Origin: Serinicoccus profundi
GTDB lineage: Bacteria; Actinomycetota; Actinomycetes; Actinomycetales; Dermatophilaceae
DNA length: 64,000 nucleotides
Assembly: GCF_008001015.1 (NCBI RefSeq)
Contig: NZ_CP042862.1
Coordinates: forward strand, 1,674,001 to 1,738,000
Direction: 5' to 3'
Positions 1 to 64,000 of the stretch are shown here, one piece after another (positions within the stretch are counted from its first letter, which is position 1; the number at the start of each line of letters is the position of its first letter). The position numbers and the translations under genes are program-made. Below the pieces are notes generated by a model. The model ran no database searches. It was given only the letters and a program-made list of their open reading frames with translations, and was not told the DNA's origin.

Positions 1-43
1 GTCCGTCGTCGACCACCCTTTCCCTCACGAGGAGCGAATCCCC

Positions 44-652
44 ATGACCAGTGCGCCCCTGCGCACCACCCACCCCGTCGAGGTCAGCGCCGCCGAGCTG
101 CAGGAGTGGCTCGCCGGTGACTCGGCCCCGCGCGTCCTCGACGTGCGCACGCCCGGCGAGTTCGCCGCCGGGCACGTTCCGGGCTCCTACAACATCCCGC
201 TCGCGACGCTCACCGAGCACGCGCGGTCCGTCGCCGACCACCTCGACGACCACGACGCCGTCGTCCTCATCTGCCGGTCCGGCGCCCGGGCCAGCGCCGC
301 CGGGCAGGCGCTGGCCCGCACCGGCACCGAGGGTATGCACGTGCTCACCGGCGGGATGCAGTCCTGGACCGCCTCCGGAGGGGAGGTGCGGGAGACTTCC
401 GGCCCGTGGGATCTCGAGCGTCAGGTGCGGCTCGTCGCCGGCAGCATCGTCCTGGGCTCGGTGCTGACCAGCACGCTCGTGCCGCAGGCCAAGTGGGTGG
501 CTGCCGGGATCGGCGGCGGGCTGACCTTCGCCGCGGTGAGCAACACCTGCGCGATGGGCGCAGGGCTGATGCGGATGCCGTGGAACCGAGGTGGTCGTCG
601 ACAGCTGGAGAGTGCCCTGGCAGGTCTGTCCTCGCGAGGTCAGAACGCCTGA
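44..652 (+). CDS. Rhodanese-domain protein with C-terminal DUF2892-like membrane hairpin
   Basis: A 202-residue protein. Residues about 12-115 form a rhodanese (sulfurtransferase) domain with the active-site loop C77-R-S-G-A-R, where the cysteine would carry persulfide sulfur. The tail (about 130-170) contains two hydrophobic stretches typical of the DUF2892 domain that follows rhodanese domains in YgaP-like inner-membrane proteins, so the protein is probably membrane-anchored with a cytoplasmic catalytic domain. The start is supported by GAGGAG ending about 8 bases upstream of the ATG. It converges on the next gene with only 10 bases between stop codons. The substrate is unknown. Confidence 0.85.
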   Translation: MTSAPLRTTHPVEVSAAELQEWLAGDSAPRVLDVRTPGEFAAGHVPGSYNIPLATLTEHARSVADHLDDHDAVVLICRSGARASAAGQALARTGTEGMHVLTGGMQSWTASGGEVRETSGPWDLERQVRLVAGSIVLGSVLTSTLVPQAKWVAAGIGGGLTFAAVSNTCAMGAGLMRMPWNRGGRRQLESALAGLSSRGQNA

Positions 653-666
653 CGGCTGAGCGTCAG
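649..666. terminator. Short inverted repeat at convergent gene ends
   Basis: CTGACG, six bases, CGTCAG: a short perfect stem that overlaps the stop codons of the rhodanese gene and of the convergent minus-strand gene. It could be a weak bidirectional terminator. The stem is only 6 bp, so this is tentative. Confidence 0.3.
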
Positions 667-989
667 CCGCGCTCCCAGGTGAGGCTGTCGGCGCCGTCGC
701 CGAGCTCGCTGGCGACCTCGCCCTCGATGTAGTCGCGCCGCTCCGTGGTGGGTGCGTCGACCTCGAAGAGCAGGCCGGCGGGTTCTGCGTCGCCCTCACG
801 CACGGTGATCCGGACCTGTCCGCCGTCGCGGAACGGGACGGTGTAGCCGTCCTGCTCGCGCAGGGAGCCGCGGTGCAGCTGCGAGCGCTCCATGTAGTCC
901 TCGAGCCGGTCGTTCGGCTGCTCGACCGGGAGGAAGGCCGTGCTGCGCTCGTGGCCTGAGTGGGACACGGCCTCGAAGGTGTTGGGCAT
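663..989 (-). CDS. Hypothetical protein, 108 aa
   Basis: I do not recognise this family. It is a soluble acidic protein with no signal peptide or membrane segment. An upstream in-frame ATG at 1037 exists, but the extra 16 residues are proline/arginine-rich and look like non-coding translation. The ATG at 989 (MPNTFEAV...) has a GAGGAAG ribosome-binding sequence about 10 bases upstream and is preferred. Codon use is normal for the region. No functional clue comes from the neighbours. Confidence 0.6.
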   Translation of the reverse strand: MPNTFEAVSHSGHERSTAFLPVEQPNDRLEDYMERSQLHRGSLREQDGYTVPFRDGGQVRITVREGDAEPAGLLFEVDAPTTERRDYIEGEVASELGDGADSLTWERG

Positions 990-1094
990 GGCTCTGGCAC
1001 TTCCTCGTCGTCGGGGATGTCGCGGAGCCTCCATCATGGCAGAGGTGCCCCTTCCTGACCCCGGCGACCCGCAGGGCCGCGCCCCGCATCCCGC

Positions 1095-2243
1095 TCAGCG
1101 GCGGCGGAGGAGCACCGCCACCTCGTGGTGGTCCGTCTGCGGGAACATGTCGAAGAGCCGGGCGGCGACCACCTGGTAGGCGGGCATCCGGGCGAGGTCT
1201 CGGGCCAGGCTCGCGGCGGAGCAGCTGGAGTAGACGACGTGGCTGATGCCCGAGGTGTCCAGCCAGCCGGCGAGTTCCTCACCGATGCCGCGCCGCGGCG
1301 GGTTCACCACCGCGAGATCGGGTCGGGCCCGCGGATCGCTCGTCAGGGCATACCGGGTGGCGTCCGCGGCGACGAAGGACAGACCCGCCGCGTGCTCGAC
1401 CGGTAGCTCGGCCCGGGTGCGCAGCGCGCTGCGGATCGCCTCGTCGGACACCTCCACGCCGGTCACCGCCCGTCCGGGGGCGGCCAGGTGCAGGGCGAAG
1501 CCCCCGACACCGCAGTAGAGGTCCCAGACGGCGGTCGGCCCGATCTCCCGCACCCACTCGGTGACCTGGCGGTAGAGCTCGGTCGCCACCGGCGTGTTGG
1601 TCTGGAAGAAGCTGCGTCGGCCCAGGTGCAGACGCAGCGTCCCCACCGCCATGGACAGCGTGGACTCCTCGGTGAGCAGCTCCTCCTGCGACCCCTCGAG
1701 CCGGGCGGTGTGCTCGGGGTGGAGGTTGAGGCTCGCGACGGTGAGGCGTGGGGTGTCGGCGCTGTCGCACAGGGTGGTGAGGAGGTCCTCCACACGGCGA
1801 CGCTGTCCAGGGGAGCGCAGCACGAACCGGGCCATGAGGTCGCCGTCCGGGGAGTGGGTGAGCAGCACGTGCTTGAGCTCGCCCTGCCGGGTCGGGACGT
1901 CGTAGGGCGTGAGGCCGGAGGTGGGCAACCGGTCGGCGAGGTCGAGCACGGCCCGGTGCAGACCGGGTTCGTAGAGGCCGCAGTGGCGCAGGTCTACGCC
2001 CCTGGCCTCGGTGTCGAGGATGCCGACGGTCGGTGCGCCCTTGCGTCCTCCGACGACGAGCTTGGCCTTGTTGCGGAAGCCCGACTCACGGCTCGCCACC
2101 GCTGGCGCCCACTGCGGGGCCTCCACCCACGGCGCGAGCACCTGGGCGACGGTGGTCTGCTTGCGGCGCAGCTGCTCGGCGTAGTCCTGGCCCATGAGCC
2201 GGCAGGAGCGGCAGACCCCGGCGTCGAAGTAGTCGCACTGCAC
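1095..2243 (-). CDS. TrmA/RlmC-family RNA (uracil-5-)-methyltransferase
   Basis: A 382-residue class I SAM-dependent RNA methyltransferase. The N-terminus has the iron-sulfur cysteines (C3, C11, C14 and a fourth in HCGLYEPG), and there is no TRAM domain, as in RlmC/RumB-type enzymes. The SAM-binding core reads DLYCGVGGFALHLA. The conserved NPPRRG motif and the catalytic cysteine in YSSCSAASLARDL are intact. It likely makes m5U in 23S rRNA or tRNA; the exact site cannot be told from sequence. The GTG start at 2243 is preceded by TAGGCT six bases upstream (2250-2255 on the minus strand), consistent with a leaderless transcript. Confidence 0.88.
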   Translation of the reverse strand: MQCDYFDAGVCRSCRLMGQDYAEQLRRKQTTVAQVLAPWVEAPQWAPAVASRESGFRNKAKLVVGGRKGAPTVGILDTEARGVDLRHCGLYEPGLHRAVLDLADRLPTSGLTPYDVPTRQGELKHVLLTHSPDGDLMARFVLRSPGQRRRVEDLLTTLCDSADTPRLTVASLNLHPEHTARLEGSQEELLTEESTLSMAVGTLRLHLGRRSFFQTNTPVATELYRQVTEWVREIGPTAVWDLYCGVGGFALHLAAPGRAVTGVEVSDEAIRSALRTRAELPVEHAAGLSFVAADATRYALTSDPRARPDLAVVNPPRRGIGEELAGWLDTSGISHVVYSSCSAASLARDLARMPAYQVVAARLFDMFPQTDHHEVAVLLRRR

Positions 2244-2272
2244 CGCGCCAGCCTAGGGGAGCGGCGGCGCCG

Positions 2273-2788
2273 TCACGGTCGTCCGGCGGTGCGCAGGCTG
2301 TCGACCGACAGGCGACCGGCGCCGGTGAAGGCGAGCGGGAGGCTGAGGCCGAGGTAGAGCAGGGCGTTCTCGCCGGTGAGCCCGCCGTCGGCGCCCACGA
2401 GCTGGAAGTCCTGCCGAAGGTAGATCGCCGTGGTCCAGATGGTGGCCATGAGGGCGGCCAGCAGGAAGCCGGCGGGGCGGGTGAACAACCCCACCACGAC
2501 GAGCACCGGGAGCCCCACCAGGGCGATCATCACGGCCCAGGCGACGACGTCCGGCGCCTGCGCGCCCAGGAAGGTGTCGGACACCTGCGCGGTGAACGCG
2601 GGCATGTCGGTGGCGGCCCTGACCCCGTGAGCGACCAGGGGGAGGACGGACAGTCGCAGGAGGAGCAGACCGAAGTCCAGGCCCCGTCCGTGCGCCTCGA
2701 GTGGTCCGGTGAGGGCATACCCGTCGTCCCAGCGATCATCGACCTCGCGGTGGTAGTCGGAGGCGTCGTCGTGCTCGGGGGACGTCAT
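2273..2788 (-). CDS. DoxX-family membrane protein
   Basis: A 171-residue protein with a charged N-terminal 35 residues followed by four hydrophobic segments (about 38-52, 83-102, 106-124, 143-156), the layout of DoxX/SURF4-type small membrane proteins. The role is not established for this branch; relatives have been linked to redox homeostasis. The ATG overlaps the stop codon of the upstream HIT gene (ATGA), so the two are translationally coupled. Confidence 0.8.
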   Translation of the reverse strand: MTSPEHDDASDYHREVDDRWDDGYALTGPLEAHGRGLDFGLLLLRLSVLPLVAHGVRAATDMPAFTAQVSDTFLGAQAPDVVAWAVMIALVGLPVLVVVGLFTRPAGFLLAALMATIWTTAIYLRQDFQLVGADGGLTGENALLYLGLSLPLAFTGAGRLSVDSLRTAGRP

Positions 2789-3183
2789 CCCTCGGCGAGG
2801 GCCCCGCGCAGGGCGGCCGCGTCCGCTGCCAGGTCGTCCTGGGCGCGGGGACCCTTGCGGGTGAGGTCGAAGTCGCCCGGGTCCGAGGTGGGGAAGACGT
2901 GCACGTGGGCGTGCGGGACCTCGAACCCCTGGACGATGAGACCGACGCGCTCGGAGCCGAAGACCTGCTGCTGGGCGCGACCGATGGTTGCCGCGACGGT
3001 CATGAGGTGCGCCACGGTGTCCGCGTCGAGGTCGAGCCAGTGGTCGACCTCCGCGCGGGGCACGACGAGGGCGTGCCCGGGCGTGAGGGGCTCGATGTCG
3101 AGGAATGCCGCGCAGACCTCGTCGCTCCACACCACGTGGCCGGGGATGTCGCCCTCGATGATCCTGCTGAAGATGCTCGGCAT
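2785..3183 (-). CDS. HIT-family nucleotide hydrolase
   Basis: A 132-residue histidine-triad protein with the catalytic signature HAHVHVFP near residue 95 and the N-terminal CAAFLDIEPLTPGH segment seen in HINT/FHIT-like proteins. It would hydrolyse nucleoside phosphoramidates or dinucleoside polyphosphates in the cytoplasm. The ATG at 3183 has TACCCT six bases upstream, so the operon with the downstream doxX-like gene probably starts from a leaderless promoter. Confidence 0.9.
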   Translation of the reverse strand: MPSIFSRIIEGDIPGHVVWSDEVCAAFLDIEPLTPGHALVVPRAEVDHWLDLDADTVAHLMTVAATIGRAQQQVFGSERVGLIVQGFEVPHAHVHVFPTSDPGDFDLTRKGPRAQDDLAADAAALRGALAEG

Positions 3184-3282
3184 CTGCCCAGGGTAGCCAG
3201 CCTGCGCGCGGCGAGGGGCGGACGCGCGACGGCAGCGGCATACCGGACGGTATGTGTCCGCCTCCGATGACACGATGTCCTC

Positions 3283-3996
3283 ATGACAGCTGAGAAGACA
3301 CAGATCGTGCTGGTGCCCGGGTTCTGGTTGGGGGAGTGGGCCTGGGAGGAGGTCGCCCGGTCCCTCTCCGGACAGGGGTATGCCGTGAGTGCACTGACCC
3401 TGCCCGGCCGGGGTCACGACGACCCGAACCGCGCGGTCGTGACGCCGCAGGACCAGGCCGACGCGATCATCGCGGCCCTCGACCCGTCGGCGCACCGGCG
3501 GGTGCTGGCCGTCCACAGCGGCGCGGCCATCCCGGGCACGCTCGTCATCGACCAGCGCCCCGAGCTCGTCGACCACGTCGTCTGGGTCGACACCGCGCCC
3601 TCCGCGGATGGTTCCGCGATGGACCCTGACTTCTCGTCCGAGGTGCTGCGCCTGGAGGACCGCTACGACGACGAGCTCGCCGAGGGCTCGATGCGCGACC
3701 TCACCGACGAGCAGCTCGCGACCTTCCGCGAGCGTGCGGTGCCCGAGCCCGGCCCGGTGGTGAGCACACCGGTCTCGCTCACCGACGACGCCCGGCACGA
3801 CGTGCCTTCGACCGTGGTGTGCACCACCTTCCCCTCCGCTGAGTTCCGGTCCTACGCCGAGCAGGGCGTGGGCTTCCTCAAGGCGCTGCCGGACTACCGC
3901 GCCCTGACCTACGTCGACCTGCCGACGGGGCATTGGCCCATGTGGTCCCGGCCCGAGGAGCTTGCCTCGCTCCTCGCGGGGGTGGCGGCCGACTGA
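3283..3996 (+). CDS. Alpha/beta hydrolase
   Basis: A 237-residue alpha/beta hydrolase fold protein. It opens with the oxyanion-loop motif LVPGFWLG, and the nucleophile elbow is VHSGAA (near residue 78), slightly different from the usual GxSxG because the first glycine is replaced by histidine. The catalytic histidine is probably in LPTGHWPMW near the C-terminus. There is no signal peptide. The substrate is unknown; related proteins are annotated as esterases. It stands alone, divergent from the HIT gene. Confidence 0.82.
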   Translation: MTAEKTQIVLVPGFWLGEWAWEEVARSLSGQGYAVSALTLPGRGHDDPNRAVVTPQDQADAIIAALDPSAHRRVLAVHSGAAIPGTLVIDQRPELVDHVVWVDTAPSADGSAMDPDFSSEVLRLEDRYDDELAEGSMRDLTDEQLATFRERAVPEPGPVVSTPVSLTDDARHDVPSTVVCTTFPSAEFRSYAEQGVGFLKALPDYRALTYVDLPTGHWPMWSRPEELASLLAGVAAD

Positions 3997-4115
3997 TGCC
4001 CCCACCGGGTATGTGACGTGCACTTCCGTATGGCTGGCACGCGCAGATGTGTCTAGAGTGACGGTGTGGCTGCAGTGGCCACAGGATGTTTTCCGACTGG
4101 GGAGGATTTCGGTTC

Positions 4116-4694
4116 ATGGCTATGCGTAGGTACGGATCTGGTGTCGCGGTCGCCGCCGCTCTGGCGTTGACGCTGTCTGCGTGCGGGGGTGATGACTCGG
4201 CCTCGGACGACGCGGCGATGGAGGAGTCGCCCTCCGCCGAGGCGGCGCAGGAGCCCACGGAGGAGGAGACCACCGAGGAGGAGACCACCGAGGACACGGC
4301 CGCGGAGACCACGGCGGCGGAGTCCGAGGACTCGGGTGACGCGGCAGCGGTCGACACCCTGCCCGCGGGCGTCATCGACGCGCCGCCGGAGACGGTGGGG
4401 GAGTTCACCCTCAGCGACGACAGCGGTCCCGCGATGATCTACGACATGGAGACGGGGGAGTACGTCACGGTCGACACCAATGTGCTCGCCTCGCCCTACG
4501 AGGACCTCCTCGCCGAGATCGAGACCGACAACACCGAGGCGGGCACCGGGAGCTGCGGACTGAACTCCGGCGGCACCTCGGCCGTCTGCTACCAGCAGAT
4601 CGAGGGCGGGGTCATCACGATGACGGCCAACGGTGATCTGCTGGACGTCCTCGTGACCTTCGCCGACGACTTCGCGGCCGCTGCCACCTCCTGA
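4116..4694 (+). CDS. Secreted acidic lipoprotein, unknown function
   Basis: A 192-residue protein with a lipoprotein signal peptide and lipobox LSAC (lipidated cysteine near residue 24). It continues into a low-complexity Glu/Thr/Ala linker made of repeated EETTEEETT units (about residues 45-75). The mature globular part (about 80-190) has no family I recognise; two cysteines there may form a disulfide. The start was set to the ATG at 4116 because GGAGG lies at 4101-4105; an ATG at 4086 has no such site. Likely anchored to the outer face of the membrane. Confidence 0.75.
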   Translation: MAMRRYGSGVAVAAALALTLSACGGDDSASDDAAMEESPSAEAAQEPTEEETTEEETTEDTAAETTAAESEDSGDAAAVDTLPAGVIDAPPETVGEFTLSDDSGPAMIYDMETGEYVTVDTNVLASPYEDLLAEIETDNTEAGTGSCGLNSGGTSAVCYQQIEGGVITMTANGDLLDVLVTFADDFAAAATS

Positions 4695-4748
4695 CCGATG
4701 GCGGCGTGGCTGCCGTGGGCCCGGTGGGGTGGTTGACACACTGGGCCC

Positions 4749-4874
4749 ATGGCAGACCTGACCGAACCCTGCCCGAGCTGCGGCACCCTCATGCGGTGGG
4801 AGACCTCGCACGAGCGCTGTGACGGCTGCGGCTGGATCCGGCCCTGCTGCGAAGGGGCTCCGTGCCCGGTATAG
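4749..4874 (+). CDS. Small zinc-ribbon ORF, 41 aa
   Basis: This short reading frame encodes 41 residues with two cysteine pairs, CPSC (8-11) and CDGC (24-27), and a third cluster CC/C near the end, so it looks like a minimal zinc ribbon. It overlaps the GTG start of the membrane-protein gene at 4862, which suggests translational coupling. The ribosome-binding sequence is weak. Conserved cysteine spacing in a frame with normal third-position GC argues it is real, but it could be a chance ORF. Confidence 0.5.
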   Translation: MADLTEPCPSCGTLMRWETSHERCDGCGWIRPCCEGAPCPV

Positions 4875-5749
4875 GGCGCCCGCGCACCATCCTCCAGGCG
4901 CTGGTCGCCTGGTACGCCCTGGCCCTCGCCCTCGGAGCGGTCGGCTTCTGGCTCGGCGCGCTCGTCCCGTGCGAGCGAGGCCTGGAGTGCCTCACCTACC
5001 CGTTCGGCGGCGCGCTCGTCGGTGCTCTGCTCGGAGCCCTGGCCGCGGCGCTGCTCGCGGCACGGGTGCTGCACTGGTGGTGGCTCCCGACGACCCTCAT
5101 CCTCGTCGGCGTGGGTGCGCTGCTCGGTCACCTGGCACAGGGGCTCGGGATCGTCCTGTGCGCGCTGGCGCCGGTGATCGCCGCGCTCACGGCGGTGCGC
5201 GAGCAGGGGACGGACAGCCGGCACCAGGCCGAGGGCCGGCCTCGCCGGTGGGTCCGGGGCGTCGCGACGCTGACCGCTGCCGCTGTGCTGTTCGCGGGGT
5301 CGTGGTGGATGCTGGATCGCCGCGAGCGAGCGAGCGAGATCGCCGAGATCGAGGCGGTGGACGTGCCGCTCATCGCGCCGGAGAACCCCGCAGACCTCCG
5401 GGTGACCACCCTCACCGCGTCCGACGACCTCGTCCGATACACCCTGGCACGCGGAGAGTCACCCGACGCGGCATACCTCGACGTCACCCTGCGGCGCGGG
5501 GGAGGAGGCTGCACGGCCAGCGGGCTGCAGCCGTGCACCGACCTCGGCGACGGGCTCAGCGTCTACCGGCAGGCGGGCGGCGAGCACTGGGTCCTCTTCC
5601 GCGACCTCGGTGACAGCCACCTGCGGGCGTCCGACCAGAGCCAGCCTGGCCGCGAGCCCTGGGCCGAGGACGAGGCGGTGGATCTCGTGCGCGGCATGGC
5701 GCCGGTCGATGCCGCGGTCCTCGTCGACCGGCAACGGCGCGGGCGCTGA
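4862..5749 (+). CDS. Hypothetical membrane protein, 295 aa
   Basis: Not assigned to a known family. There are three to four hydrophobic segments in the N-terminal half (about 12-35, 46-62, 68-105), another near 130-148, then a soluble C-terminal domain of about 140 residues containing two cysteines (GGGGCTASG and QPCTD) that probably form a disulfide outside the cell. The GTG start lies inside the preceding zinc-ribbon ORF. Its 3' end is about 75 bases before the candidate dif site. Confidence 0.6.
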   Translation: MPGIGRPRTILQALVAWYALALALGAVGFWLGALVPCERGLECLTYPFGGALVGALLGALAAALLAARVLHWWWLPTTLILVGVGALLGHLAQGLGIVLCALAPVIAALTAVREQGTDSRHQAEGRPRRWVRGVATLTAAAVLFAGSWWMLDRRERASEIAEIEAVDVPLIAPENPADLRVTTLTASDDLVRYTLARGESPDAAYLDVTLRRGGGGCTASGLQPCTDLGDGLSVYRQAGGEHWVLFRDLGDSHLRASDQSQPGREPWAEDEAVDLVRGMAPVDAAVLVDRQRRGR

Positions 5750-5824
5750 CCCGCAGCAGTCGAGGCGCTCCCGGTCGGTGCCGGAGGGTCCGGAGGAGTG
5801 GGCCGCCCTCCTCGAACACCGTTT

Positions 5825-5852
5825 ACTTGACATAATGTGACTTATCGGCGAT
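5825..5852 (-). other. dif: Candidate dif site (XerC/XerD chromosome dimer resolution)
   Basis: On the minus strand this reads XerC arm ATCGCCGATAA, central six GTCACA, XerD arm TTATGTCAAGT. The 11-6-11 layout and both arms match the actinobacterial dif pattern (CGATAA ... TTATGTCAA), and it is a conspicuous AT-rich island in a non-coding gap between convergent genes. dif is the site where XerC and XerD resolve chromosome dimers and marks the replication terminus. A single site of this kind per replicon is expected. Confidence 0.8.
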
Positions 5853-5948
5853 GTGGGTAGTCGGTTCTGCCGTGAGAGCCGCGACTGCACCGGGTATGTC
5901 GGCGCAGCGGCACTTCTGGCGACACAACCCCTGCACTCGCGCAGTTTC

Positions 5949-6344
5949 TCAGGCCCTGTCCACCGCGGGTCCGTCGACGTTGACCGTGGGTGCACCGGAG
6001 CCGCAGCGCACGATGACCGCCCGCGACGGCTGGCGCCCCGGGTTGGACTCGCGGTGCACCGCACCGGCAGGCACCCGGACGAAGTCGCCCGGCCTGGCCT
6101 CGACCACCTCGGCGCCGCCGGGCCCGGACTCCAGCCGGAACGTCCCGGACACGATGTAGAGCGTGGTCTCGTGATCGCCGTGGTGGTGCCACCCGGTGAC
6201 CGCGCCCGGCTCGGTGTCGACGGTCCCGGTCCACATCCCCTCGGAGTGCTCGGCCATCTGTCGGCTCATGCCCGGCGTCGGGTCGGCCGGCTCCAACGCA
6301 CCGTCGGGGATCCGGCGGCACGGCACCGCGGCTCGCTCGTCCAT
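5949..6344 (-). CDS. Cupin-domain protein
   Basis: A 131-residue single-domain cupin. The metal-binding motif 1 is visible as GWHHHGDHETTLYIVSG, and motif 2 as GDFVRVPAGAVHRESN, giving the expected His/Glu/His set. The GTG at 6380 would add 12 residues; the ATG at 6344 is preferred because the extra residues lie outside the cupin fold. It could be a small metal-dependent enzyme or sensor; the ligand cannot be told. Confidence 0.78.
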   Translation of the reverse strand: MDERAAVPCRRIPDGALEPADPTPGMSRQMAEHSEGMWTGTVDTEPGAVTGWHHHGDHETTLYIVSGTFRLESGPGGAEVVEARPGDFVRVPAGAVHRESNPGRQPSRAVIVRCGSGAPTVNVDGPAVDRA

Positions 6345-6484
6345 AGCCCCATTCGACCCCGTGACGAGCGGTCTGTCCACCGCCGCTCCCGTCGGCGGGA
6401 TCCCCCCCGGCGGCGCGAGTGCAGGATGCCGCAGGGACGCGGTATACCGTGACCTCCTCAGCAGGACGAGCGCGAGGAGGGTGC

Positions 6485-7525
6485 GTGGCAGAGGGACAGG
6501 ACGACGGGGTGCAACGCAACCTGTTCTGGCGCGCCGTGCACCGGGTCGACACCTCCCGGGTGGTGCGGGCCTTCGTGCGCTACCTGCTGGTGCGGGGCAA
6601 CCTGTCGGCCGGAGGCGTCACCATCTCCGCGCTGGTGTCCCTGACCGCCGCCGTGACGATCCTCACCAACGGCTTCCGAGCGACGCTGGGCCGTCAGCCC
6701 GAACTCTTCGACCGGGTGATCCAGGCGATCAACACCGCCTTTCCCGGTCTCATCAACGACGGCTCCAACGGCGGGATCATCGACCCCGAACGGCTCGTCC
6801 TGGAGCGCTCGCTGACGCTGGCCACCCTCATCTCGATCCCCGTCCTGCTGTGGACCGCCACCAACGTCATGACCGGGCTGCGCAACAGCATCCGCTCGAT
6901 GTTCGGCCTCACTGGTGCCCCGTTGAGACCTTTCCGGGGCAAGGGGTGGGACGTCGTGGGGATCGTGCTGCTGAGCCTCGCGGTGCTCCTCTCCTCCGCC
7001 CTGCTCAGCGGGTCCGCCGTCATGGCCCGGGCGGTCCTGGGCGAGCTCGAGGTCAGCACCGGGACGAGCGGCTTCTTCATCCGGCTCGCGGCCGTGCTGG
7101 CCGCCTTCGTCGTGGACGCCGTCGTCTTCTACCTCTTGTTCCGGGTGACGGCCAAGGTGCGTATGCCCTCCCCAGACTGGTGGAAGGGCGCGTTGCTGGG
7201 GGCTGCGGGCTGGGGTGTGCTCCGGCTGGCGGGCACGCAGGTCATCGGGGCCTGGGACAACCCCCTCTTCGCCTCCTTCGCCGTGCTGGCGACCCTCATC
7301 GTCTGGATCAACCTGGGGTTGCGCTGGGTGATGTTCACCGCCGCCTGGACCGCCAACCCCCCGCACACCAACCTGCCGGTCGTCCCGACCGAGGTGCATG
7401 CCCGTGAGACGCCCAACTACGTCACCCAGACCGCGCCGCATACTCTCGCCTGGCCCCACCACGAGGTCACCGGCACCCTCATCCCGCACGGCGAGAGTCG
7501 CGGCACCACCGCGTCCGCGGACTGA
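6485..7525 (+). CDS. YihY/virulence factor BrkB family membrane protein
   Basis: A polytopic membrane protein of about 346 residues. The YhjD/YihY pattern is visible: an N-terminal RNLFWRAVHR segment, several long hydrophobic helices between residues 40 and 280, and the conserved core ending VWINLGLRWVMFTAAWTA. The GTG at 6485 follows GAGGAGG at 6474-6480 and is preferred over an ATG at 6419, which would add arginine-rich junk. The function of YihY proteins is not settled (once wrongly called RNase BN). The C-terminal 60 residues are hydrophilic. Confidence 0.8.
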   Translation: MAEGQDDGVQRNLFWRAVHRVDTSRVVRAFVRYLLVRGNLSAGGVTISALVSLTAAVTILTNGFRATLGRQPELFDRVIQAINTAFPGLINDGSNGGIIDPERLVLERSLTLATLISIPVLLWTATNVMTGLRNSIRSMFGLTGAPLRPFRGKGWDVVGIVLLSLAVLLSSALLSGSAVMARAVLGELEVSTGTSGFFIRLAAVLAAFVVDAVVFYLLFRVTAKVRMPSPDWWKGALLGAAGWGVLRLAGTQVIGAWDNPLFASFAVLATLIVWINLGLRWVMFTAAWTANPPHTNLPVVPTEVHARETPNYVTQTAPHTLAWPHHEVTGTLIPHGESRGTTASAD

Positions 7526-7572
7526 CCACCGGTGCCCGGGCGTCCCGAAGCCTCGGCACCTACGGTGGGGGT

Positions 7573-8397
7573 ATGCATACCCTCCGCGACGGCACCCCGC
7601 TCCCCCACGTCGGCTTCGGCACCTACCCGTTGCGCGGCGAGGAGGGCGTCACGGCGATCACCTCGGCGCTCGAGGTGGGCTACCGCTACCTCGACACCGC
7701 GGTGAACTACGACAACGAGCGGGAGGTCGGCGAGGCGCTGCGGCGCAGCGGACTGCCGCGCGAGGAGGTGCTCGTCGCCACGAAGCTCCCGGGTCGGGCG
7801 CACGAGCGGGCGTCGGCCATCGCCTCCGTCGAGCAGTCGCTGGAGCGGCTCGGGCTGGACCGGCTCGACCTCGTCCTCGTGCACTGGCCGAACCCGTCGA
7901 AGGGCCGCTACGTCGAGGCCGTGGAGGCGCTCATCGAGTGCCGCGAGCGCGGGCTGGTGCGCTGGGTCGGCACGAGCAACTACACCCCGGCGCACCTGCG
8001 CGAGGTCGTCGCGGCCACCGGTGAGGCCCCGGTGCTCAACCAGGTCGAGTGCCACCCGCTCTTCCCCCAGGCCGACCTCCTCCCGGTCCACGAGGAGCTG
8101 GGGATCCTCACCCAGGCGTGGAGCCCGCTGGGCAAGCGCCAGGCGCAGTATGACGCCGCACCGGTCCTCGCCCCCGCCCAGCGGCTCGGGGTCTCCCCCG
8201 CCCAGGTCATCCTGCGCTGGCACCTGCAGCGCGGGATCATGCCGTTGCCGAAGTCCGGCACGCCGCAGCGGCAGCGCGACAACCTCGACGTGCTCGGCGT
8301 CGAGCTCACCGAGCAGGAGGTGGCCGCGATCAGCGCGCTGGGCCGCGAGGACGGGCGGCTCTTCGACGGCGACCCGGAGACCCACGAGGAGATGTGA
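7573..8397 (+). CDS. Aldo/keto reductase
   Basis: A 274-residue AKR with the full catalytic tetrad: D41, Y46, K71 and H104 in the contexts LDTAVNYDNE, VATKLPG and VLVHWPNP. The NADPH-binding C-terminal signature is PLPKSGTPQRQRDNL. Length and motifs fit the AKR5 (2,5-diketo-gluconate reductase-like) group; the physiological carbonyl substrate is unknown. TACGGT sits six bases before the ATG, suggesting a leaderless mRNA. Confidence 0.92.
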   Translation: MHTLRDGTPLPHVGFGTYPLRGEEGVTAITSALEVGYRYLDTAVNYDNEREVGEALRRSGLPREEVLVATKLPGRAHERASAIASVEQSLERLGLDRLDLVLVHWPNPSKGRYVEAVEALIECRERGLVRWVGTSNYTPAHLREVVAATGEAPVLNQVECHPLFPQADLLPVHEELGILTQAWSPLGKRQAQYDAAPVLAPAQRLGVSPAQVILRWHLQRGIMPLPKSGTPQRQRDNLDVLGVELTEQEVAAISALGREDGRLFDGDPETHEEM

Positions 8398-8506
8398 GGT
8401 CCGGGCGACCTCGGGTCGTCCACAACCGGGTGCGGCGGGGCCCAGTCGTCCACAGATCGGGGACGGCCCCTCCCCTGCACGTCCGGGACCCCGCAGGGTG
8501 GTCCCC

Positions 8507-8866
8507 ATGACGACAACGGCGGCGGCACCGGCCAACGAGGTGCACCTGCGGGGCCGCGTCAGCGGCGCCCCTGAGCAACGCGACCTCCCCAGCGGCGACG
8601 TCCTCGTCCAGCTCAGGGTGGTCATCCCCCGACCGACGACCCGTTCACGCGCCGGCTCCTCGGGGTCGACGCAACGGGTCGACACCATCGACGTGAGCTG
8701 CTGGAGCGCACGGGCCCGGGCCGCCGCGCTCCGACTCGACGACGGCGTCGGGGTGGAGGTCACGGGTGCGTTGCGGCGCCGCTTCTTCCGGACGGGGTCC
8801 GGCGCGGCCTCCCGCTACGACGTCGAGGCGACGTCGCTGCGCAAGGTGTCGCTCACGGAGCCATGA
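8507..8866 (+). CDS. Single-stranded DNA-binding (OB-fold) protein, short paralogue
   Basis: A 119-residue OB-fold protein resembling SSB: NEVHLRGRVSGAPEQRDLPSG at the N-terminus is the typical first strand, and the DTIDVSCWS strand follows. It lacks the long acidic C-terminal tail of the main SSB, so it is more likely an auxiliary SSB-like protein than the replicative one. An AGGGTGG sequence lies about 8 bases before the ATG. It converges on the acyltransferase gene with a 1-base gap. Confidence 0.78.
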   Translation: MTTTAAAPANEVHLRGRVSGAPEQRDLPSGDVLVQLRVVIPRPTTRSRAGSSGSTQRVDTIDVSCWSARARAAALRLDDGVGVEVTGALRRRFFRTGSGAASRYDVEATSLRKVSLTEP

Positions 8867-8867
8867 C

Positions 8868-9926
8868 CTACAGCACCGCGCGCACCACCGGCACCCGGCG
8901 CAGCAGCAGCACCAGCCCCGTCGTCATCGCCGCCACCACGAGGAAGCGCAGGACGAGCAGCGGCCACGAGGAGACCGGCTCGCCCAGCACGCCGGTGTCG
9001 GTGACGACGAGCAGCACGAGGAAGTGCACGGCGAAGATCCCCAGGGTCGCCCGCCCGACCGGGTCGACCAGCGCCATGACCCGCGAGGAGGTGAGGACCG
9101 CCAGAGCGCCTCCGGACCGGACCAGCGTCTGCGCCAGCAGATAGACGCTGACCGAGAGCAGCGCCACGGTCGGTGAGTAGTAGTGCGCCCCTGCCCAGTC
9201 CTGCAGCCATGCCGGGGCGCCCGGATTCTTCCACTGCCACGTCAGGAGCACGGCCAGAGCCAGGACCAGCGCGAGGAGCACCGGGACCCACCGGGTCGGC
9301 AGACGCACGCCACGCAGGCCCCAGCCGAGGAGGTAGGCCCCGAGGTAGGGCAGCCACCAGGTCCACGCCGCGTGCGTCACCCCGACCGGTTCCCCGCCAG
9401 GGCCGAGCGGCCAGAGGGACAGGATGGGCACGGCATACGCCACCACACCGGCGAGGACCCACTCCCTGCGTCCGGTGCGATCGATCCACGGCACCAGCAC
9501 AGGGGTGAGCAGCGACAGGCCGAGGACGATCCAGAAGAAGTAGAGGTGCGGGGCGACCTGGCCGACGAGGACCCGCTGTAGCGCGTCCGCCGGGCCGGCC
9601 AGCCAACCGGGGCGGGTGAGACCGAGGTAGGTGAGGTAGACGAGGTTCCAGACCACGAGCGCCGGGACGAGTCGCCACACCCGTTTGCGCACGAACTCCC
9701 CCGTCCCCCGGAAACGTGCCGGATCCAGGGTCAACGCCCCGGAGACCATGACGAAGACGGGGACGACCCAGACGAACGGGAGGTCGAGGGCACGCGCCAC
9801 CCAGCCGTCGACCGGGCCGACGGCGCCGTCGGCGCCAGCGGTGGCCGTCGCCCCGACCGTGTGGATGAGGACCACGCCGTAGACCGCGACGCACCGCAGC
9901 CAGCTGATCCACTCCGTGCCCGGCAT
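8868..9926 (-). CDS. Acyltransferase 3 family membrane protein
   Basis: A 352-residue protein with about ten membrane segments and an early RCVAVYGVVLIHTVG helix that carries the catalytic-type histidine of acyltransferase-3 (OafB/NolL-like) enzymes. These transfer acetyl or other acyl groups from CoA to sugars or cell-wall polymers across the membrane. No neighbouring glycan genes indicate the acceptor. The start is the only plausible ATG, placed just before the first helix. Confidence 0.85.
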   Translation of the reverse strand: MPGTEWISWLRCVAVYGVVLIHTVGATATAGADGAVGPVDGWVARALDLPFVWVVPVFVMVSGALTLDPARFRGTGEFVRKRVWRLVPALVVWNLVYLTYLGLTRPGWLAGPADALQRVLVGQVAPHLYFFWIVLGLSLLTPVLVPWIDRTGRREWVLAGVVAYAVPILSLWPLGPGGEPVGVTHAAWTWWLPYLGAYLLGWGLRGVRLPTRWVPVLLALVLALAVLLTWQWKNPGAPAWLQDWAGAHYYSPTVALLSVSVYLLAQTLVRSGGALAVLTSSRVMALVDPVGRATLGIFAVHFLVLLVVTDTGVLGEPVSSWPLLVLRFLVVAAMTTGLVLLLRRVPVVRAVL

Positions 9927-10006
9927 GGCCCCACCCTCTCATCGAGGACGCTGATCCGGGCGGATCGGACGGCACTTCGTCGGTGGGTCGCCGTAGCCTG
10001 TGCGGT

Positions 10007-10864
10007 ATGCCTTCCGCCACCTCCATGACCCCCCTCACCGCACAGCGGGGCCGATCCCGCCTCGTCGCCTACGACGTCGGGGCGCACCTCGCGACCTGGG
10101 ACGTCGACGGCGAGCCCGTGATCTGGTGCAGCGAACGGGCCGTGCTGGACGGCAGCAGACCGATCCGGGGCGGGGTGCCCCTCTGCTTCCCGTGGTTCGC
10201 CGCGGGGCCGCAGGGCGACCTCTCCCCCAGCCACGGACCGGTCCGGACGACGAGGTGGAGCACCGACCCGGCGCAGGGCGAGGAGGTGTGGGCGTGGACG
10301 CTCACCGACGCCGACGTCGCCGACGCCCCTGGGGCGGAGCACGTCCCGGGCCCCTTCCGGCTGAGGTATGCCGTCACCCTGCTCGAGGAGGACCCGCACC
10401 CCGGCCTGCGGCTGAGCCTGGCGATCACCAACCCGGGCACCGCGGTCCTTGCGGTCGAGGCCGCCCTGCACACCTACCTCGGCATCGGCGACGTGGAGCG
10501 GGTCACGGTCACCGGCCTGGACGGTGCGGACTACCTCGACAAGGTCACCGGCCGACGCGACCGGCAGGAGGGGCTGATGCGGATCGAGGGCGAGACCGAC
10601 AGCGTCCTGGACTCCCCCGGTGACCCGTGTGTCGAGGTCCACGACGGCCGGCGGCGCCTTGTGCTCACCACGCAGGGGTCGACGCAGACGGTGGTGTGGA
10701 ACCCCGGGGAGGAGAAGGCCGCCACGATCGGTGACCTCGGCGCGCAGGAGTGGCGTCGCTTCCTCTGCGTCGAGACCGCCGCCACCGGTGACCGCAGGCT
10801 CGAGATCGCGCCCGGCGCCACGCATACCGTGGAGTGCACGATCACCGTCGAGGTGCAGGCATGA
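10007..10864 (+). CDS. D-hexose-6-phosphate mutarotase (YeaD-like aldose epimerase)
   Basis: A 285-residue aldose-1-epimerase-fold protein of the YeaD branch. Recognised by the PIRGGVPLCFPWFA motif, SHGPVR with the first histidine, LHTYLGIGD with the second, and a late catalytic glutamate in CVETA. It would interconvert alpha and beta anomers of glucose 6-phosphate. The ATG at 10007 is chosen over one at 9983 because TAGCCT lies seven bases upstream (leaderless pattern). The stop overlaps the next gene's start (ATGA). Confidence 0.88.
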   Translation: MPSATSMTPLTAQRGRSRLVAYDVGAHLATWDVDGEPVIWCSERAVLDGSRPIRGGVPLCFPWFAAGPQGDLSPSHGPVRTTRWSTDPAQGEEVWAWTLTDADVADAPGAEHVPGPFRLRYAVTLLEEDPHPGLRLSLAITNPGTAVLAVEAALHTYLGIGDVERVTVTGLDGADYLDKVTGRRDRQEGLMRIEGETDSVLDSPGDPCVEVHDGRRRLVLTTQGSTQTVVWNPGEEKAATIGDLGAQEWRRFLCVETAATGDRRLEIAPGATHTVECTITVEVQA

Positions 10865-12309
10865 GGCCGGAGGGGACGACGAGCGCCAGGGACGACACGG
10901 ACCAGGTCGAGGACGCCCCCACCCTCGACACCGACCTCCCCTCGGAGGGCGACCAGGAGGGCGTGGTCGAGGAGGCGCCGAGGACACCCGAGGTCGACCG
11001 CGGGGCGCTCATCCTCCAGGGCCTGCGCAGCGCCGCGGCGTGGTCCTGGCGCTTCCTGCTCGTCGTCGCCGCGGCCGTCGTCATCCTCTACATCGTCGGC
11101 CGCATCTGGGTCGGGGTCCTGCCGATCATCCTCGCGCTCATCGTCAGCTCGGTGCTGTGGCCCACCGTCCGCTGGCTGCGGGCCCACCGGTGGCCAGGCG
11201 GTCTCGCGGCCGCCACCGTGCTGCTGGGCGCGCTCGGGGTGTTCGGCGGCATCATCGCCGCGATCGCCCCCGGCGTCGGTGGACAGCTGCGGCAGGTGGC
11301 CGACAACGCCGCTGCCGGGGCGGACATCGTGCTGGACTGGCTCTCCGGGCCTCCCGTCAACCTGCAGAGCGAGCAGCTGGACGACTACGTGACGCGCGCC
11401 ACGCAGTGGCTCGAGTCACGGGCCAGCATCGTCGCCGAGGGTGCTCTCTCGACCATCACGGCGGTCGGGTCGATCCTCGTCACCACGGTGCTCGTGCTCG
11501 TCCTCACCTTCTTCTTCCTCAAGGACGGCCATCGCTTCCTGCCCTGGGTCCGCAAGTCCGTCGGTCGCACGGCCGGCCTCTACCTCACCGAGGCGTTGGC
11601 GCGGATCTGGGTGACCCTCGGCGGGTTCCTGCGGGCCCAGGCCGTGGTCGCCGCCGTCGACTCGCTCTTCATCGGTCTCGGCCTGGTGATCCTGCAGGTG
11701 CCCCTGGCCTTCGCCCTGGCCGTGATCACGTTCTTCCTGTCCTTCATCCCCATCGTCGGCGCCTTCGTCGCCGGTGGGCTCGCGGTGCTCGTGGCCCTGG
11801 TGTCGCTGGGCTGGGGCGCCGCGCTGTGGGTGCTGGCCATCGTCCTGCTCGTCCAGCAGCTGGAGAGCACCTTCGTCGCCCCGCTCATGCACAGCCGGGT
11901 CATGGCGATGCACCCGGTCATCGTCCTGCTCGGCGTCGCCGCCGGAGGCACCCTCTGGGGGGTGCTCGGTGCCTTCCTCGCGGTGCCGGTGCTGGCCTCC
12001 GCGCTCACCCTCATGCGTTTCGGCAGCGAGCACCTCGACCTGCGCACCGGGGAGCTGCACGTCGACGACCTGCGCAACGTCACGGCCGAGGGTCGCGAGG
12101 CGGCCGCCCGGGCCGAGAGCGAGGCGCCGCTCTTCCAGCTGCGGGCCCGCCAGGCCTACCTCCAGGCCCAGGACGAGCAGGGCGCGGCCAGGGTCGCCAT
12201 GCTGGGCCGGACCACCGAGATCGCCGCCTCGCTGCGCGACCGGCTGCTCTCCCCCATCCGGCGTCGGGACCGCGACGACCTCGAGGACACCGACGCCACG
12301 CGGTCCTAG
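10861..12309 (+). CDS. AI-2E family transporter
   Basis: A 482-residue membrane protein. An acidic hydrophilic N-terminus (about 55 residues) leads into the AI-2E/PerM-type core with paired helices, the FFFLKDG motif near residue 220 and the PIVGAFVAGGLAVLVAL / HPVIVLLGVAAGGTLWG segments of the C-terminal half. The family exports small molecules or ions; members have been tied to AI-2 export and Na+/Li+/H+ antiport. Translationally coupled to the mutarotase gene, and followed by a strong hairpin shared with the convergent csbD-like gene. Confidence 0.88.
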   Translation: MRPEGTTSARDDTDQVEDAPTLDTDLPSEGDQEGVVEEAPRTPEVDRGALILQGLRSAAAWSWRFLLVVAAAVVILYIVGRIWVGVLPIILALIVSSVLWPTVRWLRAHRWPGGLAAATVLLGALGVFGGIIAAIAPGVGGQLRQVADNAAAGADIVLDWLSGPPVNLQSEQLDDYVTRATQWLESRASIVAEGALSTITAVGSILVTTVLVLVLTFFFLKDGHRFLPWVRKSVGRTAGLYLTEALARIWVTLGGFLRAQAVVAAVDSLFIGLGLVILQVPLAFALAVITFFLSFIPIVGAFVAGGLAVLVALVSLGWGAALWVLAIVLLVQQLESTFVAPLMHSRVMAMHPVIVLLGVAAGGTLWGVLGAFLAVPVLASALTLMRFGSEHLDLRTGELHVDDLRNVTAEGREAAARAESEAPLFQLRARQAYLQAQDEQGAARVAMLGRTTEIAASLRDRLLSPIRRRDRDDLEDTDATRS

Positions 12310-12340
12310 GGTCGTCCGGACCCCCACTGACTGCCGACGC

Positions 12341-12375
12341 ACGACACCCCCGGCCGATGCGCCCGGGGGTGTCGT
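12341..12375. terminator. Bidirectional Rho-independent-like hairpin
   Basis: A 13-bp perfect GC-rich stem (ACGACACCCCCGG paired with CCGGGGGTGTCGT) with a 9-base loop lies between convergent genes. Without a U-tract it resembles the I-shaped terminators common in high-GC actinobacteria and can serve both strands. Confidence 0.8.
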
Positions 12376-12407
12376 CGCTGAGAGGTCCTGACGGACCGAC
12401 CAAGGAC

Positions 12408-12590
12408 TTACTTGGTGGCGTCCTTCCAGGCGTCCTTGACGTGCTCGCCGGCCTGCTTGGTGTTGGCGCTCGCCTGGTCGGCCTGGCCCTCGGCCTCGAC
12501 GCGCTCGTTGTCGGTGGCGTCGCCGTAGCCCTCCTTGGCCTTGCCCATCAGCTCTTCAGCCTTGTTCGAGATCTTGTCTCCGAGACCCAT
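12408..12590 (-). CDS. CsbD-family stress protein
   Basis: A 60-residue hydrophilic protein with the CsbD signature: GLGDKISNKAEELMGKAKE followed by a helical Lys/Glu/Ala-rich tail. CsbD proteins are general-stress-induced in many bacteria (sigma-B regulon in Bacillus); the biochemical role is unknown. AAAGGAG lies about 6 bases before the ATG. Divergent from the UMF1 transporter. Confidence 0.9.
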   Translation of the reverse strand: MGLGDKISNKAEELMGKAKEGYGDATDNERVEAEGQADQASANTKQAGEHVKDAWKDATK

Positions 12591-12708
12591 GTCCGGCTCC
12601 TTTCGTCGGGAAACACCCCCAGCCTCACCCCGGTGGCTGGCTCGCGCAACCCGAAAGGTCGTCGTCGCGCCTGCGCGCTGCCGGTGACACGTTCCCTACG
12701 ATGACGCC

Positions 12709-14097
12709 ATGACCACTCCCCCGGCGACGCGGGCCGACCCCGCCGCCGAACGCACCCGGTCCCACCAACGCGCCTTCGGGTGGTACGACTGGGCCAACTC
12801 GGCCTACGTCACCACGACGGGCACCGTCCTCATCGCCCCCTACCTCACCGCGCTGGCCCGGGCGGACGCCTGCCCCGACCTCGCCGAGGGGCAATCCTGC
12901 GACCAGATGCTGTCGGTGCTCGGCATCCCTGTCGCCGTCGGCGCCGTCGCGCCCTACACCATCACCGTCGCCACCCTGGTGTCGGCGATCGTGCTGCTCT
13001 TCGTGGGAGCCATCGCCGACCGCCACCCGCGGCCCACCTGGCTCCTCGGCGGGCTGGCCTGGGTCGGTGCGGCAGCGGCCGCCTCGATGTTCTTCCTGCA
13101 GGGCAGCAACTGGGAGCTGGGGGTGCTGCTCATCGTCGTGGCCAACCTGTGCCTCGGCGCCTCCACGGTGGTCTACGACGCCCTCCTGGTCCGGGTGGCC
13201 TCACCCGACGACCGCGACCGCGTGTCCTCACGCGCGTGGGCCCTGGGCTACCTCGGTGGTGGCCTGCTCCTGGCGCTCAACCTCGGTCTCATGCAGGCCC
13301 ACGAGGCGCTCGGGATCTCCTACACCATGGCGGTGCGGCTCAACCTGCTGTCCGCCGGCCTCTGGTGGGGGCTGTTCACCCTCATCCCCGTCATCGGCCT
13401 GCGCCGGATCAGAGGCACCACCGCTCCCCCGGTCGAACGCTCCGCCGGCGTGCTGCGGGGCACCGCCACCCAGCTGCGGGACACCTTCGGCGACCTGCGC
13501 GGCTACCCGCACACCCTGCTCTTCCTGCTGGCCTACCTCTTCTTCAACGACGGCATCCAGACGGTCATCTCCTCGGCCAGCCTCTACGGCAGCGAGGCCC
13601 TGGGCTTCGACACCAGCCAGCTCATCATCACGATCCTGCTCGTGCAGTTCGTCGCCTTCGGCGGAGCGCTCGTCTTCGGGTGGATCGCGAGCCGCGTCGG
13701 GGCCAAGCGCACGGTGCTCGGCGGCCTCGTCATGTGGACCCTCGTCGTCGCCTTCGCCTATTTCGTCCCGACCGGGGCCTTCACCATCTGGCTGGTCTGC
13801 GCGGTCTTCATCGGCACGGTGATGGGTGGCACCCAGGCCCTGTCGCGCTCGCTCTACTCCCAGCTCGTGCCGACGGGCCGTGAGTCGGAGTACTTCAGCT
13901 TCTACCAGGCGATGGAGCGCGGAACGAGCTGGTTCGGGACACTCGCCTTCGGCCTGACCTACCAGCTCACCGGGTCCTACCGGCCCGCGATCCTCGTGAC
14001 GATCGCGTTCTTCGTCGTCGGTGGCCTCATCCTCACCCGCGTGGACATGCGGCGGGGCATCGAGATGGCCGGCAACGAGCAGCCGCGCAAGGTGTGA
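12709..14097 (+). CDS. UMF1-family MFS transporter
   Basis: A 462-residue, 12-helix transporter. The WYDWANSAY motif near residue 25 is diagnostic of the UMF1 (Atg22-related) branch of the major facilitator superfamily. The GTVMGGTQALSRSLYSQLVP loop in the C-terminal half is also typical. The substrate is unknown; eukaryotic Atg22 exports amino acids from the vacuole. TACGAT six bases before the ATG suggests leaderless transcription. Confidence 0.9.
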   Translation: MTTPPATRADPAAERTRSHQRAFGWYDWANSAYVTTTGTVLIAPYLTALARADACPDLAEGQSCDQMLSVLGIPVAVGAVAPYTITVATLVSAIVLLFVGAIADRHPRPTWLLGGLAWVGAAAAASMFFLQGSNWELGVLLIVVANLCLGASTVVYDALLVRVASPDDRDRVSSRAWALGYLGGGLLLALNLGLMQAHEALGISYTMAVRLNLLSAGLWWGLFTLIPVIGLRRIRGTTAPPVERSAGVLRGTATQLRDTFGDLRGYPHTLLFLLAYLFFNDGIQTVISSASLYGSEALGFDTSQLIITILLVQFVAFGGALVFGWIASRVGAKRTVLGGLVMWTLVVAFAYFVPTGAFTIWLVCAVFIGTVMGGTQALSRSLYSQLVPTGRESEYFSFYQAMERGTSWFGTLAFGLTYQLTGSYRPAILVTIAFFVVGGLILTRVDMRRGIEMAGNEQPRKV

Positions 14098-14123
14098 GGT
14101 CCACGCCCGTCCGGGCAAGCACG

Positions 14124-14163
14124 CACAGGGGCGGGGCACCATCGCTGGTGCCCCGCCCCTGTG
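14124..14163. terminator. Strong bidirectional terminator hairpin
   Basis: A perfect 17-bp stem (left arm CACAGGGGCGGGGCACC) with a 6-base ATCGCT loop lies between the convergent UMF1 and rbpA genes. The stem strength and position make terminator function for both strands likely. Confidence 0.9.
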
Positions 14164-14185
14164 GGTGATGCGTGCTGGGTATGCC

Positions 14186-14545
14186 TCAGGCGCTGCGCTT
14201 GCGGCGCGGCTTCTCCCCGCGCATCTCGCGCAGGAGGGCCAGGCGCTCCTCGAGCAGCTCCTCGAGCTCGGGGATGGAGCGGCGCTCCAGCAGCATGTCC
14301 CAGTGGGTGCGCTGCGGCTTGGTCGCCTTGACCTCCGGCTCCGGGCCGTTCTCGAGCTTGGCGTCGAGCCCGCAACGGCACTCCCAGAGCGGCGGGATCT
14401 CCGCCTCGACCGAGAAGGGCAGCTCGCTGACGTGCCCCTCGGGGCAGACGTAGCGGCTGATCTCGCGGTCGCTGAAGGTGACGCCCTCGTCGCTCTCGAA
14501 GGAGAGCCAGCTGAGGTTGGTGCCGCGTAGGGACCTCTCTGCCAT
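14186..14545 (-). CDS. rbpA: RNA polymerase-binding protein RbpA
   Basis: A 119-residue actinobacterial transcription factor that binds RNA polymerase and the principal sigma factor and stabilises the open complex. Seen here: N-terminal tail MAERSLRGTNLS, the core domain with YVCPEGH and WECRCG cysteines, the basic linker, and the sigma-interaction domain RTHWDMLLERRSIPELEELLEERL. Length is normal. GGGAGTGGAAG precedes the ATG. Unlike most genes here it has a long leader (about 180 bases). Confidence 0.96.
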   Translation of the reverse strand: MAERSLRGTNLSWLSFESDEGVTFSDREISRYVCPEGHVSELPFSVEAEIPPLWECRCGLDAKLENGPEPEVKATKPQRTHWDMLLERRSIPELEELLEERLALLREMRGEKPRRKRSA

Positions 14546-14776
14546 AAGTCTTCCACTCCCATCGTGTCCTCGGACACGTGTGATCGATCGATGTCTCGTG
14601 GTCGGGGCACCGTCGACGTGGACCGGCGGCGCAATTCTTCCGGTGTCAACGCTGACTGACTGCCCCGTGTTCCCCGGGCGACAGCGGTTCCGGGCAGGCC
14701 GGACGCAGAGGTCTCCGTGGGGGTGACGTATAAGTATAGCGCCGGAGGCGCACCGCTGACCAGTTGACGCGTCAAC
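14546..14776 (-). promoter_or_regulatory. rbpA leader and promoter region with inverted repeats
   Basis: An AT-rich patch at 14728-14738 contains TATACT (minus strand, 14733-14738), the best -10 candidate, giving a leader near 180 bases. Within the leader, CGTGTCC-GA-GGACACG (14563-14578) is a perfect inverted repeat about 20 bases before the start codon. Upstream, GTTGACGCGTCAAC (14763-14776) is a perfect 14-bp palindrome overlapping the stop of the fxsA-like gene. Either could be an operator. I found no convincing -35. Confidence 0.45.
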
Positions 14777-15317
14777 GCGACAGCGGTGGCCGCGTCCCGC
14801 CATCCCACGGGGGAGGCTGCTCGTCGACGATCTCGCCGTCGATGACCGTGCCGGACCCGGGAGCCCGCCCCGGGCGGCGCCCGGCGGCACCTGGAGACCC
14901 ACTGACGACGACCAGCGCCCGGCTCGCGACCACCGCCTGGAGCAGACGACGCGCCATCGGGCGGGTGAAGGGCAGCACGAGGATCAGCGCCAGCACGTCG
15001 CTGACGAAGCCGGGCAGCAGGAGCAGGAACCCCCCGACCATGAGCAGGATCGCGTCGGTGACCTCATCGGCGGGCATCCGGCCCGAGTTCACCGCCTGCT
15101 GGAGGGCGCGATAGGTCCGGCCGCTCTCGCGCCGGGCGAGCCAGGTGCCGAGGACGGCCACCGCGACGATGAGCGCGAGGGTCCACCACAGCCCGATGCT
15201 CTGGCCGACCATGATGAGCACCGCGATCTCCACGATCGGCAGCAGCACGATGGCCAGCAGGATCCAGCGCAGGACCGGTCTCCGCCGGGTCCTGCCGGGG
15301 TGGTCGGTGGTACTCAC
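14772..15317 (-). CDS. fxsA: FxsA-family membrane protein
   Basis: A 181-residue protein with hydrophobic segments at about 15-35, 39-57 and 86-118 and the conserved LLMVGGFLLLLPGFVSDVLAL core of FxsA (named from suppression of F exclusion of phage T7). A proline/glycine-rich tail of about 50 residues follows. The GTG start at 15317 is preceded by GGAGG inside the end of the mannosyltransferase gene and overlaps its stop (GTGA), so the genes are coupled. Confidence 0.88.
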   Translation of the reverse strand: MSTTDHPGRTRRRPVLRWILLAIVLLPIVEIAVLIMVGQSIGLWWTLALIVAVAVLGTWLARRESGRTYRALQQAVNSGRMPADEVTDAILLMVGGFLLLLPGFVSDVLALILVLPFTRPMARRLLQAVVASRALVVVSGSPGAAGRRPGRAPGSGTVIDGEIVDEQPPPWDGGTRPPLSR

Positions 15318-16114
15318 ATGGCCTCCTCCGGGTGGTGCCAACGAGAACGGCTCCGGCGGGTCAGGTGTTCCCGCACCTGTCGTGACCGGCGCATCACGGC
15401 CCATACCCCGACGCGGACCATCGCCTCGCGCACGATGTCTCCCGTCATCTTGGAGGTGCCCTCGACGCGCTCCACGAAGGCGATGGGGACCTCGACGACG
15501 CGCAGCCCCTGCTCGACCGCCCGCAGCGTGAGGTCGACCTGGAAGCAGTAGCCCTGGGAGGCGACCGGGCCTGACACGAGCCGGGTCAGCTGCGGCAGCC
15601 GGTAGACGCGGAACCCGGCGGTCGCGTCGTGGACGGGCAGGCCCAGGGCCAGGCGGGTATACGTGTTGGCGCCCACCGACAGGGCCTTGCGGTGCTGGGG
15701 CCACCGGTGCACCGATCCGCCGGGGATCCACCGCGACCCGATGACGACGTCCGCACCCCCGCCGCTGTCGGCCGCCGCGAGCAGCGCGGGCAGCTGCTCG
15801 GGCTGGTGCGAGCCGTCGGCGTCCATCTCCACGACGGCGTCGTAGCCGCGCTCGGCCGCCCACGCGAACCCGGCCAGGTAGGCGGGGCCGAGGCCCTCCT
15901 TGCCGGGCCGGTGGAGGACGTGGACGCGGTCGTCGTGGGCCGCGATGCCGTCCGCGAGCGCGCCCGTGCCGTCCGGGCTGGCGTCGTCGATGACCAGGAC
16001 GTCGGCCTCGGGCACGGCCTGCCGCAGCCGCTGCAGCACCCCGGGGAGGGAGGCACGCTCCTGGTAGGTCGGGATGCACACGCAGACGCGGCGCAACGGA
16101 TCACGGGAGGTCAT
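15314..16114 (-). CDS. Polyprenol monophosphomannose synthase (Ppm1-type GT2)
   Basis: A 266-residue family-2 glycosyltransferase. The N-terminal IPTYQERASLPGVLQ, VIDDASPDGTGALAD and VEMDADGSHQPEQLP motifs match dolichol/polyprenol-phosphate mannosyltransferases that use GDP-mannose. The enzyme supplies the lipid-linked mannose donor for lipoglycans and protein O-mannosylation. Next to lnt, as in mycobacteria where the two can be fused. TAGGCT six bases before the ATG includes the lnt stop TAG. Confidence 0.92.
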   Translation of the reverse strand: MTSRDPLRRVCVCIPTYQERASLPGVLQRLRQAVPEADVLVIDDASPDGTGALADGIAAHDDRVHVLHRPGKEGLGPAYLAGFAWAAERGYDAVVEMDADGSHQPEQLPALLAAADSGGGADVVIGSRWIPGGSVHRWPQHRKALSVGANTYTRLALGLPVHDATAGFRVYRLPQLTRLVSGPVASQGYCFQVDLTLRAVEQGLRVVEVPIAFVERVEGTSKMTGDIVREAMVRVGVWAVMRRSRQVREHLTRRSRSRWHHPEEAM

Positions 16115-16123
16115 CGGCGCAGC

Positions 16124-17638
16124 CTAACGAGTACGACGGCGCAGCAGACCCACGAGCACCACGAGCAGCGCCGCCGGGACCACCCACGGTCCGGTGTGCA
16201 CGGCCAGGGTCTGCTCGCTGCGTAGCGGGACCTCACCCTCGAGCAGGGCCTGGGTGAACAACCCCGTGCGCTCGTGCGCCGCGCCGTCAGGGGTGATGAG
16301 CGCCGAGACGCCGACATTGCTGATGTGGACCACCGACCGGCCGTACTCCACCGCGCGCACCCGGGAGGAGGCGAGGTGCTGCACGGACTGGTCACCCTCA
16401 CCGAACCAGATGTTGCTGGTCGGCACCACGATGAGCTCGGCACCACCCACGACCAGGTCGCGCATGGCCGGGTCGACGACGACCTCGAAGCAGATGGCCA
16501 GGCCCAAGGGCACCGTCCTGCCGTCGCGCAGGTCGACGTCGAGGACCCCCGGCTCGGTGCCGGCCTCGAAGTCGGTGATCCGATCCACCCATGGTGAGAG
16601 GTGGCGCAGCAGCCCGCGCAACGGCATCCGCTCGCCGAAGGGAGCGAGGTAGACCTTCTGGTAGATCTCGTCGACGCCCTCCCCCGGCACCATCTCGAGC
16701 ATGAGGTTGCGGGGTGCGTCCCCCTCTCCGTAGGAGGTCGTGCCCAGCAGGACCGGGGCGTCGATCGCGTCCACCGAACGCATGATCTGTGCCGTCGCCC
16801 GCTCCCCCGAGACCGGGCGCAGCGGGTCCAGGTCACTGGCGCCCTCGGGCCAGAGCACCACGTCGGGGTATGCCGCGTCCCCGGCCTCCACCCGGGTCGC
16901 CAGGTCGTCGGTCATGGTCGTGTAGCGCTCCAGCATGGCGCCGGGCTCGGCGGTGAGCGTGCGGGTGAAGCCGGGAGGGATGTCGCCCTGCACGGCGGCG
17001 ACCTGGAGCGGCTCTCCGTCCTGCGGACGAGGCAGGAGCAGCGGGGCGATGGTCACCGCCACCGCCAGCGAGGCCATCCCCAGGGCGGGCCAGGGGCGGC
17101 GAGACCCGCGGGGTCCGCTAAGCAGCAGCTGGCCGGCCCGGGCGAGCAACCCTCCGACGAGGGCGACGACGAACCCCAGCCCGGTGACGGCGACCACGCC
17201 GGCCACCCCGAGGAGCGGGCTGTCGGCCTGGCTGAAGCCGAGCCGGGCCCACGGGAAGCCGCCGAAGGGGGTGGTGGACCGGGCATACTCCATGAGCACC
17301 CAGGCCGCGGCGCCGACGACGGGTCGCACCGCTCCCCCGCGCTGCAGGAACGCCAGCAGGCCCCCGAGCGCGGCGGGGTAGAGCGCGGAGGCGATGACCA
17401 TGCCCAGCCACGGCGCGATCCCGGCGTAGGTGCTGGCCCAGGTGAACATCGGGCCGAACCAGATGAGACCGAGCAGCATCCCGGCGGCCAGGCCGGTACG
17501 GATCGAGGCGCCCGCGGTGGCCGCTGCGAGGGCGGCGCACCCCACCGGCGCGAGGAACCACAGGTCGAAGCCCGGGAAGGCCAGCCACAACGACACTCCG
17601 CCGAGGGTCGCGAGCAGCAGACGCAGAGGCAGGAGCAT
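16124..17638 (-). CDS. lnt: Apolipoprotein N-acyltransferase
   Basis: A 504-residue enzyme that adds the third acyl chain to lipoproteins at the cytoplasmic membrane. The N-terminal half has about six membrane helices; the C-terminal half is a nitrilase-like domain with the triad in LWPEGASD (Glu), YQKVYLAPFGE (Lys) and AICFEVVVDP (Cys). A final helix precedes the RRRTR end. The ATG at 17638 is chosen because the first helix follows directly and TACCCT lies six bases upstream; the 120-residue extension upstream is non-coding in character. Confidence 0.93.
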   Translation of the reverse strand: MLLPLRLLLATLGGVSLWLAFPGFDLWFLAPVGCAALAAATAGASIRTGLAAGMLLGLIWFGPMFTWASTYAGIAPWLGMVIASALYPAALGGLLAFLQRGGAVRPVVGAAAWVLMEYARSTTPFGGFPWARLGFSQADSPLLGVAGVVAVTGLGFVVALVGGLLARAGQLLLSGPRGSRRPWPALGMASLAVAVTIAPLLLPRPQDGEPLQVAAVQGDIPPGFTRTLTAEPGAMLERYTTMTDDLATRVEAGDAAYPDVVLWPEGASDLDPLRPVSGERATAQIMRSVDAIDAPVLLGTTSYGEGDAPRNLMLEMVPGEGVDEIYQKVYLAPFGERMPLRGLLRHLSPWVDRITDFEAGTEPGVLDVDLRDGRTVPLGLAICFEVVVDPAMRDLVVGGAELIVVPTSNIWFGEGDQSVQHLASSRVRAVEYGRSVVHISNVGVSALITPDGAAHERTGLFTQALLEGEVPLRSEQTLAVHTGPWVVPAALLVVLVGLLRRRTR

Positions 17639-18073
17639 GAGAGCAGGGTACGTGCCCGGACTGGGTCCGGACATGGCCGGACCCCGGCACCTTTGGGGCC
17701 GAGTCGTGCGTGGCTGGCGGCTCGCGCGAACTCGTTGTCTACTCGGTGCTCGGGGTCCTGGCTCCCCAGACGGGCGCATCACGCCCGAGGGACAGGTTCG
17801 AAGGTAGGTGGCCGTGTGCCACCCTGTCAACATTGCCCTGACCTGCGACGATGCGCAAATCTGCTGGTCAGTGGGGCAGGTCGACGCAGCCCCTCGCGCG
17901 GAACTTCCCACCCTGCTCGGCGTGTCGGATGCGGACACGCCGTCGGGCTTGATACTGGCCGTGGGGACAGCATTCTCTGCGCCAGAAGGACTGTAGACGC
18001 TCAATCATCCTGCCGAATCCGCATCTTGCAAGAAATCCTCCGGCAGATGCTCGCCTTCACCGTACGATTTCCG
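17639..18073. other. 435-base gap between lnt and kamA-like gene
   Basis: No convincing gene. An inverted repeat GGGTCCGG-ACATGG-CCGGACCC (17663-17684) lies 25 bases before lnt and may be regulatory. A 62-codon ORF at 17808-17996 has no ribosome-binding site and codon use unlike the neighbours, so I do not call it. The right end holds the inverted repeats described separately. Confidence 0.5.
18010..18046. promoter_or_regulatory. Nested inverted repeat upstream of the kamA-like gene
   Basis: TCTTGCAAGA (18024-18033), a perfect 10-bp palindrome, is centred between CTGCCG (18010-18015) and CGGCAG (18041-18046). It ends about 27 bases before the putative -10 TAGCAT (18074-18079). The spacing suits an operator or activator site. 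The regulator is unknown; the Lrp-family gene 2 kb downstream is one candidate. Confidence 0.45.
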
Positions 18074-18085
18074 TAGCATGTGGGT

Positions 18086-19558
18086 ATGAGCGCACAGATG
18101 GAGCAGCCCTACGCGTACCGACGTCGCGAGCTGGTCGAGCCCGACTGGACCCGCCTGCCCGGCTGGAAGGACATCACCGCCCAGCAGTGGGCCGACGTCC
18201 AGTGGCAGCGGGTCAACTGCGTCAAGAACATCCGTCAGCTGCGCACCGTCATGGGTGACCTGCTGACCGAGGAGTTCTACACCGACCTGGAGCGGGACCA
18301 GACCGAGCGGGCGACGATGTCGATGCTGCTCCCCCCGCAGATGCTCAACACCATCGTCAGCGAGCCCACCTGGGCCGACGGGCGTATGCCCGCCGCCGGG
18401 GCCGACTTCACCGCCGCGTTCTACGCCGACCCGGTGCGGCGCTACATGCTCCCGGTCTTCTCCGACCGCCGCACCGACTGGTCCAGCCACCCCTACGCCA
18501 CGCGCGACAGCCTGCACGAGCACGACATGTGGGTCGCTGAGGGGCTGACCCACCGCTACCCGACCAAGGTGCTGGCCGAGATGCTGCCGACCTGCCCGCA
18601 GTACTGCGGCCACTGCACCCGCATGGATCTCGTCGGCAACTCCACCCCGACGGTCACCAAGCTCAAGCTCGCCGGCAAGCCGGTGGACCGGCATACCGCG
18701 ATCCTCGACTACCTGCGGGCCACGCCGGGCGTGCGCGACGTCGTCGTCTCCGGCGGTGACGTGGCCAACATGCCGTGGAAGAACCTCGAGTCCTGGCTGG
18801 ACCAGCTGCTCGACATCGACAACATCCGCGACGTGCGGCTGGCGACCAAGGCGCTCATGGGTATGCCTCAGCACTGGCTCGCGCCGGACACCGTCGAGGG
18901 CGTCACCCGGGTCGCGCGCAAGGCCCGCGAGCGCGGGGTCGGCCTGGCCATCCACACCCACACTAACGCCGCCCAGTCGGTGACCCCGCTGGTCGCCGAG
19001 GCGAGCAAGGTCATGCTGGAGGCCGGGATCCGCGACGTCCGCAACCAGGGCGTCCTCATGCGCGGGGTCAACGACACCTCGGCGCAGCTGCTCGACCTGT
19101 GCTTCGCCATGGCCGACGAGGCGATGATCACGCCCTACTACTTCTACATGTGCGACATGATCCCGTTCAGCGAGCACTGGCGGGTCTCGCTGGCGCACGC
19201 CCAGCACCTCCAGCACTCCATTCTGGGCTACCTGCCCGGCTTCGCCACCCCGCGGATCGTCTGCGACGTGCCCTTCGTCGGCAAGCGGTGGGTGCACCAG
19301 GTCGACACCTACGACACCGAGCGCGGCATCTCCTACTGGCGCAAGAACTACCGCACCTCGATCGAGGCGGAGGACGTCGACGTCACCAGCGCCGAGTACG
19401 TCTACTACGACCCGATCGACACCCTCCCGTCCAGCGGCCAGGAGTGGTGGCGTCAGCAGGCCGAGGACGTGCACGGCACCGACGAGGCCGGCCAGCAGGA
19501 GAAGGCCGTGGCGGCGGCCGCCGCCTCCCGACAGGCCTCGGTCGACCAGCTCGCCTGA
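18086..19558 (+). CDS. KamA-family radical SAM protein (lysine 2,3-aminomutase-like)
   Basis: A 490-residue protein. The radical SAM cluster motif CPQYCGHC (CxxxCxxC, near residue 175) and VSGGDVANMP (equivalent of the SGGDPL motif) place it with lysine/glutamate 2,3-aminomutases. The region that normally reads PGGGGK around the PLP lysine reads DVPFVGKRW: the lysine is kept but the glycines are not, so substrate and even PLP use are uncertain. It is longer than typical KamA (about 415), with an Ala/Gln-rich tail. The ATG at 18086 has TAGCAT six bases upstream. No ablB-type acetyltransferase is adjacent. Confidence 0.8.
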   Translation: MSAQMEQPYAYRRRELVEPDWTRLPGWKDITAQQWADVQWQRVNCVKNIRQLRTVMGDLLTEEFYTDLERDQTERATMSMLLPPQMLNTIVSEPTWADGRMPAAGADFTAAFYADPVRRYMLPVFSDRRTDWSSHPYATRDSLHEHDMWVAEGLTHRYPTKVLAEMLPTCPQYCGHCTRMDLVGNSTPTVTKLKLAGKPVDRHTAILDYLRATPGVRDVVVSGGDVANMPWKNLESWLDQLLDIDNIRDVRLATKALMGMPQHWLAPDTVEGVTRVARKARERGVGLAIHTHTNAAQSVTPLVAEASKVMLEAGIRDVRNQGVLMRGVNDTSAQLLDLCFAMADEAMITPYYFYMCDMIPFSEHWRVSLAHAQHLQHSILGYLPGFATPRIVCDVPFVGKRWVHQVDTYDTERGISYWRKNYRTSIEAEDVDVTSAEYVYYDPIDTLPSSGQEWWRQQAEDVHGTDEAGQQEKAVAAAAASRQASVDQLA

Positions 19559-19568
19559 GGAGCCAGCA

Positions 19569-19651
19569 ACCATCTGCGACGCTCGGTGGGTCGCTGGGCG
19601 ACCATCTGCGACGCTCGGTGGGTCGTAGAGCAACCATCTGCGGCGCTCGGT
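19569..19651 (-). repeat. 32-bp-period intergenic tandem repeat, array A (3 copies)
   Basis: Three copies of the core ACCATCTGCGRCGCTCGGT start at 19569, 19601 and 19633, exactly 32 bases apart, with 13-base linkers. The same core, in either orientation, recurs at 20175, 38647 and 39179. The array lies in the gap between the kamA-like and ybaK genes and abuts the ybaK start. Confidence 0.92.
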
Positions 19652-19677
19652 GGTGAGTGGAGGCATACCCTGACGTC

Positions 19678-20169
19678 GTGGCGAAGAAGAAGCAGTCCGG
19701 GGGCACCCCGGCGACGGTCGCGCTCGACCGCGCCGGGGTCCGGTATGCCGTGCGGTCCTACGAGCACGACCCGGCGGCGCAGTCCTACGGGCTGGAGGCG
19801 GCGAGCGCCCTGGGCGTGGATCCCGAGCGGGTCTTCAAGACACTGCTGGTCCAGGCCGAGGACGGGCTGGCCGTCGGGATCGTGCCCGTCGACGCGCTGC
19901 TGGACCTCAAGGCGATCGCTGCCGCCATGGGCATGAAGAAGGTCGCGATGGCCGACCCGGCCCTCGCTGAGCGCAGCACGGGGTATGTCGTGGGCGGGAT
20001 CAGCCCGATCGGCCAGCGCAAGGCGCTCCCCACGGTGCTGGACGACTCAGCTCTCGGCTTCGACACCGTCCTGGTGAGCGGCGGCAAGCGTGGGCTGGAC
20101 CTCGAGCTGGCCCCGCAGGACCTCCTGACGGCGACCCGCGGGACCACGGCTCCGATCGCCCGCCGCTGA
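19678..20169 (+). CDS. ybaK: YbaK/EbsC-type aminoacyl-tRNA deacylase
   Basis: A 163-residue YbaK-fold protein that hydrolyses mischarged Cys-tRNA(Pro) in trans. Seen: YEHDPAAQSYGLEAASALG, the catalytic-lysine region FKTLLVQ, and the GGISPIGQRKALPTVLD motif with conserved Gly-Gly-x-Ser-Pro. The GTG at 19678 (VAKKKQS) gives the usual basic N-terminus; a GTG at 19657 would add seven residues and follows repeat array A closely. Confidence 0.9.
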   Translation: MAKKKQSGGTPATVALDRAGVRYAVRSYEHDPAAQSYGLEAASALGVDPERVFKTLLVQAEDGLAVGIVPVDALLDLKAIAAAMGMKKVAMADPALAERSTGYVVGGISPIGQRKALPTVLDDSALGFDTVLVSGGKRGLDLELAPQDLLTATRGTTAPIARR

Positions 20170-20174
20170 ACCCG

Positions 20175-20385
20175 ACCGAGCGCCGCACATGGTCGCCCCA
20201 CACCCGACCGAGCGCCGCAGATGGTCGCCCCACACCCCACCGAGCGCCGCAGATGGTCGCCCCACCCCCGACCGAGCGCCGCAGATGGTCGCCCTACACC
20301 CGACCGAGCGCCGCAGATGGTCGTCCCACACCCGACCGAGCGCCGCAGATGGTCGCCCCACACCCGACCGAGCGCCGCAGATGGT
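20175..20385 (+). repeat. 32-bp-period intergenic tandem repeat, array B (7 copies)
   Basis: Seven copies of ACCGAGCGCCGCAGATGGT start at 20175, 20207, 20239, 20271, 20303, 20335 and 20367, an exact 32-base period. The 13-base linkers are near-identical variants of CGCCCCACACCCG. The array fills the gap between the convergent ybaK and lrp genes. Translations of it give repeating PTERRRW/SAADGR peptides that I treat as artefacts. Confidence 0.95.
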
Positions 20386-20393
20386 CGCCCTGC

Positions 20394-20864
20394 TCAGGTC
20401 GTGGGCGGATCCGGGGACTCCAGCGGCAGGGCGCCCAGGCGGTCCTCCCACGGCGTCGACAGGACGATCGTCGTGTTGGTCGAGCACGAGCCGACCTGGC
20501 GGATCCGGCCGAGGAGCTCCTCGAGGTCCTGCGGTCGGGGGACGCGGATGAGCAAGACGTAGTTCTCGTCGCCGGCGACCGACCAGCAGGCGACGATCTC
20601 CTCGATGTGCGCGAGGCGCTCGGGGATGTCGTCGTCGTCGGAGGGGTCGAAGGGCGTGACGGACATGAGCGCGGTGAGCGGCAGCCCGACCGAGGCGTAG
20701 TCGACGACGGCGCGGTAACCGGTGATGATGCCCCGCTCCTCCAGGCGCCGCACCCGCTGGTGCACCGCCGAGGTCGAGAGGCCCACCTGTCGCCCCAGGT
20801 CGGCGAAGCTGATGCGTCCGTCCTGGGCCAGGACGGTGACGATGTGGCGATCCAGGGGCTCCAT
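20394..20864 (-). CDS. Lrp/AsnC-family transcriptional regulator
   Basis: A 156-residue regulator. The N-terminal winged helix-turn-helix reads DRHIVTVLAQDGRISFADLGRQVGLS in sections and is followed by the SAVHQRVRRLEERGII recognition helix; the C-terminal RAM domain (about 65-140) would bind an amino acid. The start ATG is seven bases from a TAGGGT -10-like box. An IS1380 element now sits directly upstream of that box. Targets are not known; the kamA-like gene is a possible one. Confidence 0.92.
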   Translation of the reverse strand: MEPLDRHIVTVLAQDGRISFADLGRQVGLSTSAVHQRVRRLEERGIITGYRAVVDYASVGLPLTALMSVTPFDPSDDDDIPERLAHIEEIVACWSVAGDENYVLLIRVPRPQDLEELLGRIRQVGSCSTNTTIVLSTPWEDRLGALPLESPDPPTT

Positions 20865-20877
20865 GGGGGCAACCCTA
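20865..20877 (-). promoter_or_regulatory. lrp leaderless -10 box cut off from its -35 by an IS
   Basis: TAGGGT at 20872-20877 lies seven bases before the lrp ATG. Its TAG is part of the CTAG target duplication (20875-20878), so the -10 survives but everything upstream is now IS1380 terminal sequence. Confidence 0.6.
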
Positions 20878-20878
20878 G

Positions 20879-20919
20879 CCTCGGCGTTTCACGCGGTGGG
20901 GCGACGCGGGCCTTGAGAT
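20879..20919 (+). repeat. IS1380 left terminal inverted repeat
   Basis: Pairs with 22502-22540; the outer six bases are identical and about 17 of the first 23 match. A longer imperfect hairpin follows inside (20924-20997). Confidence 0.8.
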
Positions 20920-20923
20920 GACA

Positions 20924-20997
20924 TGGAAAGTGCTCCTGAACTGGGACGATGTGACTTGTCGAGAGTCCACGTCATCGCAGTTCGAGGAGCACTTCCA
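20924..20997 (+). promoter_or_regulatory. IS1380 subterminal hairpin covering the transposase RBS
   Basis: A long imperfect inverted repeat: left arm from TGGAAAGTGCTCCTGAACTG, right arm containing CAGTTCGAGGAGCACTTCCA, loop near 20955-20964. The GAGGAG ribosome-binding site of the transposase lies in the right arm, so read-through transcripts would hide it. Confidence 0.7.
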
Positions 20998-20999
20998 AG

Positions 21000-22385
21000 G
21001 TGAAGCGTAACGGGTCAGTTCGTCGGGTGAAGGTCAGCGCTGATGGCGAGGGCGTGGTGTCCCACGCGGGGTTGGGGATGTTGCGGGAGATGGCCGAGTA
21101 CACCGGCCTGGTCAACGCTTTGGACGAGGTGCTGGCCGACACCTACCGCGGGCCGTGGGTCCACGCCCCGGGCCGGGTGCTGACCGATGTCGCCGTTGCG
21201 GTTGGCGATGGCGCCGACGCGATCACCGGGATCGAGGTGCTGGGCGACCGGGAAGGGGTCTTCGGGCCGGTGGCCTCGATGCCTACCGCGTGGCGGGTCC
21301 TGGACCGGGTCGATGCCGACCACTTGGGCGCGGTGCGTGCCGCGCGGGCCGCGGCGCGGGCCAAGGCATGGGCCGCGGGGGCGGGCCCTGACCTATCGCA
21401 GGAGCTGGCGATCGACTTCGATGCCACGATCACCATCGCCCACAGTGAGAAGGAGAACGCGGCCGCGACCTGGAAACGCACGTTTGGGTTCCATCCGCTG
21501 CTGGCGTTCCTGGACCGTCCGGAGATCGCCGGCGGGGAGGCGCTGGCCGGGTTGCTGCGCAAGGGCAACGCCGGGTCCAACACCGCCACGGACCACGTCA
21601 CCGTGCTGAAGCAGGCGTTGGCCGCGCTGCCCGAGCACGCCCGACCCCGTCCGGGTGACCCGGAGGGCCCGCGGGTGCTGGCCCGGTCGGACTCCGCCGG
21701 TGCCACGCACGCTTTCGCCGCCGCGTGCCGCAAGGCTGGGGTCGGGTTCTCCTTCGGGTTTCCCGTCGACTTCCGCGTCCAGGACATCGTCGATGCCATC
21801 CCCGAGGACTGTTGGCACCCAGCGATCCAGACCGACGGCGACCTGCGGGACGGGGCCTGGGTGGCCGAGGTCACCGGCAACGTGGACCTGTCGGCCTGGC
21901 CGGCGGGTTCCCGGCTGATCCTGCGCAAGGAACGTCCCCACCCCGGTGCGCAACTGACTTTCACCGACGCCGACGGGATGCGAGTCACTGCGTTCCTGAC
22001 CGACACCGGCCCCGGGGTAGTTCCCGGGCAGATCGCTGGGCTGGAACTACGCCACCGCCAGCACGCCCGGGTCGAGGACCGCATCCGCCAGGCCAAGGCC
22101 ACCGGCCTGCGCAACCTGCCCTGCAGGGCGTGGAACGAGAACGCGGCCTGGCTCGAAGTGGTCCTGATGGCCACCGACCTGATCGCCTGGACCAAGCTCA
22201 TCGCCTTCGCCGACAACCCGACCCTGGCCAGGTGCGAGATCGCCGCGTTCCGCTACCGCGTCCTGCACGTCGCCGCGCGGATCACCCACGGCGCCCGACA
22301 GGTCCGCCTGCGCATCGACAAGACCTGGGCCTGGGCCACCACGATCGCCACCGGCTGGGAACGGATCCGCACCTCGTTCACCTGA
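21000..22385 (+). CDS. IS1380-family transposase
   Basis: A 461-residue DDE transposase of the IS1380 group. Visible anchors are IDFDATITIAHSEKENAAATWKRTFGFHPLLAFLD (in two conserved blocks; first catalytic Asp), the LARSDSAGATHAF block with the second Asp, and the C-terminal region with RIRQAKATGLRNLPC and WLEVVLMATDLIAW, where the DDE glutamate lies in VEDRI. The frame is intact. GTG start at 21000, with GAGGAG about 12 bases upstream inside a hairpin. Likely active. Confidence 0.95.
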   Translation: MKRNGSVRRVKVSADGEGVVSHAGLGMLREMAEYTGLVNALDEVLADTYRGPWVHAPGRVLTDVAVAVGDGADAITGIEVLGDREGVFGPVASMPTAWRVLDRVDADHLGAVRAARAAARAKAWAAGAGPDLSQELAIDFDATITIAHSEKENAAATWKRTFGFHPLLAFLDRPEIAGGEALAGLLRKGNAGSNTATDHVTVLKQALAALPEHARPRPGDPEGPRVLARSDSAGATHAFAAACRKAGVGFSFGFPVDFRVQDIVDAIPEDCWHPAIQTDGDLRDGAWVAEVTGNVDLSAWPAGSRLILRKERPHPGAQLTFTDADGMRVTAFLTDTGPGVVPGQIAGLELRHRQHARVEDRIRQAKATGLRNLPCRAWNENAAWLEVVLMATDLIAWTKLIAFADNPTLARCEIAAFRYRVLHVAARITHGARQVRLRIDKTWAWATTIATGWERIRTSFT

Positions 22386-22501
22386 ACGCAGACCCCCGTC
22401 CCGACGACCAAGGACCTTGGAAAATCGCCCACCCGGCGCGACAGCCGGGCACTACTCACGCCCCGACACCGACATACGGGCCGACCCGCTCCCGAGCGGC
22501 C

Positions 22502-22540
22502 AGCAAGGCCCTTCCAGACCGACCGCATGAAAGACCGAGG
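22502..22540 (-). repeat. IS1380 right terminal inverted repeat
   Basis: Complement of the left end; a separate short inverted repeat CCAAGG-A-CCTTGG (22408-22420) follows the transposase stop. Confidence 0.8.
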
Positions 22541-22774
22541 CTAGTGCGGCGTGCCCCGATCCCTGCGCGACGCGACGACGACGAGACCGACGAGGACCGC
22601 GACTCCCAGCGTCGGCAGGCTGAGCCGCAGGACGGCGGCGTAGTCGGGCCCGGACGGCCGGGTGAGCGGGTTCTCCCCGTGGGCGGTGTCCCACCACGGC
22701 CCGAAGAGCAGGGCCGCGGCCACGAGGAGCCCGCCGCCGAGCAGCGCGAGGGCGAGGGCGCGCTGTCGAGGCAT
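22541..22774 (-). CDS. Small membrane protein, 77 aa
   Basis: Two hydrophobic helices (about 5-25 and 51-69) separated by a 25-residue loop, with a basic C-terminus. No family recognised. Its TAG stop codon is the CTAG target duplication of the adjacent IS, so the IS inserted exactly behind it without truncating it. Before insertion it ran straight into lrp, and its stop TAG formed the -10 of lrp. Confidence 0.65.
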   Translation of the reverse strand: MPRQRALALALLGGGLLVAAALLFGPWWDTAHGENPLTRPSGPDYAAVLRLSLPTLGVAVLVGLVVVASRRDRGTPH

Positions 22775-22810
22775 ACCTCACGCTAACCCACCCCACTAGG
22801 GTGAGGCCCC

Positions 22811-23779
22811 ATGACGACCTCCCCCGCCGCCGACACCGAGGTGGCCGTGGCGCCGCCGCAGCTGCTCCTGCTCGACACCGCCTCGCTCTACTTCCGCGCC
22901 TACTTCGGGGTGAAGGACCTGCGGGAGGCACCGGACGGCACGCCCACCAACGCGATCCGCGGGCTGCTCGACATGATCGCCACGCTCGTCGGGCGTTTCT
23001 CCCCCACCCACCTGGCCTGCTGCTGGGACAACGACTGGCGGCCGGACTTCCGGGTCCAGGCCATCCCCTCCTACAAGTCTCACCGTCTGGTCGAGGGTTC
23101 GGAGGAGAAGGAGGAGGCTCCACCTGAGCTGGAGGTCCAGGTGCCGATCCTGCGCCGGGTCCTGGAGGCCGTGGGGATCCCCGTGCTCGGGGCCGACGGT
23201 TACGAGGCCGACGACGTCATCGGCACCCTCACCGCCCGGCACCGCGGGCGGCTGCCCGTCGGGGTCGTCACCGGTGACCGCGACCTCTTCCAGCTCGTCG
23301 ACGACGTGGCCGGGGTGACGGTGATCTACACCGCCAAGCAGGGGGTCCGGGACGCCGAGGAGATCCACCAGGCCGGCCTGCGGTCACGGTATGCCGTGCC
23401 GACCGGTCGCGCGTACGCCGAGATGTCGATGCTGCGCGGGGACACCTCCGACGGACTTCCCGGTGTCAAGGGCATCGGGGAGAAGACCGCGGCCGCCCTC
23501 ATCGAGCAGTACGGCACCCTCGCGGCCCTGCGCGCGGCGGTCGACTCCGGTGACCCGGCCATCAAGGGGGCCAGGCGCACCAACCTGGAGGCGGGCGCCG
23601 CCTACCTCGACGTGGCTCCGCGCGTGGTGCTGGTGGCCGAGGACGCCCCTGTCGAGGACATCCCGCTCACCCTCCCCCGCGAGCTGGCCGACCCCGGGAC
23701 CCTGCAGCAGCTCATCGAGACCTACGACCTCGGCAACCCTGTCGGGCGGCTCATGGCGGCCCTCAAGGTCAGGCCCTGA
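22811..23779 (+). CDS. 5'-3' exonuclease (PolA N-terminal-type flap nuclease)
   Basis: A 322-residue stand-alone flap endonuclease/5'-3' exonuclease like ExoIX or the first domain of DNA polymerase I. Seen: LLLDTASLYFRAYFG, the acidic metal-binding blocks GYEADDVIGTL and VTGDRDLFQLV, and the helix-3-turn-helix DGLPGVKGIGEKTAA. It would process Okazaki or repair flaps in the cytoplasm. TAGGGT eight bases before the ATG suggests a leaderless mRNA. Confidence 0.93.
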   Translation: MTTSPAADTEVAVAPPQLLLLDTASLYFRAYFGVKDLREAPDGTPTNAIRGLLDMIATLVGRFSPTHLACCWDNDWRPDFRVQAIPSYKSHRLVEGSEEKEEAPPELEVQVPILRRVLEAVGIPVLGADGYEADDVIGTLTARHRGRLPVGVVTGDRDLFQLVDDVAGVTVIYTAKQGVRDAEEIHQAGLRSRYAVPTGRAYAEMSMLRGDTSDGLPGVKGIGEKTAAALIEQYGTLAALRAAVDSGDPAIKGARRTNLEAGAAYLDVAPRVVLVAEDAPVEDIPLTLPRELADPGTLQQLIETYDLGNPVGRLMAALKVRP

Positions 23780-23831
23780 GCAGCAGATCGCCACAGGGCC
23801 TACTCAGGCACGCGCCCTAACCTGGAGGGTG

Positions 23832-24458
23832 ATGACGACCACCGCAGCACCGCAGGACACGAGGCCGGCCGACGAGCCGCGCCCCGTCACGCTGCCCTTC
23901 GCGCTGATGTTCATCGGTGCCCTGGGCTTCGTCGCCACCTACGTCATGGCGGTGCTCAGCACCCGCGGGCAGAGCGTCGACAGCGGTCTCATGGACGCGG
24001 TCACACTGTCGGGCAGCCGCCACGACGCGGTGGCCGCGGCCCTGCCGAACCCCTACCTGCTGCTGGGGGGCGCGCTGGTGATCGGGCTGCTCGCGCTGCT
24101 GCGCCGGACCCGGACGGGGCTGGCGGTGCTCGTCGCTGTGCCGCTGCTCGTGGTGTCCACCCAGGTGCTCAAGCCCCTCCTGCCGCGCCCGACGCTCGCC
24201 GACCCGTGGGTGATGTCCAACTCCCTACCCAGCGGTCACACCGGCGCGGCGGCCGCCCTGGCGCTCGCCCTGCTCCTCGTGAGCCCCGCGCGCCTCGTGC
24301 CCGCCGCCGCGGTGGTCGGCACCGCGCTCACGGCCTACATGGGCCTGGCGGTGGTGCTGCTCGGCTACCACCGGCCCAGCGACGTCCTGGCCTCGGTCAT
24401 GCTGGCGGTCGGCGCTGGCGGCCTCGGCCTGCTCGTGCGCGGCCGCCCGCTCAGCTGA
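23832..24458 (+). CDS. PAP2-family phosphatase
   Basis: A 208-residue membrane phosphatase with about five helices. The three PAP2 motifs are visible: KPLLPRP, PSGH and GYHRPSDV, the last carrying the catalytic histidine and aspartate. Likely dephosphorylates a lipid phosphate or pyrophosphate. ATG at 23832 is preceded by TAACCT at eight bases. The last eight bases overlap the convergent thiolase gene. Confidence 0.9.
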   Translation: MTTTAAPQDTRPADEPRPVTLPFALMFIGALGFVATYVMAVLSTRGQSVDSGLMDAVTLSGSRHDAVAAALPNPYLLLGGALVIGLLALLRRTRTGLAVLVAVPLLVVSTQVLKPLLPRPTLADPWVMSNSLPSGHTGAAAALALALLLVSPARLVPAAAVVGTALTAYMGLAVVLLGYHRPSDVLASVMLAVGAGGLGLLVRGRPLS

Positions 24459-25656
24459 CCCGCTCGAAGAGCGCGGCGAGTCCCTGACCGCCACCGATGC
24501 ACATCGTCTCCAGCGCATACCGGCCCTCTCGGCGGCCCAGCTCGTGGGCGAGCGTCGCGAGGATGCGGGCGCCGGTCGCCCCGACCGGGTGGCCCAGCGA
24601 GATGCCCGAGCCGTTGACGTTGAGCCGGTCCCACGAGGCCGGGTCGGCCATCCCCCACTCGGTGAGCACGGCGAGGGCCTGTGCGGCGAAGGCCTCGTTG
24701 AGCTCGATGAGGTCGAGGTCGGCGAGGGTGAGACCGGCGCGCTCCAGCGCCGCGGCGGTCGCGGGCACCGGGCCGATGCCCATCGTCTCCGGTGCCACGC
24801 CGGCCACGGCCCACGAGCGCAGCGCCAGCATCGGATGGAGGCCCAGCTCCTCGGCGCGCTCGCGCGTGGTGACGACGCAGAGGGCGGCGGCGTCGTTCTG
24901 CCCGCTGGCGTTGCCGGCGGTGACGGTCGCGTCGGGGTCCTGGCGACCGAGGATCGGGCGCAGCCCGGCCAGGCTCTCGGTCGTCGTGTCGGGGCGGATG
25001 TGCTCGTCCGCCTCGACGACGGTGCTGCCCTTGCGGCCCGGCACCTCCACGGGCACCACCTCGTCGGCGAAGCGTCCTTCCCGCTGGGCCGCGGCGGCCA
25101 CCTGGTGCGAGCGGTGGGCCAGCGCGTCCTGGGCCTCGCGGGTGATGCCGTAGTCCCGGCGGAGGTTCTCCGCGGTCTCGATCATCCCGCCGGGGATGGG
25201 GTGGTGCTCTCCCCCGGCCGTGGACCGGGCCCGCGCGAGCCGGTCCGCCAGCTCGACCCCGGCGCGCACGCCCTGGCGCAGCAGGGCGTAGTGCTCGACC
25301 TGGCTCATCGACTCGGCCCCACCGGCGACGACCAGCCGGCTCCCCCCGCTCGCGACCTGGGCGGCGGCGGTGAGGAGCGCCTGGAGGCCCGAGCCGCAGC
25401 GGCGGTCCAGCTGCATCCCCGGCGCCGAGTCGAGGCCGGTGTTGAGGGCGAGGATCCGGCCGAGTGCGGGGATCTCGCCGGAGGGGTTGGCATTGCCCAC
25501 GACGACGTCGTCGACGTCGCCGTCCTGCAGCCCGGTGCGGGCCAGGAGCTCGGTGAGCAGCTGGGTCCCCAGGTCGGCGGCGGACAAGGTGGCGAGGCTG
25601 CCGAGGAAGCCCCCGACGGGCGTCCGCAGGGGCGAGCAGATGACGATCTCGGGCAT
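24451..25656 (-). CDS. Acetyl-CoA acyltransferase (thiolase)
   Basis: A 401-residue thiolase. The nucleophilic cysteine is in LDRRCGSGLQA (near residue 90), the histidine in SLGHPVGATGARI and the second cysteine in MCIGGGQG, all intact. It would carry out acetyl-CoA C-acetylation or the last step of beta-oxidation; the direction cannot be told. TAGGCT six bases before the ATG. No other fatty-acid genes adjoin it. Confidence 0.93.
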   Translation of the reverse strand: MPEIVICSPLRTPVGGFLGSLATLSAADLGTQLLTELLARTGLQDGDVDDVVVGNANPSGEIPALGRILALNTGLDSAPGMQLDRRCGSGLQALLTAAAQVASGGSRLVVAGGAESMSQVEHYALLRQGVRAGVELADRLARARSTAGGEHHPIPGGMIETAENLRRDYGITREAQDALAHRSHQVAAAAQREGRFADEVVPVEVPGRKGSTVVEADEHIRPDTTTESLAGLRPILGRQDPDATVTAGNASGQNDAAALCVVTTRERAEELGLHPMLALRSWAVAGVAPETMGIGPVPATAAALERAGLTLADLDLIELNEAFAAQALAVLTEWGMADPASWDRLNVNGSGISLGHPVGATGARILATLAHELGRREGRYALETMCIGGGQGLAALFERVS

Positions 25657-25689
25657 GTGGTCAGCCTACGCACCGGCCCTCGCGGGGCG

Positions 25690-28575
25690 TCAGTCGAGGC
25701 GGTCGGCCGCGACGACGCCGCGCAGCATCGCCGCGGAGGCCCGGCGCGCCGTGGCGGCCACGTCGTCGTCGGCGGCATGCGCGATCTGACCGAGCAGGTC
25801 GACGACCTGCTTGGCCCGCCGCACGAAGTCGCCCGCCGACAGGTCGCCCGAGCGCAGCACCTCCTCGAGGCCGCGGCCGGAGGCCCACCGGTGCACCATC
25901 CAGGAGATGCCCGGGTCGAGCTCGCGGTCGCCGGTGAGGTTGTGCGCCAGCTTGCCGGCCTGCACCTCGGTCCAGATCGAGCCCATCTCGCCCAGGGCCT
26001 CGGCCACCTCCACGCTCGGGGTGGGCGGGTCGCCGGGCTCGTCACCGCGGGCCTCGTGGACCAGGGTGGAGACCACGGCCGCGAGGTCCGCCGGGGTCAG
26101 CCGCCGCCAGGTCCCGCGCCGCAGCGACTCGGCGGCGACGAGGTCGAGCTCGGTGTAGATCCGCCGCAGCCGCTGCCCCTGGTCGGTGACCTCCCGGCCG
26201 TCCTCGCTGAGGTAGCCCATGGCGCCGAGCAGGTCGCAGATCCGCTCGAAGGTCGCGGCGAGCGTGTTGGTGCGGTGGGTGACCCGGCGCTGCAGGTCGT
26301 CGGTCTCCTTGCGCAGCGTCCACCAGCGGGCCGACCACCGCGCGTGGTCCTCCCGTTCCGGGCAGCTGTGGCACGGGTGCGCGGCGAGTGCCGCCCGCAG
26401 CTCCTCGACCTGCGCCTGCGTCCCCTCAGGTATGCCGTCACCCCGGCGCCCACGGCCGCCCCGCCCGGGCACCGGCTCGCGGACGGTGGAGCGCAGGGCG
26501 GCGGCGAGGTCCTTGCGGGCCTTCGGGCTACGCTCGTTGAAGTGGGAGGGCACGCGCAGGGTGCCGATGATCTCCGGGACGTCGCGGAAGCCGGGGATGC
26601 TCAGTCGCTGGACCCGGCCGTTGGAGGTGACGACCGTGGGCTCCGGTCCGGCGGAGCGACCGCGCGCACCCTTGATGACGACCGCCATCGTGCCGTGCCG
26701 CCCCCCGTCGAGCTGGATGACCTGACCGGGCTCCAGCGACTCCAGGGCCTGCCCGATGTCGCTGCGCCGCTGGGCCTGCCGGGTGCGGGCGGCCTTCTTC
26801 TCCACCTCGGACAGCTGGTGCCGCATGCGGCCGTACTCCCGGAAGTCGCCGCGGTCGCAGACCATGGACGCGGCATACCCCTCCAGCGCCTCGGTGTTGT
26901 GCCGGATCTGGGTGGTGAGCCCCACGACCGACCGGTCCGCCTGGAACTGCGCGAAGCTGGCCTGCAGCAGCTCGTGGGCGCGGTCCCGGCCGTACTGCGC
27001 GACGAGGTTGACCGCCATGTTGGAGCTGGGCCGGAAGGAGCTGCGCAGGGGGTAGGTACGGGTCGAGGCGAGCCCGGCGACGTCCATCGGGTCCACCCCG
27101 CGCCGCCACAGGACGACGGCGTGGCCCTCGATGTCGATGCCGCGCCGCCCGGCCCGCCCGGTGAGCTGGGTGTACTCCGCCGGGGTCACCGGCGCGTGCT
27201 CCTCGCCGTTGAACTTCACGAGCTTCTCCAGCACGACGGTGCGCGCGGGCATGTTGATGCCCAGCGCCAGGGTCTCGGTCGCGAAGACCGAGCGCACCCG
27301 ACCGGCGGTGAAGAGCTCCTCGACGATCTCCCGGAAGAGCGGGAGCATGCCGGCGTGGTGCGCGGCATAGCCGCGGGAGAGACCCTCGACGAAGTCGTGG
27401 TAGCCCAGGACGCCCAGGTCGGCGGGGTCGACCTCGGCGACCCGCTCGGCCACGAGCGCGCGGATCGTCTGTCCCTGGTCCTCGGGGATGAGCCGGGTGC
27501 CGCGCCCGAGGAGCTGCTGCACGGCGGCGTCGCACCCGGCGCGGCTGAAGATGAAGGTGATCGCGGGCAGCAGCGCGTCGCGGTCGAGCCGGTCGATGAC
27601 CTGGGCCCGGCTCGCCACGCCACCGGGGAGCGACCCCCGCGAGAAGCCCGCGTCACCGCCGCCGCTCCCCCGCGCGTCGTCGTAGCGCCGGGAGTGACCA
27701 CGCGCCTGCCCCGACCGGCCCCGCCCGCGGGGCTCCCCACGGCGTCCTCGCGGTCCGCCGGGGTCGTCGCGTCGCCACCCGCTGTCGGCCCGGGCCGACC
27801 GCTCGGCCGCCGAGATCGCCTCCAGCAGCTCGGGATTGACGCGGGTGGTGCCGTCCACGCCGGGTGCGGCGCGCAGCCCGTCGGTGACGAAGAGGTCGTA
27901 GAGCCGCTGGCCGACCATCATGTGCTGCCAGAGGGGCACCGGGCGGTGCTCGGAGACGATGACCCGCAGCGACTCGGGGTTGCCCCGGCCGCGCACCTGG
28001 CGCAGCCAGTCGCCGAACTCCTCGGCATTGCTCACCGTGGCCGACAGAGAGATGACCTGCACCGCCTCGGGGAGGTGGATGATGACCTCCTCCCACACCG
28101 CGCCGCGCCACCGGTCGGCGAGGTAGTGCACCTCGTCCATGATGACGAAACCGAGGCCGCGCAGGGTCGGGGACGCGGCATACATCATGTTGCGCAGGAC
28201 CTCGGTAGTCATGACGACCACGGGGGCCTCGCCGTTGATCGAGGCGTCCCCGGTGAGTAGCCCGACGTTGGCGGCGCCGTGGCGGGCGACGAGGTCGTGG
28301 TACTTCTGGTTGGACAGCGCCTTGATCGGCGTGGTGTAGAACGCCTTGCGGCCGGTCTCGAGCGCCAGCGCCACCGCGAACTCGCCCACGACCGTCTTGC
28401 CGGCCCCGGTCGGTGCCGCGACGAGCACGCCCGCACCCTCCTGGACCGCCTCGATCGCCTCGCTCTGGAAGTCGTCGAGCTCCAGGCCGAGGGACTCGGT
28501 GAACCGCCCGGCAGGGGTGGCCTGCTTCGCGGCCCGGGCGCGCGAGGCGGCGTAGCGTTCGGCGGGGCTGGGCAT
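25690..28575 (-). CDS. Ski2/Mtr4-like DEAD/DEAH-box RNA helicase (HelY family)
   Basis: A 961-residue superfamily-2 helicase. Motifs: LVAAPTGAGKT (Walker A), FVIMDEVHYLADRWRG (DEVH), SLSATVSN (motif III), and QLTGRAGRRGID (motif VI). A long C-terminal DSHCT-like region follows. HelY-type helicases near tatA/tatC/paf genes are conserved in Actinobacteria. Probably acts in RNA turnover. TAGCCT six bases upstream of the ATG. Confidence 0.92.
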   Translation of the reverse strand: MPSPAERYAASRARAAKQATPAGRFTESLGLELDDFQSEAIEAVQEGAGVLVAAPTGAGKTVVGEFAVALALETGRKAFYTTPIKALSNQKYHDLVARHGAANVGLLTGDASINGEAPVVVMTTEVLRNMMYAASPTLRGLGFVIMDEVHYLADRWRGAVWEEVIIHLPEAVQVISLSATVSNAEEFGDWLRQVRGRGNPESLRVIVSEHRPVPLWQHMMVGQRLYDLFVTDGLRAAPGVDGTTRVNPELLEAISAAERSARADSGWRRDDPGGPRGRRGEPRGRGRSGQARGHSRRYDDARGSGGGDAGFSRGSLPGGVASRAQVIDRLDRDALLPAITFIFSRAGCDAAVQQLLGRGTRLIPEDQGQTIRALVAERVAEVDPADLGVLGYHDFVEGLSRGYAAHHAGMLPLFREIVEELFTAGRVRSVFATETLALGINMPARTVVLEKLVKFNGEEHAPVTPAEYTQLTGRAGRRGIDIEGHAVVLWRRGVDPMDVAGLASTRTYPLRSSFRPSSNMAVNLVAQYGRDRAHELLQASFAQFQADRSVVGLTTQIRHNTEALEGYAASMVCDRGDFREYGRMRHQLSEVEKKAARTRQAQRRSDIGQALESLEPGQVIQLDGGRHGTMAVVIKGARGRSAGPEPTVVTSNGRVQRLSIPGFRDVPEIIGTLRVPSHFNERSPKARKDLAAALRSTVREPVPGRGGRGRRGDGIPEGTQAQVEELRAALAAHPCHSCPEREDHARWSARWWTLRKETDDLQRRVTHRTNTLAATFERICDLLGAMGYLSEDGREVTDQGQRLRRIYTELDLVAAESLRRGTWRRLTPADLAAVVSTLVHEARGDEPGDPPTPSVEVAEALGEMGSIWTEVQAGKLAHNLTGDRELDPGISWMVHRWASGRGLEEVLRSGDLSAGDFVRRAKQVVDLLGQIAHAADDDVAATARRASAAMLRGVVAADRLD

Positions 28576-28589
28576 GCCTCCAGGCTACG

Positions 28590-29477
28590 TCAGCGGGGCA
28601 CGACCACCTGCAGGCTCGCGGGGTCCACCCGCACGGTCAGCGGCAGCGGACCGAGCGCCTCGCCGTCGCCGTGGGCGACGACATCCGGTGGTCCCTCCAC
28701 GCGCACCTCGCGGGCGCGCAGGATCTCGACCGCCGGATGTCCGGTATGCCGCCCCGCCCGGACGGCGCGCAGCAGCCCCAGGGCCTGGGCCGGCGTCACG
28801 GGGTGGATGAGGACGACGTCGAGCTCGCCGTCGGCAGGGTCGGCAGCAGGGGCGATGGGGAGCCCGCCGCCGATGGAGGGCATGGAGGCCGCGACGACGA
28901 CCAGGGCGTCCAGCTCGCGGCTGCGCCCGTCGAGCGTGAGCCGGTAGTGCAGGGGCGGCTGACGGCGCAGGAGGGCGATCTCGACGAGGGCGGACACGGT
29001 GTAGGACGCCGCGCCCAGCCGCCTCGGCAGCCGGTTGGCCCGGGCGTTGATCCGGGCGTCGAGCGCGCCGCAGACCGAGCCCAGGACGTGCCGGCCCAGC
29101 TCGGGCAGGAGCAGCGTGTCGACCGTGCGGGTGTGGCCCGCGAGGAGGACGTCGACGCAGGCTGCGGGCCCGCTCGGCAGGCCCAGGCTGCGGGCGTTGT
29201 CGTTGCCGGTGCCCGCCGGGAGGATGCCCAGGGCCGTGGGGGTGCCGGCGCAGACGTCCGCGCCGAGGCTGACGAGCCCGTCGCCACCGGCGACCGCCAG
29301 CACCTCGACGCCGTCGGCCACCAGGGCGGTGCACGCGGCGCGGGCCTCCTCCAGGGTCCCCGCGCTCACCTGCACCACGTCGTGCCCGGCGTCACGCAGC
29401 GTGGCAGTCGCCCGCTCCCCCACCCCTGCCGCGCCGCCACGGCCGGAACGCCGACCGTGCACGAGCGCATACCTCAT
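28590..29477 (-). CDS. Diacylglycerol kinase-family protein
   Basis: A 296-residue DAGK-catalytic-domain protein. Visible are the glycine-rich AVAGGDGLVSLGADV loop and the GILPAGTGNDNARSLGLP motif typical of lipid kinases of the DagK/YegS class. The conserved C-terminal GELDVVLIHPV block is present. It would phosphorylate a lipid hydroxyl with ATP. ATG overlaps the tatC stop (ATGA). Confidence 0.9.
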   Translation of the reverse strand: MRYALVHGRRSGRGGAAGVGERATATLRDAGHDVVQVSAGTLEEARAACTALVADGVEVLAVAGGDGLVSLGADVCAGTPTALGILPAGTGNDNARSLGLPSGPAACVDVLLAGHTRTVDTLLLPELGRHVLGSVCGALDARINARANRLPRRLGAASYTVSALVEIALLRRQPPLHYRLTLDGRSRELDALVVVAASMPSIGGGLPIAPAADPADGELDVVLIHPVTPAQALGLLRAVRAGRHTGHPAVEILRAREVRVEGPPDVVAHGDGEALGPLPLTVRVDPASLQVVVPR

Positions 29478-30298
29478 GTCAGCGGGGTCGCCTCGTCCGG
29501 GGACAGCCCGGCATACCGGCCGGGGTTCTTCTTGGCGCGGCGTCGGTCGAGGACGAAGGCGAAGGCGACCGCGCACCAGTAGAGCGCGAAGACCGGCGCT
29601 GCCATGAGCAGCATGCTCACCGCGTTGGGGTCGGGGGTCATGAACGCCGAGAAGACGAGGATGCCGAAGAGCGTGACCCGCCAGCCCTTGAGCATGAGCG
29701 GGGCGGGCAGGATGCCGATCTGGTTGAGCGCGATGAGGACGACCGGCAGGAGGAAGGCGAGGCCGAAGGCCAGGCAGAAGTAGAGGACGAGGGTGAGGTA
29801 GGCGCTGGCGTTCTGGATGTTGCTGAAGCCGTCGGGGGCGAACTCCAGGAGGATGGCGTAGAGGCGGGGGAAGGTGAACCCGGCCAGGCTGGCGCCGGCG
29901 AAGAAGAGTGGGATCGAGACGCAGAAGTAGGACAGCGCGATCCGCCGCTCCGGCCGCGTCAGGCCGGGCAGCAGGAACGCCCAGACCTGCCACAGCCAGA
30001 CCGGGCTGGCCAGCGCGATCCCCACGAAGAACGCCACCTTGACCTGCATCCCGAAGGCGTCGGTCACGCCGGCGAAGTTGAGGCTGACGATGCGGTCGCC
30101 CTCGCTGTCGCGCACCGCCTCCACGGGGGCGGAGATGAAGTCGATGACCGGCTCGTAGAAGATCCACCCGACCACGGCGCCCGCGAGCACGGCGATCACG
30201 CTGATCGTCAGCCGGTTGCGCAGCTCACGGAAGTGCTCCCCGAGGGACATCCTCCCCTCGGGGTCCTTGGCGCGGCGGGCGCGGGTGGGCCGGGTCAC
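29474..30298 (-). CDS. tatC: Twin-arginine translocase subunit TatC
   Basis: A 274-residue, six-helix Tat receptor subunit. Seen: MSLGEHFRELRNRLTIS near the N-terminus with the conserved HxxELRxR, FGMQVKVAFF, and the WQVWAFLLPGLTRPERR loop. It recognises twin-arginine signal peptides and transports folded proteins. GTG start at 30298; an internal ATG (MSLGEHF) is an alternative. Organised with tatA. Confidence 0.96.
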   Translation of the reverse strand: MTRPTRARRAKDPEGRMSLGEHFRELRNRLTISVIAVLAGAVVGWIFYEPVIDFISAPVEAVRDSEGDRIVSLNFAGVTDAFGMQVKVAFFVGIALASPVWLWQVWAFLLPGLTRPERRIALSYFCVSIPLFFAGASLAGFTFPRLYAILLEFAPDGFSNIQNASAYLTLVLYFCLAFGLAFLLPVVLIALNQIGILPAPLMLKGWRVTLFGILVFSAFMTPDPNAVSMLLMAAPVFALYWCAVAFAFVLDRRRAKKNPGRYAGLSPDEATPLT

Positions 30299-30338
30299 CG
30301 GTGGGTATGCCGCGTCGGACGTCGTCGTGGAAGTCGGC

Positions 30339-30653
30339 TCAGACGCCGGTGCCGGGGGTGCCCGAGGTGCCGGTCGTGCCCGTGGAGCCGTCGCCCTCGC
30401 GCCGCTTCATGGCGTCGTACTCGGCGCGGGCGGTGTCGCCGTCGGCACTCGCGCGGCGGTCGTCGAGGGCGGGACGCTCGGCGTCCTTCTCGGTCTTGCG
30501 GGCCTCACCCTCGTCCTTCATCTGGTCGACCTCGGACTTGAACACCCGCATCGACTCCCCCATGGAGCGGGCCATGTTGGGCAGGTTCTTCCACCCGAAG
30601 AGGACGACGAAGGCGACGATGAGGATGACGACGTGCCAGGCCTGGAGTCGCAT
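30339..30653 (-). CDS. tatA: Sec-independent translocase protein TatA
   Basis: A 104-residue protein: one N-terminal helix (about 5-20, [18 protein letters not shown]) with the FGxxxLP hinge, an amphipathic helix with [18 protein letters not shown], and an acidic, glycine-threonine tail. Start at 30653 gives the expected short N-terminus; the ATG at 30665 adds four residues. A TAGACT box at 30717-30722, overlapping the pafC stop, may be its promoter. Confidence 0.94.
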
Positions 30654-30719
30654 AGAGGTGCACACTCGCTCTCGGTCGGGGTGTCACCGCTGCTGCGGCG
30701 CACCGGGTGCGTGGTCAGT

Positions 30720-31700
30720 CTAACGGGCCGGTGGTGACGAGGGGTTCCCGGCGAGGGCCTCGCGCGCCCCCTCACGCACGGCGGCGACGAGGGAAGCGGG
30801 CTCGACGACACGCACTCCCCCGCCCTCGCGCAGCACCAGCCGCAGGAGCCATCGCGGGTCCGCGACGCGCAGCACCATCCGCACCGAGCCGTCCTCCCGC
30901 GGGGTGACCTCCTCGGCCGGGATCTGCTCGGCCACCCAGGCCGAGCCGGGGTCGAGGTCGAGGGTGACGGACTGGTCCTGCGGGTCGGGGCGGTAGACGC
31001 CGGTGCCGACCGGGCGATCAGGCAGGTCCTCCGGCGGGGTGGCCGGCTGCTCGAGGACGTCGGCGGCCTCGATCCGGTCGAGCCGGAAGAGGCGCAGCCC
31101 CTGCGCTCGGTGGCACCAGCCCTCGAGGTACCACCGGCCGTCGACCGAGAGCACCCGCAGCGGGTCGACGTCGCGCTCGGTCGTCTCGTCACGGCTGGCC
31201 GAGGTGTAGCGCAGGTGGAGGCGACGGCGCTCGGTCAGGCTCCGGCGGACGCTGGCCGCGACCGCGTCGTCGGCGGGCTGCTCGAGGTCGACCCGCACCG
31301 CGGCGGCGGCGGCAGCGGTCTCCCCCGCGGCTCCCTCCAGCTTGCCCAGGGCCCGGTCGATGGCGTCGCGCTCGGCCAGGCCCGGCGTGTCGGCCAGGGC
31401 CCGCAGCGCCACGATGAGCGCGAGCGCCTCGTCACGCCCCAGGCGCAGCGGCCGGGCGATGGTGTCGGCGTTGCCGACGAAGACGCGCCCACCCTCCCAG
31501 GAGGCCTCGATGAGGTCGTCGGGGTAGTGGCCCGGTAGGCCGCAGAGGAAGAGGACCTGCAGGTCGTCCACGACCTGCGTCTCGCTCACACCGAGCTCGG
31601 CGGCGGCCGTCGCCAGGTCGATGCCCTGCCGGTGCAGCAGCCAGGGCACCATCGTCAGCATCCGGGACACGCGGGAGGTCGCGCTCTCGTAGGTCGGCAT
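30720..31700 (-). CDS. pafC: WYL-domain regulator PafC
   Basis: A 326-residue WYL-domain transcription regulator. The N-terminal winged-helix (LTMVPWLLHRQGIDLATAAAELGVS...) and the WYL domain with RWYLEGWCHR are clear. In mycobacteria PafB and PafC together activate the LexA-independent DNA-damage response. The start ATG overlaps the pafB stop (ATGA). Adjacent to tatA and helicase in the standard actinobacterial order. Confidence 0.92.
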   Translation of the reverse strand: MPTYESATSRVSRMLTMVPWLLHRQGIDLATAAAELGVSETQVVDDLQVLFLCGLPGHYPDDLIEASWEGGRVFVGNADTIARPLRLGRDEALALIVALRALADTPGLAERDAIDRALGKLEGAAGETAAAAAAVRVDLEQPADDAVAASVRRSLTERRRLHLRYTSASRDETTERDVDPLRVLSVDGRWYLEGWCHRAQGLRLFRLDRIEAADVLEQPATPPEDLPDRPVGTGVYRPDPQDQSVTLDLDPGSAWVAEQIPAEEVTPREDGSVRMVLRVADPRWLLRLVLREGGGVRVVEPASLVAAVREGAREALAGNPSSPPAR

Positions 31701-32716
31701 CAGCCCTGTCCTCCTCCGTGCGCGGCCAGCACGGCGCCCAGCCGTTCGGCCACCTGGGTGGCGAGCTCCGGCGGCTCCTCGACCCGCACGTCCGGCCCGG
31801 CGGCGCAGATCTCGCGGGCCAGCGGCGGCAGCGAGGCGACGTCGAGCTCCACCCGCGACCACCCCTCGGGGAGGTCGGTGGTGCCGGCGACCGGCCGCCC
31901 CCGACGACGCAGCGAGGCGGCGGCCCCGTCGCGCACCTGCAGTCTGGCGGTCACCGTGCGCTCGCCGTCCTCCCCGGCGCTGCGCCGGATCATGGCGAGC
32001 GCGTCGAGGTCGTCGGGCACGGCATACTCCCCCGGCCTGCCGGACCGCGTCGGGGTGCCCACGACGCGGTCCAGACGGAAGACCCGTGGTGCGTCGCGGT
32101 CGAGGTCGTGGGCGGTGAGGTACCACCGGCCGTGCCAGCTGGTCAGCCCCCACGGCTGGACCCGGCGGCGCGCGAGGTCGCCCGTGCCACCGCGGTAGTC
32201 GAAGGTGATCGGGCACCGCTCGAGCACGGCGTCGCGCACCGGCTCGAAGGCGGGGTCCGGCGTGTGCAGCAGCGGCTCGATCCCCGCGACCGAGGACTCG
32301 TCGCGGACCACCCCGGCGGCGTCGAGCTTGCGCAGCGCCATCGCCGCGGGGCCGGCGAGACTCGCCTGGCTCCACGCGCGGGCCGCGAGCCCGAGGACCG
32401 CGAGCTCGTCCGGGGCGAAGTCGATCTCGGGCAGGGCGTACTCCCGCTGGTCGATGCGGTAGCCCGGCTCGTCGTCGAAGAAGGCGTCGATCGGCTCGGT
32501 GCGCAGCGGGATCCCCAGCGCGCGCAGCTCGTCCTTGTCGCGCTCGAACATCCGCTCGAAGGCCTCCGGGCTGCTCCGCGCGTAGTCCGGCACCGCCTGG
32601 CGCAGCTTGGCGCGGGACAGCGGCTGACGGGTGTGCAGCAGGGCGATGACGAGGTTGAGCAGCCGCTCGGTCTTCGCCGCGGCCGGGCTCGGGGCGGTGC
32701 TCGTGCTCTTCGCCAT
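31700..32716 (-). CDS. pafB: WYL-domain regulator PafB
   Basis: A 338-residue WYL-domain regulator, partner of PafC. It has an N-terminal helical/wHTH region (TERLLNLVIALLHTRQPLSRAKLRQ), the WYL domain with HGRWYLTAHDLDRD, and a WCX tail. The name reflects its location by pafA; it is not required for pupylation. TAGCCT seven bases before the ATG (32724-32729) indicates leaderless transcription. Divergent from the DUF3866 gene. Confidence 0.92.
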   Translation of the reverse strand: MAKSTSTAPSPAAAKTERLLNLVIALLHTRQPLSRAKLRQAVPDYARSSPEAFERMFERDKDELRALGIPLRTEPIDAFFDDEPGYRIDQREYALPEIDFAPDELAVLGLAARAWSQASLAGPAAMALRKLDAAGVVRDESSVAGIEPLLHTPDPAFEPVRDAVLERCPITFDYRGGTGDLARRRVQPWGLTSWHGRWYLTAHDLDRDAPRVFRLDRVVGTPTRSGRPGEYAVPDDLDALAMIRRSAGEDGERTVTARLQVRDGAAASLRRRGRPVAGTTDLPEGWSRVELDVASLPPLAREICAAGPDVRVEEPPELATQVAERLGAVLAAHGGGQG

Positions 32717-32759
32717 GCCTCGCAGGCTACCGTCCGGGCGCCCCGGATCCGGTGATCTA

Positions 32760-32773
32760 TAGGCTGACCTGTC
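32760..32773 (+). promoter_or_regulatory. Leaderless promoter -10 of the DUF3866 gene
   Basis: TAGGCT at 32760-32765, eight bases before the GTG at 32774. It is 30 bases from the divergent pafB -10. Confidence 0.55.
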
Positions 32774-34036
32774 GTGATCACGTGGCGCGAGGGCGAGGTG
32801 CGCGACCTGCTCCCCGGCTGGACCGGGGTGCAGGTGCTCCGGGTCGACGTCGGGGGCGATCCGGTCCTGGCCCTGGCCTACCCGGACGTCGTCGGCACCG
32901 CTGCCGTGGGTGATCGGGTGCTGCTCAACGTCACCGCGCTGGAGCGGGGGCTCGGCACCGGTGGGTCTGCCCTCGTCGTCGCCATCCCCGACCGCGCGGC
33001 GGCCTGGCCGGGGGCAGCTGAGGGGGACTCGAACGGTGGGGACGTGACCGGTGGGGACGCGACCGAGGGGTGCGCCCGGCCACCGGGGCACCTGGTCAAG
33101 GCGCGCTACACCCCGCTGCAGCCGATGGTGCTGGGCGTCGACGACCCCGAGGGTGAGCACCACGCGGCGCTGCAGGAGGCCGACGACCTGGAGGGTATGC
33201 CGGTGCTCGCCACCGACCTGCACTCCGCTCTGCCCGCCGTGCTGGCCGGGATCCGCGCCGGGCACCCGGACGCGCGGGTGGCCTACGTCATGACGGACGG
33301 CGCGGCCCTGCCACTGGCCTGGTCGAGGACGGTCGCCGGGCTGCGTGACGCGGGCTGGCTGGCGAGCACGATCACCGCCGGGCAGACCTTCGGCGGCGAC
33401 CTGGAGGCCGTCACGGTGCACACCGCGCTGCTGGCCGCTCGCCACGTCGTGGGCGCCGACGTGGCGGTGGTGATCCAGGGCCCGGGCAACCTCGGGACCG
33501 ACACGCGGTGGGGGTTCTCCGGCGTGGCCGCGGGCGAGGCGCTCAACGCGGCCAGCGTGCTCGGGGGTCGACCGGTCGCCGGGGTACGGGTGTCGCAGGC
33601 CGACGCGCGGGCACGGCACCGCGGCCTGTCACACCACAGCGCGACCGCCTTCGGGCGGGTCCTCACCCGGGCGGCGGACCTCCCCGTGCCGTCGACCGTG
33701 GGGATTGCGGAGGGGTTCACTGCGGTGGGCGCGCCGACCGACTCCGCGATGACCTCTCGCGCACCCTCCACTCCTCCGCACCCCCCGCAGACCGCGTCCC
33801 TGTGGGACGGGACGTCACTCCTCGCCTGCCTGGAGCAGGTGCAGGAGCAGGCGCGTGAGCTCGTCGCACGTGCGCCGCACCTGACGCTCGTGGAGGTCGC
33901 GACCGAGGGTCTTCCGGAGGCGCTGGAGGACGTGCCGGTCCGCCTGACGACGATGGGCCGCGGTCTCGAGGACGACCCTGCCGCCTTCCTGGCCGCGGCC
34001 GCAGCAGGCCGTCACGCCGCGCGCCTCCTTTCCTGA
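32774..34036 (+). CDS. DUF3866 family protein
   Basis: A 420-residue actinobacterial protein of unknown function. It has no signal peptide; a conserved KARYTPLQPMVLGVDDPEGEHH block and Gly/Ala-rich Rossmann-like central stretches are visible. DUF3866 genes are usually found beside pafB, as here. A low-complexity GD-rich stretch (GGDVTGGDATEG) is probably a linker. Confidence 0.85.
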   Translation: MITWREGEVRDLLPGWTGVQVLRVDVGGDPVLALAYPDVVGTAAVGDRVLLNVTALERGLGTGGSALVVAIPDRAAAWPGAAEGDSNGGDVTGGDATEGCARPPGHLVKARYTPLQPMVLGVDDPEGEHHAALQEADDLEGMPVLATDLHSALPAVLAGIRAGHPDARVAYVMTDGAALPLAWSRTVAGLRDAGWLASTITAGQTFGGDLEAVTVHTALLAARHVVGADVAVVIQGPGNLGTDTRWGFSGVAAGEALNAASVLGGRPVAGVRVSQADARARHRGLSHHSATAFGRVLTRAADLPVPSTVGIAEGFTAVGAPTDSAMTSRAPSTPPHPPQTASLWDGTSLLACLEQVQEQARELVARAPHLTLVEVATEGLPEALEDVPVRLTTMGRGLEDDPAAFLAAAAAGRHAARLLS

Positions 34037-34115
34037 CCTAGGGCACTCCACGCGGCTTCAGGCGGCTCGCGTCTCGCGACACTCCGGCGTGGGAGCGAGG
34101 TCTGTCAGAGGCACC

Positions 34116-34131
34116 TCATACACTTGTTCGA
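34116..34131 (+). promoter_or_regulatory. Candidate LexA (SOS) box
   Basis: TCATACACTTGTTCGA matches the actinobacterial LexA box TCGAACnnnnGTTCGA at all but two defined positions. It overlaps a possible -10 (TACACT) upstream of the DUF222/HNH gene. Confidence 0.45.
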
Positions 34132-34200
34132 AAGCAGGGGGATGCAGGTCGCACAGGAGGTGCGACCGCGGGTGTGACCGCAGGGAAGGGGGTGGCGATC

Positions 34201-36260
34201 GTGAACCACGACGCAGGGGCGTCCAGGCAGGACGACATGGGGCAGGAAGACACGTGGCCGGACCCGACCGGGGGTGGGCCGGCGAGTGGCGACCACGGTG
34301 ACGTGATGAGGTCGCGTGACGCCGCGGACGTCCTGGCCGATCTCGAGACGACGTCGGCCGAGCGGTCCCGCGTGGAACGCGGGCTGCTGGTCGTCGCTCG
34401 TGAGCTCCTCGCGGTGACCGGGGCAGCCCTCCTCGGGCACAAGGGCTTCAGCAGTGTGGAGGAGCTGTCGACCACCGAGCGCCGACGCTGGCGGACGGAG
34501 GCGAAACGGCTGTGCGTGGCCGAGGTGCGGGTGCGGCTCGGGCTCGGTGAACGAGAGGCGCGCGCCCTGATCGGGGTGTCGTGTGCACCGGCGGACGTCC
34601 GCGACCACGTGCTCGGAGCCCTGGGGCGGGCGGAGGTGTCGTGGGGTCTGGTGCGCGGCTTCTGGGAGAGATGTGGTCGGCTGCCGGCCGACCGGGTCGG
34701 GCTGGTCGCCGAGTCCCTCTTCGGGGATGAGCCAGAGACGGCGGCCCCGGAACGCCTCGATGCCGACGGAGGGTTGGGTGACGCCCCGTGGCAGCACGCC
34801 GACTACTGGGCGGCGCTGGAGCGTGAGGCGGTCCGCGTCGAGGGCCAGGACGTCCAGGCCGAGCGGGAGCGTCGCCGCGCTGCCTACCGCGCGCGCCGCT
34901 CGTGGCTGTCGGTGCACGACGACGGCACCGCGACGCTGTCGGTCACCGGACCGCTCACCACCATGGCCGGGATCCACGCGCGGGTCGAGCACGCGGTCCG
35001 GGCCTTGCGCAAGGCCGGCGATCCGCGCACCCTGGACCAGTTGCGCTCGGACGTGCCCTCGGCCCTCCTGCTCTACGGCCACCTCCCGCTCCCCCACGCC
35101 GCGCCTGCGCCTGGGTCTGCGGCCCGCGTGATCACCGACGTTCTCGGTGATGCCGGGCCCACCGAGGCCCCCACCACGGACGTGGGCGTTGGCGAGGAGG
35201 CCCTGACGGTCGCCGACCTGGAGTCGATCGCCCGGATCGTCTCGGCCTCCCCACCTGTGAACCTGCAGGTCGTCGTGCCCTGGGACGCGGTGGCGGGCCG
35301 AGCCTCGATGAAGCGCCCGACGATGGGTCACGGCGCCCCAGGCGCACCCAGCGACCCGGGCGCCCGCGGCGACCCGGGCGGTCCCGGCGGTCACGATGCT
35401 GCCGCCCGCGGGTGCGTGGGTCAGGTGCTGGGGCACCACCCTGCCTTCATCAGCCCCGGTCACGCCCGCGAGCTCGCCTGGTGCCGGGCACCACCCTGAC
35501 CCGACTGCTGGTCGACCCCGCGGACGGGCGGCTCGTCGAGCGGACCATCACGCGCTACCGCCCCGATGCCGACATGAGACGACAGGTGATCGCGGCGGAC
35601 GTGCACTCGCGGGCGCCCGGGTCGCGTGTCCCCGCCGGCGCCGGCGAGCTCGACCACGTGATCCCGTTCGGTGCCCCTGGCGGGGTGACGGGCGAGCTCA
35701 ACCTGCAGGCCCTCGATGTCCGCTCCCACCAGTTCAAGACCGCGCGGGCATGGTCGGCAGCGATCAACCACCGCCGTGACGTCCGCTGGCACACCCTCCT
35801 CGGGCAGGCCATGACGACGCGGGTGCACGACTACCGTGCCTACCTGGACCGTCTGGCGCCCCTCGACCCCGACCTGGCCGACCAGCATCCGGCCGAACGC
35901 GACGACTTCGCCGCACGTCGAGACCTCGCCTGCCGTGCTCTGCTGGCCGCACTCCATCATCGTGGCCCCGATGCGTTCCTGTCCGACCTCGACGACGAGG
36001 CCGACGACGGCAGCCCGCTCACGAGCTGGGCGACCGTGCGCCCATCACGTGCTCCGGCGGACACCGGCCCCAGTGTGGAGGAGATCCTCGTCCCCGCCGA
36101 CACCACCTCCCTCGACGCACCCCAGGAGGAACTCGACAACGAGGGAACCCACGACACGGCACTCCACGACGAAGGACCCGACGACGAAGGACCCGACGAC
36201 GAGGGGCCCCACGACGACCGGCCCTGGGGCTCGACGTCGCCCGGGTCCCCGCCCTTCTGA
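34201..36260 (+). pseudogene. DUF222/HNH endonuclease gene, frameshifted near 35488
   Basis: Two overlapping frames together encode one 13E12-type protein. Frame 1 (to 35499) carries the DUF222 domain (ADVLADLETTSAERS..., RVRLGLGEREARALI) and ends at ELAWCRAPP. Frame 2 continues from VPGTTLTRLLVDP to the C-terminal HNH nuclease domain (ELDHVIPFGAPGGVTGELNLQ) and an acidic repetitive DDEGPDDEGP tail. One missing C in GCCTGGTG (expected GCCCTGGTG) restores the family sequence. GTG at 34201 follows AAGGGGGTGG; GTG at 34174 is the alternative. It may be a sequencing error rather than a true pseudogene. Confidence 0.82.
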
Positions 36261-36335
36261 GCACTCCGTGGTTCCCGGCAGCGGGCGAATCAGGTGATGA
36301 CACCCCAGCCGCGCTGGTCACCTAGGGTGAGCGCC

Positions 36336-37274
36336 ATGAGCTCCCCTGGCCTCAGGTCATACCTCGAGGACGTCCTGGCCTCGGTCCGGGATGTCGAGGA
36401 GGGCGAACCGCACGAGCTGCCCGTGCACGCCCAGGCCGACACCTCACGCACCGCCGTGGCTCTCGTCGACCTCGACGGCACCGTGCATGCCGCTGGCGAC
36501 GCCGACCACGGCTTCCCGATCCAGTCGATGAGCAAGGCACTGGTCTACGGCCTGGCGATCGAGTCGTTGGGGGTCGAGGAGGTCCACCGGCACATCGACG
36601 TCGAGCCCTCCGGCGACGCCTTCAACCGGATCAGCCTGGACGACGGCTCCAACCGGCCGGCCAACCCGATGATCAACGCGGGCGCCATCACCGCCCACTC
36701 GCTCGTGCCCGGACCCGACGCGCCGCAGCGCTTCGAGCGCATCCGAGACCTGCTCTCGACCATGGCGGGGCGACGGCTGGAGATCAACGAGGACTGCTAC
36801 TCCCAGGAGATCGGCGGGGCGCACCGCAACCTCGGCATCGCGCACATGGTGCAGGCGCTCAGCGAGCTGCCGGACGATCCGCACGACGTCGTCGACGGTT
36901 ACACCCGCCAGTGCGCGCTCGAGGTCAGCACCATCGAGCTGGCCCGGATCGGCGCAACCCTGGCCGGTGGAGGTGTGCTGCCGGGGACGCGCGAGCGCGT
37001 CCTGCGGGAGGACACGTGCCGGCAGGTGATGTCGGTCATGCTGACCTGCGGGATGTACGACTCAGCCGGCGACTGGGTGTCGACCGTCGGGATCCCCGCC
37101 AAGAGCGGCATCAGCGGCGGCATCCTCGGCGCGGTGCCGCGCCGTTGTGGAGTGGCGACGTACTCGCCGAGGCTCGACGCCCACGGCAACCCGGTGCGCG
37201 GCATCCTCGTCCTCGAGCGGCTGAGCCCGGACCTCGACCTGCACCTCATGCGCGCCCCGCGCCCGAACGACTGA
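36336..37274 (+). CDS. glsA: Glutaminase
   Basis: A 312-residue serine-dependent glutaminase that hydrolyses glutamine to glutamate and ammonia. The FPIQSMSKALVYG block contains the SxxK catalytic pair, and NRPANPMINAGAI the conserved asparagine. The ending GGILGAVPRRCGVATYSPRLD is standard. TAGGGT seven bases before the ATG (36323-36328) is a likely leaderless promoter. Confidence 0.95.
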   Translation: MSSPGLRSYLEDVLASVRDVEEGEPHELPVHAQADTSRTAVALVDLDGTVHAAGDADHGFPIQSMSKALVYGLAIESLGVEEVHRHIDVEPSGDAFNRISLDDGSNRPANPMINAGAITAHSLVPGPDAPQRFERIRDLLSTMAGRRLEINEDCYSQEIGGAHRNLGIAHMVQALSELPDDPHDVVDGYTRQCALEVSTIELARIGATLAGGGVLPGTRERVLREDTCRQVMSVMLTCGMYDSAGDWVSTVGIPAKSGISGGILGAVPRRCGVATYSPRLDAHGNPVRGILVLERLSPDLDLHLMRAPRPND

Positions 37275-37284
37275 GAGCCGCCGT

Positions 37285-38643
37285 ATGTCCTCCGACCTGA
37301 TCTTCCTGCTGGGCGGCGGGGTGCTGCTGCTCGCAGTGGCCCTGCCCAGTCTGCTCAACCGTGCCTGGCTGTCCGCGCCGGTCGTCCTCATCCTCGTGGG
37401 CGCCCTCGTCGGTCTGCTGCCGTTCGGCGCCGGCTTCTCCTTCGACCCGACCGACCAGCGCGACACGATCGAGCACGTCACCGAGTTCACCGTCCTGCTG
37501 GCCCTCATGGGCGTCGGCCTCGCGCTCGACCGCCCGCTGTCCTGGCGCCACCGGGCGAGCTTTCGCACCTGGTCGGCCACCTGGAAGCTGCTCGGCATCG
37601 CCATGCCCCTCACCATCCTCGGCGTGTTCCTGCTGGGTTGGTGGGGCCTCGGGCTGGGCCTTGCTCCCGCCCTGCTGCTGGGTGCCGTCCTCGCCCCGAC
37701 CGATCCCGTGCTCGCCGGTGACGTTCAGGTGGGAGGCCCGGAGATCTCGGAGAAGGACCTGGAGGACACCTCCGAGGACACCCTCACCGAGCAGCTGCAG
37801 GACGAGGAGATCACCGACGACGACGAGGTCCGCTTCGCCCTGACCTCCGAGGCCGGGCTCAACGACGCGCTGGCCTTCCCGTTCGTCTACGCCGCGATCT
37901 TCCTCATGACCCTCGGCCCGATCGGCGAGTGGGGGCTGCACTGGCTGGCCTGGGAGCTCGTCGGCAAGATCGTGGTGGGCCTGCTGATCGGGATCGCCGT
38001 AGGCTGGGCCATGGCCTACCTCGCCTTCCGCTCACGCCAGCAGGCGCTGCGGCTCGCCGAGCAGGGCGAGTCGTTGCTCGCGCTGGCAGCGATGCTCCTC
38101 GCCTACGGCGTCGCCGAGGTCGCGCAGGGGTATGGCTTCCTCGCCGTCTTCGTCTGCGCCATGACGATGAGGTCCCGGGCCAGGCGGCACGAGTTCCACG
38201 AGCACATGCACGGGGTCGTCGAGCGGCTGGAGCGTCTGCTCACCCTCATCGTGCTGCTCTTCGTCGGGATCTCTCTCACCGACGGTGCCCTGGAGCACCT
38301 CGACTGGCGCGGGGTGCTCGTCGGGGTCTCGCTCGTGCTCGTCATCCGCCCGCTGGCGGGCTGGATCGCGCTGCGACCCGGGCGCTGGCGGATGGCCGAC
38401 CCGGCGCACCGCCCACTGGCGCGCCGCGAGCAGCTCATCACCGCGTTCTTCGGCATCCGCGGCGTGGGCACCCTCTACTACCTGGCGTATGCCCTCTCCG
38501 AGGCGACCTGGACCGGCGAACGCTGGCTGTGGGCCACGTGCCTGTTCACCATCGTGTTCTCGGTGGTGCTGCACGGAGTCCTCGTCACCCCGGTCATGGC
38601 CCGCCTGGAACGGGACAGGGAGAGGCTGACCGCCTCTCCCTGA
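37285..38643 (+). CDS. CPA1-family sodium/proton antiporter
   Basis: A 452-residue membrane protein with about 12 helices. The cation-binding region LGAVLAPTDPVLAGDVQ and the SEAGLNDALAFPFVY block, with the functional Asp pair of NhaP-type antiporters, are intact. A hydrophilic acidic loop (SEKDLEDTSEDTL) is inserted between these. Coupled to the glutaminase gene (10-base gap). A repeat array follows the stop. Confidence 0.92.
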   Translation: MSSDLIFLLGGGVLLLAVALPSLLNRAWLSAPVVLILVGALVGLLPFGAGFSFDPTDQRDTIEHVTEFTVLLALMGVGLALDRPLSWRHRASFRTWSATWKLLGIAMPLTILGVFLLGWWGLGLGLAPALLLGAVLAPTDPVLAGDVQVGGPEISEKDLEDTSEDTLTEQLQDEEITDDDEVRFALTSEAGLNDALAFPFVYAAIFLMTLGPIGEWGLHWLAWELVGKIVVGLLIGIAVGWAMAYLAFRSRQQALRLAEQGESLLALAAMLLAYGVAEVAQGYGFLAVFVCAMTMRSRARRHEFHEHMHGVVERLERLLTLIVLLFVGISLTDGALEHLDWRGVLVGVSLVLVIRPLAGWIALRPGRWRMADPAHRPLARREQLITAFFGIRGVGTLYYLAYALSEATWTGERWLWATCLFTIVFSVVLHGVLVTPVMARLERDRERLTASP

Positions 38644-38646
38644 CCC

Positions 38647-38729
38647 ACCGGGCGTCGCAGATGGTTGCCCTGGGCCCGACCGGGCGTCGCAGATGGTTCC
38701 TCTGGGCCCCACCGGGCGTCGCAGATGGT
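38647..38729 (+). repeat. 32-bp-period intergenic tandem repeat, array C (3 copies)
   Basis: Cores ACCGGGCGTCGCAGATGGT start at 38647, 38679 and 38711, exactly 32 bases apart, between the convergent antiporter and FKBP genes. The core differs from array B at two bases; linkers are TGCCCTGGGCCCG-like. Confidence 0.92.
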
Positions 38730-38733
38730 TCCC

Positions 38734-39132
38734 TCAGCGCACGTCCATGAGGTCGACGACGAAGATGAGGGTCTCGCCCCCCTTGATGGCGGCACCGGCG
38801 CCGCGGTCGCCATACCCCAGGTGCGGCGGGATGATGATCTTGCGGCGACCGCCGACCTTCATGCCGAGCAGCCCCTGGTCCCATCCCTGGATGACCTGAC
38901 CGACACCAGCGGTGAAGGTGAGCGGCTGGCCGCGGTTCCACGAGGCGTCGAACTCCTCGCCGGTGGACCATGACACGCCGACGTAGTGCGCGGAGATGGT
39001 GGAGCCGGCGGTGGCCTCCGCGCCCTTGCCGACCTCCAGGTCCTCGACGACGAGCTCGGTGGGCGGCTCGTCGCCGGGGAAGTCGATCTCGGGCTTGGCC
39101 TTCTGGACCTGGCCGAAGGGAGAGTCGGTCAT
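38734..39132 (-). CDS. FKBP-type peptidyl-prolyl isomerase
   Basis: A 132-residue cytoplasmic FKBP. The FKBP core is complete: VHY-like AHYVGVSW, FDASWNRGQPLTF, GVGQVIQGWDQGLLGMKVGG, PPHLGYGD, LIFVVDLMDV. It would speed cis-trans isomerisation of X-Pro bonds. AAGGAG lies about 5 bases before the ATG. An FKBP gene beside pafA is common in Actinobacteria. Confidence 0.95.
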   Translation of the reverse strand: MTDSPFGQVQKAKPEIDFPGDEPPTELVVEDLEVGKGAEATAGSTISAHYVGVSWSTGEEFDASWNRGQPLTFTAGVGQVIQGWDQGLLGMKVGGRRKIIIPPHLGYGDRGAGAAIKGGETLIFVVDLMDVR

Positions 39133-39178
39133 GGGGTTCTCCTTGTCGTGGTGATGTCGGGTATGTCGTGCGGTGGAG

Positions 39179-39260
39179 CCATCTGCGACGCTCGGTGGGC
39201 CCTCAGGCAACCATCTGCGACGCTCGGTCGGGTCAGGGGCGACCATCTGCGGCGCTCGGT
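39179..39260 (-). repeat. 32-bp-period intergenic tandem repeat, array D (3 copies)
   Basis: CCATCTGCGACGCTCGGT units start at 39179, 39211 and 39243, a 32-base period, in the gap between two same-strand FKBP genes. With array C it brackets the first FKBP gene. Confidence 0.92.
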
Positions 39261-39268
39261 GGGAGGGA

Positions 39269-40318
39269 TCAGGAGGCGCCGAGGATGTCGACGACGAAGA
39301 CGAGGTCCTCACCGGCGAGCTCGTGGGCCGGCGCGGCAGTCTCGCCCTCGGTGTCCTCCGGCGCGGGGCCGTAGGCCTCCTCGGCCGGGATGACCATGAG
39401 CACCCGGGAGCCGACGGTCTGGCCGACCAGGCCCTCGTCCCAGCCAGTGATGACGCTCCCGACGCCGATGGGGAACTCGGTGGGCTCGCCGCGCTCCCAG
39501 GAGCTGTCGAACTGCTCGCCGTCGGAGAGCTTCACCCCGGTGTAGTGCACCCTGATCGTCTGACCCGCGACGACCTCGGGGCCCTCGCCCTTGATGAGCG
39601 GCTGGGTGATGAGCTGCTCGGGAGCCTCGACGCCCTCGACGTCGATCTCCGGGCCGGCGTCGCCCATGGTGACGGCGGGCAGACCCTCCTCGGGCTCGAC
39701 CTCCTCGCCCTGCGCCTCGGTCAGCGGCTCGCCGGTGCCCTCGACGACCATGTAGAAGAGCATGGTGTCGGTCGGGCCGACCCCGAGCTGGGGGTTGCCG
39801 GCCTCGCCGAAAGCCTCGCTGGCCGGGATGGACATGAGCAGCTCGTCGCCCACGCTGGTGCCCGGCAGCTGGTCGCGGAAGGCGGGGAAGAGCGTCTCGT
39901 CGGTGAGGTCCAGCGTGACGGCCTCGTCGTTCTCGAAGGTCGAGACGAGCTGCTCACCGTTGGAGCCGTTGACGGTGAGGTACTTCACCCGGACCTCGTG
40001 GCTCTCGGCGACCTCCTCGCCGTCGCCCTCGGTGAGGGTGCGGCTCTCGGTCCCGCCGGCGACGAAGGGCAGGTCACCCTCGGCGAAGGGCTCACCCTCC
40101 CAGGTCAGCGCGGGAGCATCACCCTCGGTGTCGACCTCGACGTCGGCGAGGTCGCCGTTGGGCGCGGCCGAGGTGGCGGCAGCGTCGTCGCCAGGTGCGC
40201 TGCTCATCGCGGCGTCGTCGCTGCTCGAGCCCTCGTCGTTCGACTCGGGGCTGCAGCCGGCCAGGACGATGAGGGGCGCGGCGGCAGCCGCGAGATAGCG
40301 CAGTCGGGAAGAGCGCAC
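39269..40318 (-). CDS. FKBP-type isomerase lipoprotein with two FKBP-like domains
   Basis: A 349-residue lipoprotein: signal peptide with lipobox LAGC, a Ser/Asp/Ala linker to about residue 60, a first FKBP-like domain (about 90-180) that has lost several active-site residues, and a second, canonical domain with VHYTGVKLSDGEQFDSSW and GWDEGLVGQTVGSR. It acts outside the membrane as a folding factor for exported proteins. The GTG at 40318 has AAAGGA upstream. A TAGGCT at 40359-40364, containing the pafA stop, may drive it. Confidence 0.88.
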   Translation of the reverse strand: MRSSRLRYLAAAAAPLIVLAGCSPESNDEGSSSDDAAMSSAPGDDAAATSAAPNGDLADVEVDTEGDAPALTWEGEPFAEGDLPFVAGGTESRTLTEGDGEEVAESHEVRVKYLTVNGSNGEQLVSTFENDEAVTLDLTDETLFPAFRDQLPGTSVGDELLMSIPASEAFGEAGNPQLGVGPTDTMLFYMVVEGTGEPLTEAQGEEVEPEEGLPAVTMGDAGPEIDVEGVEAPEQLITQPLIKGEGPEVVAGQTIRVHYTGVKLSDGEQFDSSWERGEPTEFPIGVGSVITGWDEGLVGQTVGSRVLMVIPAEEAYGPAPEDTEGETAAPAHELAGEDLVFVVDILGAS

Positions 40319-40361
40319 GGGTGCGTCCTTTGCAGATCGGGGGTGAGGAGTCCGGACCAGC

Positions 40362-41768
40362 CTAACCCGGCGACCCTGGACCTTTCGTGGGAGCACCGCT
40401 CGTGGCCCGGATGTGCTCGATCAGTGCATCCACCCGTGCATCCTGCGCGGCGAAGGGATCTTTGCAGATCACGGTGCGCTGCGCGGCGTCGTTGAGCTTG
40501 AGGTGCACCCAGTCGACGGTGAAGTCGCGCCGGTGCTCGGCGGCCGTGCGCACGAAGTCACCGCGCAACCGTGCCCGCGTCTGCGGCGGGTCGGTCGTCG
40601 CGGCCTGCACCCGGGCCTCGTCGATCACCGTTCGGGCCGCACCGGAGCGCTCCAGGATGCGGGCCAGGCCCCGGGTCGGGTGGATGTCGTGCCAGGCGAG
40701 GTCGAGCTGCTGCAACCGGGCGTCCCACGGCTCGAGCCCGTGCCGCTGGGCGTAGGAGTCGAGCAGCTTCTTCTTCATCACCCACTCGATCTCGGTGTCG
40801 ACGAGGTGCAGCTGGTCGGTGTCGATGGCGTGCAGTCCGCGCTCCCACAGCTCCAGCACGTCACGGTATGCCGCCTGGTCCGCCAGTCCGGCGCCCTCGG
40901 CATACCCCTTGGTCAGCTCGAGCAGTCGCGACTGCAGCTCCAGCGCCGTGATCGTCCCGCCCCTGCGCAGCGCGAGCGGGGTCCGCCCGGTGCGGTCCCG
41001 GCTGACGTCACGGATCGCCTGCATGGGGTTGGCGAGGACGAGGTCGGGGACGGCCGTGCCTGCCTCGAGCATCTTGAGCACGAGGTCGGTGGTGCCCAGC
41101 CGGAGCATCGTCGTGGTCTGGCTCATCGTGGAGTCGCCGACGATGACGTGCAGCCGGCGGTGCTGCTCGGGGTCGGCGTGCGGCTCGTCGCGGGTGTTGA
41201 TGATGGGCCGCGACCGGGTGGTGGCCGAGGAGAGGTCCTCCCACATGTGATCGGCGCGCTGCGAGACGAGGTAGGTCGCCCGCTGCTCGGTGACGTGCAG
41301 GCGCCCCGCCCCGGTCACGAGCTGCCGGGTGACGAGGAAGGGCACGAGGGTGTCGGTGACCCGCTCCATCCGGGTGCGCCGCTCGATGAGGTAGTTCTCG
41401 TGCGAGCCGTAGGAGTTGCCTCGCGAGTCGACGTTGTTCTTGAGCACGTAGACCGTGGCGTCGAAGCCTTCGGCCGCGAGCCGTTGCTCGGCGTCGTGGG
41501 CGAGGTCCTGCACGATGAGCTCGCCCGCCCGGTCGTGCGCGACGAGGTCGAGCAGGTCGGTGCACTCGGCCGTGGCGTACTCGGGATGGGAGCCGACGTC
41601 GAGGTAGAGCCGAGAACCGTTGCCGAGGAAGACGTTGGACGAGCGGCCCCACGCGACCACCTTGCGGAAGAGGTAGCGCGAGACCTCCTCCGGGGAGAGT
41701 CGCGAGCCACCCGCGAAGGTCGCGTTGACGCCGAACTCTGTCTCGACGCCCATGATGCGGCTCAGCAC
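40362..41768 (-). CDS. pafA: Pup--protein ligase
   Basis: A 468-residue glutamine-synthetase-like ligase that joins the C-terminal glutamate of Pup to lysines of target proteins. Seen: RIMGVETEFGV (with the GTG at 41768 giving the usual 5-residue lead), SHPEYATAEC, KNNVDSRGNSYGSHENYL and INTRDEPHADPE, all catalytic regions. Length is normal. The start lies 10 bases after the pup stop, so prcB/prcA are absent from their usual place. Confidence 0.95.
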   Translation of the reverse strand: MLSRIMGVETEFGVNATFAGGSRLSPEEVSRYLFRKVVAWGRSSNVFLGNGSRLYLDVGSHPEYATAECTDLLDLVAHDRAGELIVQDLAHDAEQRLAAEGFDATVYVLKNNVDSRGNSYGSHENYLIERRTRMERVTDTLVPFLVTRQLVTGAGRLHVTEQRATYLVSQRADHMWEDLSSATTRSRPIINTRDEPHADPEQHRRLHVIVGDSTMSQTTTMLRLGTTDLVLKMLEAGTAVPDLVLANPMQAIRDVSRDRTGRTPLALRRGGTITALELQSRLLELTKGYAEGAGLADQAAYRDVLELWERGLHAIDTDQLHLVDTEIEWVMKKKLLDSYAQRHGLEPWDARLQQLDLAWHDIHPTRGLARILERSGAARTVIDEARVQAATTDPPQTRARLRGDFVRTAAEHRRDFTVDWVHLKLNDAAQRTVICKDPFAAQDARVDALIEHIRATSGAPTKGPGSPG

Positions 41769-41778
41769 GGCGCCACGA

Positions 41779-41988
41779 TCACTGACCGCCCTTCTGGACG
41801 AAGCCGTGGACGAACTCGGTGGCGTTGGTCTCCAGCACCCCGTCGATCTCGTCGAGGAGGGAGTCGAGCGCGGCGTCGCGCTCGGCGCTCTGCGCGGTCG
41901 GGGCGCTCGGCGGCGGGGTGGCGTCCGGGTCCGGCCCGGTGTCCCCGGCGTCCTCGTCCCGTCGACGGTCGAACTGCTGCTGTGACAT
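41779..41988 (-). CDS. pup: Prokaryotic ubiquitin-like protein Pup
   Basis: A 69-residue intrinsically disordered tag. The N-terminus MSQQQFDRRRDED and the C-terminal ALDSLLDEIDGVLETNATEF helical part are standard, and the protein ends in GGQ, so it requires Dop to deamidate Gln to Glu before ligation. TAGGAT six bases before the ATG (41995-42000) suggests its own leaderless promoter. Confidence 0.95.
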   Translation of the reverse strand: MSQQQFDRRRDEDAGDTGPDPDATPPPSAPTAQSAERDAALDSLLDEIDGVLETNATEFVHGFVQKGGQ

Positions 41989-42000
41989 GGACCGATCCTA
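41989..42000 (-). promoter_or_regulatory. Leaderless -10 box of pup
   Basis: TAGGAT at 41995-42000 on the minus strand ends six bases before the pup ATG; it lies just after the dop stop. Confidence 0.5.
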
Positions 42001-42001
42001 G

Positions 42002-43558
42002 TCAGACGTCGTCGCTGGCGAGCTCGGAGAGCAGGCTCGCGGCGTCGGTATGCCGGTCCAGCAGCGACTCGACGCGCTCGCGCCGTCCCCCGGTCGGCTC
42101 GTCCATGCGCACGCGGCGCGGTGAGCCGCTGGCGTCGACGAGGACGACCGAGTCCCAGGACGCCGCCCGCACTCCCCCGCCGGGCCCGTAGCGGCGTACG
42201 GCCTCCCCGCGGAACCATGCGCGGGTGTCCTCGGGCGGGTGGGTCACGGCGTGCGCGATCTCCTCCGGCCCCACCAGCCGCTCGAGCTGGCCGGAGGCGC
42301 GCAGCTTGCGGGCCAGACCCCGCGCGGGGTCGAGGTCGTGCCACTGGATGTCCATGGCGGCCAGCCTGGGGTCGTCCCAGCCGACCCCGGCGCGCGCCGC
42401 GAAGCGTTGCAGGAGCTGGTGCTTGGCCACCCACTCGACCTGGCCGGCCGCCGTCGCCGGGTCACTCCGCAGGGTGTCGAGCACCGCGCGCCAGCGGTGG
42501 AGCACGTCGCCGGTCTGAGGGGCGTGCTCCGGCTCCTGCCAGGCTTCGTGCCCGGAGGCCGCGGCCCGCTCCACCGCGTCGAGGTGGGCCTCGAGCAGGT
42601 CGAGGCCGGTGAGCCGGCGACCGTCGGCGAGGTCGACCGCGGTCGTGAGCGTCGGGTCGTGGCTGATCCTCTGCGCGGCCGCGACGGGATGGGCCAGGGT
42701 CAGACCGTCGAGCAGGTCGGGGTGGGTCTCGATGACGCGCAGGACCGCCGACAGCGTCCCCAGGGCGAGGTAGGTCGTGACGTCGGCCATGGTCGCGTCG
42801 CCGACGATGACGTGCAGGCGGCGGTGCAGGTGGGGGGTGGCGTGCGGCTCGTCACGGGTGTTGACGATCGGCCGGCGCAGCGTCGTCTCCAGGCCCACCT
42901 CGGCCTCGAGGTAGTCGGCTCGCTGGGAGAGCTGGAAGCCGGGGCGCTCGCTGGCCTGACCCAGGCCGACCCGCCCCGCGCCGGCGATGACCGGCCGCGC
43001 CACGAGGAAGGGGATGAGCAGCGTCGCCAACCGGGCGAAGGGCACCGACCGCGGGACGAGGTAGTTCTCGTGGGTGCCGTAGGAGGCGCCCTTGCCGTCG
43101 ACGTTGTTCTTGTAGAGCCGCACGTCCAGCCCCTGCTCGGCCAGCGTGCGGACCGCCGCGAGCGCCACCTCCTCCCCCGCCCGGTCGTAGCGGACCGCGG
43201 CCAGCGGCCCGGTGACCTCCGGGCTGGAGTACTCCGGGTGGGCGTGGTCGACGTAGAAACGGGCCCCGTTGGAGAGCACCGAGGTGGCGATCGTCGGGTC
43301 GTCCACATCGGTGAGCTGCGAGCGGTGCGCCAGGGCCCGGGCCATCTCGAAGCCGCGCGCGTCCCGCAGCGGGGTTTCGTCGGCGTAGTCCCAGCCCGCG
43401 CCGGAGGGCAGGGCGTCCCCGGGCGCGGCGCCCGCGGCATAGGCCCGCACCACCTGCCCGGAGAGGACCATCGGCGTCACCGGCTGGCCGACCGCGTCGC
43501 GCTGGGTGCTCGTGATCCCCAGCTCGGTCTCGATGCCCATGACCCGGCCCACGCCCAC
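42002..43558 (-). CDS. dop: Pup deamidase/depupylase
   Basis: A 518-residue homologue of PafA. MGIETELGIT (near residue 7), the HPEYSSPEV block, YKNNVDGKGASYGTHENYL and NTRDEPHATP are clear, and it has the Dop-type RDARGFEMARA insertion. It deamidates Pup-GGQ and removes Pup from substrates. The GTG at 43558 is chosen since GAGGAG lies 10 bases upstream; the ATG at 43540 is possible. Begins 14 bases after the MFS fusion gene. Confidence 0.93.
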   Translation of the reverse strand: MGVGRVMGIETELGITSTQRDAVGQPVTPMVLSGQVVRAYAAGAAPGDALPSGAGWDYADETPLRDARGFEMARALAHRSQLTDVDDPTIATSVLSNGARFYVDHAHPEYSSPEVTGPLAAVRYDRAGEEVALAAVRTLAEQGLDVRLYKNNVDGKGASYGTHENYLVPRSVPFARLATLLIPFLVARPVIAGAGRVGLGQASERPGFQLSQRADYLEAEVGLETTLRRPIVNTRDEPHATPHLHRRLHVIVGDATMADVTTYLALGTLSAVLRVIETHPDLLDGLTLAHPVAAAQRISHDPTLTTAVDLADGRRLTGLDLLEAHLDAVERAAASGHEAWQEPEHAPQTGDVLHRWRAVLDTLRSDPATAAGQVEWVAKHQLLQRFAARAGVGWDDPRLAAMDIQWHDLDPARGLARKLRASGQLERLVGPEEIAHAVTHPPEDTRAWFRGEAVRRYGPGGGVRAASWDSVVLVDASGSPRRVRMDEPTGGRRERVESLLDRHTDAASLLSELASDDV

Positions 43559-43572
43559 GCCCTGCACGCTCC

Positions 43573-45587
43573 TCACGCGTCGACCCGGGGCCGCGGCACC
43601 CCGGTGACGATGTCGAGGTCGAGGGTGGTCGAGGTCGCGAGGACGGTCAGCGCCCGCGAGCGGGTGCGGCCCGAACCGTGGTCGACCGCGGTGAGGACGT
43701 AGCGCCCCGGCGGCGGCAGCCCGACCTCGTAGTAGCCCTCGGCGTCGGTGTGCGCGGTCGCGACGAACTCCCCGGAGTGCTTGATGAGCGAGACGAGCAC
43801 CTCCCCCAGCGGCGCGCCCTCGTCGAAGACGTGCCCGGACAGCAGCAGCCGCCGCGTCATCGTCACGTCCTCCTCGTGCCCGACCGAGAGGTCGACGAGG
43901 CAGGACTGCGGCGCCCAGCCGTCGGCCGACACGACGAGGAGGTAGGCCCCGGGCTCGGGCAGCGCGAGGGTGTAGCGGCCGTCGTTGTCGGTGCGGCCCC
44001 AGTCGATGTGGGTGCCGTCGGGGCGCAGCACGGTCGTCACCGCCTGGCGCAGCGGTCCGCCCCGCGGTCCGACCACGCGGCCGCGGACGAGCAGCTCGGG
44101 CAGGTCGCCCATCCCGTGCTTGACCTCGGTGCGCTCCCCGGCCGGCCCCGACGCGACGCCTGGCTCCTCGACCTGCGCCCGCTGCGGCCGACGGATGAAG
44201 GCGGCGATGAGCCCGCCACCCAGTGACGCCGCGGCGCCGGCCCAGAAGATGAGCTGGTATGCCTCGAAGCTGGGCGCCAGCTCGCCGCTGGCGGTGGCGG
44301 TCATCGAGGCGGCGAAGACGGCTGCGACGAGCGCGGACGCCGAGGAGGTGCCGAGCGAGCGCAGCAGCGTGTTGAGGCCGTTGGCCGACGCGGTCTCGGT
44401 GATGGGCACGGCCCGCATGATGAGCGTGGGCATCGCGGCGAAGGCGAGCGCCGTGCCGAGCGAGGCGATGCTGGAGGTGATGACGACCTCGAGCACGCTG
44501 CGGTGCAGCAGGGAGCGGCCGACGAAGCCGACGGCGATGGTGATCGCCCCGGCGATGAGCACCGCCCGGGCGCCGTAGCGCCGGATCATCCCCGCCGAGA
44601 CCGGGGACATCGCGACCATGAGCAGGCCGCTGGGCAGCAGCACGAGCCCCGTCGCGACCACGGACAGGCCGAAGCCGTAGCCGGCATCTGCACCTGCTGC
44701 GCCGAGGTGAGGAAGTTGGCGAACATCGCGAAGCCGATGAGCACCGAGGCCGCGTTGGTGAGCAGCACGGTGCGCCGCATGGAGGTGCGGATGTCGACGA
44801 GCGGCTGGCCGGTCCGCAGCTCCCACGGCACCCACGCGGCGAGCACGAGCCCGGCACCGACGAGCAGGCTGAGCGTCAGCGGCGAGGACCAGCCCCACGT
44901 GCCGGCCTTGCTCACGGCGAGCAGGAAGCCGGTGAGCGCGAGCGAGAGCAGGGCGGCGCCGAGGTAGTCGAAGCGGCCCCGGGTCTTGACCGTCGACTCG
45001 GGCACGACGAGGTAGACGGCCACGAGCATGACGACCGCGAAGCCACCGGAGACGTAGAACAGCGCGTGCCAGTCGAGGTTGTCGTAGATCACGCCGGCGA
45101 GCGGCATACCGATGGCGCCGCCGATGCCCAGGGTGGCCGACATGAGGGCCACGCCGGAGCCGACCCGGTCGGCGGGGAGGTGGTCGCGCATGATGCTGAT
45201 CCCGACCGGCACCAGGCAGGCCCCCAGCCCGCTGAGGCCGCGCCCGAGCAGGACCAGCGCCAGCTCGCTGCTCAGCGCGGAGACGATCGACCCGGCGATG
45301 ACGGCCCACATGCACACGATGAGCAGCAGCCGCTTGCCGAACATGTCGGCGAGGCGGGAGACGATCGGGGTGCCGACGGCGGCGGTGAGCAGCGTCACCG
45401 TGACGAGCCACGAGGCGTTGTCGCTGGTGGTGTCGAGGATCTCCGGGAAGTCCGGGAGCAGCGGCAGGACGAGCGTCTGCTGGAGCGAGACGAGCGTGCC
45501 GCACAGCGACAGGACGATGATGATCGCCGTGGTCGGGGTGGTGGGTGCGGACGCCGGTGTGGTCTTCTCGCCCGCAGCAACTGCCAT
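43573..45587 (-). pseudogene. MFS transporter fused to two carboxypeptidase-regulatory-like domains, frameshifted near 44688
   Basis: Residues about 25-300 of the first frame (start 45587) form the N-terminal helices of a drug-type MFS permease (SRLADMFGKRLLLIV is motif A-like). The frame breaks after SAQQVQMPA; a second frame resumes at GYGFGLSVVATGL and adds the last helices, then two carboxypeptidase-regulatory-like beta-sandwich domains (VRGRVVGPRGGPL..., LSGHVFDEGAPLG...). One missing G in ATGCCGGCTAC would repair it. An exporter with this tail is unusual in the middle of a Pup locus. TAGGGT lies seven bases before the ATG. Confidence 0.8.
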
Positions 45588-45634
45588 GCGGCAAACCCTA
45601 CGCCTGCGCCCTCGCGGCGGCGGAGGGTGGCGGC

Positions 45635-47275
45635 TCAGCGCTCCCCGAGATCGACCGAGCGGCCCGGCTGGGTGCCGGACGCGTCGCCGACGAGGGTGCG
45701 GATGTAGGTGATCCGCTCCCCCTTCTTGCCCGACACCCGCGCCCAGTCGTCCGGGTTGGTGGTGTTGGGCAGGTCCTCGTTCTCCTTGAACTCATCGAGG
45801 TAGGCCTGCTCGAGGTGCCGCTCGCGCAGCCCCTCCTCGCCGTGGGTGAGCAGGTCCTTGATCGCCAGCTTCTTGGCGCGGTCCACGATGTTGTGCACCA
45901 TCGCCCCGGAGGCGAAGTCGCGGAAGTAGAGCACCTCCTTGTCACCCCCGGCGTAGGTCACCTCGAGGAAGGCGTTGGCCGGCGACACGGCATACATCCG
46001 CTGCACGACGCCGTCGATGAGCGCGGCGACGGTCGCCTCGCGGTCCTGCCCGTGCGCGGCGAGCGCGCTGGGGTGCAGGGGTATGCCGGAGGTGAGGTAC
46101 TTGGAGAAGATGTCGCGGGCGCCGTCGGCGTCGGGGCGCTCGATCTTGATCTTCACGTCGAGGCGGCCGGGGCGCAGGATCGCCGGGTCGATCATGTCCT
46201 CCCGGTTGGAGGCGCCGATGACGATGACGTTGTCGAGCCGCTCGACCCCGTCGATCTCGGCGAGCAGCTGCGGCACGATCGTGGTCTCCACGTCGGAGGA
46301 CACCCCCGAGCCCCGGGTGCGGAAGAGCGACTCCATCTCGTCGAAGAAGACGACCACCGGGTCGCCCTCGGCCGACTTCTCCCGCGCCCGCTGGAAGATC
46401 ATCCGGATGTGCCGCTCGGTCTCCCCGACGTACTTGTTGAGCAGCTCGGGGCCCTTGATGTTGAGGAAGTAGCTGCGTGCGCCGCCCGCGGTCTGCCCCT
46501 TCTGCTCGGCCGCCTGCCGGGCAAGCGAGGCGGCGACCGCCTTGGCGATGAGAGTCTTGCCGCAGCCGGGAGGGCCGTAGAGCAGCACGCCCTTGGGCGG
46601 GCGCAGGTCGTGGGTCTCGTAGAGCTCGGCGTGCAGGAAGGGCAGCTCGACGGCGTCCCGGATCTGCTCGATCTGCCCGGTCAGCCCACCGATGTCGGCA
46701 TAGGAGATGTCGGGCACCTCCTCGAGCATGAGCTCGGTGACCTCCGGGCGCTCGATCCGCTCGGTGACGAAGCCGCTGCGGGAGTCCAGCAGCAGGGCGT
46801 CCCCGACCCGCACCGGCGCGTCGGCGAGCGACCCGGCACGCCGCGCGATCCGCTCGTCCTCACCGCGCACGAGCACCGTGAGGCGACCGTCGTCGAGCAC
46901 CTCCTTGCAGGTGACGACGTCACCGGCGCGCTCGTAGTCGGCGACCCCGACGATCGCCTGGGCGTCGTTGAGCAGCACCTCGCGCCCGGGCCGCAGGTCA
47001 CCGGTGTCGACCTCAGAGGAGATCTGGGTGCGGATCCGCCGCCCGGACAGCGAGACGTCCGCGGTGCCGTCGCCGACGAGGCGCAGCACGAGGCCCATGG
47101 TGAGCGGCGGCGAGGCGAGCGCGTCGAGGTCCTCGCGCAGCCCCACGATCTGGGCCTTGGCGCTCTTGAGCGTCGTCGTCAGGGCGTCGTTCTGCCCCTT
47201 GAGGTCGCTGACCCGCCCGCTGAGCGACTGCACCTGCTGCTCGAGGTGGCGCTCCCGTGAGGTGGCCTCGCTCAT
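45635..47275 (-). CDS. arc: Proteasome-associated AAA ATPase (ARC/Mpa)
   Basis: A 546-residue AAA+ unfoldase. An N-terminal coiled coil (about 5-50) binds Pup; OB domains follow (about 60-180); the ATPase has GPPGCGKT (Walker A) and [11 protein letters not shown] (Walker B), plus the pore region [20 protein letters not shown]. It unfolds pupylated proteins. The C-terminus is ...[13 protein letters not shown] and lacks the QYL docking motif of mycobacterial Mpa. It is shorter than M. tuberculosis Mpa (609). Overlaps trmI by four bases. Confidence 0.94.
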
Positions 47276-48288
47276 GCGTCCTCCCCCGGCTGCTCGCCGG
47301 TCACCCGATCGGCGGTCGCCGTGGCGTCCCGCCGGGTGCGGCGCAGCTTCTTGTCCGACACCGGCCGCTCACCGAGGTCGGCGGCGCTCCACTCCCCGGT
47401 CGCCGCGACGTAGTCCTCGCCGTGGGCGCCCGGTGCGGGGCGCTTCTTGCGCAGGTGGGCCTCGGTGGCCGGCGCGAGGCGGCGCAGGACGATGAGGAAG
47501 CCGGTATGCCCGTGCATCCGGTGCTCGGGGCGCACCGCCAGACCCTCGAGGTGCCAGCCGCGGTTCATCGACTCCCACGCCGTGGGCTCGGTCCAGCCGC
47601 CGGCGGCGCGGGCCGCCTCCGCCACCCGGGACAGCTGGGTCGTCGTCGCGACGTAGCAGATGAGCACTCCGCCAGGGGCGAGCGCCTCGGCGACCACCTC
47701 CAGGCAGTCCCACGGGGCGAGCATGTCGAGCACGACGCGGTCCACGGAGCCGGGCTCCACGGCCTGCGGCAGCGCGTCCACGAGGTCGCCGACGGTGACG
47801 GTCCACGCGGGGTGGTCCTCGCCGAAGAAGGCGCGGGCGTTGGCGCGGGCGATGTCGGCGAAGTCCTCGCGCCGCTCGAAGCTCAGCAGCCGCCCGCGCT
47901 CCCCCACGGCGCGCAGCAGCGACAACGACAGCGCCCCGGAGCCGACCCCCGCCTCGACCACGGTCGCGCCCGGGAAGATGTCGGCATACGTGACGATCTG
48001 CCCGGCATCCTTGGGGTAGACGACCTGCGCACCACGCGGCATCGACAGGACGAAGTCGGAGAGCAGCGGGCGCAGCGCGAGGTAGTCGGCGCCCGAGGAG
48101 TGCCGGATCACCGAGCCGTCGGCTGCCCCGATGAGGTCGTCGTGCTTGAGGTGACCGCGGTGGGTGTGGAACTCCTTGCCGTCCTCGAGGGTGATGGTGT
48201 GCATCCGGCCCTTGGGGTCGGTCAGCTGCACGCGGTCGCCCGCCTGGAAGGGTCCGCGCCGCATGTCGGCGCCCGTCGGCCTGCTCAC
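47272..48288 (-). CDS. trmI: tRNA (adenine-58-N1)-methyltransferase
   Basis: A 338-residue SAM-dependent enzyme that makes m1A58 in the T-loop of tRNA. Recognised by the N-terminal beta domain ([15 protein letters not shown]) and the SAM motif [18 protein letters not shown], with later [13 protein letters not shown] and a C-terminal extension. This gene upstream of arc is standard in Actinobacteria. GTG start; TAGACT (48295-48300) six bases upstream includes the stop TAG of the site-2 protease gene. Confidence 0.93.
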
Positions 48289-48297
48289 CGGGTCAGT

Positions 48298-49398
48298 CTA
48301 CGAGCGGGGCTCGGCGAGGTCGCGGGTGCTCACCACGCCCCACGGTCGACCCTGCTCGTCGAGGAGGGCGACGACGCCGGAGCCCGAGCTGCGCATCACC
48401 TCGATGACGGCGTCGAGACGAGCCTGGGGCGACATCGGCACCGCCCACCCGGGAGGCAGCCGGACGGCCACGGCGGCGACCGGGGTGCTGGCCCACGCCT
48501 CCCGCGGCACCTCCTGCAGCGCCGGCGGGTCGACGAGGCCGTCCGGAGACCCGTCGGGGCCGATCACCACCCACAGCGGGTGCTCGGCCCAGGGCACGGT
48601 ATGCAGTCTCGCGTCGGAGGCGACGACGCCGGGGCGGTGCGCGGTGTCGGCGAGCGTCCGTCGGGAGGCACGCGCCCCCGTCCGACCGGAGCGGATCGCC
48701 TGGCTCGCGCCCTGCCAGAGGAAGGCGCCGATGAGCACGACCCAGACCGCCCGGGTCCAGGGCACCCGCTCCCCCTGCAGCACCGGCGGCAGCAGCACCG
48801 CGATGGCGACGAGCACGACGACGAGTCGGCCGGTCCAGCCCGCGACCATCGTGCCGAGGTGCCGGTTGCCGCTGACCTTCCAGACGAGGGACTCCAGGAG
48901 GAAGCCGCCGTCCAGCGGCAGGCCAGGGATGAGGTTGAAGACGGCCACGAACGAGTTGGCCCAGGTGAAGGCATACGCGAGCAGCAGCGGGACCCCCGTC
49001 GTGTCGAGCGCGCCCATGAGCCACCACCCGAGCAGGGCCAGCACGCCGTTGGCGAGCGGGCCGACGACGGCGACCGCCGCGCTGCGGCCCGGGGTGCCGC
49101 CGGCCCCGTCGTGCGCGGTGTGCCCGCCCCAGAAGTCCGCGACGATCCGGGAGACACCGAAGCCGACCCGTTGGGCGACGAGCGCGTGCGCCGCCTCGTG
49201 CGCCAGGACCGACGCGAGGAGCAGCACGACGAAGGCGAGGGCGACGACATAGCTCCACGGCCCGAGCTCGGGCAGGATGCGGTCCACCGTCGGTCCGAAG
49301 AGCCCGACCATGAGGGCCGCGACGAGCACCCAGCTCCGGCCGAGGTAGATCGGGATGCCGGACAGGGTGCCGATGCGCCACCCGGGTGATCGATCCAT
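48298..49398 (-). CDS. Site-2 protease-family metalloprotease (M50) with CBS domains
   Basis: A 366-residue intramembrane protease with about six helices. HEAAHA (metal-binding HExxH) in LAHEAAHALVAQRVG and the late NLIPGLPLDGG (third ligand Asp) are present. The C-terminal 120 residues resemble a CBS pair. It may cleave membrane-bound regulators. TACGCT six bases before the ATG. Shares a 23-base divergent promoter with the RecB-like gene. Confidence 0.9.
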   Translation of the reverse strand: MDRSPGWRIGTLSGIPIYLGRSWVLVAALMVGLFGPTVDRILPELGPWSYVVALAFVVLLLASVLAHEAAHALVAQRVGFGVSRIVADFWGGHTAHDGAGGTPGRSAAVAVVGPLANGVLALLGWWLMGALDTTGVPLLLAYAFTWANSFVAVFNLIPGLPLDGGFLLESLVWKVSGNRHLGTMVAGWTGRLVVVLVAIAVLLPPVLQGERVPWTRAVWVVLIGAFLWQGASQAIRSGRTGARASRRTLADTAHRPGVVASDARLHTVPWAEHPLWVVIGPDGSPDGLVDPPALQEVPREAWASTPVAAVAVRLPPGWAVPMSPQARLDAVIEVMRSSGSGVVALLDEQGRPWGVVSTRDLAEPRS

Positions 49399-49421
49399 GG
49401 CCCGAGCGTAGAGTGCCGCGC
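49399..49421. promoter_or_regulatory. Overlapping divergent leaderless promoters
   Basis: Only 23 bases separate the two start codons. Minus -10 TACGCT (49405-49410) and plus -10 TAGAGT (49409-49414) share the central TA. Each -35 must lie in the other gene's coding sequence. Confidence 0.6.
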
Positions 49422-50249
49422 ATGGAGGCGGTCACGGAGCACTACACCCGGGCCCTCTCCCCCTCGCGGGCGGCCGACTTCATGCAGTGCCCGCTGCTCT
49501 ACCGCTTCCGGGTGGTGGACCGGCTCCCCGAGCCGCCCAGCGCGGCCGCAGCCCGCGGCACCCTCGTGCACGCCGTGCTCGACCGGGTCTTCGACCTCCC
49601 GGCCGAGCGACGCACGCTGCAGGCGGCGGCCGGTCTGGTGCCCGGCGAGTGGGACCGCCTCGTGCAGGCTGAGCCCGAGCTGGCCGAGCTCGCGCTGGAG
49701 GAGACCTGCGGCGGGGCGGACGAGCTGCTGAAGAGCTGGTTCTCCCTCGAGGACCCGACCCGGTTGCAGCCGGCCGAGCGCGAGCTCTACGTCGAGGCCG
49801 ACCTCGACGGCCTGGTCATCCGGGGGTATGTCGACCGGCTCGACGAGGCCCCGGACGGACGGCTGCGGGTCGTGGACTACAAGACCGGCCGCGCGCCGTC
49901 GGAGACCTTCGAGGGCCGCGCGCTCTTCCAGCTGAAGTTCTACGCCCTCGCCCTGTGGCGCAGCCGCGGCGTGCTGCCGACCCGGTTGCAGCTGGTCTAC
50001 CTGCGCGACCGGACCATGCTGTGGATCGACCCGACCGAGGCCGAGCTGCTGGCCACCGAGCGCAAGATCCAGGCGCTGTGGGCCGCCATCGAGCAGGTCG
50101 CGACGAGCGGCGACTGGCGCCCGCGCCGGGGCCGACCATGCACCTGGTGCGCCCACCAGCACGTCTGTCCCGCCTGGGGCGGCACGCCCCCGCCGTTGCC
50201 GGAGGGTGCGACGGCGCTCGCGCTCGACCCGCGGTCAGCCGCGGGGTGA
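49422..50249 (+). CDS. RecB-family PD-(D/E)XK exonuclease
   Basis: A 275-residue nuclease like the Cas4/AddB nuclease domain. ARGTLVHAVLDRVF, the ERELYVEADLDGLVIRGYVDRLD strand with the catalytic Asp, and RVVDYKTGR (D-x-K) are the PD-(D/E)XK core. Cysteines in MQCPLLYRFR and CTWCAHQHVCPAW could hold a 4Fe-4S cluster. It has no helicase domain. No CRISPR array is near. ATG at 49422 has TAGAGT seven bases upstream. Confidence 0.88.
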   Translation: MEAVTEHYTRALSPSRAADFMQCPLLYRFRVVDRLPEPPSAAAARGTLVHAVLDRVFDLPAERRTLQAAAGLVPGEWDRLVQAEPELAELALEETCGGADELLKSWFSLEDPTRLQPAERELYVEADLDGLVIRGYVDRLDEAPDGRLRVVDYKTGRAPSETFEGRALFQLKFYALALWRSRGVLPTRLQLVYLRDRTMLWIDPTEAELLATERKIQALWAAIEQVATSGDWRPRRGRPCTWCAHQHVCPAWGGTPPPLPEGATALALDPRSAAG

Positions 50250-51101
50250 CCCGTCGTCCCGGCGGCGGAGGTAGCGCTCGAACTCCTTGGCGATCGCGTC
50301 GCCCGAGGCCTCCGGCAGGTCGGCGGTGTCCTGGGCCTCCTCGAGCTGACGGACGTAGTCGGCCACCTCGTCGTCGGTGGCGGCCAGGTCGTCCACCCCA
50401 CGCTCCCAGGCCCGCGCGGCCTCGGCGAGCGCGGTGTCGTCGATGACGCAGTCGAGCAGCTCCTCGAGCTGCCCCAGCAGCGCGAGCGAGGCCTTGGGCG
50501 AGGGCGGGCCCCCGGCGTAGTGCGGCACCGCCGCCCAGCACGAGAGCGTGGGCAGGTCGTGCTGGCGTCCCTCGTCGGTGAGGACCCCGACGATCCCCGT
50601 GGGGCCTTCGTAGGTGCTGCGCTCGATGTCCTCGCTGCCGGCGAGCAGCTCGGTGTCGTCCGAGCTCACGCTGATCGGGATGGGTCGCGTGTGCGGCACG
50701 TCGGCGAGCAGCCCGCCGAGGACGACGAGCAGCTGCGCGTCGCGAGCCAGGAGGTAGTCCAGCAGGTCGCTGGCGAAGGTCCGCCACCGCACCGAGGGCT
50801 CGATGCCCAGCACGAGCAGGACGTCCCGGCCCAGCGGCGTGCCGCGGGCGAGCATGACCCGCGTCGTGGGCCAGCGGATCATCCGACGGCCGTCCACGGT
50901 GAGGACCTGCGGGCGGTTGACCTGGAAGTCGTAGTAGTCCTCGGGGTCGATGGCGGCGACCACCTCCGCCTCCCAGACGGTGGCGAGGTGCTCCACCACG
51001 CTGGAGGCGGACTCCCCGGCGTCGTTCCAGCCCTCGAAGGCGGCGATGACGATCGGGTCGCGCAGCTCCCCGGTGTCCTGCAGCTCGATCACGGGCCTCA
51101 C
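50235..51101 (-). CDS. PAC2-family protein
   Basis: A 288-residue protein of the proteasome-assembly-chaperone-2-like family. IVIAAFEGWNDAGESASSVVEHLA and the later VGVLTDEGRQHDLPTLSCWAAVPHYAGG blocks are typical of the actinobacterial members. Its presence without a 20S proteasome here suggests it is not a proteasome chaperone in this organism. GTG start; ends overlap the convergent RecB-like gene by 15 bases. Confidence 0.88.
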   Translation of the reverse strand: MRPVIELQDTGELRDPIVIAAFEGWNDAGESASSVVEHLATVWEAEVVAAIDPEDYYDFQVNRPQVLTVDGRRMIRWPTTRVMLARGTPLGRDVLLVLGIEPSVRWRTFASDLLDYLLARDAQLLVVLGGLLADVPHTRPIPISVSSDDTELLAGSEDIERSTYEGPTGIVGVLTDEGRQHDLPTLSCWAAVPHYAGGPPSPKASLALLGQLEELLDCVIDDTALAEAARAWERGVDDLAATDDEVADYVRQLEEAQDTADLPEASGDAIAKEFERYLRRRDDGSPRG

Positions 51102-51162
51102 CTCTCCACTCGACAGCCACGCCGTTGGTCCAGCCTAGTCGGCCTCCTCTAGCGTGGGGCAG

Positions 51163-51903
51163 GTGACGCGCCACCCCGAGCCCCGGACCGATGACCTCGA
51201 CCTGCCCGCCGCTGTCCTCTGGGACATGGACGGCACGATCGTGGACACCGAGCCGTCCTGGATCGCCGAGGAGTACCTCCTCGTCGAGGAGGCCGGCGGG
51301 AGGTGGTCGCAGGAGGACGCCCACGACCTCGTGGGTCAGGACCTGCTCACCTCGGCCGGGATGATCCTCGAGCGCACCCCCGTGCAGGGCGACCCGGAGC
51401 AGGTGGTGCGCCGCCTGCTGGAGGGCGTCGTGGCCCGCACCCGGGCGCACGTGCCCTGGCGGCCCGGTGCCCGCGAGCTGCTCGCCTCGCTGCGGGCCCA
51501 CGGGGTGCCGTGCGCGCTGGTGACGATGTCGTGGAACGAGCTCGCGGACGTGCTCGTGGAGCAGCTGCCGCCCGGGACCTTCGACACCGTCGTCACCGGC
51601 GACCAGGTGAGCCGCGGCAAGCCCGACCCGGAGGCCTACCTCGAGGCGGCACGGCGCCTGGGGGTCGACCCGGCCCGCGCCGTCGCGATCGAGGACTCCC
51701 CGACCGGTGCCACGTCGTCGACCGCCGCGGGGGTGCCGACGCTGGTGGTGCCTCATACCGTCGCCGTGCCGAGCATCCCGGGGACGATGCAGGTGGGCAG
51801 CCTGGCGGGTCTGGAGCCCGCCGACCTGGCGCAGGTGGTGCGCTCGCTCAGCTCAGAGCTGCACCCCGAGCAGCGCGTCGACGGCGTCGACGACGAGTCC
51901 TGA
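51163..51903 (+). CDS. HAD-superfamily hydrolase
   Basis: A 246-residue HAD phosphatase of the beta-phosphoglucomutase-like subfamily. Motif [13 protein letters not shown], motif II VTMSWNE, motif [22 protein letters not shown] and AIEDSPTG are intact. The substrate is unknown. The GTG at 51163 has TAGCGT (51150-51155) seven bases upstream; GTG 51154 is possible. Its last 51 bases overlap mshC, convergently. Confidence 0.9.
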
Positions 51904-53130
51904 GGCGGGCTCGCCGGCGGCCACCGTGGTGGCCCAGTCGTCGACGGCGTCCAGGGCGCCGGGGGTGTCGAGGTCGTCGGCGAGGCGCTCGCGCATCCGC
52001 TGCAGGGTCGTGCTCCCGAGCTCGGTGACCGACTCGTGCGCCGCCATGTCGGCCGCGCGCCGCCAGAGGTCCAGCCGCTCCCCCGCCTCGCGCAGGATGT
52101 CCTCGGTCCACTCCCAGTCGGTCCGGTAGTGCTGGGCCAGGAGGGCGAGCCGGATGGCCATCGGGTCGACGCCGGCGGCGCGCAGCCGGGAGACGAGGAC
52201 GAGGTTGCCCTTGCTCTTGCTCATCTTCTCGCCGTCGAGGCCGACCATCGCCTGGTGGACGTAGGCCTGGGCGAAGCAGTCGTCACCGCACAGGGCGGCG
52301 GCCTGCACCGCGCTCATCTCGTGGTGCGGGAAGACGAGGTCGGTCCCGCCGCCCTGCACGTCGAAGGCCCGGCCCAGGTAGCGCTGGGCGATCGTCGAGC
52401 ACTCGATGTGCCAGCCGGGTCGTCCCTGCCCGAGGCCGGCGCCCGCCCAGTGCGGCTCCCCGGCACGCCCGGCACGCCACAGGAGCGGGTCGAGGGGGTC
52501 CCGCTTGCCGGCCCGGTCGGGGTCGCCGCCGCGGTCGGCGAAGACGTCGAGCATCTGCTCCCGGGTCCACCCGGAGACCGCGCCGAAGCTGGGTTGGGTG
52601 GACAGGTCGAGGTAGACGTCCTGGCCGCTGGCCCCGTCGGCGAGCGCCTCGTCCTCCGGCACCGGGACGAGGTATGCCGTGCCCGCCGCCAGCAGCTGCT
52701 CCACCGCACGCACATCGTCGGGGATGCCCTCGACCGCTCCGACGTAGTGGTCCGGCGGGAGGACCCGCAGGGCCTCCATGTCGGCGAAGAAGAGGTCGAT
52801 CTCCCGGGCGGCGAGGTCCTCCCACGCGATCCCGTCACGCTCCGCACGCTCCAGGAGCGGCTCGTCCACGTCGGTGACGTTCTGGACGTGGGTCACGGCG
52901 AGGCCGGCGTCGCGCCAGGCGCGCTGCAGGACGTCGAAGGTGACGTAGGTCGCGGCGTGGCCGAGGTGGGTGGCGTCGTAGGGGGTGATGCCGCAGACGT
53001 AGAGGCGGGCGGTGCCGTCCTGACCGGCGACGGGGACGACCCCTCCGCTCGCGGTGTCGTGGACACGCACGGGGCTGTCGTCGTGCTCGATCGGCAGCCG
53101 GGGCACAGCGGTGGTCGACCAGGTCTTCAC
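51853..53130 (-). CDS. mshC: Mycothiol ligase MshC (cysteine--GlcN-inositol ligase)
   Basis: A 425-residue class I aminoacyl-tRNA-synthetase-like ligase. [17 protein letters not shown] carries the HIGH-type motif and [10 protein letters not shown] the KMSKS motif; the [14 protein letters not shown] zinc/cysteine region is present. It joins cysteine to GlcN-inositol in mycothiol synthesis, the main low-molecular thiol of Actinobacteria. GTG start with TAGGCT six bases upstream. Confidence 0.94.
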
Positions 53131-53189
53131 GTCGGGAGCCTAACCGTCGACCCCGCGCCGCCCCGCATCCGCCCACCCGGGGCGGGGCG

Positions 53190-54020
53190 TCACCAGAGCG
53201 GCCAGGGCAGCGGGTAGCGCTCGGCCGGCGGGTCGGGGTAGAGACCCGCGGTCCGCAGGTCCCCCACCCGTGCCCGCAGCGCCGCGATCTCCCCCGTCGA
53301 CAGCAGCTCGGACAGGTCCTCGCGCAGGCGGGAGCCGTCGTCGGCCAGCGACTCCTGCAGGCGCGCGAGCCGGGCGTCGTCGGCCGGGGCGAGGGGGGCG
53401 CCGGCGAAGCCCCACAGCACCGTGCGCAGCTTGCCCTCCTCGTGCAGGCTCACCCCGTGGTCGAACCCCCGCAGCCGGGAACGGGTGTCGCGGGTGAGGT
53501 GCGCGGCCTTGCGGTCGGCGTTGTTGAGGACGACGTCGAGCGCGGCCACGGTGCGCAGCCCGGGGTCGTCGGCGTGGGCGACGACCAGCGCCTGGCCTTG
53601 CTCGTCCTCGGCCTGGACGACAGGGCACCAGCCCTCGGGGAGGTCCTCGGGAGCCATGACGTCGACGAGACCGGCGGTGGGGTCGGCCAGCCGCTCGGGG
53701 TCCTGCTCGACCCACCACTGCAGCGAGCCCGGCCCGAGCGGTCCGTCGCGCAGCACGGTCGGTGGGACGACGTCGAAGTCTCCGGCGCGGGAGATGAGGT
53801 AGGCCGCGACCTCGCGGGCGGCCAGCGTCTCGGGCGGGAAGTCGTGCAGCGGGCGCTCACCCTTGGTCGGCTTGTAGACGGCGCGGTGGCCGGTGGGCTG
53901 GCCGTCGTGCCGGCTGTCGGTGAGGTCGACGAGGAGCGTGAGGTTGGACGCCTGGGTGAGCACGCCGACCGGCTCGATGGTCAGGGTGCGCAGCAGCTCC
54001 AGCGCCGCGTCGTCGTGCAC
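53190..54020 (-). CDS. SCO1664-family protein (PI3/4-kinase-like)
   Basis: A 276-residue actinobacterial protein with a remote phosphatidylinositol-kinase-like fold. Recognisable are GVLTQASNLTLLVD, the AVYKPTKGERPLHDFP segment with a potential ATP-binding lysine, and RGFDHGVSLHEEGKLRTVLWGFAG (DHG). Substrate unknown. GTG start one base after the DUF3090 stop. It belongs to the conserved mshC-DUF3090-phosphatase cluster. Confidence 0.87.
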   Translation of the reverse strand: MHDDAALELLRTLTIEPVGVLTQASNLTLLVDLTDSRHDGQPTGHRAVYKPTKGERPLHDFPPETLAAREVAAYLISRAGDFDVVPPTVLRDGPLGPGSLQWWVEQDPERLADPTAGLVDVMAPEDLPEGWCPVVQAEDEQGQALVVAHADDPGLRTVAALDVVLNNADRKAAHLTRDTRSRLRGFDHGVSLHEEGKLRTVLWGFAGAPLAPADDARLARLQESLADDGSRLREDLSELLSTGEIAALRARVGDLRTAGLYPDPPAERYPLPWPLW

Positions 54021-54021
54021 G

Positions 54022-54585
54022 TCAGCGGCGGTAGCCGTTGGCGCGGGGACAGATGTGCCCGGTCGGGTCGAGCGGCTGCCCGCAGAAGGGGCAGGAGGGG
54101 CGTCCCCCCTCGATCGAGGCGGTGCATCGCATCGCGAAGGCGCGGGCCCGGCCGGGCTCCAGGACGACCTTGATCGACTGCGGCGGCAACCCGGCCCAGG
54201 GGAGCTCGGCGGTCTCCTCGCCGTCCTCCTCGAGCGCGGCGACGTCCTCGGCCTCCGGCCGGTCGAAGGCCTCGAGCACCACGCGACGCTGCCCGGCCTC
54301 CCAGGCCACCGAGAGCCGCTGGACGCGGAAGTCGTCCTCGATGGGGGTGTCGAGCGGGGCGTTGTCGACGAACGCCTGACCGGCCGCCTCGGTGCCGTCG
54401 GGCCCCGCGACGTCGTCGAGCATCTCGGCGAGCGACTCCCCGAGCAGGCGGACCTGTTCCTTCTCGAGCGAGACGGTCATGACCCGCTGGCCGTCGGTGG
54501 CCTGGAGGAAGAAGGTGCGCCCACCGGGGGGGCCCACGCTTCCGGCGACGCACCGCTCGGGCGGGTCGAAGACGTGCTCAGCCAT
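54022..54585 (-). CDS. DUF3090 family protein
   Basis: A 187-residue protein of unknown function found in Actinobacteria. HVFDPPERCVAGSVGPPGGRTFFLQA is the recognisable N-terminus; the C-terminus has a CPFCGQPLDPTGHICPR zinc-ribbon-like CxxC pair. Its constant neighbours are the SCO1664-family and MSMEG_4193-family phosphatase genes. TAGGCT six bases before the ATG. Confidence 0.9.
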   Translation of the reverse strand: MAEHVFDPPERCVAGSVGPPGGRTFFLQATDGQRVMTVSLEKEQVRLLGESLAEMLDDVAGPDGTEAAGQAFVDNAPLDTPIEDDFRVQRLSVAWEAGQRRVVLEAFDRPEAEDVAALEEDGEETAELPWAGLPPQSIKVVLEPGRARAFAMRCTASIEGGRPSCPFCGQPLDPTGHICPRANGYRR

Positions 54586-54590
54586 GGGGG

Positions 54591-55328
54591 TCAGCCTACG
54601 TCCTTGCTGCCGGCGCCCCCACCCACCTCGGCATCGCCGGAGGCGCCGTCGGCGGCGAGCCGCGCCACGAGGCCGGAGAGGTCCACCGGATCACTCCCGG
54701 TGTCGTTGGTGCGCAGCACGAAGGGGCGCGTCGCCGTCCGGTGCACGAGGCTGAGCGAGGCGGGGTCGACGACGATCCGCTGGAAGTCGTCGAGGCCCGT
54801 GGCGAGCGCGTCGGCGAGGATCGCCTTGATGACGTCACCGTGGCTCACCGCCACCCAGACCGCCCCCGGTCCGTGCTCGGTCTCGACCCGCGTGTCCCAC
54901 TCGGTGACGGCCTCGACCGCCCTGGCCGCCATCTGCGCCATCGACTCGTGCGCGAAAGCCTCGTCGGCCGGGAAGGTGACCGTCGAGGGGCGGTCCTGCA
55001 CGTCCCGCCAGAGAGGCTCTGTGGCGAGCTCGGTCAGCGGTCGGCCCGTCCACGCGCCATACCTCGCCTCCCCCAGGCGGTCCTCGGTATGCCGCGCCAC
55101 CGGTCGGTCCGCGGGCTGCGCGGCGAGCACGGCGGCCGCGGTCTCCTGGCACCGCTGCAGCGGGCTGGCGACCACCGCGGCCAAGGGCGTCGCGGCGAGG
55201 CGTTCACCGGCCGTGCGCGCCTGACCCGCGCCGGTGTCGTCGAGCCCGAGGCCGGGGGTCCAGCCGGCGAGGATGCCCTCGGCGTTGGCGCGGGTGCGGC
55301 CGTGGCGCAGCAGGATGCAGATGGCCAT
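54591..55328 (-). CDS. Histidine phosphatase (MSMEG_4193 family)
   Basis: A 245-residue phosphoglycerate-mutase-like phosphatase. CILLRHGRTRANAEGILAG carries the RHG with the catalytic histidine; EARYGAWTG and the VSHGDVIKAIL second histidine are present. An acidic/glycine-rich tail (from residue 225) is extra. Coupled to the upstream LLM gene; the next gene's -10 overlaps its stop. Confidence 0.9.
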   Translation of the reverse strand: MAICILLRHGRTRANAEGILAGWTPGLGLDDTGAGQARTAGERLAATPLAAVVASPLQRCQETAAAVLAAQPADRPVARHTEDRLGEARYGAWTGRPLTELATEPLWRDVQDRPSTVTFPADEAFAHESMAQMAARAVEAVTEWDTRVETEHGPGAVWVAVSHGDVIKAILADALATGLDDFQRIVVDPASLSLVHRTATRPFVLRTNDTGSDPVDLSGLVARLAADGASGDAEVGGGAGSKDVG

Positions 55329-56377
55329 CAGTGGTCCTCCTCGAGCCGGGCGTGGGCCTCGACCGCGGCCTCCAACGCGTCCATGCGGGTCGCGAGGTCG
55401 GCGCCCCAGGGGGCGATGGTGAGGGTCGTGATGCCCGCCTGCGCGTACTTTCGCATGCGCTCGGTGATCCGACCTACATCGCCGAGCAGGCTCGTGTCGT
55501 CGACGAACTGCGCGGGCAGGGCCTGCGCCGCCTCGCCGTAGCGGCGCGCGAGGTAGAGCTCCTGGACCCGGGCCGCCTCGGCCTCATAGCCCATGCGCCC
55601 GGCCAGCTGGTTGTAGAAGTTGTGCTCCTTGCTGCCCATACCGCCGACGTAGAGCGCCGGGTAGGGGCTGACCGTGCGTGCGCACGCCTCGAGGTCGTCC
55701 CCCACGGCGAGCGCGACCGTGGCGTCGGTCTCGAACGGCCTGCTCGGCGGGGTGGTGCGCCGGGCCAGGCCCGCCTCGAGGTGGGCCAGCTGATCGGCGA
55801 AGAAGTCGGGGGCGACGAAGACGCCGAGCCACCCGTCGGCGATCTCCCCCGCGAGCTCGAGGTTCTTGGGTCCGACCGCGGCGAGGTAGACCGGGATGCT
55901 GGAGCGGTGCACGTGGGTGAGGCGCAGGGCCTTGCCGGGCCCGTCGGGCAGGGGAAGGGTGAAGAACTCGCCGTCGTGGGTCACCGGTCGGCGCGCCAGC
56001 ACCGAGCGCACGATGTCGACATACTCCCGGGTCCGGGTCAACGGCTTGGCGAAGCGCACCCCGTGCCACCCCTCGGAGACCTGGGGGCCGCTCACGCCCA
56101 GCCCGAGCCGGAAGCGTCCGCCCGAGAGGCTGTCCAGGCTGACCGCGGCCATCCCGGTCGCCGCCGGGGTACGGGCCGGGATCTGCATCACCCCGGCGCC
56201 CAGCCCGATCCGGGAGGTGCGCGCCGCGAGGAAGGACAGGATGCTCACGGCGTCCGGACCGTAGGCCTCCGCGACCCACGCGACGTCCAGCCCGAGCTCG
56301 TCGGCACGCTGGACCAGCGCGAGGTTGTCCTCGTCGCGGCCCTGCCCCCAGAACCCGCAGCTCAGTCCGAGGCGCAC
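55328..56377 (-). CDS. LLM-class F420-dependent oxidoreductase
   Basis: A 349-residue luciferase-like monooxygenase-fold enzyme. GAGVMQIPARTPAATGMAAVSLDSLSGGRF and the LGLGVSGPQVSEGWHG blocks match F420-dependent oxidoreductases. It probably uses reduced coenzyme F420; substrate unknown. The ATG start and TGA stop of neighbouring genes overlap. Confidence 0.9.
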   Translation of the reverse strand: MRLGLSCGFWGQGRDEDNLALVQRADELGLDVAWVAEAYGPDAVSILSFLAARTSRIGLGAGVMQIPARTPAATGMAAVSLDSLSGGRFRLGLGVSGPQVSEGWHGVRFAKPLTRTREYVDIVRSVLARRPVTHDGEFFTLPLPDGPGKALRLTHVHRSSIPVYLAAVGPKNLELAGEIADGWLGVFVAPDFFADQLAHLEAGLARRTTPPSRPFETDATVALAVGDDLEACARTVSPYPALYVGGMGSKEHNFYNQLAGRMGYEAEAARVQELYLARRYGEAAQALPAQFVDDTSLLGDVGRITERMRKYAQAGITTLTIAPWGADLATRMDALEAAVEAHARLEEDH

Positions 56378-56380
56378 CCC

Positions 56381-56782
56381 TCAGCCCCGCGGCGTCTCGT
56401 CGACGTCGTACTCCTCGTCCTCGAGACCGGAGTACTCGTCGTCGTCGTCGGCCTCCCGACCGGTCGCGGCGAACTCCTCGTCGTCCTCGAGCTCCTCGAG
56501 GTCGTCATCGTCATCGTCGTCGTCGCTGTCGAGATCGTCCTCGAAGTCGTCGTCGTCCTCGTCCTCGTCCCCGGCGAGGTCCTCGTCGTAGACCTCCAGC
56601 GGCGTCACCTCGCCGAAGGCGTCCATGAGGGCGTCGTCGTAGGCCGTGAACGCCTCCGCGATCCGCTCGTAGGCCTCGACCACGGACGGGTCGTCGTCAC
56701 CACGACTGACCGCCGCGGTTTCCAGGTGGGTCTCGAGGGCGGCGACGAGGGCGGTCAGGGCGGCGCGCGGGTCTGCGGTCAT
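56381..56782 (-). CDS. Highly acidic protein, 133 aa
   Basis: The N-terminal 60 residues form a helical domain (ALTALVAALETHLETAAVSRG); the rest is almost entirely Asp/Glu with a run of eight aspartates. Orthologues are sometimes labelled 'primosomal protein', without strong basis. GAC/GAT codons alternate to give an in-frame trinucleotide repeat. TACCGT six bases before the ATG. Confidence 0.72.
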   Translation of the reverse strand: MTADPRAALTALVAALETHLETAAVSRGDDDPSVVEAYERIAEAFTAYDDALMDAFGEVTPLEVYDEDLAGDEDEDDDDFEDDLDSDDDDDDDDLEELEDDEEFAATGREADDDDEYSGLEDEEYDVDETPRG

Positions 56783-56862
56783 GGTGTGACGGTAGCGCGA
56801 AATCGGCCCTGACGGGCGGGGATACCTCCGCTCCCGCGGGGACGTGCCTATGCTGGTGCGCG

Positions 56863-57048
56863 ATGGTCGAGTACGAGTACCGAGAGATCACCTTCCACCG
56901 CGACCAGGGTCGCGGCGAGGTGCGGCAGGCGTTGACCGAGCACGCGGAGTACGGCTCCTGGGAGCTGGCGCGGGTGCGCGTCTACCTCGGGGGTATGCGT
57001 CGCGTGCTCCTGCGTCGCAAGATCATCCGGGTGCGGCGCACCGCCTGA
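56863..57048 (+). CDS. DUF5703 family protein
   Basis: A 61-residue basic actinobacterial protein (MVEYEYREITFHRDQ ... YGSWELARVRVYLGG). Function unknown. It is short, with a conserved tyrosine-rich start and Arg-rich end. TATGCT eight bases before the ATG fits a leaderless transcript. Confidence 0.85.
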   Translation: MVEYEYREITFHRDQGRGEVRQALTEHAEYGSWELARVRVYLGGMRRVLLRRKIIRVRRTA

Positions 57049-57059
57049 CCTCGTTCCCC

Positions 57060-58412
57060 TCAGCAGTCGGCGACGAGCTGGCCGAGGACGCGGGTGCCGA
57101 ACCTGATCGCATCGACCGGCACGCGCTCGTCGACCCCGTGGAACATCCCGACGAAGTCGAGCTCCTGGGGCAGCCGCAGCGGGGCGAAGCCGTAGCCGGT
57201 GATCCCGAGCCGGGACAGGTGCTTGTTGTCGGTGCCGCCGGAGAGGCAGTAGGGCAGCACGTGCGCCCCGGGGTCCTCCTTGAGCAGGGCCCGCTTCATC
57301 GAGTCGACGAGCTCGCCGCTGCTGGGCGCCTCGAGGGCGACATCCTTGTGCTCGATCTCGACCTCGACGTGCTCCCCCGCCAGCCGGCGGATGGTGTCGA
57401 GCAGCTCGTCCTCGTGCCCGGGCAGGAAGCGGCAGTCCAGAGAGGCCGAGGCGCTCTGCGGGATGACGTTCATCTTGTAGCCGGAGTCGAGCATGGAGAA
57501 GTTGGAGGTGTCCTGCAAGGTGCCCTCGACGAACCGTCGGGCGCCGCCGAGGCGGGCGAGCATGTCCTCGACCCCCTCCTCGTTCCACGACTCCCCCGTG
57601 ACCTGGGCCACACCGTCGAAGAGCTCGCGGACCGAGGCGATGTAGGTCCGCGGCCACGGGTGGGCGTCGATCCGGGCGATCGCCTCGGCGAGGCGCACGA
57701 TGGCGTTCTCCTCGTTGGGGACCGAGCCGTGTCCCGCGCGGCCCGTCGCGTGCAGCCGCAGCCACGCGATGCCCTTCTCCGCGGTCTGCAGCAGGTAGGC
57801 CCGCGTCGGCGCGCCCGTCGCCTTGTCCGGCAGCGTGATGGAGAAGCCCCCGACCTCGCTGATCGCCTCGGTGCAGCCCTCGAACCACTCCGGGTGCTCG
57901 GCGACGACGTGGCCGGCCCCCTGGACACCCCCGGCCTCCTCGTCGGCGAAGAACGCCCACACGATGTCGCGCGGCGGCTTCTCCCCCGAGCGAGCCAGCT
58001 GGCGCAGGGTCGCGAGGAGCATGGCGTCCATGTCCTTCATGTCGACCGCACCACGACCCCAGATCATGCCGTCCTTCTCCTCGGCCCCGAACGGGTCGAC
58101 CGACCAGTCGGAGGCCTCCGCGGGGACGACGTCGAGGTGACCGTGGAGCACGAGACCGGGACGCGAGCTGTCCCGGCCCGGGGTCCGCACGACCACGCTC
58201 GTGCGCTCCGGGTGGTCCGCCGGAGCCGTCACCTGCGGGTCCAGACCCACCTCGCGCAGCAGCTCCACGACATACTCCGCCGCAGCCCGTTCCCCCGGGC
58301 CGCTGCCGTCGCCGTAGTTGCTGGTGTCGATCCGGATGAGCTCCTTGCAGATCCGGACCGCCTCCTCCTCTGCTGTGCTGGAGGGGCCGAGGTCGTCTGT
58401 CATGGACGTCAT
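57060..58412 (-). CDS. M20/M25/M40-family dipeptidase
   Basis: A 450-residue zinc aminopeptidase. Metal and catalytic motifs are LHGHLDVVP, GRGAVDMKDMD, FADEEAGG (Glu) and MFHGVDERVP (His), in the right order, with the internal lid domain (about 200-320). It would hydrolyse peptides or N-acyl amino acids. TAGGGT six bases before the ATG at 58412. Repeated palindromes lie directly upstream. Confidence 0.92.
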   Translation of the reverse strand: MTSMTDDLGPSSTAEEEAVRICKELIRIDTSNYGDGSGPGERAAAEYVVELLREVGLDPQVTAPADHPERTSVVVRTPGRDSSRPGLVLHGHLDVVPAEASDWSVDPFGAEEKDGMIWGRGAVDMKDMDAMLLATLRQLARSGEKPPRDIVWAFFADEEAGGVQGAGHVVAEHPEWFEGCTEAISEVGGFSITLPDKATGAPTRAYLLQTAEKGIAWLRLHATGRAGHGSVPNEENAIVRLAEAIARIDAHPWPRTYIASVRELFDGVAQVTGESWNEEGVEDMLARLGGARRFVEGTLQDTSNFSMLDSGYKMNVIPQSASASLDCRFLPGHEDELLDTIRRLAGEHVEVEIEHKDVALEAPSSGELVDSMKRALLKEDPGAHVLPYCLSGGTDNKHLSRLGITGYGFAPLRLPQELDFVGMFHGVDERVPVDAIRFGTRVLGQLVADC

Positions 58413-58424
58413 CCCGCCACCCTA
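58413..58424 (-). promoter_or_regulatory. Leaderless -10 box of the M20 peptidase
   Basis: TAGGGT at 58419-58424 with a six-base spacer to the ATG. Palindromic repeats begin 25 bases further upstream, over the -35 region. Confidence 0.55.
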
Positions 58425-58448
58425 ACCAGGCGCGCCGTGGCCGCCAGC

Positions 58449-58570
58449 GGGGAGGATCTATGCAGGTGCACCGATCCTCTCCGGTATGCGGGCCTGTGCC
58501 GGGGAGGATCCGTGCAGGTGCACCGATCCTCTCCGGTCTGCGGGCCTGTGGCGGGGAGAATCCGTGCGCC
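58449..58570. repeat. 52-bp palindromic tandem repeat (2 full copies plus part)
   Basis: Units start at 58449, 58501 and (partial) 58553, a 52-base period. Each unit holds a near-perfect palindrome: GAGGATCCGTGCA, GG, TGCACCGATCCTC (one mismatch). The first and second units differ at a few bases. They may bind a dimeric regulator or form cruciforms. Confidence 0.88.
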
Positions 58571-58890
58571 TACTCGGGGTCCTCGGCGAACAGCTCGAGG
58601 TGGCGGCACTCGCGGCACCGGAGGGCTCGGACGCGGTGGCGGGCGGCCTCGTCGAGCGCGGTGAATCCGAAGATGTGCGTCGCCGGCGGCTCTCCGACCC
58701 AGTCGACGTGCCCGAGCACGCCGTCTCCGCCCACCGTGAGGTGCCCTTCGTCCTGCAGACCCTCGCTCCCGCACGCCGTGCAGCGACTCCGCGCCCGCTG
58801 CCAGAGGTCCGGGCCGTCGGCGCCGAGCCGGATCATCGGGTCGCCCCCACCGCTTTCGGGCTCCGGAGGTGGGAGAGGCGTCCCCGTCAT
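58570..58890 (-). CDS. Zinc-ribbon hypothetical protein, 106 aa
   Basis: A small protein with two CxxC pairs, CTACGSEG and CRECRHLELF, forming a probable zinc ribbon, plus an HVDWVGEPPATHIFG middle. The ATG at 58890 overlaps the coxG stop (ATGA), so it is in the cox operon. No known function; not a usual cox gene. Confidence 0.65.
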   Translation of the reverse strand: MTGTPLPPPEPESGGGDPMIRLGADGPDLWQRARSRCTACGSEGLQDEGHLTVGGDGVLGHVDWVGEPPATHIFGFTALDEAARHRVRALRCRECRHLELFAEDPE

Positions 58891-59339
58891 CCGGCGGTGA
58901 GCTTGCCCTCGATGCACTCGACGAACTGGCCGAGCAGCTTGTCCGACACGCTCTGCATCACGCCCCGGCCGAACTGCGCCGGCTTGCCGGTGATGTTGAG
59001 CGAGGTGGTGACATCGGCCGTGGTGCCGGTGCCGTCGGGCGCGAGCTGCAGGATGACATTGGCCGAGGCGTTGCCGAGACCGCGCAACCCCTTGCCGAGC
59101 CCTTCGATCACGGCCCGGTGCGTCTCGTCGTCCCGCTCCACGAAGCGGCCCTCGCCCTGGTAGGTCACCCCGATCGGGCCGAGCTTGACCTTGACGTTGC
59201 CGGTGAACTCCTCCTCGGTGGCCGAGGTGACGGTGGCCCCGGGGAAGCAGCCCCCGACCTGCTCGAGGTCGGTGAGCAGGGCCCAGGTGTCCTCCGGCGG
59301 GGCATCGACGGTGAAGGTGTGGTGCAGCTCCATCGCCAT
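58887..59339 (-). CDS. coxG: CoxG-type SRPBCC protein
   Basis: A 150-residue START/SRPBCC-fold protein. HHTFTVDAPPEDTWALLTDLEQV, GCFPGATV, and the C-terminal GRGVMQSVSDKLLGQFVECIE helix are typical of CoxG, which recruits the CO dehydrogenase to the membrane in Oligotropha. Gap of four bases to coxM. Confidence 0.9.
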   Translation of the reverse strand: MAMELHHTFTVDAPPEDTWALLTDLEQVGGCFPGATVTSATEEEFTGNVKVKLGPIGVTYQGEGRFVERDDETHRAVIEGLGKGLRGLGNASANVILQLAPDGTGTTADVTTSLNITGKPAQFGRGVMQSVSDKLLGQFVECIEGKLTAG

Positions 59340-59343
59340 GGCG

Positions 59344-60198
59344 TCAGGCCCCTGCCGCCGCGAGGACCGCGCGCCGGGTCAGGACGCCGGCGACGTGCTT
59401 GCGGTAGTCGGCCTGGCCGTTGAGGTCCGACGGCGGGTCGGTGCCATCGGCGACCTGGGCGCACGCCTCGGCGACGGCGTCCTCGGTGGCCTCCTTGCCC
59501 ACGAGCGCCTCCTCCACGGCACGGGCCCGCAGCGGGGTGTTGCCCATGTTGGTCAGCCCCACCTTGGCCTCGGCGATGGTGCCGCCCTCGGTCCGCACGG
59601 CCGCGGCGACACCGATGATCGCCCACTGGTGGGAGACCCGCACGAACTTCTCGTAGTGCGCACCCCACCCCGTGTGCTTGGGGATCTCGACAGCGGTGAG
59701 CAGCTCACCCTCGCCCACGGCGGTCTCGAAGAGGTCGACGAAGAAGTCGGCCCCCTCCACCGTGCGCTCGCCGTCCGGCCCCTGGATGACCATGCGGCCG
59801 TCCAGCGCCAGCACCGGCGCCCCGACGTCACCGGCGGGGTCGGCGTGCGCCAGCGCACCGCAGACCGTGCCGCGGTGCCGGATCTGGGAGTCGGCGACCT
59901 CGGCGAGCGCGGTATGCAGCAGGGCCAGGTGCTCCTCGACGAGCGGGGAGTCCAGGACGTCCTGGTAGGTCGCGCCCGCACCGATCCGGATCGCGTCGCC
60001 CACCTCGGTGATGCCCTTGATCTCCTCGATCCGGGAGATGTCGACGATGATGCCGGGCGCGTTGAGGCGCATCCGCAGCACCGGTAGCAGCGACTGGCCG
60101 CCGGACATCACCTTGGCCTCGTCGCCGTGCTCGGCGAGCAGGTCGAGCGCCTCGGCCACCGAGGCCGGAGCGGCGTAGTCGAACTCCGGGGGGATCAT
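59344..60198 (-). CDS. coxM: FAD-binding medium subunit of a molybdenum hydroxylase (CoxM)
   Basis: A 284-residue FAD subunit with MPPEFDY-like start (IPPEFDYAAP), AKVMSGGQSLLPVLRMRL and the SQIRHRGTVCGALAHADPAGD flavin-binding motif. It passes electrons from the iron-sulfur subunit to FAD. ATG overlaps coxL stop (ATGA). Confidence 0.93.
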   Translation of the reverse strand: MIPPEFDYAAPASVAEALDLLAEHGDEAKVMSGGQSLLPVLRMRLNAPGIIVDISRIEEIKGITEVGDAIRIGAGATYQDVLDSPLVEEHLALLHTALAEVADSQIRHRGTVCGALAHADPAGDVGAPVLALDGRMVIQGPDGERTVEGADFFVDLFETAVGEGELLTAVEIPKHTGWGAHYEKFVRVSHQWAIIGVAAAVRTEGGTIAEAKVGLTNMGNTPLRARAVEEALVGKEATEDAVAEACAQVADGTDPPSDLNGQADYRKHVAGVLTRRAVLAAAGA

Positions 60199-62710
60199 GC
60201 CTGACCGCCTTCCTGCGTCGTGCTGCCGGCGGAGCTCGCCGCAGTTCCTGGTGGATCCTGGTTGGGCTCGCCCTCGGCGAAGTGCCCGGCGGCGGACTCG
60301 GCCGTGTCGGTCATCGCCCCCGCCGTGCCGTCCTGGATGGCCCGCCACACGCGCTCCGGCGTGCACGGCATGAGGATGTCCGTGACACCGAACTGCCGGA
60401 TGGCGTCGAGCACGGCGTTGACGACCGCCGGGGTCGAGGCGATGCAGCCGGCCTCCCCGACGCCCTTGACGCCGAGGTCGTTGGACGTGGCCGGTGAGGT
60501 CGTGCGGTCGGTGACGAAGTTGATCGTGTCGGCCGTGGTCGGCAGCGTGTAGTCGACGAAGGAGCCGGAGACCAGGGTGCCCTGGTCGTCATACACCGCC
60601 TCCTCCCAGAGCGCCTGCGCGATGCCCTGGACGAGGCCGCCGTGCACCTGACCCTCGACGATGAGCGGGTTGACGACGTTGCCGATGTCATCGACGCAGA
60701 CGTAGGAGCGCATCCGTGAGGCACCGGTCTCGGTGTCGATCTCCATCGCGCACAGGTGCGTGCCGTGCGGGAAGGAGAAGTTGACCGGGTCGAAGGTCGC
60801 ATCGGCGTCCAGGCTCGGCTCCATGCCGTCCGGCAGGTCGTGCGCCGCGAAGACGGCGAGCGCCAGGCCGGCGAGGCCGAGTCCCTCCTGGTCGGACCCG
60901 GCGCCCTTGACGGTGAACTTCCCGTCGGTGAACTCCAGGTCGTCGACATTGGCCTCGAGCATGTGCGCGGCCAGCGGCCTGGCCTTCTCGACGACCTTCT
61001 TGGCGGCGTTGATGACCGCCTGACCGCCGACGACGAGCGACCGGGACCCGTAGGTGTCCAGGCCCTTGTGGCTGATCTGGGTGTCACCGTGCAGGACCGT
61101 GACGTCGTCGAAGGGGACGCCCAGCTGGGTCGGCCACGATCTGGCTCCAGGCCGTCTCGTGGCCCTGGCCGTGCGCCGAGGAGCCGGTGATGACCTCGAC
61201 CTTGCCGGTCGGCAGCATCCGGACCGACGCGTGCTCCCAGCCGCCGGCACCGTAGTTGAGCGAGCCGAGCACCCGCGAGGGGGCGAGGCCGCACATCTCG
61301 GTGAAGGTCGAGATGCCCAGGCCCAGCTGCACGCGGTCGCCGCTCTCCCGGCGACGTCGCTGCTCGGCCCGCAGCTCGTCATACCCGAAGAGCTCCTTGG
61401 CCCGCTCGGTGGCCGCCTCGTAGTTGCCGGAGTCGTACTCCAGCCCGCAGACGGTCGTGAACGGGAACTCCTCGTGGGGTGATCCAGTTCTGCTCGCGGA
61501 CCTCCATCGGGTCGCGGCCGAGCTCGAGGGCGAGCTCGTCCATGATCCGCTCGATCGCGAAGGTCGCCTCGGGCCGCCCGGCGCCGCGGTAGGCGTCGGT
61601 CCACGTCTTGTTGGTGAAGACGTTGGTGCAGGAGAAGTGGTAGGCACCGAACTTGTAGATGGAGTTGAACATGAACGCGCCGAGGATCGGCACGCCCGGC
61701 GTCACGAGGCCGAGGTAGGCGCCCATGTCGGCGAGCAGCTCCACCTTGAGGCCGGTGACGGTGCCGTCGGACTTCGCGGCCAGCGTGAGCTTCTGCCACT
61801 GGTCGCGACCGTGGTGGGCCGAGAGCAGGCTCTCGCTGCGGGTCTCGGTCCACTTGCACGGGCGGCCGGTATGCCGCGCCACGAGGAAGGTGATGATCTC
61901 CTCCGGGGTGACCTGCAGCTTGCCGCCGAAGCCGCCGCCGACGTCGGGGGCGATGACGCGGACCTTGCCCTCGTCGACGCCGAGCGTCATGGCGAGCATG
62001 AGGCGCAGGATGTGCGGCACCTGGGTGGCCGACCACATGACGAACTGCTCGCCGGTGGGGTCCACCACGGTGGAGCGCGGCTCCATGAACGCGGGGATGA
62101 GTCGCTGCTGGCGGAACTCGCGCTCGACGACGACGTCGGCGTCGCGGATGGCGTCCTCGACGCTCGAGCCGGTGCCGGCCTCGGCCGAGTCGAAGACCCA
62201 GGTGGCCGAGCGGTTGGTGCCGAGGTCGGGGTGGGCGAGCTCTTCGTCGGCGGCGGCCTTCTTGAGGTCGAGGGCGGCGGGCAGCTCGGCGTAGTCGACG
62301 TCGACGAGCTCGGCGGCGTCCCGCGCTGCCGCAGCGGTGCGCGCGGCGACGACGGCCACGACCTCGCCGGAGAAGGCGACCCGGTCGACGGCGATCGCCG
62401 GGTGCGGCGGGGCCATCTGGTCCTCGGTGATCGGCCAGGCGCACGGCAGGCTGCCCTGGAGGTCCTTGACGTCCTCGCCGGTCAGCACGGCGATGACGCC
62501 CGGAGCCTCCTTGGCGGCGCTGGCGTCGATGCCGGTGATGCTCGCGTGCGCGACCGGGCTGCGGACCATCGCCAGGTGGAGCATGCCCTGCAGCTGCAGG
62601 TTGTCGGTCCACTTGGTGCGGCCGGTGATGAGCCGCTGGTCCTCCTTGCGACGTCGGTCGCGGCCGACCTCGAGACTCGTGGTCTGTGGCCGGTCGTCGA
62701 CGGCGGTCAC
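60195..62710 (-). pseudogene. coxL: Molybdopterin-binding large subunit (form II CoxL type), two frameshifts near 61482 and 61130
   Basis: About 835 residues in three frames. Frame one (from GTG 62710) has GRTKWTDNLQLQGMLHLAMVRSP, PDVGGGFGGKLQ and TDAYRGAGRPEATF; the AYRGAGR active-site motif, not the CSFR-type of true CO dehydrogenase, makes it form II. It breaks at WITP; the second frame (HEEFPFTTVCGLEYDSGNYE..., GSSAHGQGHETAW) breaks at QIVAD; the third continues QLGVPFDDVTV... to the end, with GVGEAGC. Each break needs one missing C. All active-site parts are present if joined. Confidence 0.88.
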
Positions 62711-63189
62711 GACTGCTCACCTCCGCTCGCGGCGGACTGGCCGGAGGCCTGCAGGACCGCCTTGACGATGTTGTGGTAGCCCGTGCAGCGGCAGAGGTTG
62801 CCCTCCATGCCGTGCCGGACCTCGTCCTCGGTGGGACTCGGGTTGGTGTTGAGCAGGTCGGTGGCCTGCATGATCATGCCGGGGGTGCAGAAGCCGCACT
62901 GGAGGGCGTGGCAGTCGCGGAAGGCCTCCTGCACCGGGGTGAGGGTCTCGCCGTCGGCCAGGCCCTCGATCGTCGTCACCTCGTGCCCGTCGGCCTGGAC
63001 GGCGAGCACGTTGCACGACTTCACGCTGCGCCCGTCGAGGAGCACGGTGCAGGCGCCGCAGTTGCTCGTGTCGCAGCCCACGACGGTGCCGGTCTTGCCG
63101 AGCGTCTCGCGGAGGTGGAAGACGAGGAGGGTTCGGGGTTCGACCTCGTCGGTGTACGTCGTGCCGTCCACGGTCACGGTGATCTTCAT
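62707..63189 (-). CDS. coxS: [2Fe-2S] small subunit of a molybdenum hydroxylase (CoxS)
   Basis: A 160-residue protein with two iron-sulfur clusters: [21 protein letters not shown] (plant-ferredoxin type) and CGFCTPGM ... NLCRCTGY. It relays electrons from the molybdenum site to FAD. The ATG at 63189 is preceded by GGGAGAG. First gene of the operon on this strand; coxL GTG overlaps its stop. Confidence 0.95.
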
Positions 63190-63279
63190 ACGGCTCTCCC
63201 GTCCGGAAGATGAGGGGACTTCGTTGTCCTCCCCGATCCTGCCGTGACGGTGGGTCACGCGCAACAGATAGGAGCGGGG

Positions 63280-64000
63280 TCAGACGATATGCCGGTGGAT
63301 CGCGCCCGCGGTCTCGCGCAGCGGCTCCCCGCCGCCGCCCCAGCGCAGCGCGATGATCTCGCTGGCGATGCTCACCGCCGTCTCCTCCGGCGTCCGGGCA
63401 CCGAGGTCGAGACCGATCGGGCTGCGCAGGCGGGAGAGCTGGTCCTCGGTCAGGCCGACATCGCGCAGCCGGGCCAGGCGGTCCTCGTGGGTGCGGCGCG
63501 AGCCCATCGCGCCGACGTAGGCCAGGTCGGGGGCGTCCGGGCCGAGCAGCACCTCGAGCAGGGGCACGTCGAACTTCGGGTCGTGGGTGAGGACGCAGGC
63601 GACCGTGCGCGCGTCGAGCGCGTCCTGCTCGACCTGGGACTCGACATACCGGTGCGGCCAGGAGACGACGACCTCGTCGGCGTCCGGGAAGCGGCTGCGC
63701 GTCGCGAAGACCGGGCGGGCGTCGCAGACCGTCACGCGGTAGCCGAGGAAGCTGCCCATCCGGGCCACCGCGGAGGCGAAGTCGATCGCGCCGAAGACGA
63801 GCATCCGCGGGCGGGGGGCGTAGGAGGCGACGAAGACGCGCATGCCCTCGCCGCGCCGCTCACCGTCCGGGCCGTACTCCAGCGTGGCGGTCCGACCCTG
63901 CGCGAGCATGCCGCGCGCGTCGTCGGTGACGGCGGCGTCGGCCCGGTCGCTGCCGAGCGTGCCGACGACCGACGCCGGCTCCGGGCGGACCACGAGCCGC
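63280..64000 (-). CDS. XdhC/CoxI-family accessory protein, partial
   Basis: C-terminal about 240 residues. A Rossmann-like stretch [19 protein letters not shown] and the [17 protein letters not shown] motif are typical of XdhC, which delivers or inserts the sulfurated molybdenum cofactor. The gene runs off the right edge; the N-terminal XdhC_CoxI domain is outside the window. A Met/Val at the edge is not the true start. Confidence 0.9.

Follow-up and report, generated by a model that had tools for sequence, protein, structure and literature searches.

A pupylation locus without a 20S proteasome in Serinicoccus profundi

Introduction

What keeps a set of Pup-tagging genes in a genome that has no 20S proteasome? 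The question is raised by a locus in a 64,000-nucleotide stretch of Serinicoccus profundi DNA (contig NZ_CP042862.1, positions 1,674,001 to 1,738,000), which we call the window. Proteasome-less pupylation is itself already published. According to the sections of a 2012 review cited here, some actinobacteria, such as corynebacteria, are without the subunit genes, and pup then stands directly before pafA; genomes without prcBA keep the ATPase, its C-terminal docking motif is missing, and a different role was inferred (PMC3511204). That review and another, in the parts that treat this arrangement, read it as pointing to a non-degradative role (PMC3511204, PMC8223512). In the sections cited here, the one worked-out example of Pup tagging without a proteasome is ferritin in Corynebacterium glutamicum, where, as the second review describes it, pupylation mobilises ferritin iron (PMC8223512). 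Our literature search found nothing that joins pupylation and Serinicoccus. What is new here are counts across the family, and the interest is increased by a ferritin that is missing along with the 20S.

Results

The pupylation locus

The order on the minus strand of the window is arc, an MFS gene, dop, pup and pafA. The group is preceded by a gene for a TrmI-like methyltransferase and followed by one for an FKBP; the frames of pup, pafA, dop and arc are all open. The arc gene (47275-45635, minus strand) encodes a AAA+ ring ATPase of the Mpa/ARC family of 546 aa, with matches to PF00004, PF17758, PF16450 and the proteasome ATPase model TIGR03689 (778.8 bits, NCBIfam cut-off 504.75), and aligns with Mpa (7px9) across residues 13-542. 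Its motor motifs, including NKYVG, are kept; we take them to be Walker A, Walker B and the pore loop. As to the Cdc48-like ATPase Cpa, which a proteasome-less pupylation system is expected to lack, a search with this ARC as the query gave two further AAA matches in the same genome, lying in open reading frames 753 and 497 aa long.

The dop gene, for the Pup deamidase/depupylase, runs on the minus strand from a GTG start whose position is uncertain (43567 to 43552) to 42002. Its product scores 585.9 bits against TIGR03688 (cut-off 492.3) and can be aligned to the solved depupylase 5lrt over almost its whole length. Pup (41988-41779, minus strand) has 69 aa, ends in KGGQ and matches both PF05639 (65.7 bits) and the Pup C-terminus model TIGR03687 (67.1 bits, cut-off 41.45). 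Among 104 rows in which a Pup end was found, including L001 and L128, which are apparently one and the same contig, 73 end in KGGQ and 31 in KGGE. The Pup-protein ligase gene pafA (41768-40362, minus strand, GTG start, 468 aa) gives 661 bits with TIGR03686 (cut-off 551.3); the alignment of its product to the solved ligase 4b0t covers almost the full length, and both have YLDVGSHPEYA. The sequence-only reading of this DNA was thus right in naming the four genes, all of which pass the NCBIfam cut-offs, but it left out the MFS gene between arc and dop. It had also placed the end of pup 10 bases before pafA, and this is what the coordinates give: pup stops at 41779, pafA starts at 41768, and the junction (41769-41778) is the site where prcB and prcA stand after pup in 20S-bearing relatives.

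The MFS gene (45587-43573, minus strand) lies in two reading frames in the window, both matching PF07690, and has two CarboxypepD_reg stretches (PF13620) at its C-terminal end. At the frame junction near 44680 the window has 10 bases fewer than S. sediminis and S. chungangensis. In L001 and L002 the gene is one uninterrupted frame, 676 aa from stop to stop; the break is either recent or an assembly error. A relative also stands between arc and dop in G047, G080, G104, G116, G073, G009, G058 and the 20S-bearing G102; in G052, which also has a 20S, a relative lies upstream of dop. The gene is outside the pupylation machinery.

No RNA family matched the window at gathering thresholds. Elsewhere in the window a short repeat with the core CATCTGCGACGC and a 32-base spacing is found at 38652-38727 (minus), 39180-39255 (plus), 19571-19646 (plus) and 20212-20383 (minus), the first two sets on opposite strands and flanking an FKBP-like frame (38734-39312). 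In the window it gives 16 matches with at most one mismatch, where 1.34 are expected. The sequence AACCATCTGCGACGC occurs 59 times in the genome and 0 times in three genomes of the same genus.

Absence of the 20S proteasome and Bpa

A profile search with the proteasome family PF00227 gave no match in the S. profundi genome (one contig, 3,475,711 bases, 100% complete); the control search gave matches in 10 of 14 known genomes. PF00227 presumably also covers HslV, as PF00210, used below, presumably covers Dps. The sequence-only reading had found prcA and prcB missing and had named a copy elsewhere in the genome as its refuting result; the whole-genome search found none, and that candidate was rejected. 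We likewise rejected the idea that the genes are missing because of an assembly gap, as the genome is a single complete contig and its sampled genus mates are also without a match.

PF00227 is present in 97 of 119 sampled genomes of the family and missing from 22, among them all four sampled from the genus (S. profundi and three others). Searches of S. sediminis and S. chungangensis gave no PF00227 match, while Ornithinimicrobium murale and Ornithinimicrobium sp. F0845 do match. Both Pup and a long ARC are kept in 17 of the 22; in G090 the long ARC match is divided between two frames, and in G035 it crosses a stop. Three of the others, G028, G029 and G095 (58 to 82% complete), have neither a Pup nor a long ARC match, and the same is true of G008 and G057, two genomes of one genus that are 99% complete. 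Among the 17 Pup-bearing loci without a 20S, dop was seen in 17 and pafA in 14; in G116 (L131), G073 (L132) and G099 (L136) there was no pafA within the fetched stretch. In G035 (L137) and G049 (L142) 1.4 to 1.9 kb separate pup from pafA. Open frames stand in this gap, and also after pup in G116 and G099.

Bpa (PF10759) has no match in the S. profundi genome, and its matches number 0 in 19 sampled 20S-lacking genomes (S. profundi included) against 15 in 19 sampled 20S-bearing ones. G048 (L155) has a 20S and no Bpa match. Bpa is described as strictly co-occurring with the proteasome in the section of PMC8223512 that treats it; our sample fits this for the 20S-lacking genomes, but not fully for the 20S-bearing ones.

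The ARC C-terminus

The window ARC ends in GRSVDLGER with no QYL, just as the sequence-only reading had it, and has no penultimate tyrosine. That reading had also suggested checking the C-termini of relatives. A QYL end is found in 0 of 17 ARCs from Pup-bearing genomes without a 20S (0 of 16 if G090, whose tail was read in the frame that matched over the greater length, is left out), against 13 of the 16 readable ARCs of 20S-bearing relatives. The latter come from a sample of 20 of the 97 genomes, mostly one per genus, from which four loci that stop short of arc (L149, L150, L155, L159) were dropped. Two Ornithinimicrobium relatives retain both the 20S and GQYL, and in 77 of the best 80 of 570 confirmed stretches ARC ends in QYL, the others being two Serinicoccus loci and one GPYL. 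In the sampled family, then, the QYL end is lost along with the 20S, but three 20S-bearing genomes are exceptions: G002 ends in GEYL, G110 in ETYL and G013 in GDVL. As the Q of QYL is described as freely exchangeable in the part of PMC6017811 concerned, GEYL may still dock. These three loci (L157, L163 and L161, respectively) have prcB and prcA, non-QYL ends and no PF10759 match, and are possibly at a stage between use and loss of the 20S. The 20S-lacking G061 has an ARC ending in GEYV.

A hairpin is a second contact of ARC with the 20S, as the relevant part of a cryo-EM paper describes it (PMC8755798). In the window ARC it reads AGGDK, identical to that of the 20S-bearing Ornithinimicrobium, and in S. 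sediminis and S. chungangensis AGGDR. It is altered in other genomes without a 20S, as in g36, with LSGAK, and the same-genus G104, with ASGRS; several rows of this pattern search gave no usable hairpin. The window hairpin is unchanged, and therefore not every trace of docking is gone.

These tails also bear on whether degradation continues with a new partner, a different chambered protease (Clp, for instance) that would receive the Pup-tagged proteins from ARC. The motor motifs of ARC are kept, the GRSV(D/E)LGER end is common to four Serinicoccus-type rows, and the genome has four ClpP-type genes in two pairs (G000:C1:899100-900380 and 3395182-3396341). However, an end common to close kin is weak evidence, ARC ends vary among the 20S-lacking genera, so that there is no shared new docking motif, and no protease gene was seen adjoining the four pupylation genes in the window. 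We consider a new protease partner improbable. The second ClpP pair is also found in G047, and not in G080 or G104.

History of the losses and selection on the genes

For a tree of 43 rows, 18 without and 25 with a 20S, we used ARC trimmed of its last 25 residues together with Dop and PafA. Of its 40 inner branches 21 are starred; some rows are only one third filled, and the branches of G002, G104 and G049 are long. Mapping the 20S state needs at least 5 changes. If only losses are counted, the best tree has 7, and collapsing the weak branches brings this down to 4. The starred set that holds the window (7 rows, 100/99) is mixed, with Ornithinimicrobium bearing the 20S and Serinicoccus and G104 lacking it, and both states are also present in the starred set of G045, G002, G090, G110, G061 and G013 (100/100). 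The 20S was lost more than once in the family, provided that it was not regained by transfer. A sign test of 20S loss against tail loss, with a tail ending in YL or YV as the trait, had four pairs on supported branches and was not significant (p 0.125 to 0.625); the link between the two losses rests on few independent events.

Could the genes be a relict that has been decaying since the 20S was lost, with no present function? Some of the family data would fit: G008 and G057 have neither Pup nor a long ARC, the ARC match is interrupted in G090 and G035, and pup has a pN/pS of 0.74 (60 codons) in the 20S-lacking pair G009/G058. Another such pair, G074/G037, is looser in arc (0.31) and dop (0.32). 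In the lineage of the window the values are low, and near those of 20S-bearing pairs and of trmI. Against S. sediminis they are 0.16 for arc, 0.13 for pafA, 0.22 for dop, 0.27 for pup (68 codons) and 0.24 for trmI; against G047 they are 0.15, 0.27, 0.25, 0.38 and 0.25, respectively; and arc in 20S-bearing pairs gives 0.12 to 0.20. These are simple counts, uncorrected for codon bias. The pafA values for L131/L136, L145/L158 and L147/L149 stem from a Dop paralogue and were left out, and those for the two parts of the MFS gene (mfsN, mfsC) can enter neighbouring frames and are indicative only. The low pN/pS argues against decay in the window lineage. Pup and a long ARC are retained in most of the 20S-lacking genomes, and we regard a functionless relict as very unlikely.

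Ferritin

The gene arrangement is that of C. glutamicum, which raises the possibility that ARC disassembles pupylated ferritin and releases its iron. Across the family, PF00210 is matched in 12 of the 17 Pup-bearing genomes without a 20S and in 15 of 19 sampled 20S-bearing ones. By the best NCBIfam model of the PF00210-matched stretch, the matches in the 12 are non-heme ferritin-like in six, all below the cut-off, and bacterioferritin-like in six, four above and two just below it. The S. profundi genome, however, gave no PF00210 match in a search that matched in all 14 control genomes; the ferritin of the same-genus G047 used as a query found only a match at E 0.06, and encapsulin (PF04454) had no match either. 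Nor is S. profundi (G000) alone: Pup and ARC occur with no PF00210 match in G080, G035, G058 and G099 as well; species of three genera of the family (g1, g10, g36) keep Pup, Dop and ARC with neither a 20S nor a PF00210 ferritin. Absence of PF00210 is no special mark of the 20S-lacking genomes (5 of 17), as it is also found in 4 of 19 20S-bearing ones (G025, G032, G052, G013).

As there is no PF00210 match in its own genome, S. profundi cannot owe the retention of the system to a PF00210 ferritin, and such a ferritin is excluded as the ARC target in this strain. Ferritin disassembly with iron release, as a general account of the locus, has in our view hardly any chance of being right.

Discussion

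Our reading is that the pupylation cycle is kept by selection and no longer ends in proteasomal degradation, to which we give a probability of about 0.8. The non-proteasomal purpose suggested by the sequence-only reading is supported by a genome in which no prcBA was found and by a QYL loss that goes with 20S loss. In such a cycle Dop would deamidate Pup-GGQ and PafA would attach Pup to lysines of target proteins. ARC would bind the Pup tag and pull on the target, with no hand-over to a 20S chamber, and Pup would be taken off again by Dop. Tagged complexes might thus be unfolded or disassembled, or reversibly marked, instead of being destroyed. In this lineage prcBA, once placed between pup and pafA, would have been lost, and ARC would have lost its GQYL end or had it replaced.

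ARC is most likely a stand-alone unfoldase acting on other tagged proteins. It seems somewhat better than an even bet that proteasome-free pupylation is kept for a target other than ferritin or a proteasome substrate, through a general cycle of ARC-driven disassembly or reversible tagging. From the sequences we infer the biochemical cycle, the absence of a protease partner and the non-ferritin target. An organism without 20S, Bpa or ferritin matches removes both standard answers, and a single pupylome experiment could therefore show the remaining function.

The system is like that of C. glutamicum, as described in the sections of the reviews cited here, in having pup directly before pafA, in keeping dop and ARC, and in lacking prcBA, the ARC docking motif (PMC3511204) and Bpa (PMC8223512). 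Unlike C. glutamicum, it has a Pup ending in GGQ, not GGE (by the cited part of PMC3511204), an ARC hairpin of AGGDK, not IDGSV (by that of PMC8755798), an MFS gene between arc and dop, and no PF00210 match in the genome. The parallel that the sequence-only reading drew with C. glutamicum therefore extends to the arrangement of the genes; the known substrate falls outside it. From the 20S-bearing Pup-proteasome system of Mycobacterium, Streptomyces and most of the sampled relatives the window differs in its lack of PrcA/PrcB, a QYL end and a Bpa match; the four proteins of its own tagging pathway are the same, and they stand in the same order.
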